64,000 bases of DNA from Chloroflexota bacterium. Its GTDB lineage: Bacteria > Chloroflexota > Anaerolineae > Aggregatilineales > Phototrophicaceae. The position numbers and the translations under genes are program-made. The notes beneath the pieces are model-generated. The model was not told the origin of the DNA. It was given only the letters and a program-made list of their open reading frames with translations, and made no database searches. The stretch spans positions 124,001 to 188,000 of the forward strand of contig JAPOXG010000058.1 of NCBI GenBank assembly GCA_026707225.1. The letters are read 5' to 3'. Below, in pieces: positions 1 to 64,000 of the stretch (the stretch's first letter is position 1; every line of letters starts with the position of its first letter).

Positions 1-1
1 T

Positions 2-577
2 CCATCGGGCGAGGTTGACGAACGCGCCCACCCCATGGAAGCGACGGCGCAAGGCGCCTTCGACAGTTTGCGCGTGCATGATCCGGCGCTGCTCTTTCGC
101 GACGGGCGCTATTGGCTCTACTTCAAGGGCGAAGGCATCGGCCACAGCAATATGGAGAGCAAGTGGGGCGTCGCCATCGCCGACGATCCGCTGGGTCCCT
201 ACGAGAAATCGCCGCTCAATCCCATTACCAATAGCGGGCATGAGGTGATGGTTTGGAATTACGCTGGCGGAGTTGGCGCCCTATTGACCCGCTGCGGACC
301 GGAGAAAAACACGATCCAATTCGCCGCTGACGGAATCAACTTTGAACCGAAAGCGACGATCATCGATCCACCGCAAGCGGCCGGCGCCTTGCGCGTTTCG
401 GAAGCATCGAACAGCGAACCGCTCGCTGGCTTGAGCTGGGGGCTCAGCCATGTCACCCAGTGGAGCCCGCATGCGGCGCGTCAAGGGCAAGATCCGCTGG
501 CGATCGCGGGGATTGACGAACCCTGGGACTTCCTCATTCGTTGGGAGCGCCACGATCAGTCGCTCGGCTGGGTCTAG
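2..577 (+). CDS. GH117/GH43-like glycoside hydrolase, C-terminal part (5' end outside window)
   Basis: The frame is open to the left edge of the window, so only the last 191 residues are seen; the ATG at 35 is internal. The visible part has five-bladed beta-propeller hallmarks: a blade motif HDPALLFRDGRYWLYFKG, then GVAIADDPLGPYEKSPLNP, then a SGHEVMVWNY segment and GPEKNTIQFAADGINFE. From memory this series fits the GH117 family (anhydro-galactosidases acting on agar-type oligosaccharides) and its GH43 relatives. Seen: the blade motifs. Inferred: the family and a marine galactan-type substrate. The N-terminal catalytic residues lie outside the window. The gene ends 26 bases before a sulfatase, which suits a sulfated-glycan degradation locus. 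Confidence 0.75.
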   Translation, partial: PSGEVDERAHPMEATAQGAFDSLRVHDPALLFRDGRYWLYFKGEGIGHSNMESKWGVAIADDPLGPYEKSPLNPITNSGHEVMVWNYAGGVGALLTRCGPEKNTIQFAADGINFEPKATIIDPPQAAGALRVSEASNSEPLAGLSWGLSHVTQWSPHAARQGQDPLAIAGIDEPWDFLIRWERHDQSLGWV

Positions 578-603
578 CGCTAGGTTGGCTTGGGAGCGAA
601 GTG

Positions 604-2250
604 ATGACGCGGCCGCCCAATGTCATCTTCGTCATCACCGACGATCAGGGATACGCTGATATCGGCTATCACGGCAATCCCGACCTCAAGACCCCCCATC
701 TCGATCAAATGGCGCGCGAAAGCGTCCAACTGGATAATCATCATCATGACCCGCTGTGCTCACCCTCCCGCGCCGCTCTGCTGACCGGGCAGTATGCCTG
801 CCGCAATGGCGTATGGCATGTGATTCATGGGCGTCATCTGCTGAATCCCGCGGCTGTCACGATGGCGGACATCTTCGCCGGGGACGGCTATCGCACCGGT
901 ATGTTCGGCAAGTGGCATCTCGGCGACAACTATCCTTTCGCTCCGCAGTATCGCGGTTTCGGCGAAGCGCTCTGTCATCGCGGCGGCGGCGTTGGCGAGC
1001 TGCCCGATTATTGGGGCAACAGCTATGTGGACGACGTTTACTTTCACAATGGCAAGCCAATCCGCTGTGATGGCTATTGCACGGATGTATATTTTGACGC
1101 CGCTCTGGCATTCATGGAGACCCATCGGGAGGCGCCGTTCTTCATCTACCTGGCGCCGAATGCGATGCACGCGCCGCATATCGCGCCAGACGCCTACGCC
1201 CAGCCTTATATGGCGCAGGGTTTGCCCGCAGAACGAGCCAAGTTCTACGGCATGATCGCCAATTTTGACGAGAATATGGGCCAGCTGTTCGCCCGTCTGA
1301 ATTCACTCGGCCTCAGTGAAGACACCCTGGTCATCTTCACCGCCGACCATGGCACCGCCGCCGGCTACGATCCGGAGACTGGTGACGGCTACAATGCCGG
1401 ACTGCGCGGAAAGAAGGGCTCGGTATACGATGGCGGGCATCAGGTGAACTTTTTCTTCCGTTGGTCCGGTAATCTGCCGGCCGAGCGCAAGGTGCGCCAA
1501 CTGACGGCGCACATCGATATTCTGCCGACGCTCATCGACATCTGCGGGCTATGCGGCGACTCCGAACTTGCGTTTGATGGCTTGAGTCTGGCTGAAGCGC
1601 TGCGCGGCGACGACGGCGCATTGCCCGAGCGCTCGCTGGTGATTCAGCTTCAACCTGACCAGCCGCGGAAATGGCATCAGACGGCCGTGCTGAATGGACA
1701 CTGGCGCTTGGTCAATGGCGCGGAACTTTACCTTATCGAAAGCGATCGGGCGCAGGAAAATGACGTCGCCGCTGAATGCCCCCAGGTCGTCGACGCATTG
1801 CGCCGGGATTATGACACCTTTTGGGAAGACTTGCGGGACAGTTTTTCCCAAGTCATCGCGATTCCCGTCGGTACCGAGCGCGAGAATCCGACGCTGCTCT
1901 CGGCGCGCGATTGGCATCCAACGGAAGGTCGCGTTCCCTGGCGGCAAAGCTGGATAAACGATCCCGCCTATGACGCCAACGGTTTCTGGTGGATTGAAGT
2001 TACGCAGCCAGGTCGCTACCAAATGGAGCTGCGGACGCATCCGCGCGAGGCTGAACAACCAATGGGCCTGTCGGGCGCCGGTCTGCAAGTTGACGAAAAG
2101 AAATGGTCAAAGCTTGTGGCGAGGGAGGACTGTCATGCGACCTTCGACCTTGATCTAGCTTCTGGAATATATGAAATGCGTACTGAATTGAGCAATGTCG
2201 GCGGGGATCGACGAAGGGGCGCCTATTATGTCTACGTCACGAAAGTCTAG
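604..2250 (+). CDS. Type I (formylglycine-dependent) sulfatase
   Basis: This protein of about 548 residues is predicted to hydrolyse a sulfate ester. It starts with the alkaline-phosphatase-fold core: NVIFVITDDQG (metal-binding Asp13/Asp14), the C-S-P-S-R signature at residues 52-56 whose Cys would become formylglycine, GKWHLGD, and TADHGT for the second metal group. The C-terminal 150 residues look like a beta-rich accessory domain (GFWWIEVTQPGRYQMELRTHP). There is no obvious signal peptide, so it may act in the cytoplasm on imported oligosaccharides. I chose ATG 604; an in-frame GTG sits directly before it at 601, and the longer reading to 541 runs into the upstream gene. The activating enzyme is not in the window. 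The substrate is unknown; the glycoside hydrolases on both sides suggest a sulfated glycan. Confidence 0.92.
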   Translation: MTRPPNVIFVITDDQGYADIGYHGNPDLKTPHLDQMARESVQLDNHHHDPLCSPSRAALLTGQYACRNGVWHVIHGRHLLNPAAVTMADIFAGDGYRTGMFGKWHLGDNYPFAPQYRGFGEALCHRGGGVGELPDYWGNSYVDDVYFHNGKPIRCDGYCTDVYFDAALAFMETHREAPFFIYLAPNAMHAPHIAPDAYAQPYMAQGLPAERAKFYGMIANFDENMGQLFARLNSLGLSEDTLVIFTADHGTAAGYDPETGDGYNAGLRGKKGSVYDGGHQVNFFFRWSGNLPAERKVRQLTAHIDILPTLIDICGLCGDSELAFDGLSLAEALRGDDGALPERSLVIQLQPDQPRKWHQTAVLNGHWRLVNGAELYLIESDRAQENDVAAECPQVVDALRRDYDTFWEDLRDSFSQVIAIPVGTERENPTLLSARDWHPTEGRVPWRQSWINDPAYDANGFWWIEVTQPGRYQMELRTHPREAEQPMGLSGAGLQVDEKKWSKLVAREDCHATFDLDLASGIYEMRTELSNVGGDRRRGAYYVYVTKV

Positions 2251-2271
2251 CCCGGCGATGGAGTCCGCGAT

Positions 2272-4062
2272 ATGGCTTTGAAGCGATCGGATGTGCTGAT
2301 CACCCGTCCCTGCGGCATGGATGTCTACCGGCGATATCGCGCGACTGGCTTGGGTTGGGGCTTCCTGCCCGAGCCGGACCGCCGCGGTCTGCCGCCTGAC
2401 GAAGAAATGATGCGCGATGTCGATGAGGCGCATCGCTGCGGCGTCAAATTTCAGGGACGGGTCGAGCTGGACGCGGACTGGATGGGGATGATCGACTTCG
2501 ATTCCAATTTCATGGAATCGACCGTGCGCGATCTCAATGACCGGCCTGCGATCACCTGGTGGGCGCACAGATATAAGGGGCATCCTCCCTATTTCTTCTG
2601 CACCAACGCGCCCGGCTATCGGCATTACCTCATGTACCAGGTGCGCCGCGTTATGGAAGCCGGGACGGATTGGCTGATGATCGATTCAGCGATTCCGACG
2701 ATCGCCTCGCTCAACGCGCGTTATGGCGGCTGCTTCTGTGAACACTGCATGGCCGGCTTTCGCGAATACCTCAAGTCGCATCTTGGCGCTGCGGATCGCA
2801 TATCCTGGGCGATTGACGATCTCGAGTCATTCAATTACCGCGACTTCCTGCTGGCGCACGGCTTCACTGACGCGCGCTATCGATCGGAAATACTGGCATT
2901 CCCAGCGGCGATTCCATTGGCAAACGAATACTTCGATTTCCAGTGGCGAGAGGTCAACGCGCTCTTTTGCGAATTCAAACGCTACGCTCAGGAATTCAGA
3001 AGTGATGTGCCGATGAGTTCCAATTCGCCATTTTATTGGGCGGAGTTCATGTACGCGGTGGACGCGCATGATTTTTACACCAACGAGATGCAGTACCTGC
3101 CGCCGGAAGAGCAGATACTGCCGACCGACCCGATTTATACCTTCAAACTGGCCGACGGCTTGGGGCGGCTGCTGGCGATTACCGGCGTTCCGCGCGCCTT
3201 TGAGCCCGGCCGCCTCAAGGATCGCCCGGGGCATATTCGCCTCTGGATTGCGCAGGCTTATGCCCATGGGCATGTCTTCATGGCGCCGGACAAGATGTGG
3301 ACGCTGCGAGACGCCGGCGAACCCGACCGCTGGTATCACAGCAAGCCAGGCGATTATGAGCCGCTGTATCACTTCATTCGCGATTATCCTGAATTGTTCG
3401 ATGGCTATGCATCGGTGGCGACGGTTGCGCTCATCTTCAGCAACAAGTCGGTGCGGAAATTTCTCGGCGACCGCTTGAGCAGCGGTCATCTCGGGGGCCA
3501 GAATCGCAGCGCGCCGCGAACCGATCTGGCGGAGGCTTGCTTCGCCCTCAGCCGCGCCAATGTCCCCTTTCATCTGATCGTCGCCGGTGATGACTGGGTG
3601 GAGGATCGCCTGTTGCCTGCAGACTTATCGCCTTACCGAGCTGTCGTTCGTTTTGAACCGTCATACCTGACGGCGGTGCAGGAAAGCAAGCTACTTTCGG
3701 CGGGCGACAGGCTGCTTACCTGGTCGGGCGCGAGCGATCTTCTCGACAGAGTTGGGGGCGCCATCCGCGTCGCCGGCGCCGCAAATGTCAGTGTGCAGCT
3801 GCGCCATCGACCGAGTCAGCCCGACGCGCCGGTCATCTGTCATCTGCTAAACAGCAACTATGACTTGCAGTCGGACGCCTATCTCAACTTGCGCGATGTC
3901 GAGTTGACGATTGCCGGAGACCTGCTGGACCGCGTGTTCTCTCGTGCGACCCTCTACGCGCCGGGGGAAGCGCCTCTCGATATCACCTGCAGGAATGTGG
4001 GAATGGACACCGTCGTCTCGCTGCCGAACTTGGACATGTGGGCGATCATCAAGTTGCAGTGA
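2272..4062 (+). CDS. Putative TIM-barrel glycoside hydrolase (GH42-like architecture)
   Basis: A 596-residue protein that I cannot place in a numbered family. Residues 1-400 read like an (alpha/beta)8 glycosidase: VKFQGRVELD, TDWLMIDSAIPT at a strand end, and the motif GGCFCEHCMAGFREYL (about 150-165), typical of uncharacterised GH42-related barrels in which the cysteines may bind a metal. The middle and C-terminal parts (YASVATVALIFSNKSVRKF, then a small beta-rich end) recall the trimerisation-like and beta domains of GH42 proteins. It has no signal peptide. It follows the sulfatase by 21 bases in the same direction, so it probably belongs to one operon with it. The catalytic acids cannot be assigned with confidence by eye. 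Confidence 0.7.
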   Translation: MALKRSDVLITRPCGMDVYRRYRATGLGWGFLPEPDRRGLPPDEEMMRDVDEAHRCGVKFQGRVELDADWMGMIDFDSNFMESTVRDLNDRPAITWWAHRYKGHPPYFFCTNAPGYRHYLMYQVRRVMEAGTDWLMIDSAIPTIASLNARYGGCFCEHCMAGFREYLKSHLGAADRISWAIDDLESFNYRDFLLAHGFTDARYRSEILAFPAAIPLANEYFDFQWREVNALFCEFKRYAQEFRSDVPMSSNSPFYWAEFMYAVDAHDFYTNEMQYLPPEEQILPTDPIYTFKLADGLGRLLAITGVPRAFEPGRLKDRPGHIRLWIAQAYAHGHVFMAPDKMWTLRDAGEPDRWYHSKPGDYEPLYHFIRDYPELFDGYASVATVALIFSNKSVRKFLGDRLSSGHLGGQNRSAPRTDLAEACFALSRANVPFHLIVAGDDWVEDRLLPADLSPYRAVVRFEPSYLTAVQESKLLSAGDRLLTWSGASDLLDRVGGAIRVAGAANVSVQLRHRPSQPDAPVICHLLNSNYDLQSDAYLNLRDVELTIAGDLLDRVFSRATLYAPGEAPLDITCRNVGMDTVVSLPNLDMWAIIKLQ

Positions 4063-4065
4063 GGC

Positions 4066-4425
4066 CTACGGGATCTTGCCCGATTGCCAGGCTCTCCTCA
4101 CGCCCTCCAACTGCGACAGATGCTGTTCGCGCGCATATTCGTCTTCGTAGAAACTGCACTGTTCGAAGAAACGAATTAACTCGTCAAGGCGCGCTATGAC
4201 TCTGTCGTCCGCGGCAGAATTGGGAGGAAGGGCGAGCAGCCGTTTCCAGGCGGGCGCCTTGAGCCACTCGGGTGGGGGATTGCCCGTCTCCAGGATATAT
4301 TCGCTGGCTTTGAAATAGCGTGTGATGGCGGCATTCGACGCGCGATTGGTCGTCCAAATGGCGACCCAGGCGACCATCCCGCCGCCAATAAGAGAGGCAA
4401 CTATGAAAAGCGCCAGCAGGTCCAT
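4066..4425 (-). CDS. Small single-pass membrane protein, unknown function
   Basis: A 119-residue protein. Residues 2-24 form a hydrophobic helix (LLALFIVASLIGGGMVAWVAIW). The rest is a soluble, mostly helical tail rich in charged residues and tryptophan (PPPEWLKAPAWKRLLALPP, ERIRFF-like helices). I recognise no family. It begins 5 bases after the end of the oligopeptide ABC ATPase gene and is likely its last operon partner, but nothing in it looks like a transporter component. It converges with the hydrolase at 4062, with only 3 bases between the stops. Confidence 0.65.
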   Translation of the reverse strand: MDLLALFIVASLIGGGMVAWVAIWTTNRASNAAITRYFKASEYILETGNPPPEWLKAPAWKRLLALPPNSAADDRVIARLDELIRFFEQCSFYEDEYAREQHLSQLEGVRRAWQSGKIP

Positions 4426-4430
4426 CAGCG

Positions 4431-5477
4431 CTACTGATCAGCCCCACGCAGCGCCAGCTCATCGGCGAAGTGACAGGCGGCAAAATGACCAGCCGCGACT
4501 TGGGTCCATTCCGGCGTCTCGGTCGCGCAGATCTCCTGCGCGTATCGACAGCGCGGGTGGAAATAACAGCCCGATGGCGGCGCGGCCGGATTGGCGACTT
4601 CGCCAGGCAAAATGATCCGATCCATCTTGATCTCGGGATCCGTCGTCGGCACCGCTGATAATAGCGCCTCGGTATAGGGATGTTTGGGCGACGTGAACAG
4701 GGATTCAGTGTCGGCCAGTTCAACCAGTTGCCCGACGTACATCACGCCGACGCGATCGGAAATATGCTCCACGACGGACAGATCGTGAGCGATGAAGAGA
4801 AACGTCAGGTTGAACTCAGCCTGCAAATCCTCCAGCAGATTGAGAATCTGCGCCTGAATCGAAACATCCAGCGCGGAGACCGCCTCGTCGCAAACGATCA
4901 GCAGCGGGCTCGGCGCGAGCGATCGGGCGATGCCGATGCGCTGGCGCTGGCCGCCGGAAAAGGCATGGGGATAGCGGTTGAGATGCTGGATATCCAAGCC
5001 CACCTTGTCCATCAGTTCGCGCACGCGGTCTTGTATTTCGCGTGAGTCGGAAAGGAGCTTATTGTTGCGGATCGGCTCGGCGATAATATCGAGCACCGAC
5101 ATGCGCGGGTCCAGCGAGGAATAAGGATCCTGAAAGATCATGTGAAAGTGTTTGCGCACCTGGCGCAGCGCCTTCTTGTCCAGGGCCGCTATATCAACCG
5201 CTTCGCCATCGGGCAGACGGAATAATATCTCGCCGTCGGTCGGTTCGATGCCGCGCACGATGCAGCGCCCCAAGGTGGTTTTGCCGCTGCCGGATTCCCC
5301 CACCAAGCCAAAGGTCTCGCCTTCGCGTATCGTGAAACTGACGCCATCCACAGCTTTTACATGGCCCTGCACACTGCGGAAGAAGCCTTTCTCAATGGGA
5401 AAATGTTTCTTGAGATCGCGGACTTCCAGCAGCACTTCGCCGATTTGTTTCCTGTTGGGCGCTTCCGCTTCAGGCAT
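4431..5477 (-). CDS. dppF: Oligopeptide/dipeptide ABC transporter ATP-binding protein (DppF/OppF type)
   Basis: This 348-residue ATPase would energise peptide (or nickel/sugar oligomer) import. It has Walker [10 protein letters not shown] near residue 57, signature [14 protein letters not shown] near 175, Walker [14 protein letters not shown] near 195, the switch histidine in [15 protein letters not shown], and the oligopeptide-type C-terminal extension with [11 protein letters not shown] that often carries a Cys-rich element. The ATG at 5477 overlaps the upstream dppD stop by 8 bases; an in-frame extension to 5588 only reads through the dppD coding sequence. No permease or substrate-binding protein is present nearby, so those subunits must be encoded elsewhere. 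Confidence 0.93.
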
Positions 5478-6495
5478 CGACCGGCTCGCTTTCTTCGCTG
5501 TGCAGGTAGCAGCGCACGTAGTGGTCGTTTCCCATATCGACGAGAGCGGGCACGGCGGCATCGCATTTGCCGCGGATGAATTCATCACAGCGCGAGGCGA
5601 ACCCGCATTGCGGCGGCGGATTCATCGGCACCGGCACATTGCCGCGGATGGCGTCGAGGCGTCCCCGCCCGCGACCGCCAAGGCGCGGAATGGACTTGAG
5701 CAAGCGCTGCGTATAGGGGTGCAGCGGATTCTTAAACAGCTCCATCGCAGAGGCGCGCTCCACCACCCGTCCGAGGTACATGACGTTGACCTGGTCAGCG
5801 ATTTCGGCAATGACGCCCAAATCATGCGTAATATACATGATCGCCATGCCGAACTGTCCCTGCAATTCTTTCATCAATTCCAGGATCTGCGCCTGAACCG
5901 TAACATCAAGCGCGGTGGTCGGTTCATCGGCGATGAGCAGGGAGGGGCTGCAAGAAAGCGCCATAGCAATCATCGCTCGCTGGCGCATCCCGCCAGACAA
6001 TTGGTGCGGGTATTCATCAAAGCGCTGCTCTGGATTTGAAATGCCGACGCGATTGATCATATCCAGCGCCAGTTGCCTGGCTTTTTTCTTGTCGCTTTCG
6101 ATATGCAGCAAAATGGCTTCGACGATTTGCGCGCCAATCGTATGCACCGGCGAGAGGCTGGTCATCGGCTCCTGAAATACCATCGAGACTTCGGCGCCGC
6201 GAATGGCTCGGATTGCCCGGCTGCGCGGATTGAGCTTGCCAACATCGACGGCGTCCCCGTTTTTGCGCCGCAGAATGATCTCGCCGGATTCGATCGCGCC
6301 CGGCGGCGGCACGATTTGCAAGATGGATTGGGCGGTGACGCTTTTGCCCGAGCCAGACTCGCCAATGACGCCAACCGTCTCATGGGGAGCGATGGTCAAG
6401 TCGACGCCGTCAACCGCCTTCAGCGTGCCCTCGGGCAAATGAAAGTAGGTTCTGAGGTCGCGCACTTCGAGCACATCACTGATTTCGATAGACAT
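5470..6495 (-). CDS. dppD: Oligopeptide/dipeptide ABC transporter ATP-binding protein (DppD/OppD type)
   Basis: A 341-residue ATPase that should pair with the downstream DppF-type protein as a heterodimer. Visible motifs are Walker [10 protein letters not shown] near residue 45, Q-loop [11 protein letters not shown], signature [15 protein letters not shown] near 168, Walker [13 protein letters not shown] near 188, and the C-terminal [10 protein letters not shown]...GNVPVP...CGFASRC region of the oligopeptide subfamily. It is the first gene of the unit: a clear promoter with palindromic elements (6529-6557) lies 34-62 bases upstream. An ATPase pair without permeases at the same locus suggests either a shared energising module or a split operon. 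Confidence 0.93.
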
Positions 6496-6528
6496 GTCGC
6501 GCAGTCAGTCACCGGAGGATGGCGACAT

Positions 6529-6540
6529 ATTGTAGACAAT
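6529..6540. promoter_or_regulatory. Candidate operator ATTGTAGACAAT over the dppD -10 box
   Basis: ATTGT-AG-ACAAT is a perfect 5+5 palindrome covering the -10 region of the dppD promoter. Its shape resembles GntR/FadR-type half-sites (TTGT-N2-ACAA). The position would suit a repressor. No regulator gene of that family is in the window, so the assignment is only by shape. Confidence 0.35.
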
Positions 6541-6557
6541 TGACAATAGCATGTCAA
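6540..6557. promoter_or_regulatory. Inverted repeat TTGACA-N6-TGTCAA over the dppD -35 box
   Basis: A perfect 6-base inverted repeat with a 6-base spacer whose right arm is itself the -35 element on the minus strand. It abuts the ATTGTAGACAAT palindrome, sharing one base. It could be a second operator, or a chance consequence of the -35 sequence. Confidence 0.3.
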
Positions 6558-6610
6558 GCGGACCCAAGGCTGTGGCTGTGTAGATTATAGAAAGGCTGCC
6601 TGAAACAGAA

Positions 6611-6634
6611 ACAGGCGCCTATATGTACGCCTGT
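6611..6634 (-). terminator. Possible terminator hairpin behind tRNA-Val
   Basis: ACAGGCG and CGCCTGT form a perfect 7-bp stem with a 10-base loop, about 20 bases downstream of the tRNA-Val gene on the minus strand. The following bases on that strand (TTCTGTTTC) are T-rich but not a clean T run, so the call is weak. The hairpin would separate the tRNA from the dppDF promoter. Confidence 0.4.
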
Positions 6635-6653
6635 CTCTGATAAATTGCATCTA

Positions 6654-6726
6654 TGGGCGCTATAAGACTCGAACTTATAACCTTCCGGGTGTAAACCGGA
6701 TGCTCTGCCAATTGAGCTAAACGCCC
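6654..6726 (-). tRNA. tRNA-Val (anticodon TAC)
   Basis: Read on the minus strand, the 73 bases fold as a cloverleaf: acceptor GGGCGTT paired with AGCGCCC (one G-T pair), D arm with TAGCTCAATTGGCAGAGCA, anticodon stem TCCGG/CCGGA with loop TTTACAC giving anticodon TAC, and T arm ATAAG-TTCGAGT-CTTAT, then discriminator A. CCA is not encoded. The 309-base gap between dppD and dcd is explained by this tRNA, its promoter, a possible terminator and the dppD promoter. Confidence 0.96.
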
Positions 6727-6738
6727 GCACAGTTAAGG

Positions 6739-6768
6739 ATTATAGCCGCTCTATCAAGCGTTCGTCAA
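6739..6768 (-). promoter_or_regulatory. Sigma70-type promoter of tRNA-Val
   Basis: On the minus strand TTGACG (6768-6763), an 18-base spacer and a perfect TATAAT (6744-6739) lie 13 bases before the first tRNA base. This is the usual distance for a tRNA leader, so the match is convincing. Confidence 0.75.
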
Positions 6769-6804
6769 GGTATTCCCACTCTATAAGTGGAGCCAATCTA
6801 GCGC

Positions 6805-7359
6805 TTACATTCTCGGCGGCGTCACGCCCGTTTGTCCCTGGTACTTGCCTTTCTTGTCGGCGTAGGACTGCTCGCAGGTTTCGTCGGCTTCAAAGAACAA
6901 GACCTGCGCCAGACCTTCGTTGGCGTAAACCTTGGCCGGCAGGGGCGTCGTATTGCTAACCTCAAGGGTGACGTAGCCCTCCCATTCCGGTTCGAAGGGC
7001 GTGACGTTGACGATCAAGCCGCAGCGGGCGTAGGTCGATTTGCCCAGGCAGACGGTGAGCACATTGCGTGGAATGCGGAAATACTCGACCGAGCGCGATA
7101 GGACAAAGGAATTCGGCGGAATGACGCAGACGTCTCCGCGAAAGTCAACGAAGGATTCGCTGGCGAAGTGCTTGGGATCGACGATGGCCGAGCGCACATT
7201 GGTAAATATCTTGAACTCGTCAGAGACGCGCAGGTCGTAACCATAAGACGAGACGCCGTAGCTGATGGCGCCATCGCGCACTTGCTGGTCGACGAAAGGT
7301 TCGATCATGCGATGTTTCCGCGCCATCTCTTTAATCCAGCGGTCGGGCTTGAGTCCCAT
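6805..7359 (-). CDS. dcd: dCTP deaminase
   Basis: This 184-residue enzyme deaminates dCTP to dUTP in thymidylate supply. The family pattern is clear: [14 protein letters not shown] near the N terminus, [20 protein letters not shown], the nucleotide-binding [28 protein letters not shown] (Ser/Arg of the STYAR loop and the catalytic Glu), and the C-terminal [13 protein letters not shown]. Length and order match the trimeric dCTP deaminase/dUTPase superfamily; a bifunctional deaminase-dUTPase cannot be excluded by eye. ATG 7359 has AAAGGGA upstream. It lies 92 bases downstream of argS on the same strand. Confidence 0.96.
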
Positions 7360-7451
7360 ACGAATGTCCCTTTCATGTGGCTGTAGCAGACTGTCGAGGC
7401 GCGCAGCCGATCACACAAACGCGCGAGTCGAATTTTGCTGCCCCGAACGGC

Positions 7452-9176
7452 TTACATGCGTTCCGGCGCGGACATGCCCATCAAGCGCAGCAGTCGACGA
7501 AAGGCAACCGCCGCCGCCCGGTAAAAGCGCAGGCGCGCTTTGGCTGCGTCGACGGGCACCTCGCTGTGCAGCACGCGCGCGCGATCGTAAATCGGATGAA
7601 AGACGGCCGCCAGCTCATGCGCGAAAAAGGCGATCTTGTGCGGCTCGTAGTGAACGACCGCCTGCTCAATGACATTACCCAATTCAAGCGCCTTGCGAAT
7701 GAACTTTAGCTCTTCCTCGCCCAGATGATTCAAGTCGGCGTCAGCGTCATCAAAGCCGCGCTCCTCAGCCTCGCGGAAGATGCCGGCGCAACGAACATAG
7801 GCGTTCTGAATGTAATAGACCGGATTCTCATTCGATTGCTTGACCACTTGATCGACATCAAAATCCAACTGAGAATTGGGGCTGCGCGCCAGCATGTGGT
7901 AGCGCACCGCATCGGCGCCGGTCATCGCGACCAGATCGTCAAGCGTATCGAATTCGCCCGCGCGTTTGGATTGCTTGACCGCCTCATATTCTCCCGTCTC
8001 TTCATTCCAACGCACGGCGCGCACCATTTGATTGAAGATGACCTGGATGGGTTCAGGGTTCATGCCCAGGGCCTCGATGCCGTAGCTGACGACCTGAGCC
8101 TGGGAGAAGTGGTCGGCGCCCAGCACATTCACGGCGATGTCGAAGCCACGCTCCAGCTTGTCACTGTGGTAAGCGATATCGGGCAGGGTGTAGGTGGGGG
8201 CGCCATCGCTCTTGACCATCACCCGATCTTTTTCATCGCCGAAGCTCGTGCTGCGGAACCAGGTGGCTGGCTGATAGCTCTTGGACCTGACGTCATCGAT
8301 TTCGGTTTCGTCTGCGCCTTCCCAATGCGCCGCCTGGTAGATGTGTCCGTTCCCGCGCATAGCATCCAGCACCGACCAGATCTTGCCGCTTTCGAAGAGC
8401 GAGGTCTCGTTGTAGAAGGCATCGTGCTTGATATCGATTGACGCCAGCGAGCGCTTGATCCAGTCAAACATTCGAGATTCGGCGGCGTCTTTGAAGCGCT
8501 CCCAGCTTTCGCCGCGCAGCGTATCGCCGTGCTCCGCCACCAGGTCCGCTGCGGCAGCAACCAGATATTCGCCCTGATAGTAGTCCGCTGGGAGCTGAAC
8601 ATCGTCGCCCAACTGCTGCTGATAACGCAGCATCAGGCTTCTACCCAGCTTGACCATCTGCGCGCCCGCGTTGTTGTAGTAATACTCGCGCTGGACCTCG
8701 TAGCCAGCGGCTTCCAGCAGGCGCGCCATGGCATCGCCGACGACAGCGCCGCGAGTATGCCCGATGGTGATGGGTCCGCTGGGGTTGGCGCTGACGAATT
8801 CGACCTGAGCCCGCTTCCCGCGGCCGATATCCAAGCGAAAAAGCGCATCGCCCGCTTCGATCATCGCATCAACTTGCAGCCTGAGAAATTCGTCGGCGAA
8901 GAAGCAATTGATGAATCCGGGCGGCGCCACCTTTAGTTCACAGGGGAAATCCAGCTCCCGCATATTGCCGACGATCAGGTTGGCGATATCGAGGGGGCTT
9001 TTGCGCGCGAGCTTCGCCAAGCCCATCGCTGGATAAGAAAGGTCGCCTTGGCCCGCGCGTTTTGGGGCGCTGACCGGGATGCGAGGAATCACAAAAGGCG
9101 GCAGCTTGCCTGAATCCTGCGCCGCCTGAATGGCGTCTTCAAGAGCCGCTTCCAGTACTTTGTTTAGCAGCTTCAA
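7452..9176 (-). CDS. argS: Arginine--tRNA ligase
   Basis: A class I aminoacyl-tRNA synthetase of about 574 residues that charges tRNA-Arg. It has an N-terminal Add1-like tRNA-binding domain, then VEFVSANPSGPITIGHTRGAV with the HIGH-type motif (IGHT) near residue 140, the Rossmann catalytic core (YYYNNAGAQMVKLGRS, GAPTYTLPDIAYH), and a C-terminal DALR anticodon-binding helix bundle ending LRLLRLMGMSAPERM. ORF starts are TTG 9197 or TTG 9176. I prefer 9176 because AGAGGA lies 8 bases before it, while 9197 has no ribosome-binding site. The lack of a KMSKS motif is usual for ArgS. Confidence 0.95.
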   Translation of the reverse strand: MKLLNKVLEAALEDAIQAAQDSGKLPPFVIPRIPVSAPKRAGQGDLSYPAMGLAKLARKSPLDIANLIVGNMRELDFPCELKVAPPGFINCFFADEFLRLQVDAMIEAGDALFRLDIGRGKRAQVEFVSANPSGPITIGHTRGAVVGDAMARLLEAAGYEVQREYYYNNAGAQMVKLGRSLMLRYQQQLGDDVQLPADYYQGEYLVAAAADLVAEHGDTLRGESWERFKDAAESRMFDWIKRSLASIDIKHDAFYNETSLFESGKIWSVLDAMRGNGHIYQAAHWEGADETEIDDVRSKSYQPATWFRSTSFGDEKDRVMVKSDGAPTYTLPDIAYHSDKLERGFDIAVNVLGADHFSQAQVVSYGIEALGMNPEPIQVIFNQMVRAVRWNEETGEYEAVKQSKRAGEFDTLDDLVAMTGADAVRYHMLARSPNSQLDFDVDQVVKQSNENPVYYIQNAYVRCAGIFREAEERGFDDADADLNHLGEEELKFIRKALELGNVIEQAVVHYEPHKIAFFAHELAAVFHPIYDRARVLHSEVPVDAAKARLRFYRAAAVAFRRLLRLMGMSAPERM

Positions 9177-9238
9177 ATCAAAGTGTCCTCTGCCCAAGGC
9201 CTGTTAAGCGGCTACGGATTCTAGCAAACTTGGCTAGC

Positions 9239-9994
9239 TTAAGGTATGGCGACTTGATGAGCCAAGCGCGGGACTTGAGCGCGAGCGCCGGCGCCGGTCG
9301 GCTCGCTCTCGCCCGCTTTCAATGCCCAAACTTGACTGTAGTCTTCCTGCCAAATCTCAATGCGAATGTCGCGCATGCCCAGCGCCTCCAGCTCGCGCCG
9401 CATTTTCTGCTCATTCCAGGCACGATTTGGCATCCAGCGCGTGTCGATGCGGATGGATGTCAGCAGCGCGCCGCCCGGGCGCAGCACCCGACACATCTCC
9501 TTGAGGGCAGCCTGCGGGTCGGGCAGGAACTCAAGCGCCTCCAGGCAGGTTACGACATCGAAAGCGTCATCGTCAAAAGGCAATCGCTCTCCTGCGTCAT
9601 GGCGCGTCAAAGTGATGTAGCCCTCGAAGCGCTCGGCGGCAACTTTCCGTCGGGCGACATCCAACATCCGGCGGCTGGCGTCCATGCCAAGAACGTGGCC
9701 GCGGAAGCATCCGTTGCGCGCCATGATTAGCGGCAGGCGTCCGGCGCCGGTCGCCACATCCAGTATCAGCGGATCAGCCTGGGGCTGGATGCGCGCCATA
9801 ATCGCCTGGGAAATCAACATCAGGTCGGCATGATCGTCAAATTGCTTGACGCGATCATAGCGCGAAGCGTAGAGGTCATAGAGCAAAATGACCATGCGCC
9901 GGCCCAGGTAGACGCCTTCGGTCTCCACGATCAGCCACCAGAATAGGAAGCCGAGAACGAGCAGCAGCAAGAGAACCGCCAGAAGCGACATCAT
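9239..9994 (-). CDS. Membrane-anchored class I SAM-dependent methyltransferase
   Basis: A 251-residue protein. Residues 3-24 are a strongly hydrophobic anchor (LLAVLLLLLVLGFLFWWLIV). A Methyltransf_11-like domain follows: motif I ILDVATGAGRLPLIMA near residue 77-92, acidic strand-2 end GMDAS, FDVVTCLEALEFLPDP (motif post I/II), and LRPGGALLTSI. The substrate is unknown; similar anchored methyltransferases act on lipids or quinones. It follows the ABC exporter by 42 bases on the same strand and precedes argS, so a small envelope-related operon is possible. Confidence 0.85.
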   Translation of the reverse strand: MMSLLAVLLLLLVLGFLFWWLIVETEGVYLGRRMVILLYDLYASRYDRVKQFDDHADLMLISQAIMARIQPQADPLILDVATGAGRLPLIMARNGCFRGHVLGMDASRRMLDVARRKVAAERFEGYITLTRHDAGERLPFDDDAFDVVTCLEALEFLPDPQAALKEMCRVLRPGGALLTSIRIDTRWMPNRAWNEQKMRRELEALGMRDIRIEIWQEDYSQVWALKAGESEPTGAGARAQVPRLAHQVAIP

Positions 9995-10036
9995 GCGAAT
10001 TGCAGATCGCCGGGCGCTTGTGAATTGAATCCTGTT

Positions 10037-11848
10037 CTAGGGGCACGCCTCGCCGGCGACAAAGAGATCCGTCTCGCGAAACTGCATCGCATAAAGTTTG
10101 GCATAGAGCCCCCGCTGCGCCATCAGTTCTTCATGTGGTCCCAGCTCGATGATCCGCCCCCGGTCGAGCACGGCGATGCGATGCGCGACGCGAGTCGTGC
10201 TCAACCGATGGGCGATGATCAGGGTCGTTCGATGCTTCATCAGGCGAGCCAGCGCCTCTTGCACCAATTGCTCGCTTTCGTTATCCAGGCTGGATGTTGC
10301 TTCATCCAGCAGCAGGATTGACGGATTCTTAAGCAAGGCGCGCGCGATGGCGACGCGTTGACGCTGCCCGCCGCTCAGCTTGATGCCGCGCTCGCCGACG
10401 ATGGTATCGTAGCCCTGCGGCAACTCGATGATGAAGTCGTGAGCGTTGGCTGACCGCGCCGCCTCAATCATTTCTGCTTCAAGCGCGTCCAGCTTGCCGT
10501 ACAAAATGTTCTCGCGAATGCTGCCGCCGAAGAGCAGCGTCTCTTGCGGCACGATGCCGATGTGCCCGCGCAGGCTGGTCTGCGTCAAGTCGCGGATGTC
10601 CTGCCCGTCGATGCAAATGGAACCGGCGTCCACATCGAAGAAGCGCGGAATCAGGTTGAAGAACGTGCTTTTGCCCGCGCCGCTGGGCCCCACCAAAGCG
10701 ATGATCTCGCCCTCGGCGATCTCAAGGTTAATATCGCTCAGAACTTCCAGACCGTCTTCATAGGTGAAGCTGACCCCTTGCAGGGAAATCGCGCCATTGA
10801 CCGAGGCCAGATGCTTGGCTTTTGGCGCATCGCGAATATCGGGCTGCGTATCGAGAATCTCGAACACGCGCTTGGTTGCGCCCAGGGCTTCCTGAACCTG
10901 CGAGTACATGCTGATCACGCCGGCGAAGTTGGCCGCCACCGTCAAGCCATAGATCAGAAAGGCGATCAATTCGCCCGCGCTCAGCCGGCCATCAAGCACT
11001 TCGCGACCGCCAAACCACAATATCAGCGCCAAACCGGCGAAGGCGAAGAAGGCGATGATGGGACCGAAAACCGAGCGTATCGTGAGCAATTTGACCGCCG
11101 CGCGAAAGGCGATCTCGATAGCCTTGTTGTAGCGGGCGATCTCGTAGCTCTCGCGCACGAAGCTCTTGACTTCGCGGATATTCTGAAAGACCTCTTCGGC
11201 GACGACGGTAGCGCCGGCGATTTCATCTTGCACGCGCGTGCTTGCCCGGCGAATGGCGCTCCCCAGGACGAAGGCGACCGCGACGATGATAGGCATCAGC
11301 ACGATGATGAAGAGCGTCAGGCGCCAGTTCAAGTAGAACATGATCGCCACCGAGCCTATCAGCGTCAGCGTCTGCTGCAGAAAGCCGCTGATGTTGCCGG
11401 TGAGCACGGTACGAACGACGGTGACATCGGACGAGATGCGGCTGATGAGTTCGCCCACGCGCCTGTCGTTGTAGTACTTGATCGACAGCGTCTGAAAGTG
11501 GGCGTAGAGCTGGCAGCGCATATCGACCACGATCTTCTCGCCGACATAATTGAGATGATAATTTTGCAGAAAGCTCGCCAGCGACCGGAAAATGAAGACG
11601 GCCAAGAGCGCGAGCGTGATCGTATCCAGCAGCATGATATCGGCGTCGGTGAATACGGAATCAATCACCCGCTGAATCACCGCCGGAAACACCAGGCTGA
11701 GCGCCGATGCGAAGCATAAGCCAATCGCCGCGAACAGCAGCCGCAGCTTGTAGGCGGCCAAATAAGAAAGGAGCCGCCGCCACTGCATGGGCGCTGCCGG
11801 TACGTCGCGATTCTTGTCTCCGCCAGGAGAACGGATTCGATAAATCAT
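10037..11848 (-). CDS. ABC exporter, fused membrane and ATPase domains (MsbA/LmrA-like)
   Basis: A 603-residue half-transporter expected to act as a homodimer. About six membrane helices lie in residues 30-320 (KLRLLFAAIGLCFASALSLVF as helix 1, then LLDTITLALLAVFIF). The nucleotide-binding domain has Walker A GPSGAGKSTF near 386, Q-loop VPQETLLF, signature LSGGQRQRVAIARALL near 491, Walker B ILLLDEATSSLD near 511 and H-loop AHRLST near 546. The substrate (lipid, drug or peptide) is not readable from sequence. It stands between the large glycosidase-like gene and the methyltransferase, all on one strand. Confidence 0.93.
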   Translation of the reverse strand: MIYRIRSPGGDKNRDVPAAPMQWRRLLSYLAAYKLRLLFAAIGLCFASALSLVFPAVIQRVIDSVFTDADIMLLDTITLALLAVFIFRSLASFLQNYHLNYVGEKIVVDMRCQLYAHFQTLSIKYYNDRRVGELISRISSDVTVVRTVLTGNISGFLQQTLTLIGSVAIMFYLNWRLTLFIIVLMPIIVAVAFVLGSAIRRASTRVQDEIAGATVVAEEVFQNIREVKSFVRESYEIARYNKAIEIAFRAAVKLLTIRSVFGPIIAFFAFAGLALILWFGGREVLDGRLSAGELIAFLIYGLTVAANFAGVISMYSQVQEALGATKRVFEILDTQPDIRDAPKAKHLASVNGAISLQGVSFTYEDGLEVLSDINLEIAEGEIIALVGPSGAGKSTFFNLIPRFFDVDAGSICIDGQDIRDLTQTSLRGHIGIVPQETLLFGGSIRENILYGKLDALEAEMIEAARSANAHDFIIELPQGYDTIVGERGIKLSGGQRQRVAIARALLKNPSILLLDEATSSLDNESEQLVQEALARLMKHRTTLIIAHRLSTTRVAHRIAVLDRGRIIELGPHEELMAQRGLYAKLYAMQFRETDLFVAGEACP

Positions 11849-11941
11849 GTCACCGTTGCGCGCTCGCCCGGCGGGAGAAGGCGCCGCGCCGCCAAGGCCT
11901 CAGAGGCATGCTTCTCCTCGCCGCCGGCTGCGACAGCGCTG

Positions 11942-14542
11942 CTACGCAGGGCTCGAATCGACATCATTTTCGTCCGAGGCTGGGTCGGCTGACGCGTCAT
12001 CAGCTGCATATTCAGCCTCCGCAGCGTCATCGACATCAATGATCAGCCGGTCATCGTCATCGGTCTCGCTGGGCAGGGAGGCATCCGGCAGCTCCCTTGG
12101 CTCGCTCGCCTCGACGATCGTGCTAACTGGAGTTGGATCCTGAACGAGCTGCCAGGGCGCGTCGGCTGGCAATCGCTCGCTGTGGCCGGTGGGAAACTCG
12201 ATGAGTATCAAATCGCTGTCTCGCCGGACGAAGACGCCGTGCTGCTCAACCGAAATCGCGTCTCCCCAGGTGAATTCGCCGCCCACCCAGACGCGGTCCG
12301 GCGCAGCGATTGAGACGCCAAGGAGATCGCAGAGCAATTTCAACGGGACGATGCCGCCGATGTGATGAGCCTCGCCGAAGCCCTTGGCCTCGTCCGCGTG
12401 ATAAAATTGCGACAGCTTGCCTTCTCGGGCCAGGACGCGCGCCAAGCCAGCGAGGACACGTTTTATCAGCGCGGTCGCTTCCCGCCGGTAGCCGGCCGCC
12501 ACCATGCCTTCGCCAATCTGTGACAGCCAGTACATCCAGATGCCGCCGCCGCCGCGCGCATTGGAGGGGTCGAAGTTGCGGTCGCTCGCGCTGACCATGG
12601 TCAAGCCATTCGGTCGCAGAAAATGCGCTTCGTCCAACGCCAACTCAACTAAGGCGGCGGCCCGCTCTGGAGGCAGGCGTCGACAGATCAGCGGGATCAG
12701 AGCGTTGATATCGAGCCGACTGCTATCGATTGTGGTGGCGTAAACCTTGTATACCCGGCTCAAGCCTTCGATGGCGATGCGGTGAACATGCGAGAGCGGC
12801 TTTTCGGTGGTGTAGACGCCCTGGCGATTCTGCCAATCAAACTCCTCAGCCGCCGCTTCAATCGCGCATTCCTCGCCTTCTTGGTCTCTGCCTGCCAGCT
12901 TTAAGGTGATCCGCGGCCGTTGGCTGACGCCGCCGACCACGCGAACGACGACTCTTGCCGGCATCAGCAGCGCATGATCCAGTTCGTGAGACTGGTCGCC
13001 CGCGCCTCGATGAAGCAGTTCCTCTGCTCCCGCGCTGATATGCGTGTCGCGGTCGCGATAACGATAGCGCCGGCCGTCCCAGAATTCTTCCAGGCTCGCT
13101 TCCATCATTGCGCGTTGTTTGGAGAGGATCTGCGCGCTTTCCTTTTCATCCAAGCGCTCCGCGATCTGGCAGAGCGCATCGGCTTCGGCAATCAAGTAAG
13201 CCAGCAGGTCGGGGCCTTCCATTTGTTCGATTTCGGCCCCCTGCGCCCAGTATTGACCCTGTCCGAAGGTAGGAAAGGCGACATAGCCCATTTGCCGTTC
13301 CGAGCGCCACTCCGGGACGCCGTCATCATCCGCGTCCATATCGCTTTGCAGCCAGCGGCCGAAGAAAGCAACCAGACCCGGGTAGAGCTCGCGCAGAAAG
13401 TCTTGATCGCCCGTTCGCTCATAAACCTGCCAGCTGAGACGCGCCAAGAGCGGCATCATCAGTAGACCCTGCCGCTGACCAGCCAACCCTGGCTGACGAT
13501 CGACAAAGCCCGCTTCATCCTGCGTCGACAGATAATTTCGAATCAGTCCCTTGGCGAGCTCGGAGTCGATATTGGCGACCGCGCTGACAGCCGGAAAGGC
13601 GAGCGTCGGGTCTTGCCCGGCCCAGGCGCGGATATGATCGCCCCCGTCGCCGCGCCGGCTCCAACCGCGATCGCCGACGCGATTGGCGACGATAGAGGCT
13701 TGGGGCAGATGCTCGCTTGGCGCCATAAAACCTTTGATCAGATGCGCATAAGAGAGATCGATGACGAGGTCCCAATCTTCATTTCCGCTGCTTATCCGAG
13801 GGACCGCGGCGGCATCGCGCTCGATGACTTCGAAGTGTCGATCCCAGGGCCGCGACATCCAGTTCATCGCCACGCTGAAGGAGTCGCGCATGTCTTCCAG
13901 CCCCGCCACAGCAAAAGGCACACGCGCGGTCTCCGACGGCGGCAGCTTCAGCAGGCGGCCGATTTTCGGGCTGCCGATGCGTCCGCCATAAATCTCGGCG
14001 CTCGCGCCTTCCAAGGTGGCGACGGGATTGATATTGCCGATCTGCCCCAGATGCAGCGCCAGGGTTCCATCGCCCAGCGTCAGCACATTGAGCTGAACCT
14101 TGCGGCTGTTGATCACGGCCTGGCCAAAGAGCTCAAGCTGTAGCTGAAGAGCCTCAGCGCTCGTGTTGGTCAGCGCGAATTCACCGCCGGCCGCGCGCGA
14201 CTCCATCACCCAAAAGCGCGCGACCAGCGAAACAGCGGCCATCGGCGCCGCCTCGATTTGCATATAGTTCGGCGCGATGTGGGTTATGACCGGGGGCGCG
14301 GCGTAAGTCTGCTGCTGATAAATCAAGCCTTCGCCAATGCGCCACATCGGCACGAGGCTGACGAGGCCCGCTCGCCCGCCAAATTGCGTTTGAAAAGCCA
14401 GCGCCGCCTCATCGCGCCGGCCAAGTCGGACGGTCCAGGCTTGATCATCGCAGTAATCGGCGCGGCTGTTGCGGGCGTCCGCCGCCAGGTAGCACTCGAA
14501 TGGCCTGCTCGCGTCTATCGAATGGCGTCGGAGATTGCGCAT
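11942..14542 (-). CDS. Large (alpha/alpha)6 six-hairpin glycosidase-like protein
   Basis: A protein of about 866 residues. The N-terminal third is beta-rich (VSLVPMWRIGEG, FALTNTSAEALQLQLELFGQ). It is followed by an (alpha/alpha)6-barrel-like region with DPTLAFPAVSAVANIDSELA, LYPGLVAFFGRWLQSDMDADDDGVPEW and WMYWLSQIGEGMVAAGYR. These are traits of trehalase/GH63/MGH1-type glycosidases. The last 45 residues are an extremely acidic low-complexity tail (ETDDDDRLIIDVDDAAEAE...). ATG 14542 starts just after the lipoprotein stop; the in-frame ATG at 14620 would overlap that gene by 59 bases. The pair of catalytic acids is not certain, so enzyme activity is an inference. No signal peptide is seen, so it is probably cytoplasmic. 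Confidence 0.75.
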   Translation of the reverse strand: MRNLRRHSIDASRPFECYLAADARNSRADYCDDQAWTVRLGRRDEAALAFQTQFGGRAGLVSLVPMWRIGEGLIYQQQTYAAPPVITHIAPNYMQIEAAPMAAVSLVARFWVMESRAAGGEFALTNTSAEALQLQLELFGQAVINSRKVQLNVLTLGDGTLALHLGQIGNINPVATLEGASAEIYGGRIGSPKIGRLLKLPPSETARVPFAVAGLEDMRDSFSVAMNWMSRPWDRHFEVIERDAAAVPRISSGNEDWDLVIDLSYAHLIKGFMAPSEHLPQASIVANRVGDRGWSRRGDGGDHIRAWAGQDPTLAFPAVSAVANIDSELAKGLIRNYLSTQDEAGFVDRQPGLAGQRQGLLMMPLLARLSWQVYERTGDQDFLRELYPGLVAFFGRWLQSDMDADDDGVPEWRSERQMGYVAFPTFGQGQYWAQGAEIEQMEGPDLLAYLIAEADALCQIAERLDEKESAQILSKQRAMMEASLEEFWDGRRYRYRDRDTHISAGAEELLHRGAGDQSHELDHALLMPARVVVRVVGGVSQRPRITLKLAGRDQEGEECAIEAAAEEFDWQNRQGVYTTEKPLSHVHRIAIEGLSRVYKVYATTIDSSRLDINALIPLICRRLPPERAAALVELALDEAHFLRPNGLTMVSASDRNFDPSNARGGGGIWMYWLSQIGEGMVAAGYRREATALIKRVLAGLARVLAREGKLSQFYHADEAKGFGEAHHIGGIVPLKLLCDLLGVSIAAPDRVWVGGEFTWGDAISVEQHGVFVRRDSDLILIEFPTGHSERLPADAPWQLVQDPTPVSTIVEASEPRELPDASLPSETDDDDRLIIDVDDAAEAEYAADDASADPASDENDVDSSPA

Positions 14543-14561
14543 GGTTAGGGCTTCGAGCTCG

Positions 14562-15233
14562 TCAATCGCTTTGGATGCGCCAACTGCGGGAGCCTTCAAT
14601 GAATTGCACGACGTCGCCACCCAGATTCCTCACCTGATGGTAACCCGGCTCCGGCACATACTCGTTGTCATCATTCACAAAACCGCCATGATGGTACTCG
14701 TAACGGGTTGTGTGCCCGATTTCGACATCCAGCGCCCAGCCAGTCGCCAGACGCACTTCCGGATTCTCGCGCCATAGTTTGCCGAAGCCGCGAATGGGCT
14801 GCAAGCGGCCCTCGGGCGGCAAAATCTGTGGATCGGATTCCGCATCGCCTTCCACGAACGTATCTTCGTAGACGCTCCAGATATTCTTCCCGCCGTCATT
14901 TTCCGTCAGCACCCAGATCTGGGTGTTGGGCTGGAGCCAAAACATCCAGCCGCCCTCAAAGCGCTGTTCAGCAACATAGATGGAGCCGATTATCGTTTCC
15001 GGAAACGGATCCGGCGTCGGCGTCAATGTCGGCGTCGCCGTCGGCACCGCTTCGGTCGCCTTGGTGATGGCGGTGGCGGTCGCCGCGAGACTGTCCGCGG
15101 TGGCGACCGCTTGGGCGAGGGCATCAGACAGGGCGGTAGCGGTCACGTCCGCCGGCGATGTCGACTGGCTTTGACAAGCTGTCAAGAGCAGGATCCAAAC
15201 TATTAGACCGACTGTATGTCTTGACAAAGGCAT
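14562..15233 (-). CDS. Predicted lipoprotein, unknown function
   Basis: A 223-residue exported protein. It has a signal peptide with lipobox (VGLIVWILLLTAC, Cys20), then an Ala/Thr-rich linker with repeated TPT elements (about residues 50-76), then a compact domain with several tryptophans (GGWMFWLQPNTQIWVL, NIWSVYEDTF, FGKLWRENPEV). This is probably a small beta-rich surface domain. No family is recognised. It is the first gene of the minus-strand run that leads into the glycosidase-like gene. A possible -10 (TACAAT, 15280-15275 on the minus strand) lies upstream, but its -35 is poor. Confidence 0.8.
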   Translation of the reverse strand: MPLSRHTVGLIVWILLLTACQSQSTSPADVTATALSDALAQAVATADSLAATATAITKATEAVPTATPTLTPTPDPFPETIIGSIYVAEQRFEGGWMFWLQPNTQIWVLTENDGGKNIWSVYEDTFVEGDAESDPQILPPEGRLQPIRGFGKLWRENPEVRLATGWALDVEIGHTTRYEYHHGGFVNDDNEYVPEPGYHQVRNLGGDVVQFIEGSRSWRIQSD

Positions 15234-15425
15234 GAGGAGGGCTCCGCCAGAGAAACGATTAGCGAGATGAAATCATTGTATCAAAGAAAATCGATAAGCA
15301 AGTTGACCGATCCGGCCGGCTTCCGCCATGACGGCGCCAGTCTCATCTCGTTTACTATTCTGGGTTTTCACCTTGGTTTCCATTCTTTAGCATATACGCG
15401 GGGTGCGGAGCTAAAGGCGCGCTGA

Positions 15426-15755
15426 ATGGACAATCGACCGACGAATATCACCGTGGACCGGAAAAAGGGCGAACTGCAAATCATCTGGGACGACGGTCTC
15501 GCCAGCAGCTATCCCTTGGCGCAGTTGCGCGAAGCATGCCCTTGCGTCGAGTGCCGCGGCGGGCATGCCAAGATGGGCATGGAACACGCGCCCGATGACA
15601 TCCTCAAGCTGACGCCGCGCCGCTCTTATGCCATCACCGACATCAGCGCTGTCGGCAATTACGCGCTGCAGCCCAGTTGGGACGATGGCCACCACACGGG
15701 CATCTACACCTGGGAATATCTGCGGTTGATTTCGCCGCAGCAGCGGGCCGATTAG
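15426..15755 (+). CDS. DUF971 (gamma-butyrobetaine hydroxylase N-terminal-like) protein
   Basis: A 109-residue single-domain protein. The DUF971 pattern is clear: ITVDRKKGELQIIWDDG, YPLAQLREACPCVECRGGH with a C-x-C-x2-C cluster that binds zinc in related proteins, then ISAVGNYALQPSWDDGHHTGIYTWEYLR. In other bacteria the domain occurs alone or fused to Mrp-type Fe-S carriers; its exact role is not established. It begins 190 bases from the divergent lipoprotein gene. That gap (15234-15425) shows no RNA gene. Confidence 0.88.
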   Translation: MDNRPTNITVDRKKGELQIIWDDGLASSYPLAQLREACPCVECRGGHAKMGMEHAPDDILKLTPRRSYAITDISAVGNYALQPSWDDGHHTGIYTWEYLRLISPQQRAD

Positions 15756-15882
15756 TCGCCGCGGCCCGAATCGCCGAAGCGGCTTTGCGCAATGGCTTCC
15801 ACCCGGTAGCTTTGATCGACCTTCCTGACTATACTTGTCTTCGACTGTAGATCATCAGCCTCGTCCGGGCAGGAATAAGGGT

Positions 15883-16767
15883 ATGCAGCTGCCCTCCCTT
15901 GATGTCGTGAAGCGCGCAATCGGCGTCGAACTGGAGCGCACGGCCTGCCGCTACAATGAGCGCGATGTCGCTCTGTATGCGCTGGGCATTGGCGCGCCGG
16001 CCGATCCCCTCGATCAAGATGAGTTGAAATTCGTCTATGAGCAGAGCAGCGTCGGTTTTCAAGTCTTTCCCACCTTCGCCGTCGTCTTCTCGTACGAATT
16101 CAATCGCCGCGTGCCAATGGGCGAAATCGCCGGCATCAAGTATCACCCAATGATGGTCGTGCATGGCGAACAATTCCTGCGCGTCAATCGACCCTTGCCC
16201 AAGGCGGCGACCGTGACTTCCACGATCGCGATATCGGACATTTACGACAAGGGCAGCGGGCTGCTAATGATCATCGACATAAGGAGCTGTCTCGATGATG
16301 GCTCAGAGCTGGCGACGGCTCGACATTCGCTATTTTTCCGCGGGCTGGGCGGATTCGGCGGCGAGCGCGGCCCTTCGTCCCGATGGGTCTGGCCAGAGCG
16401 CGAGCCCGACTTTGTGTTTGAGGAATCCACTGATGTGGCGCAGGCTTTGCTTTATCGTCTGGCCGGCGATGACAACCCGCTGCACGCGGACCCGCAATGG
16501 GTTGTAAGCGGCGGCTACGAGAAACCGATACTGCACGGCTTGTGCACGATGGGATTCGCCGCCCGCGCCATCATCAAGCGCTGCGCCGACAACGACCCAG
16601 ACCGCTTCAAATCGATCAAAGTTCGTTTCTCTCGCCACGTCTTCCCCGGCGAGACACTGGTGACCGAAATGTGGCGCGAATCGGACCATGAGATTCGCTT
16701 TCAGACCAAGGTAAAGGAACGCTCCCTGGTCGTCCTGAGCCACGGCGTCATGCAATTGCGGGGATGA
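15883..16767 (+). CDS. MaoC-like (R)-specific enoyl-CoA hydratase 2
   Basis: A 294-residue double-hotdog protein predicted to hydrate trans-2-enoyl-CoA or a related thioester. The C-terminal repeat has the hydratase-2 motif YRLAGDDNPLHADP (about 189-203) with the catalytic Asp and His, followed by PILHGLCTMGFAARAI. The N-terminal repeat (YALGIGAPADPLDQDELKFVYEQ, FPTFAVVFSYEF) lacks the catalytic motif, as in eukaryotic-type MFE-2 hydratases. ATG 15883 is preferred over TTG 15835 because AGGAATAAGG lies just upstream. The galT gene begins 4 bases after its stop, so they are co-transcribed even though the pathway link is unclear. Confidence 0.9.
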   Translation: MQLPSLDVVKRAIGVELERTACRYNERDVALYALGIGAPADPLDQDELKFVYEQSSVGFQVFPTFAVVFSYEFNRRVPMGEIAGIKYHPMMVVHGEQFLRVNRPLPKAATVTSTIAISDIYDKGSGLLMIIDIRSCLDDGSELATARHSLFFRGLGGFGGERGPSSRWVWPEREPDFVFEESTDVAQALLYRLAGDDNPLHADPQWVVSGGYEKPILHGLCTMGFAARAIIKRCADNDPDRFKSIKVRFSRHVFPGETLVTEMWRESDHEIRFQTKVKERSLVVLSHGVMQLRG

Positions 16768-16770
16768 GGC

Positions 16771-17808
16771 GTGACCTTCGATCTCACAAGACATCCGCAT
16801 CGGCGTTACAACGCGCTGCTGGATGAGTGGATTTTGGTCTCGCCCCATAGGACGAATCGACCCTGGCAAGGGGGCGTCGAGAAATTGCCGCTGGACCGGC
16901 GCTCCCGCTACGACCCCAAATGCTATCTGTGCCCGGGCAATACGCGCGCCAACGGAGAGCGCAATCCGGAATACGAGAGCACATTCGCTTTTATCAATGA
17001 CTTCGCCGCTGTGCTGCCCGATGTGCCACCGGCGCAGACGGGCGGCGAATCGCTGTTCCGCGCCCGGTCGGTTCGCGGTGAGGCGCGCGTCCTCTGTTTT
17101 TCACCGCGCCACGATTTGACGCTGGCGGAAATGTCGCTGGGGGAGATCCGCCTGGTGGCAGACCTGTGGGCGGCGCAAACTAGTGAGCTTGGCGCCCGCT
17201 ACTGCTGGGTTCAGGTTTTTGAAAACAGAGGCGATATGATGGGCGCCTCGAATCCGCATCCGCACGGGCAAATCTGGGCGACTGATCGCCTGGGCGCCAT
17301 CGCCGCGCGGGAAGATCAACAGCAGCGCGCTTACCAGGAAAGAAACGGAACCAACCTGCTGCGAGATTATGCGCATCAAGAGGGGCAGATTGGCGAACGC
17401 TGCGTGCTGGAAAACGCTAGCTGGCTGGTCGTGGCGCCTTATTGGGCGGTGTGGCCATTCGAAACGCTGCTGCTGCCCAAGTCGCCCGTGCGGTGCTTGC
17501 CCGATTTGGGCGATGGCCAACGGAATGACCTGGCAGCCATCTTGAAAGGCCTGCTGGTGAAATATGACAATCTGTTTGAGGTCTCATTCCCCTATTCGAT
17601 GGGTTGGCATGGCGCGCCATACGACGGCGCCGACAACGCGCACTGGCAATTGCACGCCCACTTTTTTCCGCCCCTGCTGCGTTCTGCGACCGTGAAGAAG
17701 TTCATGGTCGGCTACGAAATGCTGGCCGAGGCTCAGCGCGACATCACGCCGGAAGAAGCCGCCAGCCGGCTGCGGCAAGCGTCAGAGGTTCACTTCAAAC
17801 TGCGTTGA
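16771..17808 (+). CDS. galT: Galactose-1-phosphate uridylyltransferase
   Basis: This 345-residue enzyme transfers UMP between UDP-glucose and galactose-1-phosphate in the Leloir pathway. Markers are the zinc/iron ligand motif CYLCPGN near residue 51, [21 protein letters not shown] with the active-site HPH triplet near 162-166, and a second histidine-triad half ([15 protein letters not shown]) near the C terminus. The GTG at 16771 follows GGGGATGAGG, a good ribosome-binding site. galK and galE are not nearby. It converges with the serine hydrolase gene at 17827. Confidence 0.96.
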
Positions 17809-17826
17809 CGGGCGCCCGCCGCGCGC

Positions 17827-19575
17827 TCATTCATCCCAGTGGGATTGCAGGAGATCGACGACCAGCGGGCTGCCAAAGTAGTTGCAGCTGTTAGCATCGG
17901 GAATGTTCCATTCGCGGCCTGAGGCCTGCGGCTGCTCCGGATTGAAATGGTTGTAGACGCGGCGCGATACCTCGGCGAAAAGAGGCAGCGATTCCTGGAA
18001 ATTCAGCCACTCCGGCTGGAAGAGCATCATCGCGATGACGTAATCGCCGCCAGGCGTGAAGAACAGGGCGGCGTTGCCATGCGTATCGGGTATCCAGCCA
18101 TGTTTATGCGCCACGCGCGTATCGGCTGGCACGCCGGATTTTAGCAGGGCATCGACGGTGTTGTTGCTCATCACGTGCAGCATCTGCCGGCATTCGCGCG
18201 TTTCAAGCGTCTCGCCAAAGCGGTCGATGAGCGCGCCGCCCGCAGCGTAAGCGCATTGGTAAAGATTGGCGAGCAAGGAGCCAATTTCGACAACGGTCAA
18301 CTGATTCGACAGATCTGGCTCCGCGCGGGCTTGGTCGGCGGTTGTTTCGGGAAATGCCAGCGGCTGCGGCGGAGGTTCCGGCGTGCCAATCGTTGTGAAG
18401 GGCGCAATCAGGAAGGATCGTGTCAAACCCAACTCCTGGTAAAGCTTGGTGACCGCGTCCGCGCCGACGTAGGCGTTGCCGTCGCCGATAATGCTCAGCA
18501 GACGATTGGTCGCCGCGTTTTCGCTGCAAATCATCGTGTTGAGAATATCGGTGGCTGTCTCGATTGACGGCGGGGCGTCAAGCTTTTGATAGAGCTTGGC
18601 GAGAATGGCGACCTTGTTCAGGCTCGTGCCGCTGAAGGCGAATTTATCGCCGAAACTGAAGGCTTCGCCGCTGGACAGGTCCATGAAGAACAGCGCGCCG
18701 AAGCGGCTGGTCTGCGGATCAAAGTCATTCCGCAAAAGCAGATTCCAGAGCTCGTCCGCCAGAATCTGCAAGTCTCCGCCCAGCGGCAGCGCTTGCTCCC
18801 CGTTGATGCCACTAGCCTGAACGGCGGCCGGCGTCGGTGTAAAGGGCGGCAGGCTGAAGCGCGTCTGCGAGATCGCGACCGTGTTGAGGACGTTCCCGCT
18901 GATCTCCAGCAGGTCGCTTGCCATCCAGGCTTGTCCGCCGGCCGCTTCCGGATAGCGAATCCGCACCCAGGGATACAGCGCGTGATAACCGGTCACTTCA
19001 AAGCGGTCGCCAGTATAGGCCACGCCGGCGCGGGGATATTCGACGCCGGGTCCGTAACGGATATTCACCTCGCCCGATACCCGTCCGCTGACGCCAAAGA
19101 CGCCAATCGTCGGCGTCGAGGTGGGCGGGGCGCTGGTCGCTGTGGATGCTGGCGTCGGGCTGGCGCTCGGCGCCACCGGCGAGGGCGGCGCTGACGCGTC
19201 GATTATCAAGTCGCTGAAGGGGACGCGATTGATATCTCCGCTCACAACGACGAGCGTTTCGAAGACCCAGCCCAAGGGCCGATCGGTATCGCTTTCGCCC
19301 AACAGTAGCCAGGGGTAGAGCTGACTGCGTCCGAGCACGGGATAACTGACGCCGCTTCTGATTTCGCCGACAAGCCACGCTTCGATATTATCATCCGCGC
19401 GCAGATTGGCTTGCCCGATCGCCTGCGCATAGACGCCGCCCTCCTGCCGCTGCGCCTGCGCAACCCAGCCAGCGACTAGAAGCGAAACCGTGAAGATCAC
19501 GGCCGGGACAGCGGAGGCCAGCCAAGGAAAGCGAGAGCCTGGCTCGCCACTATTCGGCGGAGCGATATCTTTCAG
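17827..19575 (-). CDS. Exported SH3 / beta-lactamase-fold serine hydrolase
   Basis: This exported protein has an N-terminal membrane/signal segment (VIFTVSLLVAGWVA), two bacterial SH3-like units (GQANLRADDNIEAW; VNIRYGPGVEYPRAG) separated by a Ser/Thr/Pro linker, and a class A beta-lactamase-like domain. The catalytic S-x-x-K is SLNK (about residue 315), the second motif is S-E-N (about 348), and the KTG box appears as K-H-G (about 488). It may bind or edit peptidoglycan, or be a degenerate relative. The frame is open upstream of GTG 19500, which has no ribosome-binding site. A CTG at 19575 lies 7 bases after GGAGG and gives a Lys/Arg n-region before the hydrophobic stretch, so I use 19575; the fallback is 19500. 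Confidence 0.8.
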   Translation of the reverse strand: MKDIAPPNSGEPGSRFPWLASAVPAVIFTVSLLVAGWVAQAQRQEGGVYAQAIGQANLRADDNIEAWLVGEIRSGVSYPVLGRSQLYPWLLLGESDTDRPLGWVFETLVVVSGDINRVPFSDLIIDASAPPSPVAPSASPTPASTATSAPPTSTPTIGVFGVSGRVSGEVNIRYGPGVEYPRAGVAYTGDRFEVTGYHALYPWVRIRYPEAAGGQAWMASDLLEISGNVLNTVAISQTRFSLPPFTPTPAAVQASGINGEQALPLGGDLQILADELWNLLLRNDFDPQTSRFGALFFMDLSSGEAFSFGDKFAFSGTSLNKVAILAKLYQKLDAPPSIETATDILNTMICSENAATNRLLSIIGDGNAYVGADAVTKLYQELGLTRSFLIAPFTTIGTPEPPPQPLAFPETTADQARAEPDLSNQLTVVEIGSLLANLYQCAYAAGGALIDRFGETLETRECRQMLHVMSNNTVDALLKSGVPADTRVAHKHGWIPDTHGNAALFFTPGGDYVIAMMLFQPEWLNFQESLPLFAEVSRRVYNHFNPEQPQASGREWNIPDANSCNYFGSPLVVDLLQSHWDE

Positions 19576-19673
19576 TCTGCCGCCTCCCGCGATTCATCGC
19601 TGCTCATCGAAAACGCGCTGCATTATATCACGCGCAATAGCGAGGGGACAGCGAATCTCGCGCGAGCAGCGTA

Positions 19674-19701
19674 TTGACAAGCCGTCCTGAACCGCTATAC
19701 T
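19674..19701 (+). promoter_or_regulatory. Sigma70-type promoter of tRNA-Leu
   Basis: A perfect TTGACA (19674-19679), a 16-base spacer and TATACT (19696-19701) lie 15 bases before the first tRNA-Leu base. The order promoter, tRNA, terminator is complete. Confidence 0.8.
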
Positions 19702-19716
19702 GCAAATTGCTGAGAT

Positions 19717-19800
19717 GCCGAAGTGGCGGAATTGGCAGACGCGCTACGTTCAGGGCGTAGTTCTCTTCGGGGAGTGTGGGTTCGACTCCCACCTTCGGCA
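19717..19800 (+). tRNA. tRNA-Leu (anticodon CAG)
   Basis: An 84-base class II tRNA. Acceptor GCCGAAG pairs perfectly with CTTCGGC, the D arm contains GGCGGAATTGGCAGACGC, the anticodon stem CTACG/CGTAG holds loop TTCAGGG with anticodon CAG, a long variable arm (TTCTCTTCGGGGAGT) follows, then a T arm with GTGGG-TTCGACT-CCCAC and discriminator A. CCA is not encoded. The gap between the flanking protein genes is explained by this tRNA, its promoter and terminator; 19833-20019 shows nothing else. Confidence 0.97.
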
Positions 19801-19808
19801 TTGCAAAC

Positions 19809-19832
19809 ACCCGGTCAATCGGCCGGGTTTTC
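19809..19832 (+). terminator. Intrinsic terminator of tRNA-Leu
   Basis: ACCCGG and CCGGGT form a perfect 6-bp stem with an 8-base loop, run directly into TTTT, and begin 9 bases after the tRNA end. Confidence 0.75.
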
Positions 19833-20019
19833 ACTTTATGAGGGAATCTGCAGACGAGAATATCAAGTGGGGCTGGCCCGCGAAACGAAGACGGCGGCCG
19901 CCCATCGCTGACTGCCGTTGCGAATGTCGTTGCGCCAGAATTCTCGCCGCCTGCGCTGGCGCATTTCCTTCACTCTACTATGATAGTTGTCAGGCGGAAT
20001 TGAGAATTGCAGGGTGCAA

Positions 20020-20481
20020 ATGGCGGAAGGCGAATTGAGCGGCGCGCAGTCAAGAGCGGCCGACCGACGCGCCGGCGGTCAGGGATTGACCAGCATTCAG
20101 GTGATGCTGGCCGTCGTGCTCGCCTTTGGTTTGGCGCTCACGCTGAACTTCAGCGGCCGCATCAAGCTGGACCGTGATTTAGGCGGAATCCACGCGCGTT
20201 TTGCGGTCGAAATAGACGCATTGCTGGAAGAGCAGCAGGGCTTGATCGAGCAGCTTAGCTATGTCAAGAGCGATGCCTACGTCGAATACTGGGCGCGCGA
20301 TGAAGGCAAAATGATCCGAGACGGCGAAGTCCTGATCATGCCCATGAGCAGCGGCATACAAAGGTCAACGGCGCGATCGCCGGCGCCATTGGTGGAATTC
20401 CAGACGACGGCGCCTGAACCGGCGAATTGGGAGTTGTGGTGGGCGCTGTTTTTTGATGGCGAGCCGCCCAGGTTCAGCTGA
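20020..20481 (+). CDS. FtsB/DivIC-like septum formation initiator
   Basis: A 153-residue single-pass membrane protein. After a polar N-terminal tail of about 26 residues comes a membrane helix (VMLAVVLAFGLALTLNF), a heptad-rich coiled coil (about 50-80, EIDALLEEQQGLIEQLSY), and the FtsB/DivIC end motif SDAYVEYWARDEGKMIRDGEVLIMPM. In the family it links divisome proteins at the septum. ATG 20020 has AGGG six bases upstream; the longer reading from 19987 adds no plausible sequence. The C-terminal 40 residues after the motif are an extra segment of unclear role. It converges with ygfZ. Confidence 0.85.
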   Translation: MAEGELSGAQSRAADRRAGGQGLTSIQVMLAVVLAFGLALTLNFSGRIKLDRDLGGIHARFAVEIDALLEEQQGLIEQLSYVKSDAYVEYWARDEGKMIRDGEVLIMPMSSGIQRSTARSPAPLVEFQTTAPEPANWELWWALFFDGEPPRFS

Positions 20482-20520
20482 AACAACGGCAGTCGATAAC
20501 GATTCAATTCACGCTCGGGG

Positions 20521-21609
20521 TCAATTTCCAGGTGATCTTGCCGCTTCCTCCAGGACAAATGGCGGTTGCGCCCCGGCAAAGTCGACCACCCTGGCCGGTA
20601 GTCCGTCCGCGCCCACGGTCAAATCTGTGTTGGGCTGCGCGCTGCCCACTTTGAGCGCCGCCAAAGCATGGATTTGGCCGTCTGGGGCTTGAACGCTGCT
20701 CGTTAAGGTACCGGCCGGCTTGCCCTGCGCGTAAATCGGCGCTGGCGCCGGCGCCATGGAAGATAGCGCCACCTTGACCAGCGTCTTCGCCAGACGCCCC
20801 CGGCTCTCCATGCGCGCGATGATTTCTTGCCCGGTGTAACAGCCCTTGCTGAAGCTGATCTCGTCCCACAGTCCCACCTCCAGCGGAATATAATCGGACG
20901 ACAGCTCCAGACCCGCGGGTCTGCCGCTACGTATGCGCAAGCAATTGAAAGTCAAAGAGCCGGCCGCTATCAGACCGGCAGTCCCTCCGCTTTGCAGCAG
21001 CAGGCGGTGAGCATGCGCGCCCATATCGCAGTCAGCGATCACGATCCAATGTCCGCCGCAAATGGATTTGCGCCGAGCGATGATCAGATTTCCGACATCT
21101 GTTTCGACTTCGATGACGCCCAGCGCGGGAATGGACCGGGTCGCCGGCGCCAGCGACTCGATTGCGGCGTCGACAGCCGCTCCATGCAGGGCGAAATGAG
21201 CAGTCTCGCTGCTGATATCCTCGACGGCGACTTGATCGCCGAAGAAGACGCTGCGCCGCAAAAGAAGCGCCAGCGCTTCGCCTTGGCCCGGCTCGCTGAT
21301 CAGCAGCAAGCCCCGCGGCAGGTTGAAGCAGACCACTCGAAACAAGATGCGCGCATTGGCGTTGATGAAGACGGTAGGCGCCCCTTCATGGAGGGCGAGG
21401 CGGCTCACATCATTGGTTGACATGCGGTTGACAAGCTCAAGCCGGTCGCGCCCCTGCAGCAAGATACGGCCTTCATGCGAGCGATCGAGCAAGATTGCGC
21501 CTTGGTCCGCGGCCGCGTATTCCGCCGCCTCGTCGCCGTAATCCAGCGGGATTCCGTCGGGCGCCAGGCGCGCGCCCAGCGAAAGATGGTATTGCGAGAG
21601 GTTGTTCAG
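20521..21609 (-). CDS. ygfZ: YgfZ/GcvT-family folate-binding protein with probable CTG start
   Basis: A 362-residue GcvT-fold protein. In the family it binds tetrahydrofolate and supports Fe-S cluster assembly. The diagnostic motif KGCYTGQEIIARM is near residue 253, with DRSHEGRILLQGRDRLELVNRMSTND near the N terminus. The first ATG/GTG/TTG in frame (TTG 21492) would cut off the conserved start (LSQYHLSLGARLAPDG, IPLDYGDEAAEYAA). A CTG at 21609 lies 7 bases after GGAGG, overlaps the gmk stop as CTGA, and puts the conserved region four residues from the N terminus. I therefore take CTG as the start. It is translationally coupled to gmk. Confidence 0.88.
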   Translation of the reverse strand: MNNLSQYHLSLGARLAPDGIPLDYGDEAAEYAAADQGAILLDRSHEGRILLQGRDRLELVNRMSTNDVSRLALHEGAPTVFINANARILFRVVCFNLPRGLLLISEPGQGEALALLLRRSVFFGDQVAVEDISSETAHFALHGAAVDAAIESLAPATRSIPALGVIEVETDVGNLIIARRKSICGGHWIVIADCDMGAHAHRLLLQSGGTAGLIAAGSLTFNCLRIRSGRPAGLELSSDYIPLEVGLWDEISFSKGCYTGQEIIARMESRGRLAKTLVKVALSSMAPAPAPIYAQGKPAGTLTSSVQAPDGQIHALAALKVGSAQPNTDLTVGADGLPARVVDFAGAQPPFVLEEAARSPGN

Positions 21610-22232
21610 AGTCTCGCCTCCTGCAATTGGCGTTCGACCATTTCGCGACGGATGATGGCGGCTGTCGTCTCAATCGCCTGCGCCAAGTCATCATTCACCA
21701 CGATGTAATCACAGCGGGTTTGATAAGGCAATTCCAATGTCCGCGCGCGTTTCAGCCGCTGCCCGATGTCCGTCGCCTCATCGGCTCGAGCGCGCATCCT
21801 CGCTTCAAGCACTGCCATCTGCTGGGCGATATCGTCGCCCGGCACGGTGATGAAAACCTGGACGACGTTTCGCGGATAAGCGGCGGCGAGCTCAATGGCG
21901 CCCAGGACCTCAATATCGGCAATGCGAGCGGCGCCGGCGGTCAAAACCTCCAAGACGGTGCGGCGGGGGATGCCATAATGTTTGCCCGGCGTCACTTCCT
22001 GGTGTTCCAGCAATTCGTCGCGGCTGATCATCTCTTGAAACTGCTGCGCGCTTACAAAGAGATGCTCGCGCCCTTGCATTTCATCAGCGCGCATGAGCCT
22101 TGTGGTGGCGGTCGCCAATTGCTGCAGCGCCGGAGTCGCGGCGATAACCGCCTTCATGATCGCGTTTTTGCCCGCTCCGCCCGGTCCGATGATGACGAAT
22201 ATGATGCCCGGCAAGTTCTCGGCTGACGCCAC
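21606..22232 (-). CDS. gmk: Guanylate kinase-like protein (divergent P-loop)
   Basis: A 208-residue protein with the guanylate kinase layout: P-loop near residues 16-24, TATTRLMRADEMQGREHLFVS (arginines of the GMP site), EHQEVTPGKHYGIPR, and the C-terminal YIVVNDDLAQAIE typical of Gmk. The P-loop reads GPGGAGKN, so the residue after the invariant Lys is Asn instead of Ser/Thr, and the usual G-E...Y-x-F and N-Y-Y-G residues are changed (D-E, H-L-F, K-H-Y-G). It may be a weakened or altered-specificity kinase. The GTG start at 22232 has GAGGAT 8 bases upstream. It overlaps ygfZ and is divergent from folD; the 165-base gap between them shows no riboswitch I recognise. Confidence 0.82.
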   Translation of the reverse strand: MASAENLPGIIFVIIGPGGAGKNAIMKAVIAATPALQQLATATTRLMRADEMQGREHLFVSAQQFQEMISRDELLEHQEVTPGKHYGIPRRTVLEVLTAGAARIADIEVLGAIELAAAYPRNVVQVFITVPGDDIAQQMAVLEARMRARADEATDIGQRLKRARTLELPYQTRCDYIVVNDDLAQAIETTAAIIRREMVERQLQEARL

Positions 22233-22397
22233 TTTGTGCTATCCTCAAGGAAGTTGTCGGCTGGGAACAGTGTAACAAGAGGGTGAGCCAATCTCCATAG
22301 CCATTCGCTTCCCGGTCCAGCGGGGGCGGCAACGGCAAGGCGCGGCTTTCGGCTCGTTTTCGCCGGCGATTCAAGTCACAGCGGATAGGGAATTGCG

Positions 22398-23276
22398 ATG
22401 CCAGCCAAGATCATCGATGGACGTTCGGTCGCACAACGAATTCAAGGCGAGATAAAGCGGGCGGTCGAAGCATTGCGGGCGAAATCAGGGGCGCCGGGCT
22501 TGGGCGTCGTCCTGGTCGGCGATGATCCGGCTTCGGCGATGTATGTGCGTATGAAACGCCGCGCCTGCGAGCGGTCCGGCTTGCGCTCTGAGGCGCGGAT
22601 CTTGCCGTCCGCGTCGACGCAGGCCGAGGTGGAGGACGCGGTAAGCGCCTTTAATGCCGATCCAAGTATCCACGGCATCTTGGTGCAATTGCCCTTGCCC
22701 GATCATGTTGATGAAGAGGCCGCGCTCAACGAAATCAGCCTGGCCAAAGATGTCGATGGCATCCATCCGATGAACCTCGGGCGCCTGGGCATGCGGGGGC
22801 GCGAGCCGACCTTCACCCCGGCGACGCCCACAGGTGTCATGCAGTTAATCGCGGAGACGGGCGAAGCCATCGAGGGGGCGCGGGCGGTCGTCATCGGCCG
22901 AAGCAATATCGTCGGGTTGCCAGTGGCGCTTATGCTGGCAAAGGCCAACGCCACGGTCACCATCTGTCATAGCCGCACGCGCGACCTGCCCGGCACAGTC
23001 CGCGGCGCCGATATCGTAGTCGCGGCGATCGGGCGGGCCGAATATGTCAAGGGCGATTGGATCAAGCCAGGCGCCATCGTCATTGATGTCGGCTCCAATT
23101 CGCTGCCCGACCCCGATAGCGAAAAAGGCTATCGTTATGTCGGCGATGTCGAGTTTGAATCGGCGCGCGCAATCGCCGGATACATCACCAAAGTGCCCGG
23201 CGGCGTCGGACCCATGACCATCACCATGCTCCTTTCGAATACGCTGAGGGCGGCGCGGCGCAGTCTCGAAGCCTGA
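22398..23276 (+). CDS. folD: Bifunctional methylenetetrahydrofolate dehydrogenase/cyclohydrolase
   Basis: A 292-residue enzyme interconverting 5,10-methylene-, methenyl- and 10-formyl-tetrahydrofolate. Family signatures are visible: MYVRMKRRACERSGL (catalytic Tyr/Lys), GILVQLPLPDHVDE, KDVDGIHPMNLGRL, the NADP-binding VVIGRSNIVGLPVALML, and the C-terminal VPGGVGPMTITMLLSNT. It has full length with no oddities. It opens the plus-strand run that continues into purine catabolism; formyl-THF is both a purine precursor and a product of ring fragmentation, but the link here is only positional. Confidence 0.97.
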   Translation: MPAKIIDGRSVAQRIQGEIKRAVEALRAKSGAPGLGVVLVGDDPASAMYVRMKRRACERSGLRSEARILPSASTQAEVEDAVSAFNADPSIHGILVQLPLPDHVDEEAALNEISLAKDVDGIHPMNLGRLGMRGREPTFTPATPTGVMQLIAETGEAIEGARAVVIGRSNIVGLPVALMLAKANATVTICHSRTRDLPGTVRGADIVVAAIGRAEYVKGDWIKPGAIVIDVGSNSLPDPDSEKGYRYVGDVEFESARAIAGYITKVPGGVGPMTITMLLSNTLRAARRSLEA

Positions 23277-23401
23277 TCCTGCCAAGCCTACGGCGAACCG
23301 ACCCGCGATGCCTGCGGCGAGCGGCGCCAGACCAGCTGAATCTTGTAGCGCATTTGCCGCCGTATTATATTATTGGAGTGGATCCGGGGAGTCGCGGGCC
23401 G

Positions 23402-24757
23402 ATGTCGACGCTTCTTTTACAGAACATTCGCTGTCTGGCGACATTTGATGATGAAGGGCGCGAACTGGAGGGCGGCTGGCTGCTGATTCGCGGCCGCGTG
23501 ATAGAGGGCCTCGGCGCCGCCGACGAGGCGCCGCCGGAAAAAGCCGATCGCGTCATTGACCTCTCCAATCACGTTGCGCTGCCGGGCTTGGTCAACACGC
23601 ATCACCATATGTTTCAGAGCTTGACGCGCGTCATGGGACAGCAGGAAGACCTCTTTGGCTGGCTGCGCGCTTGTTATCCGCTGTGGGCGCAGATGCGGTC
23701 GGAGCATGTCTATGCCGCCGCCCGCCTGGCAATGGCCGAATTGCTGCTATCCGGCTGCACCACCGCCAGCGATCATCATTATGTCTTCCCCAATGATGTG
23801 CGGCTGGAAGACGAGATCCGCGCCGCGCAGGAGGTGGGCATTCGCTTTCATGCGGCGCGCGGCAGCATGAGCCTGGGTGAAGGGCAAGGCGGCTTACCAC
23901 CCGATCATCTGGTTGAGCGCGAGCCAGACATCCTGCGCGACACGCAGCGCCTGATCGAGACCTGGCACGACCCCTCGCCGCAATCGATGCTGCGGATTGT
24001 GGTGGCGCCCTGCTCGCCCTTCAGCGTGACGGTGGATTTGATGCGCGAGTCGGCGGCGCTGGCGAGAGCCTATGGCTTGCAAATGCATACGCACCTGGCG
24101 GAAACCGACGCCGATGTCGCTTACAGCGTCGAGCGCTTTGGCACGCGGCCGGGCGAATACGCCGAAGACATGGGTTGGTTGGGCGAAGACGTTTGGCACG
24201 CCCATTGCGTCAAACTGAACCACGATGAAGTCCGGCGCTTCGGGCGCTCAGGCACTGGCGTCTGCCACTGCCCGTCGTCGAATATGCGGCTGGCTTCGGG
24301 AATCGCGCCGATTCGAAAAATGCTCGATCATCGCGTCAACGTAGGCTTGGGCGTCGATGGCTCCGCCTCCAACGACAGTGGTCATCTTCTGGGCGAAGCG
24401 CGACAGGCGCTGCTATTGGCGCGCGCCCTGGGCGATCCGGCCGCTTTGTCCGCCCGCGAGGCGCTTCAAATGGCGGCCCGTGGCGGCGCCGCTGTGCTCG
24501 GGCGAGATGATATCGGGCAGATCGCGCCGGGAAAATCCGCCGATGTCGTCGCCTTTCGGCTGGACGGGCCAGGAATGGCGGGCGCCATGCACGACCCGCT
24601 GGCCGCGCTGGTCTTCTGCCAGCCGCCGGCGGTCGATCTGTCGATCATCAACGGCGAGATTGTGGTGGAGGACGGGGAATTGCGCAGCGCCGACTTGCCT
24701 AACTTGATCGAGAATCATAATCAATTGTCGGCTGAGCTGATTCGAGGCGGGCGCTGA
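23402..24757 (+). CDS. 8-oxoguanine deaminase-type amidohydrolase
   Basis: A 451-residue metal-dependent deaminase of the TRZ/ATZ-SsnA superfamily. The metal and active-site groups are complete: NTHHHMFQSLTR, MHTHLAE, WHAHCVKL, and GVDGSASNDSG with the catalytic Asp. The HHHMFQ and DGSASND forms are those I associate with 8-oxoguanine deaminase (8-oxoguanine to uric acid), though related s-triazine or isoxanthopterin deaminases are possible. ATG 23402 gives a sensible N terminus (STLLLQNIRCLATFDDEG); an in-frame reading from 23354 adds only non-conserved residues. Adenine deaminase follows 21 bases later. Confidence 0.87.
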   Translation: MSTLLLQNIRCLATFDDEGRELEGGWLLIRGRVIEGLGAADEAPPEKADRVIDLSNHVALPGLVNTHHHMFQSLTRVMGQQEDLFGWLRACYPLWAQMRSEHVYAAARLAMAELLLSGCTTASDHHYVFPNDVRLEDEIRAAQEVGIRFHAARGSMSLGEGQGGLPPDHLVEREPDILRDTQRLIETWHDPSPQSMLRIVVAPCSPFSVTVDLMRESAALARAYGLQMHTHLAETDADVAYSVERFGTRPGEYAEDMGWLGEDVWHAHCVKLNHDEVRRFGRSGTGVCHCPSSNMRLASGIAPIRKMLDHRVNVGLGVDGSASNDSGHLLGEARQALLLARALGDPAALSAREALQMAARGGAAVLGRDDIGQIAPGKSADVVAFRLDGPGMAGAMHDPLAALVFCQPPAVDLSIINGEIVVEDGELRSADLPNLIENHNQLSAELIRGGR

Positions 24758-24778
24758 TGGCAAAAGGGAGGCGCGCGA

Positions 24779-26485
24779 ATGTCGATTGTTGATCGGCTGG
24801 CGGCTGCTCGCGGCGATACGCCGGCGGATCTCGTTTTGCGCAATGGTCAACTGGTCAATGTGATCAGCGGCGAGATATATCCGACCGACATTGTGATCCA
24901 CGACCGGCATGTCGTGGGGCTTGGCGCGGGCTATGCAGGCCAGCGGGAAGTCGACCTGGCTGGCAAGTACGTCGCGCCCGGTCTGATCGATGCCCACGCG
25001 CACATCGAGAGCAGCCTGGTGACGCCGCCGGAATTCGCGCGGGCGGTGCTGCCCCATGGCGTGACCACCGTCATCACTGATCCGCACGAGATCGCCAATG
25101 TCCTCGGGCTCGAGGGCATGCGATTCATGCTGGAGCGCGCCAAAAACGTCCCGCTCAATATGTATGTAATGGCCTCCAGCTGCGTCCCCGCCACCGATAT
25201 GGAGACAACGGGCGCCCGCCTGGAAGCGGAGGATCTGGCGCCGCTGGTGGATCACCCTTGGGTGCTCGGCTTGGCCGAATTGATGAATTATCCCGGCGTG
25301 GCGCTGGGCGATGAAGGCATGTTGGACAAGATCGCCCTGTTCGAGCATCGTGTCCTGGATGGTCACGCGCCCGACATGAGCGGGAAGATGCTCAGCGCCT
25401 ACGTGACCGCCGGCGTCCAGAGCGAACATGAATGCACGACGCTGGCCGAGGCGCGGGAGAAACTGCGGCTGGGCCTGACGGTCTTCATCCGCGAGGGGAC
25501 GACCACACGCAATCTCAAGCCCTTGCTGCCGCTGATTACGGCGGAGAATCACAGCGCCATTTGCTTCTGCACCGACGATCGCATTCCGGCCGATCTCATT
25601 GATCACGGGTCGATCGATTACATGCTGCGCATCGCCATCGCCGAGGGCGTCGATCCCATGATCGCGATCCGCATGGGCAGCTACAACACCGCTCGCCACT
25701 TTGGCTTGAAGAAGTACGGAGCGGTGGCGCCGGGCAAGTACGCCGATTTGCTGGTCCTGCCCGACCTGCGGGACTTCAGACCCGAGCAGGTTTATCGCGG
25801 CGGCGAATTAGTGGCGCAAAACGGCGCGATGGTCGGCGAGCGCGGCGTATCGCGTCGGATTGATTTGCGAAGCACGGTGAACATCGGCGCCGGCAAGTTG
25901 GATTTCAGCATTAAGGCGAAGGGCGAGCGCATTCGCGTCATCGGCACAATCCCGGATCAGGTGGTGACGGACCAACGGGTGGAATGGGCGAAGATCGTCG
26001 ATGGCTTCGCCCTCAGCGATATCGAGCGCGATATTCTCAAGTTCGCCATGGTCGAGCGTCACCGGGCGAGCGGAAATATCGGCTTGGGCTTCATCAAGGG
26101 CTTCGGTTTGCGGCGCGGCGCCATCGCCGGCACCGTCGCGCATGATCACCATAATCTGGCGGTCATCGGCGTTGATGACGTCAGCATGCGCAGGGCGGTG
26201 GCGGCCATCGTCGAGATGGGCGGCGGCTTGGCGCTCGCTGACGGCGAAGCGGTCCTGGCCCGTTTGCCCTTGCCCGTCGCCGGCTTGATGAGCGAACTGC
26301 CGATTGAAGCGGTGCGCGATCAATACGACGAGATGATTGCAGCGGCGCGCAAGCTGGGAAATCAAATGAGCGATCCCTATATTGTCATGAGTTTTATGGG
26401 GCTGGAAGTAATTCCCAAACTCAAACTGACTGACTTGGGATTGGTGGATGTCGAACAATTCAAATTAGTTGATCTATTTGTCTAA
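24779..26485 (+). CDS. ade: Adenine deaminase
   Basis: A 568-residue AdeC-type enzyme converting adenine to hypoxanthine and ammonia with a dinuclear metal centre. It has the DAHAHIESSL metal motif, TTVITDPHEIANV, LAELMNYPGV, FCTDDRIPADLI and the late AHDHHNLAVIGVD segment, as in family members. Length and domain order (amidohydrolase core plus C-terminal adenine deaminase domain) are normal. It sits between the 8-oxoguanine deaminase and the YgeY-type hydrolase and feeds xanthine dehydrogenase encoded downstream. Confidence 0.96.
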   Translation: MSIVDRLAAARGDTPADLVLRNGQLVNVISGEIYPTDIVIHDRHVVGLGAGYAGQREVDLAGKYVAPGLIDAHAHIESSLVTPPEFARAVLPHGVTTVITDPHEIANVLGLEGMRFMLERAKNVPLNMYVMASSCVPATDMETTGARLEAEDLAPLVDHPWVLGLAELMNYPGVALGDEGMLDKIALFEHRVLDGHAPDMSGKMLSAYVTAGVQSEHECTTLAEAREKLRLGLTVFIREGTTTRNLKPLLPLITAENHSAICFCTDDRIPADLIDHGSIDYMLRIAIAEGVDPMIAIRMGSYNTARHFGLKKYGAVAPGKYADLLVLPDLRDFRPEQVYRGGELVAQNGAMVGERGVSRRIDLRSTVNIGAGKLDFSIKAKGERIRVIGTIPDQVVTDQRVEWAKIVDGFALSDIERDILKFAMVERHRASGNIGLGFIKGFGLRRGAIAGTVAHDHHNLAVIGVDDVSMRRAVAAIVEMGGGLALADGEAVLARLPLPVAGLMSELPIEAVRDQYDEMIAAARKLGNQMSDPYIVMSFMGLEVIPKLKLTDLGLVDVEQFKLVDLFV

Positions 26486-26560
26486 GAAGCCGTCCATAGA
26501 TTTGTCATTCTATGCTAAAGTAGCGAGGCTTGGCAAAGGTATTCAGCATCGGGTAAGGAC

Positions 26561-27775
26561 ATGGTAGACCATACAAAACTTCAAGACTTGCGGCATCGCG
26601 TGGAGGAACAGCGGGAAGAGATTATCGCCTTTCTGCGCGAGATCTGCGCCATACCGAGCATGGAAAATCAAATTCGCGCTTGCGGCGAGCGCATCGCTGA
26701 GGAGATGAAGCGCCTCGGCTATGACGACGTCTACTGGGACAGGATGGGCAATATCGTCGGGATGATAGGCCATGGCGACCGCGTCTTGCTCTACGACAGC
26801 CACATCGACACGGTTGGCATCGGCGACCCCGACGAGTGGGAATGGGATCCCTTCGAGGGCAAAATCGAAAATGGCGTTTTGTACGCCCGCGGCGCCTGCG
26901 ATGAAAAGGGCAGCACGCCTGGCATGGTTTACGGCTTGGCTCTGGCCCGCGATCTAGGATTGCTGGAGGGATACACCGCTTACTATTTTGGCAACATGGA
27001 AGAATGGAATGACGGGCAGGCGCCCCATGCCTTTGTTCAAACCGAAGGCGTCAAGCCGGACTTCGTCGTCATTGGCGAGCCCACTCGAATGCAAATCTAT
27101 CGGGGCCACAAGGGAAGGGTCGAATTCAAAATTGTGGCCAAGGGCAGGAGCGCCCACGCCGCCAGCAACTACCTGGGAGACAACGCCATCTACAAGCTGC
27201 TGCCCATCATTGAACGCATCAGCCACATCGAGCCGGAGCTGGGCGATCATGACTTTCTGGGCCAAGGGCGGATCACCGTCACCGACATGGAAGTCAAGAC
27301 GCCCAGCATCAACGCCGTGCCCGATGAGGCGACTATATATGTCGACCGCCGCATCACTTTTGGCGAAGAACCCGAGACCGAATTGAAACGTCTTCAAGCG
27401 ATCATTGGCGAGCGAGACGATATCCACGCTGAAATCCTGGTTTACGACGAGCCGAGTTACACCGGCTTTGTTTTCCCGCTGGACAAGATTTATCCGGCCT
27501 GGGCTTATGAAGAAGATGAGCCGATAGTGAAGGCCGGCTTATCGGCGGCCGAGGTGCTATATGGTCACGTGGACACCGGCAAGTGGGATTTCTCCACCAA
27601 TGGCATCTACTGGGCGGGCAAGGCCGGCATCCCCAGCATCGGCTTCGCGCCGGGCAATGAGATCCACGCGCATACGGTGCTGGACCAGGTGCCGCTGGAA
27701 GATGTCGTCCGCTCAACCGAATGGTACGCGCTATTCCCGGCCATCCTTCAGCAAACACTAAACGGCGCGCGTTGA
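26561..27775 (+). CDS. ygeY: YgeY-type M20 family metallohydrolase
   Basis: A 404-residue M20 peptidase/deacylase. Metal ligands are in DSHIDTVGIGD, ARGACDEKGS and NMEEWNDG (catalytic Glu), then VIGEPT and a C-terminal His in GNEIHAHTVLDQVPL. The family is the 'selenium metabolism-linked' YgeY group, encoded next to ygeW in the enteric purine cluster. YgeY is thought to act on an open-chain product of purine breakdown; the exact substrate here is inferred. ygeW follows after an 83-base gap that holds a palindromic repeat. Confidence 0.9.
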   Translation: MVDHTKLQDLRHRVEEQREEIIAFLREICAIPSMENQIRACGERIAEEMKRLGYDDVYWDRMGNIVGMIGHGDRVLLYDSHIDTVGIGDPDEWEWDPFEGKIENGVLYARGACDEKGSTPGMVYGLALARDLGLLEGYTAYYFGNMEEWNDGQAPHAFVQTEGVKPDFVVIGEPTRMQIYRGHKGRVEFKIVAKGRSAHAASNYLGDNAIYKLLPIIERISHIEPELGDHDFLGQGRITVTDMEVKTPSINAVPDEATIYVDRRITFGEEPETELKRLQAIIGERDDIHAEILVYDEPSYTGFVFPLDKIYPAWAYEEDEPIVKAGLSAAEVLYGHVDTGKWDFSTNGIYWAGKAGIPSIGFAPGNEIHAHTVLDQVPLEDVVRSTEWYALFPAILQQTLNGAR

Positions 27776-27787
27776 ACGACCGAGAAG

Positions 27788-27814
27788 TCTGTAGGGGCGA
27801 GACTCGTCTCGCCC
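27788..27814. repeat. REP-like palindrome, copy 1
   Basis: TCTGTAGGGGCGAG followed by a perfect 8-bp hairpin GGGCGAGA-CTCG-TCTCGCCC (27795-27814) in the gap between ygeY and ygeW. The left 14 bases are identical to the copy at 62218. No T run follows, so it is not a typical terminator. Confidence 0.55.
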
Positions 27815-27858
27815 GAAAATGGAATCGAGAATAAGTCGGAAATACTCAGGAGCGAGCA

Positions 27859-28839
27859 ATGCAAACGGACTTGCGAGGTCGCGACCTCATTAGCACACAA
27901 GACTGGTCGAAAGAAGAGATTGAGACGCTGCTGGATGTCGCCTGGGATCTGAAACGACGACGCGCCTTGGGCGAGCCTCATGTCTTGCTCCGCGACAAAG
28001 TGCTGGCGCTGCTTTTCTTTTTCACCAGCACGCGCACGCGCATCAGCTTCGAAGCGGGAATGGCTCAGTTAGGCGGCCACGCCCAGTTCATCGACAGCAC
28101 GACAACGCAGATCAGCCATGGCGATACCGCGAAGGAAATCGGCGAAATCGTCGGTCGTTATACCGATGGCATCGCCATCCGCCAGTGCGATTGGGGCATC
28201 GGCAACGCCTATATCAACGCTGTAGCGGAGGCCAGCCGCGTGCCAGTGCTGAATATGCAATGCGAGGTCTATCATCCCTTTCAAATCTTGGCCGATCTGA
28301 TGACCATTCAGGAGAAATTCGGGCGCGACCTGCGCGGCAAGACCATCAACATCAGCTGGGCTTACGCCTCCAGTTATCAGAAACCAATATCGGTGCCGCA
28401 GAGTCTCGTCTTGCTGATGTCGCGCTTCGGCATGAATGTCCGCCTGACCCGGCCGCCGGAATATCAATTGATGCCTGACATCATCGAACAGGCGAAGGAA
28501 AACACCGCGAAGCATGGCGGTTCCTTTGAGATCCTGGACGACTTTGAGGCTGGATTCACCGGCGCGGATATCCTCTATCCCAAGAGTTGGGGCAGCTGGC
28601 TCACCACCGAAGACGATGAGGAATCGGCCGAAATCGGCGCCAAGTACCAGGACTGGATCACCGATGACCGGCGCATGGCGCTGGCCAATGACGACGCCAT
28701 CTATATGCATTGCCTGCCGGCCGACCGCAATATTGAGGTGACCGACAGTGTCATTGATGGTCCACAAAGCGTCGTCTATGATGAGGCGGAAAACCGTTTG
28801 CATGTGCAGAAGGCGGCAATGGCGCTGACGATGCGTTAG
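27859..28839 (+). CDS. ygeW: YgeW-type knotted carbamoyltransferase
   Basis: A 326-residue transcarbamylase. The carbamoyl-phosphate motif S-T-R-T-R lies in FFFTSTRTRISFEAG, MHCLPAD holds the catalytic Cys loop, and the long insertion around MQCEVYHPFQILADLMTIQEKF fits the knotted YgeW branch, not classical ornithine or aspartate transcarbamylases. In the enteric purine cluster the YgeW protein is thought to phosphorolyse a carbamoyl compound to carbamoyl phosphate. Carbamate kinase follows 60 bases later and would then make ATP. ATG 27859 has CAGGAG upstream. Confidence 0.92.
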   Translation: MQTDLRGRDLISTQDWSKEEIETLLDVAWDLKRRRALGEPHVLLRDKVLALLFFFTSTRTRISFEAGMAQLGGHAQFIDSTTTQISHGDTAKEIGEIVGRYTDGIAIRQCDWGIGNAYINAVAEASRVPVLNMQCEVYHPFQILADLMTIQEKFGRDLRGKTINISWAYASSYQKPISVPQSLVLLMSRFGMNVRLTRPPEYQLMPDIIEQAKENTAKHGGSFEILDDFEAGFTGADILYPKSWGSWLTTEDDEESAEIGAKYQDWITDDRRMALANDDAIYMHCLPADRNIEVTDSVIDGPQSVVYDEAENRLHVQKAAMALTMR

Positions 28840-28899
28840 ACGGATGCTTCAAAACGAGATTTCGTCCTTGCTGACGGCGCCGAGTGAGAGCGGCTGACG

Positions 28900-29859
28900 A
28901 TGATCGATAAACTGGTGGTGGTGGCGATCGGCGGCAACTCGCTGATTCCGGACCCGCGCAACCCCCATATCGACGAGCAATGGGAGGCGGTGCGGGAAAC
29001 CTGTCGTCACATCGCCGATATGATCGCCGACGGCTGGCAGGTAATCATCACCCACGGCAATGGTCCCCAGGTCGGCTACATTATGCAGCGATCCGAGATC
29101 GCCATGCGCGAGGCCGGCATCCATGACGTGCCGTTGGACCTGGTGGTCGCCGATACTCAGGGCAGCATCGGCTATATGCTGCAGCAGGCGCTGGACAATT
29201 CGCTGCGGCGGGTCGGCATGAATCACACCGTCGCCACCATCATCACCCAGATGCGCGTCGATCCAGAGGACCCGGCCTTCGATCAACCGGACAAACCCAT
29301 CGGCGGATTCATGTCACGGGCGCAAGCCGACAAGGCCGAGGCTGAAGGCTGGCAGGTCTTCGAAGACGCCGGCCGCGGCTGGCGGCGCGTGGTCGCCTCG
29401 CCCAAGCCTCTCGTGGTCAACGAGATTAACGCGATTCAGGCGCTTGTGCTGGCCGGTTATATCGTGATCGTTTGCGGCGGCGGCGGCGTTCCCGTCGTGC
29501 GCAATGAGGTCGGCAGTCTGCGAGGCGTCGCCGCCGTGATCGACAAAGACCGCGCGAGCAGCTTGCTGGCGCAGACGCTGCGCGCCGATCTGCTGCTGAT
29601 CTCGACCGGCGTGGAAAGAGTCTGTCTGGATTTCAACAGTCCGCGCGAACGCAAGCTGGACGAGATCACGCTGGAAGAAGCGCGCCGCTACCTGGAAGCG
29701 GGTCATTTCGCCCGCGGCAGCATGTACCCCAAGATTGATGCGGCGATTGACTTCGTGCACAATGGCGGTCCGCGCGCGATTATCACCAGTCCGACCAATA
29801 TCACGCGGGCGCTGCACAATGAAACCGGCACGCGAATCGTGCCCGGCGGCTCAGGTTAA
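28900..29859 (+). CDS. arcC: Carbamate kinase
   Basis: A 319-residue amino acid kinase-fold enzyme that converts carbamoyl phosphate and ADP to carbamate and ATP. Signatures are VVAIGGNSLIP, ITHGNGPQVGYIMQRSE, VADTQGSIGYMLQQAL, VCGGGGVPVV, AVIDKDRASSLLA and SMYPKIDAAIDFV. It corresponds to yqeA of the enteric yge cluster and with ygeW forms the energy-conserving end of the predicted pathway. A 145-base gap follows (29860-30004) in which I see nothing certain. Confidence 0.95.
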   Translation: MIDKLVVVAIGGNSLIPDPRNPHIDEQWEAVRETCRHIADMIADGWQVIITHGNGPQVGYIMQRSEIAMREAGIHDVPLDLVVADTQGSIGYMLQQALDNSLRRVGMNHTVATIITQMRVDPEDPAFDQPDKPIGGFMSRAQADKAEAEGWQVFEDAGRGWRRVVASPKPLVVNEINAIQALVLAGYIVIVCGGGGVPVVRNEVGSLRGVAAVIDKDRASSLLAQTLRADLLLISTGVERVCLDFNSPRERKLDEITLEEARRYLEAGHFARGSMYPKIDAAIDFVHNGGPRAIITSPTNITRALHNETGTRIVPGGSG

Positions 29860-30004
29860 GGGTAGAATCGGTTTATATGGCGATAGCAGGATCGATTCTG
29901 AATGCCGCCCGGCGGGGGCGAATAGAAGCGACGGCGCTCGGACAAAATAACAAAGGCCATCCTTGCCCGCGCAAGGGGCTTGCTAAACAAGAGACAGTTA
30001 GGCA

Positions 30005-31261
30005 ATGGCGGACGTAAAGGAATTGCGCTGTGTCATCGGTGATTGCCGCTTTGGGGTAGACGAAGTCAGCTATACCTGCCCGGCGCATGGCGAATTGGGA
30101 ACCCTCGATATTTTGTATGACTACGCCGTCTTGCGCTCGCAGCTGGACCGCGATGGCCTGAGCGATTCGCTCGCCGCCAATTGCTGGCGCTACAAATCGC
30201 TGATGCCGCTGGCTCCCGAGGCCAAGGTCCCGCCGCTATCCGTCGGTTGGACGCCACTATATGACGCGCCGCGCATCGCGCAAAAACTCGGACTGCGAAG
30301 CGTCTGCGTGAAGGACGATGGCGCCAACCCCACCGGCTCGCTGAAGGACCGCGCCAGCGCGCTCGTGTTAGCGCGCGCTATGGAGCTAGGTTTGAGCACT
30401 GTCAGCACCGCCAGCACCGGCAACGCGGCGGCCGCTTTGGCCGGTTTGGGCGCTTCGCTGCCCGAGGTCGACATCGTCATATTTGTGCCGGCCAGCGCGC
30501 CAGCCGCCAAGATCGCGCAATTGCTGGTTTATGGCGCTGAAGTGCTTCTGATCGAAGGCAGCTACGACGAGGCTTTTGACCTCTGCCTGGAGACCTGCGC
30601 CGCGCAGGGCTGGTATTCGCGCAACACTGGAGTCAATCCATACACGACCGAGGGCAAGAAAACCGTCGCCTTGGAAATTGCCGAGCAGTTGAACTGGCGC
30701 GCGCCCGATGTGGTCGCCGTCAGCGTCGGCGATGGCAGCATCATCAGCGGATTGTACAAGGGCTTTTACGATCTGCGTCAATTGGGCTGGATCGACGCCA
30801 TGCCGCGGTTGATAGGCGCGCAGGCTGAAGGCAGCGCTGTTTTGGCCAAAGCCTTTGACCAGGGTCTGACCGCGCAAGATGTCAAACGAGAAGCGGTTTC
30901 GACCATCGCCGACAGCATCGCCGCGGGGTTGCCCCGCGATCGCGCCAAAGCCTTGCGGGCGGTTCGCCGCAGCGATGGCCGCTTCGTCACCGTTTCCGAT
31001 GCCGAGATTGGGGCGGCGATTCCGGAGTTCGCCCAACTGAGCGGCGTCTTCGCCGAACCGGCGGCCGCGGCTGCCTACGCCGGCTTGAAACGCGCGCTGA
31101 ACCTTGGCATGGTCAGCAGCGGCGAAAGCGTCTGCATCGTCAGTACCGGCAACGGTCTAAAGGATGTCGACCGCGCCCGGAAGTCGGTTTCCGGCGGCGC
31201 CCGGGTCGCGCCCAATCGCGCGGCGGTCGAGCAGGCCTTGAAGAGCGCCGGGCTGATATGA
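30005..31261 (+). CDS. Threonine synthase-like PLP enzyme
   Basis: A 418-residue fold-type-II PLP enzyme. A short cysteine-containing N-terminal segment (LRCVIGDCRF ... YTCPAHGELGTLDILYD) resembles the zinc-ribbon of threonine synthases. WTPLYDAPRIAQKLGL and the PLP lysine motif NPTGSLKDRAS follow, then STGNAAAALAGL, GDGSIISGLYKGF and SVCIVSTGNGLKD. Threonine synthase is the best match. In this setting it might instead replace the diaminopropionate ammonia-lyase (YgeX) that stands beside ygeW/ygeY in enterics. Its stop overlaps the next gene by four bases (ATGA). Confidence 0.85.
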   Translation: MADVKELRCVIGDCRFGVDEVSYTCPAHGELGTLDILYDYAVLRSQLDRDGLSDSLAANCWRYKSLMPLAPEAKVPPLSVGWTPLYDAPRIAQKLGLRSVCVKDDGANPTGSLKDRASALVLARAMELGLSTVSTASTGNAAAALAGLGASLPEVDIVIFVPASAPAAKIAQLLVYGAEVLLIEGSYDEAFDLCLETCAAQGWYSRNTGVNPYTTEGKKTVALEIAEQLNWRAPDVVAVSVGDGSIISGLYKGFYDLRQLGWIDAMPRLIGAQAEGSAVLAKAFDQGLTAQDVKREAVSTIADSIAAGLPRDRAKALRAVRRSDGRFVTVSDAEIGAAIPEFAQLSGVFAEPAAAAAYAGLKRALNLGMVSSGESVCIVSTGNGLKDVDRARKSVSGGARVAPNRAAVEQALKSAGLI

Positions 31262-32304
31262 AGGCGCGTCCGAAATATTCGATCGTCGCGCCCGTCTTCA
31301 ATGAAGCGGGCAATCTACGGCCATTCTACGCTGAAATCGTCAAAGCGCTCGAAGCCGTCGGTGAAAGCTGGGAATTGCTGATCGTCAACGACGGCAGTAC
31401 CGATGGCTCGTATGAACTCATGCTCGAGCTGGCTAAAGCGGATCAACGGATTGGCGTGATCAGTTTCGCGCGCAATTTCGGCCACCAGGTCGCGGTGACG
31501 GCCGGCATCGATTATGCCCGGGGCGAGGCCGTCATCCTGATCGACGCCGACCTGCAGGATCCGCCCGCGCTGATACCGCGCCTGATCGCCAAATGGAAAG
31601 ACGGGTACGAGGTGGTTTACGCGGTGCGCGCGCTGCGCAAGGGCGAGCGCTTCTGGAAACGGATCAGCGCCAAGCTTTTCTACCGCCTGATTCATCGAAT
31701 CACTGACATCAACATTCCGGTCGATACGGGCGACTTTCGCCTGATCGACGCGCGGGTGGCGGCTGTGCTGCGGCAAATGCGCGAACATCACCGCTTCATC
31801 CGCGGGATGACCAGTTGGGTCGGCTACAAGCAGACCGGCGTCGAATATGTGCGCGAACAACGGGTCTGGGGCGAGACCAAGTATCCGCTGCGCAAAATGA
31901 TCGCTTTCGCCCTGGACGCGGTTACCAGCTTTTCCTTCTTCCCCTTGCAGATTATGATTTATATCAGCTTGATTTTGGCGCTGCTTTCATTGCTGGTGGG
32001 CTTGGTGATTTCCGTCCTGCGCCTGACGATGGGCGAAGGTTTTTTCGGCGGTCAGGCGACCACGATTGTGCTCCTGCTGCTCTTGAGTTCGTTTCAGCTA
32101 TTTTTCCTCTTCGTCATCGGCCAGTATGTCGCGCGCAGCTACGATGAATCGCGCGACCGACCGCTTTACGTGGTCGCGGCGACGACAGGCTTGGGCGAAG
32201 CGTCGGTGGCGAACCAGCGCATCGCCGTCACGATGGAAGCAAGCGTGAATAAGAATGATCCGCTTGCCGAGGCGAATTTGGAGGCCGAGGGCGATGCCTC
32301 CTGA
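31258..32304 (+). CDS. Membrane glycosyltransferase family 2 (DPM1/GtrB-like)
   Basis: A 348-residue GT-A enzyme that probably transfers a sugar to a polyprenyl phosphate. VAPVFNEAGNLRPFY opens the domain, LLIVNDGSTDGSYE and LIDADLQDPP give the nucleotide and metal-binding acids, and DTGDFRLIDARV and RGMTSWVGYKQ complete the core. Two C-terminal membrane helices follow (IMIYISLILALLSLLVGLVI; IVLLLLLSSFQLFFLFVIG). It begins inside the stop of the threonine synthase-like gene. Its envelope role looks unrelated to purine genes, so it may only share transcription. Confidence 0.92.
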   Translation: MKARPKYSIVAPVFNEAGNLRPFYAEIVKALEAVGESWELLIVNDGSTDGSYELMLELAKADQRIGVISFARNFGHQVAVTAGIDYARGEAVILIDADLQDPPALIPRLIAKWKDGYEVVYAVRALRKGERFWKRISAKLFYRLIHRITDINIPVDTGDFRLIDARVAAVLRQMREHHRFIRGMTSWVGYKQTGVEYVREQRVWGETKYPLRKMIAFALDAVTSFSFFPLQIMIYISLILALLSLLVGLVISVLRLTMGEGFFGGQATTIVLLLLLSSFQLFFLFVIGQYVARSYDESRDRPLYVVAATTGLGEASVANQRIAVTMEASVNKNDPLAEANLEAEGDAS

Positions 32305-32545
32305 GAAAAGCGACCAGCTTGCCTTGGTGCGGCAATACCGACAATTGGTCGAGGCTTATGAAGCGCTGGACAGCCAGATCGATGAACTCGTCACCGCGAG
32401 CCGCGGCGAACCCAAGGCGATGTCGGCCGCTGACCTGCGCCAGTATCGCGAATGGGCGCGCAAGCGAAGCGAGCTATTAAATGACATGCGCCTGATTGAA
32501 CAGCAGCTGAACTTGTCGGGAGATGACGCGCCCAGCGCGGACTAA
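32294..32545 (+). CDS. Small coiled-coil protein, unknown function
   Basis: An 83-residue, highly charged helical protein (QYRQLVEAYEALDSQIDELV; LRQYREWARKRSELLNDMRLIEQQLNL). It has no membrane segment and no known motif. ATG 32294 overlaps the glycosyltransferase stop by 11 bases and lies behind GAGG. The next PLP-enzyme gene starts 10 bases after it, so the three are coupled. I recognise no family. Confidence 0.6.
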   Translation: MPPEKSDQLALVRQYRQLVEAYEALDSQIDELVTASRGEPKAMSAADLRQYREWARKRSELLNDMRLIEQQLNLSGDDAPSAD

Positions 32546-32555
32546 GGACCTCAAC

Positions 32556-33965
32556 ATGATCACTGGTCCCAGTTTTGAGGAAATGCTGCATCCGCAGATA
32601 TTGAACCCGGCCATCCGGTCGGAGGCGCTCGCGGCCTTGGACGCCGACCCATTGAATCCGCTGAATCTTTACAATATCACCTGGCGCGATCCGCAGAATC
32701 AGGTGTATCACCTCGTGCTGCCGCGGGAATTGACCGCGGTCGTCCCCCAGATCGTGGTGATATATGGCAAGCGTTTTCCCTCGGGCAGCCACAAAGTAGG
32801 AGCGGCTTATTCAGTGTTGCTGGAAGAACAGCTGCTGGGCGAAGTTGATCCGGCGGTGCATACGCTGGTTTGGCCATCGACGGGCAATTATGGCATCGGC
32901 GGCGCCTTCATCGGCTGTCGCATGGAGTATGACAGCATCGTCGTCCTGCCCGAGGAGATGAGCCAAGAGCGCTTTGATCGCATCAGCAGTTATGGCGCGC
33001 GCATCATCCGCACGGCCGGCGGCGAAAGCAATGTGAAAGAGATCTACGACGAAGTCAAGCGTCTGCGCGGCAGCGATCCCAAAATCCGCGTATTGAATCA
33101 ATTTGAAGTGATGGGCAATTATCGCTTTCACTATTATGTGACCGGCAATACGCTGGTTGAACTGGCGGCTGAACTGAAGGACGCGGGCATCGGCGCGGGT
33201 CGGATTTCGGCCTTTGTCTCGGCCATGGGCAGCGCCGGCACGATCGCGGCGGGCGACCGCCTCAAGCAAGTCTGGCCCGAGCACAAGATCGTGGGCTTGG
33301 AGCCGATCCAGTGCCCTACCTTGTACAACAACGGTTATGGCGCGCATGAGATCCAGGGCATTGGCGACAAGCATGTGACCTGGATCCACAATGTATTCAA
33401 CATGGACGCGCTCATGGCGATTGACGACAGGGACGCCTTGAAGGGCTTGCGGGTGCTCTGGGAAGAAGCCGGACGCGAAGTATTGACGCAGCGTTTCGGC
33501 CTGGAGGAAAGCGCCGTGGCCGCCATGGCGGAGACCTTGGGCATCAGCGGCATTTGCAATATCATCGGCGCCATCAAGACCGCGAAATTCTATGATATGA
33601 ACGAGCAAGACGTCATCGTCACTGTGGCGACCGACGCCATGGAGCGTTATGGTTCGGTGATGGCCAATATGCGATCCGCTCAGGGCGCGCTGGATGAAGC
33701 GGGCGCGGCAGCCATCGTCGATGGCGTTTACCATGGCGCCGGCGCCGATTGGATCATGGAAGGCGGGCGCGCGGCGCGTGAACGCTGGCACAACTTGAAG
33801 TACTATACTTGGGTCGAGCAGCAGGGCAAAACGGTCGCCGAGCTCGATGCCCAGCGCGATCCGGACTGGTGGCTGTGGCATCAAGAGCGGGTCGCCGAGA
33901 TCGACAAGCGCTTGCTGGCGCTGCGGGGCGCGAGCGCGGCAAAGGGTAGGGGCAATGTACGCTGA
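32556..33965 (+). CDS. PLP-dependent cysteine synthase/beta-lyase-like enzyme
   Basis: A 469-residue fold-type-II PLP enzyme. The lysine is in FPSGSHKVGAAYSVL, the phosphate/substrate loop in WPSTGNYGIGGAFIG, VSAMGSAGTIAAGDRLK is the PLP phosphate loop, and TVATDAMERYGS is near the end. It is longer than CysK or cystathionine beta-synthase catalytic cores and carries an extra 60-70 residue C-terminal helical region. Candidate roles are lyase or synthase chemistry on a small amino acid. Next to ssnA and ygeW-type genes it is a second candidate for the YgeX (2,3-diaminopropionate ammonia-lyase) step. ATG 32556 has AAGGA six bases upstream. Confidence 0.8.
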   Translation: MITGPSFEEMLHPQILNPAIRSEALAALDADPLNPLNLYNITWRDPQNQVYHLVLPRELTAVVPQIVVIYGKRFPSGSHKVGAAYSVLLEEQLLGEVDPAVHTLVWPSTGNYGIGGAFIGCRMEYDSIVVLPEEMSQERFDRISSYGARIIRTAGGESNVKEIYDEVKRLRGSDPKIRVLNQFEVMGNYRFHYYVTGNTLVELAAELKDAGIGAGRISAFVSAMGSAGTIAAGDRLKQVWPEHKIVGLEPIQCPTLYNNGYGAHEIQGIGDKHVTWIHNVFNMDALMAIDDRDALKGLRVLWEEAGREVLTQRFGLEESAVAAMAETLGISGICNIIGAIKTAKFYDMNEQDVIVTVATDAMERYGSVMANMRSAQGALDEAGAAAIVDGVYHGAGADWIMEGGRAARERWHNLKYYTWVEQQGKTVAELDAQRDPDWWLWHQERVAEIDKRLLALRGASAAKGRGNVR

Positions 33966-34398
33966 CGACCGGGTGCTGGTTGGCGTTGTCAAGCGCGCAA
34001 AAGATTTCGAGATCGCGCGGCGGCGCCGTTGGTATCGCATTCCCGAAGGGCAACTGCCGCGAGGTTTGAACGCCGAGTACATCGCTTTATTCCTCAGCGG
34101 TCGCTCCTTTAAGAATTGGGGCGGCAGCGTCGCCTTCTTCGCTCGCATCACCGGTCTTGAATTGGCGCGGCGCCGTGACCTGCTGCCGGACGAGACCCGC
34201 CGTGCGGACGAGGTCTATTACAAGGTGCAGTTTCGTGATCTGATCCAAAAAGACCCGCCGATTCGCAATCAGCCGCCGAGGCCAATCAGCTTCATTCGCA
34301 CCACCTGGGATCGCTTCATCAGCGCTGAATATGTAGGCGATCTTTACCAAAAAAACGACTTCTACGTCGACCGCGTCTATCACGCTTTGCGCAGCTGA
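33955..34398 (+). CDS. Conserved-looking hypothetical protein, 147 aa
   Basis: The stop of the PLP-enzyme gene is overlapped by 11 bases; TAGGGG provides a ribosome-binding site before ATG 33955. The protein is basic and mixed alpha/beta: DDRVLVGVVKRAKDFEIARR, RWYRIPEGQLPRGL, YIALFLSGRSFKNWGGSVAFFARITGLEL, DEVYYKVQF, ISFIRTTWDRFISAEYVGDL. The alternation of short strands and conserved-looking aromatic/Arg motifs suggests a real nucleic-acid- or nucleotide-binding fold, perhaps PUA/EVE-like, but I cannot name a family. Its placement between the PLP enzyme and the SsnA-type gene suggests co-expression only. Confidence 0.7.
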   Translation: MYADDRVLVGVVKRAKDFEIARRRRWYRIPEGQLPRGLNAEYIALFLSGRSFKNWGGSVAFFARITGLELARRRDLLPDETRRADEVYYKVQFRDLIQKDPPIRNQPPRPISFIRTTWDRFISAEYVGDLYQKNDFYVDRVYHALRS

Positions 34399-34421
34399 CT
34401 GGGCGAGAAGAGAGAAGGGTC

Positions 34422-35771
34422 ATGCTGATCATCAACGCGAACCTGATCACGCTGGGCGACGATCCGCGCATTCTGCCAAATCATGCGCTGTATATCGACG
34501 GCGGCCGTATCGCCGCCATGGGCGCGCCGGCTGAGTTGACGGCGAGCTACCCGGACGCCGAGCTTGTCGACGCCCGCGGGCAATATGTCATGCCGGGCGG
34601 GATTTGCGCCCACACGCATTTTTATGGCGCCTACGCCCGCGGCCTGGCGATTCCCGGTCCGGCGCCGCGTGATTTTCCTCAGATTCTGGAACGTCTGTGG
34701 TGGCCTCTGGACAAAGCGCTCGATCGGGATAGCGTGCGCGCCAGCGCCCTCGTCTGCCTGGTTGACGCCATCAAACATGGAACCACCAGCTTGATCGATC
34801 ATCACGCCAGCCCCAACTTCATCGCCGGCAGCCTCGATGTCATCGGCGAGTCTGCCGAGGAGGCCGGGCTGCGCGCCGTCCTCTGTTATGAAGTGACAGA
34901 TCGCGACGGTGGGGAAAAGATGCGCGCAGGCATCCATGAGAACCTGCGATTCATGGCCGCGACCGCTGACCATGAGCGACTGAAGGGCGCCTTCGGATTG
35001 CACGCCAGCCTTACGCTGAATGACGAGAGTTTGCGCGTCTGCGCCGATGCCATACCCGACGACGCCGGTTTTCACATCCACGTCGCCGAGCATGAAGCCG
35101 ACCAGGGGGACTGCCTGGTCAAGAGCGGCTTGAACGTGGTCGAGCGGCTGGATCGTTTTGGCGTCATGAATGAGCGTACAATCGCCGCCCATTGCGTGCA
35201 TATCGAAGCGCATGAACGGGACATATTGCTGGATCGCGGCGTCTGGGTCAGTCATCAGCCGCGCTCCAATATGAATAACGGGGTGGGCGCGGCCGATATC
35301 GACGGCTTGTTGGCGGCGGGCGTCAAGCTTTGCCTGGGCAACGACGGCTTCAGCAATAATATGTGGTCCGAGTGGAAGGCGGCCTACATGCTGCACAAGG
35401 TGGTCAATCGTGATCCGCGCCGCGCCGACGGCATGAATATCGCGCGCATGGCATGGGAAAACAACGCCCGCCTCATGGAAAACTTCTTCCCCCGCGCCAA
35501 GATCGGTGAAATCAGCGCCGGCGCGGTCGCCGATTTAATCTTTGTCGACTACCAGCCCTTTACCCCGCTGACCGCTGGCAATCTGCCCTGGCATTTGCTC
35601 TTCGGCTTTGAAGCGTCGATGGTGACGACGACCATCTGCGGCGGCCAGCTCTTGATGCGCGACCGTCAGTTGCTGACGCTTGACGAGTCCGCCATCGCGG
35701 CCGAAGCCATCGAATTGGCGCCGGCGGTCTGGGAAAGGTATACGCGAAATGCCCAGAATGTCCTACAATGA
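34422..35771 (+). CDS. ssnA: SsnA-type aminohydrolase
   Basis: A 449-residue amidohydrolase with PGGICAHTHFYGAYARG (H-x-H metal pair), FHIHVAEHEAD, AAHCVHIEAHE, and LGNDGFSNNMWSEWKAA with the catalytic Asp. The segment FPQILERLWWPLDKALD is close to the SsnA type found beside ygfK/ygeW in enteric purine clusters, where SsnA is a candidate ring-opening or deaminating enzyme. The metal/active-site groups are intact. The substrate is unknown. npdG starts 36 bases after the stop. Confidence 0.87.
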   Translation: MLIINANLITLGDDPRILPNHALYIDGGRIAAMGAPAELTASYPDAELVDARGQYVMPGGICAHTHFYGAYARGLAIPGPAPRDFPQILERLWWPLDKALDRDSVRASALVCLVDAIKHGTTSLIDHHASPNFIAGSLDVIGESAEEAGLRAVLCYEVTDRDGGEKMRAGIHENLRFMAATADHERLKGAFGLHASLTLNDESLRVCADAIPDDAGFHIHVAEHEADQGDCLVKSGLNVVERLDRFGVMNERTIAAHCVHIEAHERDILLDRGVWVSHQPRSNMNNGVGAADIDGLLAAGVKLCLGNDGFSNNMWSEWKAAYMLHKVVNRDPRRADGMNIARMAWENNARLMENFFPRAKIGEISAGAVADLIFVDYQPFTPLTAGNLPWHLLFGFEASMVTTTICGGQLLMRDRQLLTLDESAIAAEAIELAPAVWERYTRNAQNVLQ

Positions 35772-35807
35772 TGGACTGAACAAGGAAGACCACTTGCTGA
35801 GGCGGCG

Positions 35808-36470
35808 ATGAAAACATTGGCGATCTTGGGCGGAACGGGCAAGGAAGGCGCCGGTCTGGCGATGCGCTGGGCGCTTCACGGCCACCGCGTGATCATCGGT
35901 TCGCGATCGGTCGAGAAGGCGGAAACGCGCGCTGAGGAAATGAACGGCGAATTGGGCGCGGAATATCTGACGGGCTTCGCCAACGCGCAGGCTGCTGACC
36001 TGGCCGATATCGTCATTTTGAGCGTGCCCTACAGCGCGCATCAAGCCACGCTGGCTGCCGTCCGCCAGCAGTGTCAGGGCAAGATTCTGGTCGATTTGAC
36101 CGTGCCCTTGCAGCCGCCCGCGATCACTCAAGTGAATCTGCCGGGGGGCGGCGCCGCCGCGCTGGAAGCGCAATCCCTGCTAGGCGCCGGCGTCACCGTC
36201 GTAGCCGCCTTCCAGAACGTCAGCGCCGTCAAACTCAAGCAACTGGGGCAAGCGGTCGATTGCGATGTCTTGGTCTGCGCTGATGATGGCGCGGCGCGGA
36301 TGGCTGTCATCGAGCTGGTCGAGGCGGCCGGCATGCGCGGTCTGGATGCGGGCGCGCTGAAGAATGCGGTGGCGGCCGAGTCGCTGACGCCGGTGCTGCT
36401 GCACATCAACAAGACCTATGGCGTACAAGGCGCCGGCATACGCATCACCGGCCTGGACGATGAAGAATGA
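35808..36470 (+). CDS. npdG: F420-dependent NADP oxidoreductase (NpdG)
   Basis: A 220-residue enzyme that passes hydride between NADPH and coenzyme F420. LAILGGTGKEGAGLAMRWALHGHRVIIGSRS is the NADP-binding Rossmann start with the Ser/Arg selectivity loop. DIVILSVPYSAHQATL, GKILVDLTVPLQPP, VVAAFQNVSA and the closing GLDAGALKNAVAAESLTPVLL are NpdG/Fno hallmarks. It overlaps cofE by four bases (ATGA), so reduction and synthesis of F420 are co-transcribed. Confidence 0.93.
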   Translation: MKTLAILGGTGKEGAGLAMRWALHGHRVIIGSRSVEKAETRAEEMNGELGAEYLTGFANAQAADLADIVILSVPYSAHQATLAAVRQQCQGKILVDLTVPLQPPAITQVNLPGGGAAALEAQSLLGAGVTVVAAFQNVSAVKLKQLGQAVDCDVLVCADDGAARMAVIELVEAAGMRGLDAGALKNAVAAESLTPVLLHINKTYGVQGAGIRITGLDDEE

Positions 36471-37234
36471 TCTGCGCGCCCAAACTGATCGCTTATGCGA
36501 TACCGGGCATCCCGCTGATCAAAGCCGATGACGATATTATCGCTATCATCATCGAACGAGCGGATGCGGCCGGTATCCAGCTAAAGGCCGGCGATACCCT
36601 GGTCATCTCATCCAAAATCGTCTCCAAGTCTTTGGGGCGGCTGGTCGCGCTGGACGGCATCGAGCCATCGGCGGCCGCTCAGGCTTTGGCTGCCGAGACG
36701 GGCAAAGATCCGCGCCTTGTGGAATTGATCTTGGGTCAATCGCGGCGCGTTTCCCGCAAGCGTCCGGGCGTTTTGGTCACCGAGCATCATTTGGGGCTGG
36801 TCTCAGCCAACGCCGGCATTGACCGAAGCAATATCGAAGCGGGCGATGATATGGCGCTGCTGCTGCCGATCGATCCTGATGGCGCCGCCAGCGAATTTCG
36901 CGGCAGCATTCGACGGCGCCTCGGCATTGACGTGGCGGTTATCATCAGCGATACGCACGGGCGGCCATTCCGCGTCGGCAACGTGGGCGTGGCGATCGGC
37001 GCGGCCGGTTTGCCCGCGGTGAAAGACCTGCGCGGCCAGCGTGACCTGTATGGACGGGTGCTCGAGGTGACGCAAGTCGCTTACGCCGATCTGGTCGCTT
37101 CAGCGGCGCACTTGCTCTGTGGCGAAGCCGATGAGGGCTTGCCGGCGGTATTGTTAAGGGGCCTTGATCTCGGCGCGCCGCACGGCCGCGCGGCCGATTT
37201 GAATCGCGCCGCCGAGCATGATTTGTATCGTTGA
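36467..37234 (+). CDS. cofE: Coenzyme F420-0:L-glutamate ligase
   Basis: A 255-residue ligase that adds glutamates to F420-0. [60 protein letters not shown], and [27 protein letters not shown] make the family assignment secure. It lacks the C-terminal nitroreductase domain of actinobacterial FbiB; that function is encoded by the next, separate gene. Confidence 0.95.
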
Positions 37235-37241
37235 GTTGCTG

Positions 37242-37847
37242 ATGAACAGTGCTGACTTGCTGAACTTCATGCGCGGGCGGCGTTCATTGCGGCGTTACCA
37301 ACGCGAAGACGTGCCCCGCGCTTGGATCGAAAGCTTGCTGGAGGCCGCTATATGGGCGCCTTCCGCCCACAATCGGCAGCCCTGGCGCTTTGTCATTATT
37401 GATGAGAAGCCGACAAAAGAGAGGCTGGCGAGTGAAATGGGGGCGGCGCTGCAGCGGGATCTCAGAGCCGACGGCCTGGCGCAAGCTGTCATTGACGCCG
37501 ATGTCGGTCGCTCTTACGCTCGAATTACTTCAGCGCCGCTATTGATCTTGGTCTGCATGAGCCTTGCCGATATGGATGTCTATTCGGACGATCAGCGCAA
37601 TCGCCACGAACTCACCATGGCGCAGCAGAGCACGGCGATGGCGGGCCAGAACATGCTCCTAATGGCGGAAAAATTGGGATTGGGCGCCTGTTGGATCTGC
37701 GCGCCTTTATTCTGTCAGGATTTGGTCGCCGCGGTCTTGGAGCTCCCGGCTGACTGGCGGCCCCAGGGAATGATCACGCTGGGTCACCCGGCCGAGCGGC
37801 GAGAGCGCAGCCGCGAGCCCTGGGAGACGAGAGTATTGTGGCGTTAG
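37242..37847 (+). CDS. Nitroreductase-family flavoprotein, candidate dehydro-F420-0 reductase
   Basis: A 201-residue FMN-type nitroreductase: MRGRRSLRRYQREDVP, AAIWAPSAHNRQPWRFVIID, MAGQNMLLMAEKLGLGACWI and ITLGHPAERR. It lies directly between cofE and cofD. In actinobacteria the C-terminal half of FbiB has this fold and reduces dehydro-F420-0, the intermediate of the PEP-dependent F420 route. Here the two halves appear as neighbouring genes. The alternative start ATG 37218 overlaps cofE by 17 bases; I prefer 37242, which gives a normal N terminus. It overlaps cofD by 10 bases. Confidence 0.85.
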   Translation: MNSADLLNFMRGRRSLRRYQREDVPRAWIESLLEAAIWAPSAHNRQPWRFVIIDEKPTKERLASEMGAALQRDLRADGLAQAVIDADVGRSYARITSAPLLILVCMSLADMDVYSDDQRNRHELTMAQQSTAMAGQNMLLMAEKLGLGACWICAPLFCQDLVAAVLELPADWRPQGMITLGHPAERRERSREPWETRVLWR

Positions 37848-38782
37848 ACAAGAACATCGCCGTTTTGATTGGTGGTGTAGGCGGCGCCAAGCTGGCCAGC
37901 GGGCTGGTCGAGGCGGTCCCGCCTGAACGACTTACATTCATCGTCAACACCGGCGATGACTTTTGGCATCTTGGTTTGAAAATCTGTCCCGATCTCGATA
38001 CGCTGATGTATACGCTGGCTGGTCTGGTCAATCGTGAATGGGGCTGGGGAGTCGCGGATGATTCGACTGTCACCCTGGACAGTTTGGCGCGCCACTATCA
38101 AGTTGAGCCCTGGTTCCGCCTGGGAGACAAAGATCTGGCCACGCATTTGCTGCGAACGCACTGGCTGCGGCTGGGGCACAGCCTGACGGAGGCGACCGCC
38201 TGCCTCGGGGAACGGCTTGGCTTGCGCGCAACTGTCTTGCCGATGTGCGACGAAGAAGTGCCGACGATGGTCAATACTGTCGAGCGCGGCGAACTCGGCT
38301 TTCAGGAGTATTTCGTGAAACACGCTTGGAAGCCGGCGATTCGGGCGATCCGCCATCATGGCTGTGAGAAGGCGGGGCTTTCGCCGGGCGTCCGCCAGGC
38401 GCTCAGCGATGCAGACATTGTCTTGATCGCGCCTTCCAACCCCTGGCTGTCGCTGGCGCCGATCTTGGCGGTGCCGGGCTTCCGCGATTTGCTGCCGGGT
38501 TTGGCGGCGCCGCTGGTCGCGGTGACGCCAATCATCGCCGGAGACGCGGTCAAGGGACCGACGGCGAAGATCATGCGCGAGCTGGGGCTGGAGGTTTCGG
38601 CAAGAGAAGTCGCCCGCTTCTATAGCGGGCTCATCGATGGTTTCGTCGATGATCGGCGCAACCAGCCCTTTGCAATGAACGGCTTGCGGACCGTTCAGCT
38701 GAATACGCTGATGAATGACCAGGCGGACAAGGTCGCCCTGGCGCGCGCGCTGCTGGGCTGGATCGGGGGATGGGCGGTATGA
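37838..38782 (+). CDS. cofD: 2-phospho-L-lactate (phosphoenolpyruvate) transferase
   Basis: A 314-residue enzyme joining the activated phospho-acid to FO to give (dehydro)F420-0. IGGVGGAKLASGL, FIVNTGDDFWHLGLKICPDLDT, WGWGVADDSTVTLD, DIVLIAPSNPWLS, and the late TPIIAGDAVKGPTAKIM are CofD/FbiA signatures. GTG 37838 starts inside the nitroreductase gene. If the neighbouring nitroreductase acts as proposed, the substrate is enolpyruvyl-diphospho-guanosine and not lactyl-PPG. Confidence 0.96.
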   Translation: MALDKNIAVLIGGVGGAKLASGLVEAVPPERLTFIVNTGDDFWHLGLKICPDLDTLMYTLAGLVNREWGWGVADDSTVTLDSLARHYQVEPWFRLGDKDLATHLLRTHWLRLGHSLTEATACLGERLGLRATVLPMCDEEVPTMVNTVERGELGFQEYFVKHAWKPAIRAIRHHGCEKAGLSPGVRQALSDADIVLIAPSNPWLSLAPILAVPGFRDLLPGLAAPLVAVTPIIAGDAVKGPTAKIMRELGLEVSAREVARFYSGLIDGFVDDRRNQPFAMNGLRTVQLNTLMNDQADKVALARALLGWIGGWAV

Positions 38783-39426
38783 GCCTCTGGGCGATTATCC
38801 CGGTCAAACCGCTCAAGAACGCCAAGAGCCGCTTGTCGCCGGTTCTCCTGCCCGATCAGCGCTTCGAATTGGCGCAGGCGATGCTGCGCCATGTGCTGTC
38901 GGTGACGACGGCGATTCAGCAGATCGCCGGCGTCTTGGTGATCTCGCGCGATACCAAGGCGCTGGCCATCGCCCGCGAGTTGGGTGCCAAAACGCTGCAA
39001 GAAGGCGCCCTGTCCAACCTCAATCCAGCCTTGATGCGCGCCACCATGGTGGTCAAGAGTTGGCGCGCCGACGCGGTGCTGGTCTTGCCCGCCGATTTGC
39101 CCTTCATCAACGCGGAAGACATCGGCGGCTTGATTCAGCTGGCGCTGGACCGGTCGATTGTGATCGCCCCCGACAAGGCGCGCGACGGCACCAACGCCCT
39201 GTTGGTCCGGCCGCCTGGCGCGATCGAGTTTGAATACGGCGGCGGCAGTTTTGAACGGCATGTTCTGCTCGCGAAAGCTGCCGGGCTGCAAGCCTTCACT
39301 TATGAATCGGACCGGCTGGCGCTGGATATAGATTTGCCGGCAGACCTCGAGACTTATCAGCGTATCCTCGCAAGCGGGCGCTATGGGCATTTGCCCTCCT
39401 TTCCGCTTGCCTGCAGCGCCGGCTGA
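38779..39426 (+). CDS. cofC: 2-phospho-L-lactate/PEP guanylyltransferase
   Basis: A 215-residue nucleotidyltransferase that makes the GMP-activated phospho-acid for CofD. AIIPVKPLKNAKSRLSPVL is the CofC nucleotide loop with its Lys/Arg residues, and VLPADLPFINAEDI and APDKARDGTNALLVRPP, plus YGGGSFERHV, are family motifs. ATG 38779 overlaps the cofD stop (ATGA); the longer form from 38770 is less likely. FO synthase (CofG/CofH) is not in the window. Confidence 0.94.
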   Translation: MSLWAIIPVKPLKNAKSRLSPVLLPDQRFELAQAMLRHVLSVTTAIQQIAGVLVISRDTKALAIARELGAKTLQEGALSNLNPALMRATMVVKSWRADAVLVLPADLPFINAEDIGGLIQLALDRSIVIAPDKARDGTNALLVRPPGAIEFEYGGGSFERHVLLAKAAGLQAFTYESDRLALDIDLPADLETYQRILASGRYGHLPSFPLACSAG

Positions 39427-39510
39427 GCGCGTGGCCTTCGGGTGATAAATTCGCATACAATGTCTGATATCATGAAAAGACTCAACTGAGGCGGAAACGG
39501 GAGAAGACTG

Positions 39511-40518
39511 ATGGCTGATCGTGTAGCATTGTATCTGCAAGACGCGCACCCGCTGGCCGATGCGATCGAATATGTCAAATACGCCGAGCTCTGTGGCTTC
39601 GAGGCGGTTTGGCAAGCCGAGAGCCGGCTGGTCCGCGACGCAATCGTGCCGATGGCGGCTTTTGCAGCGGTGACATCGCGCATCAAAATCGGCTCCGGCG
39701 TCATCAACAACTGGACGCGCAACGCCGCCGTGATCGCCGCCACCTTCCTCACCCTCGATGACCTGGCGCAGGATCGAATCTATTGCGGCGTCGGCGCCTG
39801 GTGGGATCCACTGGCGGCAAAGGTCGGGATTGAACGGCGCAAGAATCTGCTAGCCATGCGCGAAGTCGTGACTGTTGTGCGGCGGCTGCTCAACCGAGAG
39901 CGCGTCAGCTTCGATGGCGAGTTTGTGCGGATGGACGATGTCGAGCTTGATGTCGTGCACGGGCGCAAAGAGCCGCGCAACGTGCCCATTTACATCGGCG
40001 CGACCGGGCCGAAAATGATGGCGCTGACGGGCGAAATCGCCGATGGCGCCGTGCTCAATTATTTGGTCTCGCCCAAGTACAACGAGATGGCGATGGCTCA
40101 GCTCGAGATCGGCGCGCGGAAAGCGGGCAAGTCGATCGAAGAAGTCGATCGCCCTCAGCTTGTCGTCTGCTCGGTGGATAACGATCGGGCGGCCGCTCTC
40201 GATGGCGCGCGCAAACTGGTGACGCAGTACCTGGGGCAGCAGCCGCATATCATGAAAGCCAGCGGCGTCAGCCAGGACCTGCTTGATGAGATCAATCAAG
40301 TCTTGACCTGGCCCGCGACCGAAGAACAAATCCTGGAGGCGATGAAACTGGTGCCCGACGATGTCGTGCAAATGATCACCGCTTCCGGCAGGCCCGATGA
40401 GGTGAAGGCCAAGGTGCGCGAATATATGGATGCCGGCGCCACTTGTCCCATCCTCTATCCCCTGGGCGACGACGTGCGCCTGATGATTGACACCTTCGCC
40501 AGCGGCTATTCGAACTAG
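39511..40518 (+). CDS. LLM-class (F420-dependent) oxidoreductase
   Basis: A 335-residue luciferase-like TIM-barrel protein: [59 protein letters not shown] and [28 protein letters not shown]. It resembles the Mer/F420-dependent branch (methylene-tetrahydropterin reductase-like) more than FMN-dependent monooxygenases. It follows the F420 genes by 84 bases, so it is a likely user of the cofactor. The substrate is unknown; a role on a purine- or folate-derived intermediate is possible but unproven. Confidence 0.88.
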
Positions 40519-40549
40519 TTGGCTGCTTTCAGCGCTGAATTGAGATCAT

Positions 40550-41185
40550 GTGGGGAAGGCGTCTGTCGCGGTGAAGGTCCTCTGTGTTAGCGATACCGAG
40601 ATGCCGCAGCTCCACAATGCGGCGAATCTGCGCCGCCAATACAGCGATGTTGATCTGATCATCAGCTGCGGCGACATGCGCCCCAATTACCTGGATTTCA
40701 TCTCGAGCATCATCGGGGCGCCCCTGTTCTATGTGCGCGGCAATCACGATGAGATATATCACCACGAACCGCCCGGCGGCATCGATTTGCACGGACAGGT
40801 CTTGGAATACGGGGGGCTGATCATGGCGGGCTTGGAAGGCTCGATCCGCTACAACAAAGGCGAAATCCAATATACGCAGACGCAAATGCACAGCAAAGTG
40901 CTCGGCTTCGCGCCGTCGGTGATGTGGAATCGTTGGGCGCGCGGGCGCGGCATTGATCTTTTTATCACGCATTCTCCGGCGCGGGATATTCATGATGGAA
41001 AAGATTTCGCCCATCGCGGCTTTGACAGCTTCTTGAATTTCATGAAATGGTTTCGACCGCGTTACATGCTGCACGGACATGTCCATACCTGGGATCGGCG
41101 CAAGACCGTGCGGACGCAGTACGAAGCCACCTGCGTGCTGAATATCAATCCGTTCACGGTATTGGAACTGGAACCGCTGACCTGA
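40550..41185 (+). CDS. Calcineurin-like metallophosphoesterase
   Basis: A protein of about 211 residues with the metal-binding motifs: a D-x-[no H] variant at VLCVSDTEMPQL, then ISCGDMRPN, VRGNHDE, ITHSPARD and LHGHVHTW. The first motif has Asp-Thr-Glu where D-x-H is usual, so one metal ligand may differ. GTG 40550 or GTG 40571 could be the start. The substrate (phosphodiester or nucleotide) is unknown. It lies between the LLM oxidoreductase and the xanthine dehydrogenase genes, a place where a nucleotide phosphoesterase would fit. Confidence 0.87.
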   Translation: MGKASVAVKVLCVSDTEMPQLHNAANLRRQYSDVDLIISCGDMRPNYLDFISSIIGAPLFYVRGNHDEIYHHEPPGGIDLHGQVLEYGGLIMAGLEGSIRYNKGEIQYTQTQMHSKVLGFAPSVMWNRWARGRGIDLFITHSPARDIHDGKDFAHRGFDSFLNFMKWFRPRYMLHGHVHTWDRRKTVRTQYEATCVLNINPFTVLELEPLT

Positions 41186-41217
41186 AGGCAAATAGGGACT
41201 GAGGAGGCGGGTCAAGG

Positions 41218-42642
41218 ATGTGGAAAGCCTACCATAGCGTCAGCACCATCGACGAGGCTTTGGCGCTTTTGAACGATCAGGGCGGCGCGGCGCGCATTGT
41301 CGCCGGCGGCACCGACTTGATCATCGAGATGGAGCGCGGCCAGCATCCGCAGCTGGAGACGCTGATAGACATCACGCGGGTGGCGGACCTGGATCGGATT
41401 GCTCTGAGAGACGGCAGGATCGTCCTGGGTCCCCTGGTTACGCATAATCACGTTGTCGCGAGCGAGCTGATCCGCCAACGGGCGCTGCCCCTGGCCCAGG
41501 CCTCCTGGGAAGTTGGCGCGCCCCAGATCCGCAATCGCGCCACCGTCGCCGGCAATCTCATCACCGCTTCTCCCGCCAATGACACCATCACCCCGTTGAT
41601 CGCTCTGGAAGCTGAAGTCACGCTGACCTCGGCCGCCGGCGAGCGCGCCATGAAACTGGCGGACTTTTACCGCGGCTTTCGTCAGACCGTTCTTCGCCCC
41701 AATGAGCTTCTGCGCGAGATACGGATTCCGCCAATGGGCGATGATCAACGCGGCTTATTCCTGAAGCTGGGCTTGCGGCGCGCGCAGGCGATATCCGTCG
41801 TCGACGCGGCTGTCATCGTCCGTCTTGACAGTCAAGGCCGGGTCAGCGACGCCCGCGTCGCCCTGGGCAGCGTCGCGGCGACCATCGTGCGCGCCCCGGC
41901 GGCCGAAGCGTATTTGAACGGCAAATGCTTGACAGAAGAAACCGTCGCCGAAGCCGGGCGGCTGGCCAGCGCGTCGGTCCGGCCCATTGATGATGTGCGC
42001 GGCAGCGCCGAATACCGGGCGGAAATGGTGAAGATTCTGGTGGCGCGCGCCCTGCGTCAGCTGGCGTCAGGTGAACCGATTGATAATATCCCAGTGGCGC
42101 CGCCGATGCTCTGGGGCGCTGACGAAGGCATCGTCAAGCGCGGGCTGCGGGCCTCAATCGCGCATTCGACTGACCAGCCGATAAAGAGCCGCGTGAATGG
42201 CGTCGATGTAATCATCGCGACGGGCCAGCAAAAGTCGCTGCTGCATTGGCTGCGCGATGATGTCAAGCTTCCCGGCGCGAAAGAAGGCTGCGCCGAAGGC
42301 GAGTGCGGCGCTTGCACCGTCTTCCTCGATGATGTGGCGGTCATGTCTTGTATGGTACATGCCCCGCGCGCGCATGGCGCCGAAGTCGTCACGGTCGAGG
42401 GCTTGCAAACCGGCCAAACGCTGCATCCGATCCAGCAAGCCTTCATTGATCAAGCGGCGGTGCAATGCGGCTACTGCACACCGGGTTTTCTCATGTCGGG
42501 CGCCAAGCTGCTCGAAGAATTCGACGCGCCCGATACCGAACAAATCAACTACAGCATCAGCGGCAATTTGTGTCGCTGCACCGGCTATTACAAGATCGTG
42601 GACGCCTTCCGTCAGGCGGCGCGCATGAAAGCGGAAGTCTAG
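41218..42642 (+). CDS. xdhB: Xanthine dehydrogenase FAD/2Fe-2S fusion subunit
   Basis: A 474-residue protein combining two subunits. Residues 1-285 are the FAD-binding part (IVAGGTDLIIEMERG, GAPQIRNRATVAGNLITASPANDT). From about 325 on is the ferredoxin-like part, with the plant-type cluster ligands in EGCAEGECGACTVFL...SCM and the second cluster in QCGYCTPGFLMSG and LCRCTGYYKIVDA. The order FAD then 2Fe-2S is the reverse of the eukaryotic xanthine oxidase order but known in bacterial XdhA/HcrB-type fusions. GAGG precedes ATG 41218. The molybdenum subunit is encoded at 44443, after one intervening gene. Confidence 0.93.
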   Translation: MWKAYHSVSTIDEALALLNDQGGAARIVAGGTDLIIEMERGQHPQLETLIDITRVADLDRIALRDGRIVLGPLVTHNHVVASELIRQRALPLAQASWEVGAPQIRNRATVAGNLITASPANDTITPLIALEAEVTLTSAAGERAMKLADFYRGFRQTVLRPNELLREIRIPPMGDDQRGLFLKLGLRRAQAISVVDAAVIVRLDSQGRVSDARVALGSVAATIVRAPAAEAYLNGKCLTEETVAEAGRLASASVRPIDDVRGSAEYRAEMVKILVARALRQLASGEPIDNIPVAPPMLWGADEGIVKRGLRASIAHSTDQPIKSRVNGVDVIIATGQQKSLLHWLRDDVKLPGAKEGCAEGECGACTVFLDDVAVMSCMVHAPRAHGAEVVTVEGLQTGQTLHPIQQAFIDQAAVQCGYCTPGFLMSGAKLLEEFDAPDTEQINYSISGNLCRCTGYYKIVDAFRQAARMKAEV

Positions 42643-42654
42643 CAAGGCTAGGTC

Positions 42655-44409
42655 ATGGACCGAACGGTACCGCAAACGGGCAGCGAAGAAATCGAACTGT
42701 ACATGCGAACCTATTATTCGCTTTTGCGTTCGAGCGACAGCATCAAAATCGAAACCCTGGTCGAGAGCCACCTGGCCATGCGTTCGTCATTGCATGAGCA
42801 TGCCGCCGCCGTCGAGCCACCCGCCTCCGCCTTGATGTATAGCGCGCTGCGTCTGCCGCCTTGTATTGTTCAGACGGAAGAAGTTTTAATCGGGCAGATG
42901 AGCCGCTCGTTCATCGCCGCCGGTTACCGCAACATCGAGGCCTGGCAGCGCGTATTTGCGACGGGCCGCCGCCGGCGCGCCCACTTTGACGGCGAAAGCA
43001 TCCTGGCGGTCTATGTCGTCAGCCGTTCGGATATTGACGACCTGGTGCCAATTTTGACTGCCTTTCAAATCGAGTGGAACAAGCTGCATGATCTGCTGCA
43101 GAATCCCGATCTCTCTGATTTGCTGGGACCCTACGTCGATGCCGGCAATTTGCCGACGGAAGACTTTGCCGCCCTCGCCGCCGCTTTACGCATCCGCGTG
43201 AGCGATCTGAAGCGACTGCACTTGCTGTGGGGGGAAGACTTCGTCAACAACTTGCTCCAAATTCGCGAGCATCGCAAGAGCATGACCCTGCGCCTGATCG
43301 CCGGTTCCTTATCCGATTATCGGCGCGCCACCGCTTCCTGGTGGAATGAACTCTGCGAGGAATTGTCGCAGGCCGGGATTGATCCCGGTGAGCGCCCGGT
43401 CTACTTCGTTTCCAGCAATACCCATTCTTTGATCAACCTGCTCGCCGGATTCGCTCGCCGATTTGAAGAAAGCCTGATTGATTACATCGAATCGTTCGAA
43501 GAGAAATCCCTGCTTACCGAATACGAAGACACCAAGGAGAGTTATCACAAGAGCACGGACAACTTCCTCTATTTTGTCTTGCGGCGCTATCTATCGGAAA
43601 AAGGCAGCCAAGCGCGCCATGTTTTCGCCAGGGAAGAAAATCGCTTGGGCATCCATCGCGTGCCCAGCCGGCATGGCTTCGAAATGGAAACGCAAGTCAT
43701 CGAATTGGGCAAGCTGGAGGCGCGCTGGTTCGATCCGCGTTTGGGCCGAGCCGATGACCTGGCGCCACTGCGCCACAGCAATGCCATCATCATCAATATC
43801 GATTATCCGCTGGGCATGGCATCGTATGAATTGCTGAGCCGCATCTCGCAGGGCGCTGGTCGGCTGGATGGCGTCTATGTCATGGGCAAGGCGGCCACCT
43901 TGAATGGCCGCATCGGCGATATGATGATTCCCAACGTGATCCACGACGAACACTCGCAGAACACCTATCTGTTCAGAAATTGCTTCACCGCGCGGCACGT
44001 GCGCAGCTATATGCAGCATGGCAACGTCTTGGACAATCAAAAGGCGGTGACGGTTCTCGGCACCTTTTTGCAGAATCCTCATTATATGAGCGTCTTCTAC
44101 AAGGAAGGCTACACCGACATCGAGATGGAGGGCGGTCCTTATCTGTCGGCGGTTTACGAAGCTTTCCGTCCGCAGCGTCATCCGATGAACGAGATCGTCA
44201 ATCTGCATTCGGTCAAATTCGATATCGGTTTCCTGCATTACGCATCGGACAAGCCGATGAAGACGGGCCAGAATCTGGGCGCGGGAAGCCTGAGCTACGG
44301 CGGCGTCGAACCGACCTACGCCGCTGCCATCGCCATTTTGCGCCGCATCTTTTACAACGAGACGGAAAAATTGATTGAAACTACCTTCGAGGCGCTGCCC
44401 GCCTTTTGA
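42655..44409 (+). CDS. 584-aa protein of unknown function with a nucleoside-phosphorylase-like C-terminal region
   Basis: Two parts are visible. Residues 1-345 are helical and charged (EELSQAGIDPGERPVYFVSSNTHS, RFEESLIDYIESFEEKS) without a known motif. Residues about 375-584 resemble the phosphorylase fold: NAIIINIDYPLG (376), VYVMGKAATLNGRIGDMMIP (405-427), a DEHSQNTY segment, and DIEMEGGPYLSAVYE (488-502), which is like the M-E loop of NP-I phosphorylases. It may be the family named DUF6909, but I cannot verify that. Its place between the two xanthine dehydrogenase subunits, 12 bases after one and 33 before the other, ties it to purine metabolism. A nucleoside/base phosphorylase or hydrolase role is inferred, not shown. 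Confidence 0.7.
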   Translation: MDRTVPQTGSEEIELYMRTYYSLLRSSDSIKIETLVESHLAMRSSLHEHAAAVEPPASALMYSALRLPPCIVQTEEVLIGQMSRSFIAAGYRNIEAWQRVFATGRRRRAHFDGESILAVYVVSRSDIDDLVPILTAFQIEWNKLHDLLQNPDLSDLLGPYVDAGNLPTEDFAALAAALRIRVSDLKRLHLLWGEDFVNNLLQIREHRKSMTLRLIAGSLSDYRRATASWWNELCEELSQAGIDPGERPVYFVSSNTHSLINLLAGFARRFEESLIDYIESFEEKSLLTEYEDTKESYHKSTDNFLYFVLRRYLSEKGSQARHVFAREENRLGIHRVPSRHGFEMETQVIELGKLEARWFDPRLGRADDLAPLRHSNAIIINIDYPLGMASYELLSRISQGAGRLDGVYVMGKAATLNGRIGDMMIPNVIHDEHSQNTYLFRNCFTARHVRSYMQHGNVLDNQKAVTVLGTFLQNPHYMSVFYKEGYTDIEMEGGPYLSAVYEAFRPQRHPMNEIVNLHSVKFDIGFLHYASDKPMKTGQNLGAGSLSYGGVEPTYAAAIAILRRIFYNETEKLIETTFEALPAF

Positions 44410-44442
44410 GTTAAATCCGCGCGCGAAGCTAATTGGACGAGG

Positions 44443-46677
44443 ATGCCCGCCGTGATCCCTGAACAAACCAAGGTCATCAGCGAATCTATCAAGCGCATCG
44501 ACGCCCATGGCAAGGTCACGGGCGAGGCGCTTTATCCCGGTGATATCAATATCGAGGGGCAGTTATGGCTGCGCGTCAAGTTCAGCGAACGCGCCCATGC
44601 CCGCGTCTTACGCGTTGACGCCAGCAAAGCCGAAGCCTTGCCGGGCGTCGCCCGCGTATTCACCAGCCTTGACGTGCCAATCAATGAATACGGGCTCGTG
44701 CTCAAAGACCAGCCCGTGCTTTGTGGTCCCGGCGGGGGAAAGGCGGGCACTGATGTGGCGCGCTGTTATATGGATATGGTGGCGACCGTCGTGGCGGAGA
44801 CCGACGAGATTGCGCAAGAGGCGCTGGATCTTATCGACGTGCAATATGAGGATCTGCCCGCCGTCTTCGATCCGGAAGAGGCGATGGCTGAAGCGGCGCC
44901 CCAACTCCATCCGGACAGTCCGCGCAATCTGGTGACGCGGTATCGCATTCGCCGCGGCGACATGGAGGCGGGCTGGGCGGCCGCTGAGATCGTGGTGGAA
45001 GGCGAATACGAAACGACCTGGCAAGAACATGCCTATTTGCAGCCGGAAGCGGGCCTCGCCTACATTGATGAAGAAAATCGCGTTACGGTCCTGGTTGCGG
45101 GCCAGTGGACGCACGAAGATCAAGAGCAGATTTATCATGCGCTGGCTCTGCCCCCGGAACAGGTGCGCGTCATCTATCCCGCCATTGGCGGCGCATTTGG
45201 CGGCCGCGAAGATATGACAGTGCAAATTGTGTTGGCGCTGGCCGCCTGGCAGCTGCGGGTTCCGATCAAGATTCAATGGAACCGGGAAGAATCCATCCTC
45301 TATCATCACAAACGGCATCCGATCAAGGTGCGGACGAAATGGGGCGCCACGGCGAACGGCTTGCTGACCGCCGCCGCGGCCGAAGTGATTGGCGATGCCG
45401 GCGCTTACAACTACACATCAAACAAGGTGCTTGGCAACGCCCAGCTGACCGTCACCGGACCTTACGAGATTCCCAACGTCCATGTCGATACCTTTACGGT
45501 GTACACCAACAATATCCCGTCGGGGGCTTTTCGCGGCTTTGGCGCGCCCCAAGCGCTTTTCGCCGCCGAAGGACAGATGAATCGCCTGGCGGCCGCGCTG
45601 AAGCTGGACCCGCTCGAGATCCGCCTGAAGAACAGCATCCGCGAAGGAAGCATTGGCTCGGTGGACACGCCCTTTCCCGCCGGCGTGACCATGCCGCAAG
45701 TGTTTGAAGCCTGCGGGCGAGAGTCCTGGTGGGGGCGCTCAGCAGCAGGCTGGAGGCTGCGGGCCGCTTCGCAACCGGCCGATCAACACCGGCGCCGCGG
45801 TCGTGGCATCGCGGGCGGCTTCAAGAATGTCGGCTTCAGCTTTGGTTTTCCCGAGCATTGCTGGGCTGGCATCGAATTGCGGGGGAGCGCCGAAATCGAA
45901 AAGGTTATCCTCTACCATGCCGGCGCTGATGTCGGGCAAGGGGCGCATACCGCATTGAGTCAGATGGCGGCTGAGGCCGTCGGCATGCCATTCGAAACGG
46001 TTGAGATTGTCGCCTCCGATACTGCTTCGTCCGAGTCTGCGGGCAGCGCGTCCGCCTCGCGCCTGACTTTCATGTCCGGCAACGCCATTCGCGGCGCCGC
46101 CGAGATCGCCTTGCGCAAATGGCAGGACGAAGAGCGCCCGGCCCTGGGCGAGTTCATGTACCATCCGCCGGCGACCACGGCCTTCGATCCGGAGACCGGC
46201 CGGGCCGAGCCAAATTTCGCCTATGGCTACGTAGCCGAAGCGGTTGAGGTTGAAGTCGATATCGAGACGGGGCAAGTGCGGCTGCTGGAAGTCGTCTGCG
46301 CCAACGATGTGGGCAAGGTCATCAATCCGCAGCAGCTGCAGGGGCAGATTGAAGGCGCGATCGTGCAGGCGCAAGGCTACGCCCTGATGGAATACTTGGT
46401 ATCCGATGAAGGGCGGATACTCAATCCTTATCTCTCGACATATCTGATCCCGACATCGCTTGACGTGCCGCCGCGGATCAAGTCCGTCATCTTGGAGAAT
46501 CCCGATCCCATCGGACCCTGGGGAGCGCGGGGCATGGCGGAAATGCCCTTTCTTCCCCTAGCGCCGGCCATCGCCGCTGCGATTTATGACGCGGCCGGCA
46601 TCTGGATCGATTCCCAGCCCTTCACCGCGCAGAAGGTGCTGCAGGCGCTGCGCCAGCGCGGCATCGGCGCCATCTGA
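44443..46677 (+). CDS. xdhA: Xanthine dehydrogenase molybdenum-binding subunit
   Basis: A 744-residue molybdopterin-containing hydroxylase subunit that should oxidise hypoxanthine/xanthine. It has IKRIDAHGKVTGEALYPGDI at the start, FGGREDMTVQIVLALAA, FRGFGAPQALFAAEGQMNRLA (Mo-cofactor loop), GADVGQGAHTALSQMAAEA, and GPWGARGMAEMPFLPLAPAI with the base Glu. The Arg-rich stretch at about 425-450 (WWGRSAAGWRLRAASQPADQ) is somewhat unlike its surroundings, but the frame stays intact and the pterin motifs on both sides are in register. It needs the MocA/YqeC fusion encoded just downstream for cofactor maturation. Confidence 0.93.
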   Translation: MPAVIPEQTKVISESIKRIDAHGKVTGEALYPGDINIEGQLWLRVKFSERAHARVLRVDASKAEALPGVARVFTSLDVPINEYGLVLKDQPVLCGPGGGKAGTDVARCYMDMVATVVAETDEIAQEALDLIDVQYEDLPAVFDPEEAMAEAAPQLHPDSPRNLVTRYRIRRGDMEAGWAAAEIVVEGEYETTWQEHAYLQPEAGLAYIDEENRVTVLVAGQWTHEDQEQIYHALALPPEQVRVIYPAIGGAFGGREDMTVQIVLALAAWQLRVPIKIQWNREESILYHHKRHPIKVRTKWGATANGLLTAAAAEVIGDAGAYNYTSNKVLGNAQLTVTGPYEIPNVHVDTFTVYTNNIPSGAFRGFGAPQALFAAEGQMNRLAAALKLDPLEIRLKNSIREGSIGSVDTPFPAGVTMPQVFEACGRESWWGRSAAGWRLRAASQPADQHRRRGRGIAGGFKNVGFSFGFPEHCWAGIELRGSAEIEKVILYHAGADVGQGAHTALSQMAAEAVGMPFETVEIVASDTASSESAGSASASRLTFMSGNAIRGAAEIALRKWQDEERPALGEFMYHPPATTAFDPETGRAEPNFAYGYVAEAVEVEVDIETGQVRLLEVVCANDVGKVINPQQLQGQIEGAIVQAQGYALMEYLVSDEGRILNPYLSTYLIPTSLDVPPRIKSVILENPDPIGPWGARGMAEMPFLPLAPAIAAAIYDAAGIWIDSQPFTAQKVLQALRQRGIGAI

Positions 46678-46848
46678 TCGGCGGACGCGGCTTACCGTCA
46701 CGCGCCGAGATTCGCCCAAGAGCACAGCGTCCAAGGCAGCGGGCGCGCTGCTTCGCTTTCATGTTATCATTGGGCATGTCACGCTGTAGAACGATCGCCG
46801 AGAACCGGCCCGCCTAGGTCGAGGTCGGTCGTTATCCGGGAAAGGTCA

Positions 46849-48210
46849 ATGCGATTCGAGCAAGCTTTTGATGTGGCGCCCGGCGATGTCGTCGCCTTCA
46901 TCGGCGCGGGCGGGAAGACATCGCTGCTGGTCGGATTGGGTTATGAGCTGGCTGAAGCCGGCTGGCGCGTCTTGGCGACGACGACCACCAGACTCTCGAC
47001 CGATCAGCTGGACTTATTTCCCTGTACGATGGCGGCCGGCGCCGCTCCGCGGGCGATCTCGGAAGCGCTGACCGAGCACCAATTCGTCTTGCTGCATGAA
47101 CAGATTCGCAGCGGTTATGTTTACGGTCCGCCAGTCGAATGGACCAGGCAGCTGCTGGACAGCGTGGACTCGGATATCCTGCTGGTCGAGTCGGATGACG
47201 CCGCGGGCATGCCCTTTAAGGCGCCGCTGGCGCATGAACCCCAGATTCCCTTGGAGACATCGCTGGTCATTTCGATCGCTTCCCTCCGCGCTCTGGGCTT
47301 GCCGCTCGATAGCGACCATATCTACAATCCGGCCGCGATGATCGCCCGCTACGGATTCGTCGAGAACAGCCCGGTCAAATCGCCCTGGCTGGCGCAGGTG
47401 CTGCGTGATGAAGCGCTCGGTTTGCGCGGCGTCCCGGCGGGGGCTCGCGTCATTGTATTTCTAAACCAGACGCCGGCGCGCGGGTTCATGCGCGGGCGGG
47501 CGCGGATGATCGCCAGGCTCAGTTTGCAGAGCGCGCGGATAGACGCGGTCGCGCTGGGGGCGGTGCGCGGCGCCGAACCCGTATTTGAATTGCAGCGGCG
47601 CGTCGGCGCGCTCGTGCTGGCCACCGGAGAGTCGCCCTGCAAAGATGGCGACCGGATGCTGCGGCCATCCGACCGGGGCCGGGCTGCCGTCGCGCAGATT
47701 ACGGAGAAAGTCCTTCGTTCGCGCATTGAACATATTCGCCTCGTCACCGGCCGGCGGGCGCCTGAGGTGCGGGCGGCGACCAGACCGCTCGGGGTGAAAG
47801 CGATTCACGATCGGGCGCATCAGGCGGGCGGGGCGGTTACCGCGCTGAAAGCCGGGCTGCGCGCGCTGCCGGAGCAGCTATCGGCAGTGCTTATTGTACC
47901 CGGCGATCAGGCGCGCCTTCAGCCGAAGGTGATCTATCACATCTTGGCCGCCTATGCGCGCGGAGATGGCGATTTCATCGTTCCCCGTTACCGCATGCGC
48001 TCAGGCTACCCTGTTCTCATTGGAAAACGCTATTGGCAGGACCTGCTCAAGATGCCGCGCCAAAGCGATTTTCGCGCCATCGCCCAGCGCTTTGTAAACG
48101 ACATCACTTTTCTGAATGTCGATAGCGATAGCATCTTTCATGATCTCGGGCGCCGGCCCCTGCATCGTGCGGACCGCCACGACGCGCGGGTGGGCAACCG
48201 CGGCCGCTAA
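46849..48210 (+). CDS. YqeC-MocA-like fusion, molybdenum hydroxylase maturation
   Basis: A 453-residue protein. Residues 1-230 are YqeC-like: FIGAGGKTSLLVGLGYELAE is a P-loop-like start, then TTTTRLSTDQLDLFP and LLVESDDAAGMPFKAP. Residues 240-453 resemble a MobA/MocA nucleotidyltransferase (VGALVLATGE at the expected start, VIVPGDQARLQPKVI, SGYPVLIGKRYW). The usual L-A-A-G-x-S-x-R-M-G...K loop is degenerate here (LATGESPCKDGDRM). In enterics yqeC and mocA are adjacent genes serving selenium- and Mo-cytosine-dependent hydroxylases. The stop overlaps that of the convergent channel gene. The 171-base gap before it shows no gene. Confidence 0.85.
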   Translation: MRFEQAFDVAPGDVVAFIGAGGKTSLLVGLGYELAEAGWRVLATTTTRLSTDQLDLFPCTMAAGAAPRAISEALTEHQFVLLHEQIRSGYVYGPPVEWTRQLLDSVDSDILLVESDDAAGMPFKAPLAHEPQIPLETSLVISIASLRALGLPLDSDHIYNPAAMIARYGFVENSPVKSPWLAQVLRDEALGLRGVPAGARVIVFLNQTPARGFMRGRARMIARLSLQSARIDAVALGAVRGAEPVFELQRRVGALVLATGESPCKDGDRMLRPSDRGRAAVAQITEKVLRSRIEHIRLVTGRRAPEVRAATRPLGVKAIHDRAHQAGGAVTALKAGLRALPEQLSAVLIVPGDQARLQPKVIYHILAAYARGDGDFIVPRYRMRSGYPVLIGKRYWQDLLKMPRQSDFRAIAQRFVNDITFLNVDSDSIFHDLGRRPLHRADRHDARVGNRGR

Positions 48211-50279
48211 CCGCTGCCCCCCTGCTGAATCAGCTCCCGCACCATATCTCTTGACCAGACCCCGCTGGCGCTAACATCAACTTCCAGCCGTAAGGTGGCA
48301 GGTCGTTTATCCTTGTGGCCGGTGGCGTTCGCGCGCATTTCATCAAAATACTCCATCGGCGTGATGACGATCAATACTTCCTGCGGCTGCACCAGATGGT
48401 CGGGCGGCGGCGTATAGAGGAAGTCCCTGCGATTGGCGCGGCGAACGCCAACGACGCTGGCGCGATAACGCATGGTTAAAGCCAGTTCGCGAATCGTCTT
48501 GCCAATCCAGGGCGAATCGTCCTCCATGTAGAGCTCGGCAGTTTCGAGCCCGGTGATTTCATTGTAAAGCACATGCTGGAGGAAATCGGCGATCTCCGGT
48601 CGAGTGGTCGCGAGCAGCACGAACTGCGCGGCGACATGAAAGGGGCTGACAACGCGATCGGCGCCAGACCGCCGCAGCTTTTCGATCATGTCGTCAGTTG
48701 TTGCTGTGACCGATATCAGCAGCGATTTGCTGATGGCGCGCGCTGACAAAACAGACAGAACGGCAGCGGCTTTATCCTGAATCGAAATCATAATCGCCTG
48801 CGCTCGTTTGACGCCGGCATTTTTCAGCGTGGATTCCTGGGCTGGATCGCCATGAATCACGCGGAAGCCGCGCTGCCGCCAACGTTCAGTGACCTCTTCA
48901 TCATTGCTGATCAGAACGAAAGGACGCGCCGGATCGAGAAAGCGCACCGCGCTCTGGATGATATGGTCGTTGCCGCAGATTACAAAATGCTTCGCCATCG
49001 TATCGATAACAGCCTCGCTTTCCTCAAGGCTGTAGACCTCGTCCAGGCTCTTGGATTCGCGCGTCGGGACCAGCCGCTGGAAACTGGCGAAGCGCATCTC
49101 GTCCCGGCCTTGCGGTCGGCAATCATGCTGAAGGACAGGAACCATCGGTCCAGGCGCGACGACCAGCAGAATCTCGTCTTCCTGCAGCAGCCGCCGGCCG
49201 CCGGCCGTATGCGCGAATTCACCCGATTCCAGCCGTATGCCCAGGATTCCCGCATTGTATCGTTCGTTTAGGGCAAGGTCGTTTATGCGCCGACCGATCC
49301 AGGGCGAGTCGTCTTCCAGTTCCAGCTGGGTTATCTGATGATGTTGGTCTTGTTCAAAGAGAATGCTGCTGAAGAAGTCGTTTACCGCGGGCCGCAGTGT
49401 GGCGCTGTTGAGGAACTGCGCCGCCACTTCATAAGGCGCCAGGACAACATTCGCGCCCGCCTTGATCATTTTGCGTTTGAGTTCCTCTTCGACGGCCGCG
49501 GCGGTGATGTAAAGCCGCGGGTTCAGGTTGCGCGCCGTCAACACGGTCAACAAGCTTTCGGTATCCTGATTGAGCATGACCATGATGGCCCGCGCCCGGG
49601 CGATGCCAGCCGATAGCAAATCATCATCGTCGGTTGGTTCGCCATCAATCACGAGAATGCCAGCGGCGCGCAGGCGCTCGGCGTATTCTTTATCGTCCGT
49701 GACAACGACCAACAAGTCGAGCAAGGTGACGTGGTCAACGAAGACGTGGTGGTATAAGAGGAACAGCCGGTAAATCAGCTTGCGCAGGGCAAGAAAACGG
49801 CCGCGTTCCGCCGGTCCAAACAGGCGTTTCAGCCAATTCTCTAGCGGCTGGTAGACGCTCTGCTGGTGCTGTTTGCGCCGGATTTCGGCGCCATGCAAAA
49901 CATAGCCAATCGTCTTGTCGACCATTTCGCCGGTGCCGCAGATAATATAATGTCTGTTGAGCTTGCCGATCTTTTTCTTGGTCTGGAAGAGACGCCGGCG
50001 GGTCATCGCTTCGGAGCTGAAGAGCAGCGCGAATGAGGACGATAGGAAAAATAGCAGCGCGCTCATTCCAGCGCCGACAAGCACCAGCGTGAACAGCCGG
50101 CCGAGTTCAGTCTTTGGCGTAAAATCGCCGTAACCAATGGTCGTCAGCGTGATAATGGTCAGATAAATCGCGTCAAAGACGGACATGCCTTCGATGAAAG
50201 CGAAGCCGGCGATGCCGATCGGCACAACGATGAAAATGAGAACCGCAGCGGCTCGAAATTGCCGGCGCAGATCGCTCAC
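48207..50279 (-). CDS. Two-helix K+ channel with tandem RCK (TrkA) domains
   Basis: A 690-residue protein. Membrane helix 1 is at about 10-30, the selectivity filter TTIGYGD at 46-52 and helix 2 at about 60-82. A first RCK domain starts with HYIICGTGEMVD (109) and contains an unusual insertion (residues about 140-180) before LLDLLVVVTDD. A second RCK domain starts with HFVICGNDHIIQ near 426. Each ends with a TrkA-C-like unit containing EDDSPWIGRRINDLAL or EDDSPWIGKTIRELAL. The Rossmann glycines are incomplete in both, so NAD may not bind; Ca2+ or other ligands are possible. A tandem-RCK layout on one chain recalls GsuK and eukaryotic BK channels. Confidence 0.93.
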   Translation of the reverse strand: MSDLRRQFRAAAVLIFIVVPIGIAGFAFIEGMSVFDAIYLTIITLTTIGYGDFTPKTELGRLFTLVLVGAGMSALLFFLSSSFALLFSSEAMTRRRLFQTKKKIGKLNRHYIICGTGEMVDKTIGYVLHGAEIRRKQHQQSVYQPLENWLKRLFGPAERGRFLALRKLIYRLFLLYHHVFVDHVTLLDLLVVVTDDKEYAERLRAAGILVIDGEPTDDDDLLSAGIARARAIMVMLNQDTESLLTVLTARNLNPRLYITAAAVEEELKRKMIKAGANVVLAPYEVAAQFLNSATLRPAVNDFFSSILFEQDQHHQITQLELEDDSPWIGRRINDLALNERYNAGILGIRLESGEFAHTAGGRRLLQEDEILLVVAPGPMVPVLQHDCRPQGRDEMRFASFQRLVPTRESKSLDEVYSLEESEAVIDTMAKHFVICGNDHIIQSAVRFLDPARPFVLISNDEEVTERWRQRGFRVIHGDPAQESTLKNAGVKRAQAIMISIQDKAAAVLSVLSARAISKSLLISVTATTDDMIEKLRRSGADRVVSPFHVAAQFVLLATTRPEIADFLQHVLYNEITGLETAELYMEDDSPWIGKTIRELALTMRYRASVVGVRRANRRDFLYTPPPDHLVQPQEVLIVITPMEYFDEMRANATGHKDKRPATLRLEVDVSASGVWSRDMVRELIQQGGSG

Positions 50280-50319
50280 GGATCACGCTCTCAATCTGGT
50301 AGAAGTGTTTGCTGCCCAC

Positions 50320-50349
50320 ATTATATCGGAGAACAATATCTTGTGTTAA
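50320..50349 (-). promoter_or_regulatory. Candidate promoter of the RCK channel gene
   Basis: On the minus strand TTAACA (50349-50344), an 18-base spacer and a perfect TATAAT (50325-50320) lie 40 bases before the ATG. The -35 deviates at one base. Confidence 0.55.
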
Positions 50350-50439
50350 TATGACGCCAACGAGGATTGCAAGTGTTTCAGGAGTCCGCACAAATTAGAG
50401 CCTGGCATTGAACGGGCCGGCAAAGTCGGGAGCAAGGAT

Positions 50440-51279
50440 TTGTACAGTCGAGCCGATTTCCAGCGCGCCGCTTCGGTCGTCCAGTCGCGTACATCCTTGC
50501 GCCCGACGATCGGCCTGGTCTTGGGCTCCGGTTTGGGCCAACTGGCCGACGGCTTGGGAGATCGCGCGGTAATACCTTACGCCGATATCCCCGGCTGGCC
50601 CGTTTCGACGGTGGAAGGGCATCAGGGCAACCTCGTCATTGGGGAATTAGAAGGGCAGATTGTCGCCGTACAGCAGGGGCGCGCCCACTTCTACGAAGGT
50701 TACACGATGGCCGAGGTGACGTTTCCCATACGCGTGATGAAGGAAATGGGTATCCATAGCGCGCTCTTGACGAACGCGGCCGGCGGTGTGAACAAGCGCT
50801 ATCAAGTCGGCGATCTCATGCTGCTGGAGGATCATATCAATCTGCCTGGGATGGCGGGCGCAAACCCGCTCATGGGGCCGAACGATGAGGCGCTCGGCCT
50901 CCGTTTCGTCGGCATGTCGCAGGCTTATGATCGGCGGCTTCGGCAGCGGGCGCTGGAAGTGGCGCGCGAACATGATATTCCACTGCATAGCGGCGTTTAT
51001 GTCGGCTTGTCCGGTCCTTTCTTCGAGACGCCGGCGGAAATAAGAATGGTCCGCGCTTTGGGGGCCGATGCGGTGGGCATGTCAACCGTCAACGAAGTGC
51101 TGGTCGCCCGTCACGCCGGCATGCGTGTTTTGGCCTGTTCCGGCATCACCAACCAGACCATCGACGCGGTCGACACCGAGCTGGAAACCAATCATGAAGA
51201 GGTCCTGGAGGCGGGCAAGATCATCGTCCCGCGCTTAATCACGATACTGAAAGGTCTGCTCAGCAATTTCCCAATATGA
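50440..51279 (+). CDS. punA: Purine nucleoside phosphorylase (trimeric type)
   Basis: A 279-residue NP-I phosphorylase that splits inosine/guanosine to base and ribose-1-phosphate. GLVLGSGLGQLADGL, QQGRAHFYEGYTMAEVTFPIRVM, LTNAAGGVNKRYQVGDLMLLEDHIN, GVYVGLSGPFFETPAEIRM and the base-binding SGITNQTIDA match the trimeric PNP family. The TTG start at 50440 lies 7 bases after GGGAG. It supplies free bases to adenine/guanine deamination and to xanthine dehydrogenase encoded upstream. The next gene overlaps by four bases (ATGA). Confidence 0.95.
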   Translation: MYSRADFQRAASVVQSRTSLRPTIGLVLGSGLGQLADGLGDRAVIPYADIPGWPVSTVEGHQGNLVIGELEGQIVAVQQGRAHFYEGYTMAEVTFPIRVMKEMGIHSALLTNAAGGVNKRYQVGDLMLLEDHINLPGMAGANPLMGPNDEALGLRFVGMSQAYDRRLRQRALEVAREHDIPLHSGVYVGLSGPFFETPAEIRMVRALGADAVGMSTVNEVLVARHAGMRVLACSGITNQTIDAVDTELETNHEEVLEAGKIIVPRLITILKGLLSNFPI

Positions 51280-52067
51280 CAGCCGTTATCGCGCTAATCG
51301 ACCAGGTCGCCATCGGCATCTATTTCTTGATCGCCGCTGGCGTCTTGTTTGCGCTGAGGCGGTACATCATACATGGGGAAGAATACCGTTCCACTTACTT
51401 TGAATTAGAACGCGAACTTTCGCGTTATCGGCGAACAAACGCCATCACGGCGATCATCTTCTTGCTGGAACTGGCTGTCATCGTCGCCGGCGTACAAGCG
51501 GTGATCGTGCCTGAGCTGCTGCAAGATCGCCAGATCGAAGCGCTTGTTGCTGAGGCGCGGTTCGACGATGGCGATTTTCAAACGCCTGTCCCGGCGCCGC
51601 CTGCATCCGATCTCGGCATTGATCCAGTCGCCCTGCCGCGTTCAGCCGGGGCGGCCAATCAGATTCAAGCCACGCCGTTGCCAACGCCAACGCCTGTGGG
51701 CACGATCATTCCGTCGGATCCGCCGCAAGGCTGCGACAATGCCGAAGCCCAACTGTTGATTCCGGGCAATGGCATGCGCGTATTCCAGCCAATACCCGTG
51801 ATCGGCACCGTCTATACTGATCAGTTTTCTTACGCTTCAATCGAGATCAACGGTCCCAGCACCTTGGGCAGCTTTCAAGTCATCGACGAACAGCACGTGG
51901 AAGTGCGAGAGCGGGCGGAGTTTGGCCAATTCGTGCCTGCGCCTTACGAGGCCGGCGAATATCAGTTTCGCCTGATGGTCTTCGACATCACCAATGCGCT
52001 CAAAGCCTCATGTATGGTTCATATCTATATTTCGGAACCGCTGCCGACGCTGACGCCCGTTCGCTAA
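51276..52067 (+). CDS. Two-helix membrane protein with extracytoplasmic domain, unknown function
   Basis: A 263-residue protein. Helices are at about 8-27 (IDQVAIGIYFLIAAGVLFAL) and 56-78 (NAITAIIFLLELAVIVAGVQAV). A Pro/Thr/Ala-rich linker with TPLPTPTPVG follows, then a beta-rich domain starting at about 150 (CDNAEAQLLIPGNGMRVFQPIPVIGTVYTDQFSYASIEI). This resembles Chloroflexota extracytoplasmic Ig-like modules. I recognise no enzymatic motif. It begins inside the stop of punA, yet its role need not be related. Confidence 0.75.
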   Translation: MTAVIALIDQVAIGIYFLIAAGVLFALRRYIIHGEEYRSTYFELERELSRYRRTNAITAIIFLLELAVIVAGVQAVIVPELLQDRQIEALVAEARFDDGDFQTPVPAPPASDLGIDPVALPRSAGAANQIQATPLPTPTPVGTIIPSDPPQGCDNAEAQLLIPGNGMRVFQPIPVIGTVYTDQFSYASIEINGPSTLGSFQVIDEQHVEVRERAEFGQFVPAPYEAGEYQFRLMVFDITNALKASCMVHIYISEPLPTLTPVR

Positions 52068-52153
52068 CCCACCCAAGCATTCCCCGCTGGGCAAAGCCAA
52101 TGGATGTTTCCAGTTGGGAATCCAGGCCGTGAATTTGAACCGGGAGTTGCCGC

Positions 52154-53326
52154 TCAAGCCTTCAGGTCGCGCACTTTGCTGTTGACGCGGCGGCGCCAGC
52201 GGCGGGAGCGCGAACGCCATTTGGCGATGCGGTATTGCACGTGTCGGCGCTGGCGATTGAGAAGCGAACCATGCTGCTCGCTCGGCTTGGAGATGCCCCA
52301 ACGGATGATCATGGAGGCCCAGGTCAAGCCGCCGCCGAAACCGACCAGCGCAATATGATCTTGGTCCTGAATCCGTCTCTGCTCAATCGCTTCACAGAGC
52401 GCGATGGGGATGGAGGCGGCCGATGTATTGCCGTAGCGCTCGACATTGCTCATGAATTTTTCGATGTCGATGCCGAGCTTGCGCGCGGCCGCTTGCAGGA
52501 TTCGCAGATTCGCCTGGTGGGGAATCACCAGATTGACGTCGCTCACATTGACGCCAGCGATTTGACAGGCTTGTTCCACACTCTCGCTGACGACGCGCGT
52601 GGCAAACTTGAATACCTCGCTGCCCGCCATGGACATCTTGTAGAGCTTGCTGCCATTGGCGCCGGCGCGGGACTCGTTGGCGTCGATGCTGCCGACACTG
52701 GGAATCGCCAACAGGTCGCCCCCTGAGCCATCAGAGCGCAAGACGCTCGAGAGTACGCCGCCAGGTGTTTCGCTCGCGCGCAGGATGACGGCGCCCGCGC
52801 CATCGCCGAAGAGGATACAGGTGCTGCGATCCTGCCAATCCAATATCCGACTCATAGTTTCGGCGCCGATGACCAGCGCGGCATTGATAGAGCCGGCGCG
52901 GATGGAATCGGAGGCCATGTTCAGGGCGTAAACAAAACCGGAGCAGGCGGCGCTCAAGTCGAAGGCGCCGGCCTCATGCGCGTTCAGCCAATCTTGCACC
53001 AGGCTTGCCGTGCTGGGAAATATATTCTCTGGCGTGGCGGTTGCGACCACGATCAGGTCGAGGTCCGTTGGCAGAATGTCAGCCACTTCCAAGGCATGCT
53101 GCGCCGCCCGATAAGCCAGCGTCGCCGTCGATTCGCCTTCATTGGCGATGAAACGTTGGCGGATGCCTGTGCGAGCGAAGATCCAATCGTCACTGGTGTC
53201 TACGAAAGACGACAGATCATCGTTGGTCATCACTGTTTCCGGCACTGCCATGCCCCAGCCGATGACATGCGCGTGTCGCACTGCCGCCGCTGGATTGGCT
53301 TTGCCGCTCTTCTCAAAGGTTGCCAT
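52154..53326 (-). CDS. fabH: Beta-ketoacyl-ACP synthase III with Arg-rich C-terminal tail
   Basis: A 390-residue ketosynthase that starts fatty-acid synthesis by condensing an acyl-CoA with malonyl-ACP. It has DWIFARTGIRQRF, the active-site Cys in FDLSAACSGFVYALNM, His in VIPHQANLRILQAA and Asn in ERYGNTSAASIP, and the closing GFGGGLTWAS. After the normal end (about residue 345) an extra tail of about 45 residues is strongly basic (RQRRHVQYRIAKWRSRSRRW RRR). ATG 53326 overlaps fabF by 14 bases and is preferred to TTG 53344. Confidence 0.93.
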   Translation of the reverse strand: MATFEKSGKANPAAAVRHAHVIGWGMAVPETVMTNDDLSSFVDTSDDWIFARTGIRQRFIANEGESTATLAYRAAQHALEVADILPTDLDLIVVATATPENIFPSTASLVQDWLNAHEAGAFDLSAACSGFVYALNMASDSIRAGSINAALVIGAETMSRILDWQDRSTCILFGDGAGAVILRASETPGGVLSSVLRSDGSGGDLLAIPSVGSIDANESRAGANGSKLYKMSMAGSEVFKFATRVVSESVEQACQIAGVNVSDVNLVIPHQANLRILQAAARKLGIDIEKFMSNVERYGNTSAASIPIALCEAIEQRRIQDQDHIALVGFGGGLTWASMIIRWGISKPSEQHGSLLNRQRRHVQYRIAKWRSRSRRWRRRVNSKVRDLKA

Positions 53327-54566
53327 TGTCCCGATATTCACCAAATATCACTACGGCATTGTGTCCGCCAAAGCCAAATGCATTGGACATGACATTCTTG
53401 ACTTCATGCTGGAAGCCGGTGTTGGGCGCGTAATTCAGATCGCAACTGGGATCCGGTTCCGCCAAATGAATGGTCGGCGGGATGAAATTTTCGCGGATGG
53501 CCATAATCGAGAATATCGCTTCGATCGCGGCGCCGCCGCCGAGGAGATGGCCCGTCATGGATTTCGTCGAGCTGACCGGGATGTTGTAAATGGTTTCGCC
53601 CAGCGCCCGCTTGAGCGCATTGGTCTCAGCCCGGTCGTTCAAAGGCGTGCTGGTGCCGTGGGCGTTGATGTAATTGATATCGTCCGCCGCGAGCCCGGCG
53701 TCTCTCAAGGCAAACTCAAGGGCCTTGGCCGCGCCCTCGCCGCTCTCCATCGGCGCGGTGATGTGATAGGCATCCGATGTATGGCCGTATCCCAACAATT
53801 CCGCGTGGATCCTTGCCCCGCGCTCAAGCGCGTGATCCAGCTCCTCGAGGACGAGCGCGCCCGCTCCTTCGCCGGGTACGAAACCATCCCGATTCAAGTC
53901 AAATGGGCGCGAGGCGGTCTCCGGATCGTCGTTGCGGCTCAACGCGGTCATATTGTTGAAGCCAGCCACGCACAGCGGCACAATGGCCGCTTCTGACGCG
54001 CCCGCGACCATGGCTGACGCGTCGCCTCGCCGGATGATGTGCATAGCCTCGCCAATCGCGTTGTTGCCGGAAGCGCAGGCGGTAACGATGCAATGATTCG
54101 GTCCGCGCAGATTGAAGTTCAAGGATACCGCGCCGGAACAGCTGTCGCTCAATATCTTGGGGATCGCCATCGGCTTGATGCCCCGATGGCCGCGCTTGTC
54201 GATGCCTTGCTGTGATTCAACAAATGAATTGATGCCGCCGACGCCGGAACCGATGATGCAGCCAACGTCGTACGTGTTGTCGCTTGTGATCATCAAGCCG
54301 CTGTCTTCCATGGCTTGCCGGCTGGCTTCCAGCGCGAATTGGGCGACGCGGTCCAGGCGCCGCGCCTCTTTGCGGCCGAAGACCGCATCCGGGTCGAAAC
54401 CCTTGACTTCGCCGGCCAGTTGATTCTGCGTCAATTGACGGTCATAGCGTGTAATATAACCGATGCCGTTCTTGCCGGACGCGGTGTTTGCCCAGGCGTC
54501 GGCGACATTGTTGCCGGTCGGGCAAATGATGCCCATGCCGGTGATGACTATGCGTTTCTTGTCCAA
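53313..54566 (-). CDS. fabF: Beta-ketoacyl-ACP synthase II
   Basis: A 417-residue elongating ketosynthase. RIVITGMGIICPTGNNVADAW starts the fold, the active-site Cys is in NHCIVTACASGNNAIGEAMH, His is in NYINAHGTSTPLNDRAETNA, and the second His is in VSSTKSMTGHLLGGGAAIEA; NAFGFGGHNAVVIF closes it. The TTG at 54566 is close behind GGGGAGG and gives the usual N terminus; the ATG at 54608 lacks a ribosome-binding site. It is the upstream partner of fabH on the minus strand. Confidence 0.94.
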   Translation of the reverse strand: MDKKRIVITGMGIICPTGNNVADAWANTASGKNGIGYITRYDRQLTQNQLAGEVKGFDPDAVFGRKEARRLDRVAQFALEASRQAMEDSGLMITSDNTYDVGCIIGSGVGGINSFVESQQGIDKRGHRGIKPMAIPKILSDSCSGAVSLNFNLRGPNHCIVTACASGNNAIGEAMHIIRRGDASAMVAGASEAAIVPLCVAGFNNMTALSRNDDPETASRPFDLNRDGFVPGEGAGALVLEELDHALERGARIHAELLGYGHTSDAYHITAPMESGEGAAKALEFALRDAGLAADDINYINAHGTSTPLNDRAETNALKRALGETIYNIPVSSTKSMTGHLLGGGAAIEAIFSIMAIRENFIPPTIHLAEPDPSCDLNYAPNTGFQHEVKNVMSNAFGFGGHNAVVIFGEYRDNGNL

Positions 54567-54740
54567 ACAGCCTCCCCGCGTTGCGGGCTCCGCTGCGCCG
54601 CTCTCCATTCATTGTAACACTGCGCGCGCCTTTCCGTTGCTTTACAGTCGCCGCAATGCCACCTATAATACGCCCTTCATTATCCCACGCGGGAAACGCG
54701 GGCGCAGGGGCGAATCATTCTACGGGATACTTGACGAACG

Positions 54741-55700
54741 ATGATCTTGATAACTGGCGCGACCGGGCTGGTAGGGCGGTATCTGGTCCAGCGGCTGATG
54801 CAAGAGTCCGTGCCGACGCGTGTTTTGCTGCCAGAAAGACGGCTGAGGCGCCTGCCTTGGGACACTGGCGATCCACAAGCGCCGGAGCTCTTCGTCGGCA
54901 CGGTCGCTGATGAAGAAGCGTTCTTCCGCGCGGTGACCGGCTGCCACGCCGTCATCCACTTGGAAAACGCGCAGTGGTGGGGCCGCCGCCGCGATCTGGA
55001 ACAGGTCGAGCTGGCGGGCGCTCGCGCTTTGGCGACGGTCGCGCGGGCGGCGCGGGTCGGGCGGGTTATCACGCTCAGCCATCTGGGCGCCGCGCCATCG
55101 TCCGCTTATACCCTTCATCGCGTCAAAGGAGAAGTCGAGGACCTCTTGCGCAATAGCGGCGTTGCCTATACGGTGATTCGAAGCGGCGTCGTATTCGCGC
55201 CCGATGACGCTTTTGTCAATCATATCGCGAGCATGCTGCGCATTAACCCGGCCTTCTTTCTAATGCCGGGGCATGGCGAGGTTGTCCTGCATCCCCTGTA
55301 TATTGACGATCTGGTGGAAGCGATTTATCGTAGCCTTGATCGGGTTCGGCTGGTGGATTCAACCGTCGAGATTGGTGGTCCCGAATACCTGTCCTTGCGT
55401 GATCTCATCTTGACGGTCATGCGCGTCACCGGAATGCGGCGCCTTGTCATCGGCATCCCCCCCTACCTCTTGCGCTGGATCACCGCGGTATACAGCCGAG
55501 TTTTGCCGCGTTCGCTCATCACGGCGCAGTGGCTGGATATTCTGGCGGCAAACCGCACAGCTCCCCTGGGCAGCACCTACGATCATTTCGGTTTCCAGCC
55601 GCGGCGATTTGAATCCACCTTGCTAAATTATCTGCCGCAACGCGCGCATTTCCTCAGCCTGTTGCGCGATTCTTTCCGGCGGCGTCCGCGTCCGGTATGA
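54741..55700 (+). CDS. NAD(P)-binding atypical SDR (NmrA/NDUFA9-like)
   Basis: A 319-residue protein: MILITGATGLVGRYLVQRLM (G-x-x-G-x-x-G), then VGTVADEEAFFRAVTGCHAVIHL, the TLHRVKGEVEDLL stretch, VAYTVIRSGVVFAPDD and LHPLYIDDLVEAIYRSL. The active-site YxxxK is not conserved, as in atypical SDRs that work as NAD-binding structural or sugar-modifying proteins. A C-terminal segment has hydrophobic patches but no clear membrane helix. It is divergent from fabF, with the GNAT gene 16 bases downstream. Confidence 0.88.
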   Translation: MILITGATGLVGRYLVQRLMQESVPTRVLLPERRLRRLPWDTGDPQAPELFVGTVADEEAFFRAVTGCHAVIHLENAQWWGRRRDLEQVELAGARALATVARAARVGRVITLSHLGAAPSSAYTLHRVKGEVEDLLRNSGVAYTVIRSGVVFAPDDAFVNHIASMLRINPAFFLMPGHGEVVLHPLYIDDLVEAIYRSLDRVRLVDSTVEIGGPEYLSLRDLILTVMRVTGMRRLVIGIPPYLLRWITAVYSRVLPRSLITAQWLDILAANRTAPLGSTYDHFGFQPRRFESTLLNYLPQRAHFLSLLRDSFRRRPRPV

Positions 55701-55716
55701 CGCGCAGGACCAACCT

Positions 55717-56601
55717 ATGAACAATATCGAAATCAGACGCCTGCTGAGCGCGGCGGAGCACGATCAAGCGGTCGAATTGCAGAAGTCCTATTGGGGAAAA
55801 GACGCCGCCAATCTGGTGCCGCGGCACATGCTTCACTCGATCTCGCATTATGGCGGGCACGTTTTGGGCGCCTTTGACGGTGACTGTCTCGTGGGCTTGG
55901 TGATCGGATTCATCGGCACCGATATCGATATTGATTCGCCCGATGCCAGACCGGCGATGGCGAATCTGCTTATCATGTCGAAGCGCATGGTCGTGCTGCC
56001 GGCTTATCGGGGGCGGAATATCGGCTTCCGCTTGAAAATGGCGCAGCGCGATCTGGCGGTCAAGCATGCGATTCGCTTGGTGACCTGGACCGTTGACCCG
56101 CTGCTGGCGCCCAATGCGCATCTCAACATTCGCAAACTGGGCGGCGTAATCCATCGATATGAGACCAACTTCTTCGGGCTGGATGAGGCGGAGAGCCTGC
56201 GGTCTGACCGGCTGGTGGTTGATTGGTGGGTGACGCAGCGGCGCGTCAAGGAACGCGCGAAAGGCGCCGGCAGCGCGCTGACGCTGCAACAGTATTTCGC
56301 TGTGAATGCGCCGATCGTCAATCGGGCAGCGGAATCACAAAACTGGCTCAAGCCGCGGCCCATGACCGATGTGCCAAGCTCGACATTTGCCCTGATCGAA
56401 ATCCCGGGAGACATCCGCTCGCTTGAAGCGGCTGATCGAGCCCTGGCCGACGAATGGCGCTATCATATCCGCGACGTCTTTCCGCGCATGTTCGCGGCCG
56501 ACTATATCGTCACTGATTTTGTCAGCGGGCAGTTTGAAAACAGGCGGCGCAGCTTCTACTTGCTCAGCCGCCACTTTGACGAAGACGAGCGAAGAAACTA
56601 A
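55717..56601 (+). CDS. GNAT-superfamily acetyltransferase-like protein
   Basis: A 294-residue protein. The first 150 residues carry the GNAT core: GHVLGAFDGDCLVGLVIGFIG as strands 2-4, then RMVVLPAYRGRNIGFRLKMAQRDLAVKHAIRLVTWTVDPL, with R-G-R-N-I-G resembling the acetyl-CoA loop Q/R-x-x-G-x-G/A. The C-terminal half resembles the large predicted GNAT group COG3375. Substrate unknown. It lies 9 bases before proC, so both may share a promoter. Confidence 0.82.
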   Translation: MNNIEIRRLLSAAEHDQAVELQKSYWGKDAANLVPRHMLHSISHYGGHVLGAFDGDCLVGLVIGFIGTDIDIDSPDARPAMANLLIMSKRMVVLPAYRGRNIGFRLKMAQRDLAVKHAIRLVTWTVDPLLAPNAHLNIRKLGGVIHRYETNFFGLDEAESLRSDRLVVDWWVTQRRVKERAKGAGSALTLQQYFAVNAPIVNRAAESQNWLKPRPMTDVPSSTFALIEIPGDIRSLEAADRALADEWRYHIRDVFPRMFAADYIVTDFVSGQFENRRRSFYLLSRHFDEDERRN

Positions 56602-56610
56602 GGTATCTCT

Positions 56611-57435
56611 ATGGCTTTCAACGGTGAAAAGACAGTGTTTGTCGGCGCGGGCGTGATGGGCGAGGCGATGATCAAAGGACTGCTCAAGCAGCGCTTGCTG
56701 GCGCCGGAAAACATCGTGGCCGCCGATCCACGGGGCGAGCATTTGGCTGCCCTGCGCGAACGTTACGGCATCGAGGTCACCACTGACAATGCCGAAGCGG
56801 CGCGCGCCGCCGATGTCTTGGTGCTGTCGGTAAAGCCGCAAGTGATGGGAGCTGTTCTGCCCGAATTGCGCGGGCAGGTCGACGGCGTCCGGCTGATCCT
56901 CAGCATTGTCGCCGGCGTGCCGCTGCAAACGATTTCGGAAAATCTTCTCAATGCGCGCGTGGTGCGTTCCATGCCCAATACGCCGGGGCAGATCGGGCGC
57001 GGGATCACTGTCTGGACTGCTTCACCGGAGGTCGGCGCCGAGGAGCGCGCGCAGGCGGAGGCGCTGCTGGGCGCTATGGGCGAGCACATATACGCGGCCG
57101 ATGAGCGCTTTCTTGATATGGCGACCGCGCTGAGCGGCTCCGGACCGGCTTACGTATTCATGTTCATGGAGGCGCTGGTTGATGCCGGCGTGCACATGGG
57201 CTTTGCCCGGCGAGACGCCGAAAAGCTGGTGGAACAGACACTCCTCGGCTCTGTGCTCTACGCGCAGCAATCCGGCCTGCATCCGGCGCAGCTGCGCAAT
57301 CAAGTGACAAGCCCCGGCGGCACGACCGCGGCCGCGCTGCACGAAATGGAAAAGGGCGGCTTGCGAACGGTGCTTTCGGAGGGCGTCTGGGCGGCTTATC
57401 GCCGGTCGCAGGCATTAGGTTCAAAGCCCGAATGA
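56611..57435 (+). CDS. proC: Pyrroline-5-carboxylate reductase
   Basis: A 274-residue NADPH-dependent enzyme making proline from P5C. FVGAGVMGEAMIKGLL is the Rossmann motif, VLSVKPQVMGAVLPEL and VVRSMPNTPGQIGRGIT are conserved, and the C-terminal signature ALSGSGPAYVFMFMEALVDAGVHMGF plus QVTSPGGTTAAALHEMEKGGLR is complete. Length is typical. It ends 252 bases before atpA. Confidence 0.96.
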   Translation: MAFNGEKTVFVGAGVMGEAMIKGLLKQRLLAPENIVAADPRGEHLAALRERYGIEVTTDNAEAARAADVLVLSVKPQVMGAVLPELRGQVDGVRLILSIVAGVPLQTISENLLNARVVRSMPNTPGQIGRGITVWTASPEVGAEERAQAEALLGAMGEHIYAADERFLDMATALSGSGPAYVFMFMEALVDAGVHMGFARRDAEKLVEQTLLGSVLYAQQSGLHPAQLRNQVTSPGGTTAAALHEMEKGGLRTVLSEGVWAAYRRSQALGSKPE

Positions 57436-57508
57436 GGGCAACCGTCTCATTTATCCGCGAAGATAAGAGCAGCGCCATTTAACCCGAGGAATTCGCGCCG
57501 AAATCCGA

Positions 57509-57526
57509 TTGTGAAAATATAGACAA
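57509..57526 (+). promoter_or_regulatory. Candidate Rex operator in the atpA promoter
   Basis: TTGTGAAAATATAGACAA agrees with the Rex consensus TTGTGAA-W4-TTCACAA at 16 of 18 positions; only positions 13 and 14 (AG for TC) differ. It overlaps the -35 box (TAGACA) of the atpA promoter. The Rex repressor itself is encoded at 63323-63955. Basis: sequence match seen, regulation inferred. Confidence 0.5.
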
Positions 57527-57548
57527 GCGCCCGGCTTTGGGCTAGAAT
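57520..57548 (+). promoter_or_regulatory. Sigma70-type promoter of atpAGDC
   Basis: TAGACA (57520-57525), a 17-base spacer and TAGAAT (57543-57548) lie 139 bases upstream of atpA. The candidate Rex operator covers the -35 element, and a hairpin occurs in the predicted leader. Confidence 0.55.
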
Positions 57549-57628
57549 GGCACAGAAGTAACAACTAAGTGGACGCGTTTGCCGAGAGTTGCACACACGA
57601 CGGCGTTGGTTCATTTGATACCGGTTTG

Positions 57629-57644
57629 GCTCCCATAGGGGAGC
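57629..57644 (+). other. Hairpin in the atpA leader
   Basis: GCTCCC-ATAG-GGGAGC forms a perfect 6-bp stem with a 4-base loop in the predicted leader, 43 bases before the atpA start. There is no T run, so it is not a terminator; it could stabilise the transcript. Confidence 0.35.
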
Positions 57645-57687
57645 GAGATTCAAAGCGAAGGCATTAAGTTAGGCAAGGAGCCTGCGA

Positions 57688-59193
57688 ATGGCAGACAACA
57701 TCTACGATTCGATCCTGGAACAAATCCAAGACATTGAGCTTGAGGCGCTCGAATCAGTCGAGGTCGGCTATGTGGAAGAGGTCGGCGACGGGATCGCGCG
57801 CATCTCGGGCTTGGACAATGTGCGCTACAACGAGCTGGTGCAATTTGAAAATGGCATCGCCGGCATCGCCTTCAATCTGGAGAAAGACAATGTCGGCGTC
57901 ATCATCATGGGCGCTTACGATGACATTCAGGAGGGCGATGCCGTCAGCGCGCTCGGGCGCATCGCCTCGGCGCCCGTTGGCATGGGCTTGGTCGGACGCG
58001 TGGTGAACGCTTTGGGCCAGCCGATTGACGGCCGCGGTCCGGTGCAATTCGACGAATACTACAACATCGAGCGCATCGCCCCTGGCGTGATGGAACGCCG
58101 CAGCGTGGATCGTCCGGTTCAGACGGGCATCCTGGCGATTGATACCATGATCCCGATCGGCCGCGGTCAGCGCGAGTTGATCATCGGTGATCGTCAGACG
58201 GGCAAGACCGCTCTGGCTCTCGATACCATCGTCAACCAGCAGGGCGAAGACATGTATTGCATCTACGTCGCCATCGGAAAGCGCCGCGGCGAGGTGGCGC
58301 GCATCCGCGAGACGCTGGAACGGGAAGGGGCGATGGATTACACCACGCTGGTGGTGGCTTCGGCTTCTGACGCGGCGGCGCTGCAGTACCTTTCGCCTTA
58401 TTCCGGCTGCGCTATAGGCGAGTGGTTCATGGAGAATGGCAAAGACGCGCTCGTAATCTACGATGATCTGTCCAAGCACGCCAACGCCTATCGCCAAGTG
58501 TCGCTGCTCATGCGCCGGCCGCCGGGGCGCGAGGCTTTCCCGGGCGATGTATTCTATTTGCACAGCCGCTTGCTGGAGCGCGCCGCGCAATTGAGCGATG
58601 AGCGAGGCGGCGGCAGTTTGACCGCGCTGCCGGTCATCGAAACGCTGCTCGGTGATGTCTCGGCTTTCATTCCCACAAACGTGATCTCGATCACAGATGG
58701 TCAGATTTATCTGGAATCGGAGCTCTTCAACGCTGGTTTGCGCCCGGCGCTCAACACCGGCATCAGCGTCAGCCGCGTCGGCAGCGCCGCCCAAACGCGG
58801 GCAATGAAGGATGTCGCCGGCGGCCTTAAGCTGCAGATGGCGCAATTCCGCGATTTAGCTGCCTTCGCCCAATTCGGCTCCAACCTGGACAAGGCGACGC
58901 AGCAGCAGCTTGACCGAGGCTTGCGCTTGACCGAGCTCTTCAAACAGGTGCAGTATCAGACACTTTCGCTCGAGGATCAGGTGGCGCTGACCTACGCCGG
59001 CACCAGCGGTCTGACTGACGAAGTTCCAGTTGAGCGGATGCTGGATTGGAAAGAAGCATTCTTGCGCTCCTTCCGCACGCAATTCTCCGATACAGGCGAA
59101 TTCATCCGCGAGAATCGAAACGAGCGCGCCGGCGATGAGATTCAGAACAAGCTGGATACCGCCATCTCGACCTTTAACGAGGCTTGGTCCTAG
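57688..59193 (+). CDS. atpA: F1 ATP synthase alpha subunit
   Basis: A 501-residue non-catalytic nucleotide-binding F1 subunit. The P-loop [10 protein letters not shown] is near residue 167, [18 protein letters not shown] precedes it, and [39 protein letters not shown] is the alpha-subunit signature. The ribosome-binding site AAGGAG is well placed. It is the first gene of an operon with gamma, beta and epsilon; F0 and delta genes are not upstream (proC is). Confidence 0.97.
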
Positions 59194-59225
59194 TGTCGCC
59201 GTCCGCATTAGAAAGGAGACGCTAG

Positions 59226-60194
59226 ATGCCAACGCTTCGCGAAGTCAAGAATCGCATTCGCAGCGTCAAAAACATCGCCCAAATCACGCGGGCGCTGGAA
59301 GCGGTTTCAGCTTCGCGCGTCCGCCGGGCGCAGGCGCGTGTGCTTGCCAGCCGGATCTATGCCGAGAAAGCCTGGGAGATTCTGATCAATGTGCAAGCCG
59401 CCAGCAAAAACCTGCCGCTGCATCCCTTGCTGACCGTGCGAGAAGAAATCAACCGCGTCATGGTCGTCGTCATCACCTCGGACCGCGGGCTGGCTGGCGC
59501 CTACAACACCAATATCCTGCGCGTGGCGCAGCGCTTTGAAACGCGGCTGGGCAAGCCGGTCGATTACGTCACCGTAGGGCGAAAAGGACGGGATTCGCTG
59601 GCGCGCCTTGGCGCCAATATCGTCGCTTCCTTCACCGATATGTTGGCCGAACCCAAGATTTCCGATATCACGCCGATTGCTCACATCGCTATGGACGCCT
59701 ATCTCAATGGCGATGTCGACGAAGTGCTCATCGCCTACACCGACTTCATCAATATGCTGGCGCAGCGTCCCGCGGTTCTGGGCTGGCTGCCGCTGACGAC
59801 TCATACCGTCGCCGAGCAGGTCGCCGCCGAATTCGTCAAAGATGTCGCGACCGTCACCGAAGGCGCGCAGAACTACGAATATGAACCGAGCGCGACCGCT
59901 GTTGTCGACGAAATCGTGCCCCGCTTCACCGAGTTGCAGCTATATCAGGCGCTGCTGGAAGCGCAGGCCAGCGAGCATGCGGCGCGGATGGCGGCGATGA
60001 AGAACGCGACCGATAATGCGACGCAGCTCACCGCGGACCTGACGCTTCAATACAACAAAGCCCGTCAAGCGGAGATCACGGCCGAGATTCTCGATATCGT
60101 TGGCGGCGCCAATGCTTTGCAGCAGGCGATTGACAAGACCGCCGCCGATATTCTAGCCGGAAACGAAATGCGAGAACTGCCGCAGGACGCCTGA
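59226..60194 (+). CDS. atpG: F1 ATP synthase gamma subunit
   Basis: A 322-residue central-stalk subunit. The N-terminal helix REVKNRIRSVKNIAQITRALEAVSASRVRRAQ, SDRGLAGAYNTNILRVA, and the C-terminal helix ARMAAMKNATDNATQLTADLTLQYNKARQAEITAEILDIVGGA are the family ends. It is about 30 residues longer than the typical gamma, with the extra in the central region and the C-terminal end (AADILAGNEMRELPQDA). AGGAG precedes ATG 59226. Confidence 0.96.
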   Translation: MPTLREVKNRIRSVKNIAQITRALEAVSASRVRRAQARVLASRIYAEKAWEILINVQAASKNLPLHPLLTVREEINRVMVVVITSDRGLAGAYNTNILRVAQRFETRLGKPVDYVTVGRKGRDSLARLGANIVASFTDMLAEPKISDITPIAHIAMDAYLNGDVDEVLIAYTDFINMLAQRPAVLGWLPLTTHTVAEQVAAEFVKDVATVTEGAQNYEYEPSATAVVDEIVPRFTELQLYQALLEAQASEHAARMAAMKNATDNATQLTADLTLQYNKARQAEITAEILDIVGGANALQQAIDKTAADILAGNEMRELPQDA

Positions 60195-60233
60195 GGCAGG
60201 CGATTTGCATCGGCAATCCTGGCAAACGATTAA

Positions 60234-61649
<1,416 letters not shown>

Positions 61650-61658
61650 GAGGCGCCC

Positions 61659-62111
61659 ATGCCGATTCACGTTGAGCTGGTGACGCAAGAGCGTCGAATC
61701 TTTGAGGAACCGGAGGCCGACATCGTCATGGTGCCGGCCGTCGAGGGCGAAATGGGCGTGCTGCCCAATCACGCGCCGGTTCTGACCACCCTGACCTACG
61801 GCGAATTGGTCGTGCGCAAAGGCGCCGCCGAAGAACGATTCGCGATCTATGGCGGCGTTGTCGATGTGCGGCCCGATAAAGTGGTCGTATTGGCTGACCT
61901 GGCCGAGTCTTCTTTTGCGCTGGACCTCGAGCGGGCGCAGGAAGCGCGCGAACATGCGCGGCAGGCTTTGGATGAGGCGCCGACCGAAGCCGAAAACCGC
62001 GACGCGCTGATGGCGCTGCGGCGGGCGAACCTGGCTGTTCGCATTAGCCAGAAGATCCGCAGCCGCGGCTCGGGTTTGCGCATACTTGACGAAGACAGCG
62101 ACGAAGTCTGA
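61659..62111 (+). CDS. atpC: F1 ATP synthase epsilon subunit
   Basis: A 150-residue subunit: N-terminal beta-sandwich (IHVELVTQERRIFEEPEADIVMVPAVEGEMGVLPNHAPVLTTL) and C-terminal helical hairpin (LDLERAQEAREHARQALDE; RRANLAVRISQKI). GGAGG lies just before ATG 61659. It is the last gene of the F1-only operon, followed by an intrinsic terminator. Confidence 0.95.
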   Translation: MPIHVELVTQERRIFEEPEADIVMVPAVEGEMGVLPNHAPVLTTLTYGELVVRKGAAEERFAIYGGVVDVRPDKVVVLADLAESSFALDLERAQEAREHARQALDEAPTEAENRDALMALRRANLAVRISQKIRSRGSGLRILDEDSDEV

Positions 62112-62152
62112 TCGCGCAAACCTCCAGGTCCCTAATCCCAATTGACATCCAC

Positions 62153-62185
62153 CCGGCACCGCCAACGCGGTCCGGTTTTTCTGTT
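62153..62185 (+). terminator. Intrinsic terminator of the atp operon
   Basis: CCGG...ACCGC-CAAC-GCGGT...CCGG forms a hairpin interrupted by a small internal loop (62153-62175), followed at once by TTTTTCTGTTTT. It lies 41 bases behind the atpC stop. Confidence 0.7.
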
Positions 62186-62217
62186 TTGCTGTAAAATAGA
62201 GATTGCGCTTTGATATA

Positions 62218-62245
62218 TCTGTAGGGGCGAGCCTGTGGGTCGCCC
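62218..62245. repeat. REP-like palindrome, copy 2
   Basis: TCTGTAGGGGCGAG followed by CCTGTGGG and TCGCCC, i.e. the same left 14 bases as at 27788 with GGGCGA/TCGCCC arms of 6 bp and a 9-base loop. It lies 22 bases before mreB. Confidence 0.55.
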
Positions 62246-62266
62246 GTGAGGAGATTGGAATAGCCC

Positions 62267-63283
62267 ATGGCGCGCTTCGGAAAGCGGCTTGGCGTCGATC
62301 TGGGCACGGTCAACGTCCTGATCTATGACAGCGGTCGCATCGTCTTGCAGGAGCCGTCGCTGGTGGCTTTGCTGGCGGAAGAAGAGCGCATCGTTGATTT
62401 CGGCAACCCGGCGCGCGAAATGCTGGGACGGGTCGACGACGAAGACATCCAGGTCATGCGTCCGCTGCAGAACGGCGTCATCGCCGATTATGAAGTGACG
62501 GAAGCGATGCTGGAGTATTTTTTCGGCAAAATCGCCGGGCGGATTCGTCTGTTTCGCCCGTCGGTGATGGTGTCCGTGCCTTATGGCGCCACCAGTGTGG
62601 AGAAACGCGCCGTCCGCGAGGCGATACTGGCCGCTGGCGCGCGCGAAGTTCAGTTAATGTGGGAGCCCCTCGCCTCAGCTTTAGGCGCTGGCTTGCCGGT
62701 GAGCACGCCCGCCGGCGGCATGGTTGTCAACATCGGCGGCGGCATCACCGAGGCGGCCGTCCTGACCATGAACAACATCGTCCGGGCGGAGAGCGGCCGC
62801 ATCGGTGGCTTGCGGCTGGACGATGGCATCATCAGCTATGTGCGCCGCAAATATAATTTGACCGTGGGCCAGCCCACCGCCGAAGCGATCAAAATTCAAA
62901 TCGGCGCTGCGGTTGATCAGCCGCAAGAAATGACGATGGAGATTCAAGGGCGCGACAATGTTTCGGGCCTGCCGCGCACGGTTCGCGTGACAACGGGCGA
63001 AGTCGTTGAAGCGCTGGCCGAGCCGCTTGGGCAAATCGCCAGCGTCGTCAAAGCCGTGCTGTCCACCACGCCGCCGGAGTTGTCCTCGGATATCATTGAT
63101 CGCGGGATTGTTCTTACCGGGGGCGGCGCCTTGCTGCGCGGCATCGACAGCTACCTCACGCGGGAAACCGGCGTGCCCGTTTACCAAGCCGATAACCCGC
63201 TCATCAACGTGGTCGTTGGCTGTGGTCAGGCGCTGGAAGACCCGGCGATCATGCGTAGGCTGGCGCAGACCAACCACTTTTAG
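62267..63283 (+). CDS. mreB: Rod-shape actin homologue MreB
   Basis: A 338-residue bacterial actin. The phosphate 1 loop GVDLGTVNVLIYDSGR, connect/phosphate 2 VNIGGGITEAAVL, and adenosine motif IVLTGGGALLRGIDSYL are all in order, with PSVMVSVPYGATSVEKRAVREA between. The genes mreC and mreD are not adjacent. Its presence suggests a rod or filament shape. It converges with rex, the stops 40 bases apart. Confidence 0.94.
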   Translation: MARFGKRLGVDLGTVNVLIYDSGRIVLQEPSLVALLAEEERIVDFGNPAREMLGRVDDEDIQVMRPLQNGVIADYEVTEAMLEYFFGKIAGRIRLFRPSVMVSVPYGATSVEKRAVREAILAAGAREVQLMWEPLASALGAGLPVSTPAGGMVVNIGGGITEAAVLTMNNIVRAESGRIGGLRLDDGIISYVRRKYNLTVGQPTAEAIKIQIGAAVDQPQEMTMEIQGRDNVSGLPRTVRVTTGEVVEALAEPLGQIASVVKAVLSTTPPELSSDIIDRGIVLTGGGALLRGIDSYLTRETGVPVYQADNPLINVVVGCGQALEDPAIMRRLAQTNHF

Positions 63284-63322
63284 TTCCGGCTGGAACTGGC
63301 GAAATGGCGGAAATCCGCGATG

Positions 63323-63955
63323 CTATCCATCGAGATAGAAGGTCATGTGCTGCAGGCGCGTCACCGGGTCAATATACTGAATCTGTACATCAGGCGGCAC
63401 ATTGATATTGATCGGCGCGTAATTCAGAATCGCCTGCACGCCAGCTGCCACCAGTTGATCGGCCACGGCTTGCGCATCTTCCGCCGGCACCGCCAGCATG
63501 GCGATTTTGATGCCTTCATCGCGAATGATCTTATGCATTGAATGAACGGGTTGCACGACGAATTCGCCGACCCGCTGGCCGATTTTATGAGGACTGATGT
63601 CGAAGAGATGGGCGATGCGAAAGCCGCGATCCTGGAAGCCGCGATAATGCGAAATGGCGATGCCCAGATTGCCGGCGCCAACCACAACGACCATCCACTC
63701 CTGGTTGACCTGCAGCACATCCTGCAGCTTGTCGATGAGGTACTCGATTTGATAGCCCGTGCCCTGCTTGCCGAAGCCCCCGAAGTGCGACAGATCCTTG
63801 CGAATCTGGGCCGAGCTGATATCGAGCCGCCGACCCAACTCGTGCGAAGAAGTGACCGACTTGTTCTCTTGCTGTAAACGGCGCAGCGCGCGCAGATAAA
63901 GCGGCAAGCGACCAATGACAATATCAGGGATTTCTGCCTGCGACTTTGCCGACAT
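63323..63955 (-). CDS. rex: Redox-sensing transcriptional repressor Rex
   Basis: A 210-residue NADH/NAD+-responsive repressor. The winged helix (LPLYLRALRRLQQENKSVTSSHELGRRLDISSAQIRKDLSHFG) is followed by the Rossmann domain (VVVVGAGNLGIAISHYRGFQDRGFRIAHLFD) and VRGxxD-like ends. ATG 63955 is preferred to TTG 63958. A weak half-site TTGTGAA occurs 25 bases upstream (63980), which could allow autoregulation. It is the probable reader of the candidate operator at atpA. Confidence 0.95.
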   Translation of the reverse strand: MSAKSQAEIPDIVIGRLPLYLRALRRLQQENKSVTSSHELGRRLDISSAQIRKDLSHFGGFGKQGTGYQIEYLIDKLQDVLQVNQEWMVVVVGAGNLGIAISHYRGFQDRGFRIAHLFDISPHKIGQRVGEFVVQPVHSMHKIIRDEGIKIAMLAVPAEDAQAVADQLVAAGVQAILNYAPININVPPDVQIQYIDPVTRLQHMTFYLDG

Positions 63956-64000
63956 CAAGCGGGGGACCTATGGCTGTGTTTGTGAAACTTTCTACTATCA

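Follow-up and report, generated by a model that had tools for sequence, protein, structure and literature searches.

A DUF6909 protein encoded between xanthine dehydrogenase-type genes of a Chloroflexota bacterium as a candidate purine N-ribosidase with a predicted nucleoside phosphorylase fold

The DUF6909 protein (PF21850) that is encoded by a Chloroflexota bacterium between two genes of an Xdh-type molybdenum hydroxylase is read here, with a probability of about 0.52, as a highly diverged member of the nucleoside phosphorylase (NP-I) fold group; the protein would cleave the N-glycosidic bond of purine nucleosides or nucleotides and feed the purine/urate-degradation cluster that surrounds its gene. 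The family, the core fold, two invariant catalytic motifs and the content of the cluster were computed from the window, the whole stretch of 64,000 nucleotides that was analysed, and from its relatives. Catalysis on a purine ribosyl compound is likely, while nucleotide specificity and the role of the predicted enzyme in a pathway are plausible. A phosphorylase- or hydrolase-type nucleoside step had already been named in the original prediction; judged from the model it is the best remaining reading, and it is strengthened by the purine-degradation cluster, of which that prediction made no mention.

The reading frame opens with ATG and its 584 codons give a protein of 584 amino acids. The start codon is judged to be right because the N-terminus M-[DE]-R-x-[VI]-P is common to near relatives, and a chance reading frame is dismissed since DUF6909 is present in 140 of the 400 Chloroflexota genomes sampled. 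The position between xdh genes with gaps of 12 bases upstream and 33 bases downstream, as originally described, was re-measured with the same outcome, all three genes lying on the forward strand. PF21850 is matched with an E-value of 8e-214 (711 bits against a cut-off of 27) over positions 1-534 of the 535 in the Pfam model and residues 32-566 of the protein. It had been claimed that the N-terminal 345 residues match nothing; this is corrected by the span of the family, but what was meant by it holds in so far as PF21850 carries no function in Pfam. The name DUF6909 is absent from the 5.39 million open papers searched, no match was returned by NCBIfam, PHROGs or PADLOC, nor by Pfam beyond DUF6909 itself, and viral contigs searched for the family gave no lead to function. 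With phmmer and a profile search of PDB sequences no relative was noticed, the single match (NUP155) being meaningless. Coordinates of all features are collected in Table 1.

Table 1. Position and basis of the features discussed for the DUF6909 gene, its product and the neighbouring genes
Feature	Position in window	Strand	Basis
8-oxoguanine deaminase	23354..24757	+	NF006055, 676 vs cut-off 532
Adenine deaminase	24779..26485	+	TIGR01178, 611 vs cut-off 472.5
YgeY-family hydrolase	26561..27775	+	TIGR03526, 457 vs cut-off 321.5
Carbamate kinase	28900..29859	+	TIGR00746, 377 vs cut-off 358
SsnA aminohydrolase, marker of the reductive uric-acid pathway (PMC12507026)	34422..35771	+	NF005540, 497 vs cut-off 444
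Luciferase-family oxidoreductase, probably F420-dependent; putative yanthine reductase of PMC12507026	39511..40518	+	Pfam, NCBIfam
Xdh-family fused FAD + 2Fe-2S subunit (xdhB+xdhC)	41218..42642	+	Pfam, NCBIfam
DUF6909 (PF21850) protein, predicted NP-I-fold purine N-ribosidase	42655..44409	+	Pfam match, structure model
N-terminal domain, residues 1-217	42655..43305	+	Separate AF2 model, pLDDT 94
R105-R106-R107, invariant in 37 members; proposed to bind an anion or complete the active site	42967..42975	+	Alignment
NP-I fold core, residues 226-570	43330..44364	+	VIA structure comparison
Invariant N255, following the first core strand; may correspond to AMP nucleosidase N205	43417..43419	+	Alignment by eye
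Helical insertion in core after first strand, residues ~258-330	43504..43644 (residues 284-330)	+	Secondary structure of model
K412 of invariant GKAA, approximately at phosphate-site Ser/Thr of phosphorylases	43888..43890	+	Alignment, by eye
E490-M491-E492, NP-I ribose-binding M-E motif, invariant	44122..44130	+	Alignment and model
D532 of invariant S-D-x-P, position of NP-I catalytic Asp	44248..44250	+	Alignment and model
Xdh-family molybdenum-binding subunit (xdhA)	44443..46677	+	Pfam, NCBIfam
Fused YqeC + MocA-like molybdenum-hydroxylase maturation protein	46849..48210	+	TIGR03172, 122.7 bits, cut-off 73
Ordinary purine nucleoside phosphorylase (PNP)	50440..51279	+	PF01048

The structure model was built from an alignment of 37 members, reaching down to about 40% identity, and has a pLDDT of 90.2 and a pTM of 0.91. 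It strongly supports an NP-I fold for residues 226-570. In the VIA comparison this part of the predicted model matches the purine nucleoside phosphorylase 4m7w with a Z of 16.9, the best obtained (rmsd 3.0 over 216 aligned residues), and the AMP nucleosidase 2guw with a Z of 16.2 over 240 residues, tied with the PNP rows. Foldseek returned 537 PDB matches at E<=0.001, with AMP nucleosidase first, then uridine phosphorylase, MTA nucleosidase and PNP. Chains of AMP nucleosidase alone align over nearly the whole length, with an rmsd above 20 A, which means that this enzyme and DUF6909 do not arrange their two domains in the same way. The comparison with NP-I folds, originally proposed as a check, thus bears out the fold in the model, but the core does not begin at residue 375 and run to 584 as was predicted: it starts near residues 226-248, and a helical insertion splits it after the first strand.

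At the level of sequence the relationship is silent. Profile-profile comparison left DUF6909 unlinked to AMP nucleosidase, PNP, MTAP and the MTA-nucleosidase-like family, and it is blind to some true homologues, as the same tests detect AMP nucleosidase against the MTA-nucleosidase-like family (1.9e-6) but miss its genuine relatives PNP and MTAP. The DUF6909 protein likewise has no PF01048 match, in the setting of tests that also miss AMP nucleosidase against PNP. The NP-I assignment is therefore based on the predicted structure and the placement of motifs, no sequence method detecting the link, and this absence is counted against the purine N-ribosidase reading.

In NP-I enzymes the Glu of the M-E loop binds ribose and a catalytic Asp protonates the purine; this Asp is a mark of purine enzymes and is not known from uridine phosphorylases. 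Both motifs singled out originally, G421-D-M-M-I-P426 and D488-I-E-M-E-G-G494, were located in strongly conserved columns. Residues E490, M491, E492, S531, D532 and P534 are identical in 37/37 members (down to ~40% identity). In the model, E490-M491-E492 lies at the junction of strand 486-490 and helix 493-504, D532 is the final residue of the last long strand (523-532), and by secondary-structure element M491-E492 and D532 match the NP-I active-site positions. A purine-type substrate is favoured by the catalytic Asp at D532. The corresponding residues of AMP nucleosidase, M404, E405 and D428, are named as those conserved in these enzymes (PMC9584410). By eye, the counterpart of AMP nucleosidase R381 is position 475, which is R in 25/37 members and Pro here, and that of K436 is position 539/540, variable among the 37; that neither has an invariant counterpart also weighs against the purine N-ribosidase reading.

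For the function we infer catalysis, purine specificity, the choice of nucleotide or nucleoside and of hydrolysis or phosphorolysis, and the metabolic role. In the proposed mechanism, Glu492, adjacent to Met491, binds the hydroxyls of the ribose, and protonation of the purine at N7 by Asp532 would release the free base, whose place at C1' would be taken by water or phosphate. The invariant Lys412 and Asn255/His257, together with Arg105-107 of the N-terminal domain, may bind the phosphate of a nucleotide or inorganic phosphate; hydrolysis of a nucleotide, as in AMP nucleosidase, is favoured over binding of inorganic phosphate. In Anaerolineae, the adenine, hypoxanthine or xanthine released would be passed to adenine deaminase and the Xdh-type molybdenum hydroxylase.

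The N-terminal domain alone has no convincing match in the PDB (best values: E 0.3 with Foldseek, Z 4.0 with VIA). The low-scoring VIA rows listed are mostly NP-I enzymes in one register, in which residues 33-217 of the model lie on the first 90-147 residues of the NP-I enzyme, and this suggests a degenerate first half of an NP-I domain. The N-domain of AMP nucleosidase is not among the matches listed, and comparison of the N-domain with the core within DUF6909 yielded nothing beyond the overlap that follows trivially from how the two segments were cut. Active sites of NP-I enzymes include residues of an adjacent subunit; a half-domain of this kind could provide these residues from the same chain, and the invariant R105-R107 and S123-x-S-D-x-D-D129 are candidates for completing the site. 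It can be speculated further that DUF6909 is made of one and a half NP-I domains, the N-terminal half replacing the neighbouring subunit and completing a single site (GRRR, SxSDxDD), and that this self-complemented purine nucleotide nucleosidase replaces AMP nucleosidase in Chloroflexota and feeds purine/urate degradation; so complete a scheme is considered quite unlikely.

The gene content of the window is in agreement with a role in purine breakdown. Judged from gene content, positions 22398-48210 look like the Chloroflexota form of a reductive uric-acid/purine degradation cluster. On the forward strand the degradation genes up to SsnA are followed by F420 biosynthesis, the luciferase-family gene, Xdh with DUF6909, YqeC-MocA and the ordinary PNP; a carbamoyltransferase gene on the same strand is the one degradation gene not over its curated cut-off. 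The F420 genes, named from sequence plus the matching gene order in other clusters, are situated inside the cluster and adjoin the putative F420-dependent yanthine reductase. Chloroflexota SsnA clusters with a luciferase-family gene were described in 2025 as variants of reductive uric-acid degradation (PMC12507026), and the window fits that description. In other Anaerolineae (G168, G355) the SsnA-F420-oxidoreductase-Xdh cluster has DUF6909 16-22 kb away, and in three loci (L188, L191 and L193, of G168, G355 and G216) another Xdh type, about 33% identical, directly follows the luciferase-family gene. Within the class SsnA is found more often than DUF6909, across the phylum less often; with frequencies so different, DUF6909 is no fixed part of the uric-acid pathway and is better explained as supplying it than as one of its core steps.

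The xdh neighbourhood has to be considered separately. Of 116 loci, 63 have an xdh gene directly beside DUF6909, with few exceptions in the order xdhBC-DUF6909-xdhA and all on the same strand. This order is kept in some 60 Anaerolineae loci, among which DUF6909 identity falls to roughly 50%. Mapped on a FastTree tree, the label of xdh linkage needs 9 changes, against 38 with shuffled labels, and judged by this tree the linkage is ancient within a broad Anaerolineae clade and was lost several times. One related locus (L032/L096) has lost both xdh genes and keeps YqeC-MocA beside DUF6909. The gene does not always neighbour xdh, a point on which the original prediction had been made to depend: 53 of the 116 loci have no adjoining xdh, some owing to contig ends. 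The linkage is therefore not family-defining, being conserved in one broad Anaerolineae clade, outside which no shared neighbours of DUF6909, purine or other, were found; this too is counted against the purine N-ribosidase reading.

It had also been proposed that the protein assists assembly of Xdh, and a factor for assembly or maturation of the molybdenum hydroxylase might be expected from a gene placed between two xdh genes and followed by YqeC-MocA maturation genes in some 60 loci. Such a factor should occur wherever Xdh does, but XdhA (E<=1e-150) was found in 158 of 199 genomes of the host's class and DUF6909 in 59 of the same sample; many DUF6909 genomes are without adjoining xdh, and the predicted NP-I fold with its catalytic motifs points elsewhere. 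The proposal was rejected on distribution and is regarded as most improbable. Since xdh is commoner than DUF6909 and the unlinked loci share no neighbours, the role is neither Xdh assembly nor a function for Xdh alone. The hydroxylase itself requires caution: the window Xdh scores under every curated xanthine-dehydrogenase cut-off, its best solved relatives are nicotinate dehydrogenase and 4-hydroxybenzoyl-CoA reductase, and residue 332 of the large subunit is Asn in place of Arg880 of bovine XDH in 58/58 sequences compared, with Glu kept at the equivalents of Glu802 and Glu1261. Its substrate may hence differ from xanthine, and with this uncertainty the exact base that DUF6909 would supply is uncertain as well, a further point against the purine N-ribosidase reading.

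DUF6909 occurs once in the source genome; the 14 named genomes searched as controls lack it. A megaplasmid of Persicobacter (Bacteroidota) carries a distant member (26% identity, PF21850 E-value 1.5e-64, annotated as hypothetical), whose gene (L172:5245-6933) is flanked by genes for a methyltransferase and a mechanosensitive channel. Record JAHHHY010000001.1 (L113), titled Pleurocapsa minor, a cyanobacterium, has the Anaerolineae xdh-DUF6909 operon and is probably a mislabelled Chloroflexota MAG. One frame of 1100 amino acids (L042:8959-12261) is either a fusion or a chance read-through; the first 550 residues gave no Pfam match to a fusion partner.

Intact motifs in an enzyme fold are compatible with another substrate, which counts against the purine N-ribosidase reading, and DUF6909 could be an NP-I enzyme acting outside this pathway, on some other ribosylated compound or a signalling nucleotide, its linkage to Xdh being a habit of the lineage. 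The single-copy family is indeed widespread in Chloroflexota lineages (for instance families f30, f48 and f31) that are unlinked to purine clusters and have no shared neighbours of DUF6909, and most DUF6909 genomes outside the class are without SsnA at the threshold used. On the other hand a purine-like base is indicated by the catalytic Asp, and the gene has long stayed in the xdh operon, its cluster also including adenine deaminase and SsnA, so that this explanation is thought rather unlikely. A protein that has retained the NP-I fold without catalysis, for binding, sensing or a structural role, would account for the undetectable sequence similarity to active NP-I families and for phosphate-site residues of AMP nucleosidase not being kept. 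It is nevertheless very doubtful, for E492, D532 and many residues of the pocket region are invariant in 37 diverse members, and such residues are usually the first to go in dead enzymes.

If the purine N-ribosidase reading is true, a far branch is added to a textbook enzyme fold, release of purine bases in Chloroflexota without canonical AMP nucleosidase is explained, and the recently described reductive uric-acid pathway gains an entry step. It is the first concrete, bench-testable function proposed for DUF6909, a single-copy family in about a third of sampled Chloroflexota genomes.

Among known systems, AMP nucleosidase (Amn, EC 3.2.2.4; PF10423 + PF01048; PDB 1t8s, 2guw, 7uwq) resembles DUF6909 in having an extra N-domain before the NP-I core, the M-E and S-D-x-P motifs (S-D-K-P of Amn is exact in the window member), an Asn after the first core strand, aligned by eye, and a long loop after the Asp. 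The two differ in that identity is about 10% with no profile-level signal, DUF6909 has 584 residues and a helical insertion in the core compared to 484 in Amn, and its N-domain is not matched to that of Amn. PF10423, the canonical N-domain, gave no match up to an E-value of 1 in the window protein and is absent from 201 Chloroflexota genomes. As PF10423 is absent, the 5'-phosphate residues R381/K436 are not strictly kept and K412 lies approximately at the Ser/Thr site, DUF6909 is not assigned to AMP nucleosidase proper. Hexameric PNP, uridine phosphorylase and MTA-SAH nucleosidase (PF01048) have the same core fold (Z 16-17) and the positions of the ribose Glu and purine Asp in common with DUF6909, which is twice as long and has Lys412 approximately where these enzymes carry the phosphate-site Ser/Thr. 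With the reductive uric-acid clusters of E. coli, Clostridioides and Chloroflexota (PMC12507026), the window shares SsnA, YgeY, carbamoyltransferase, carbamate kinase and Xdh, and with those of Chloroflexota also the luciferase-family F420-type oxidoreductase. The searched text of that article has no mention of a nucleosidase; compared to the clusters that it describes, the window has in addition DUF6909, adenine deaminase and 8-oxoguanine deaminase.
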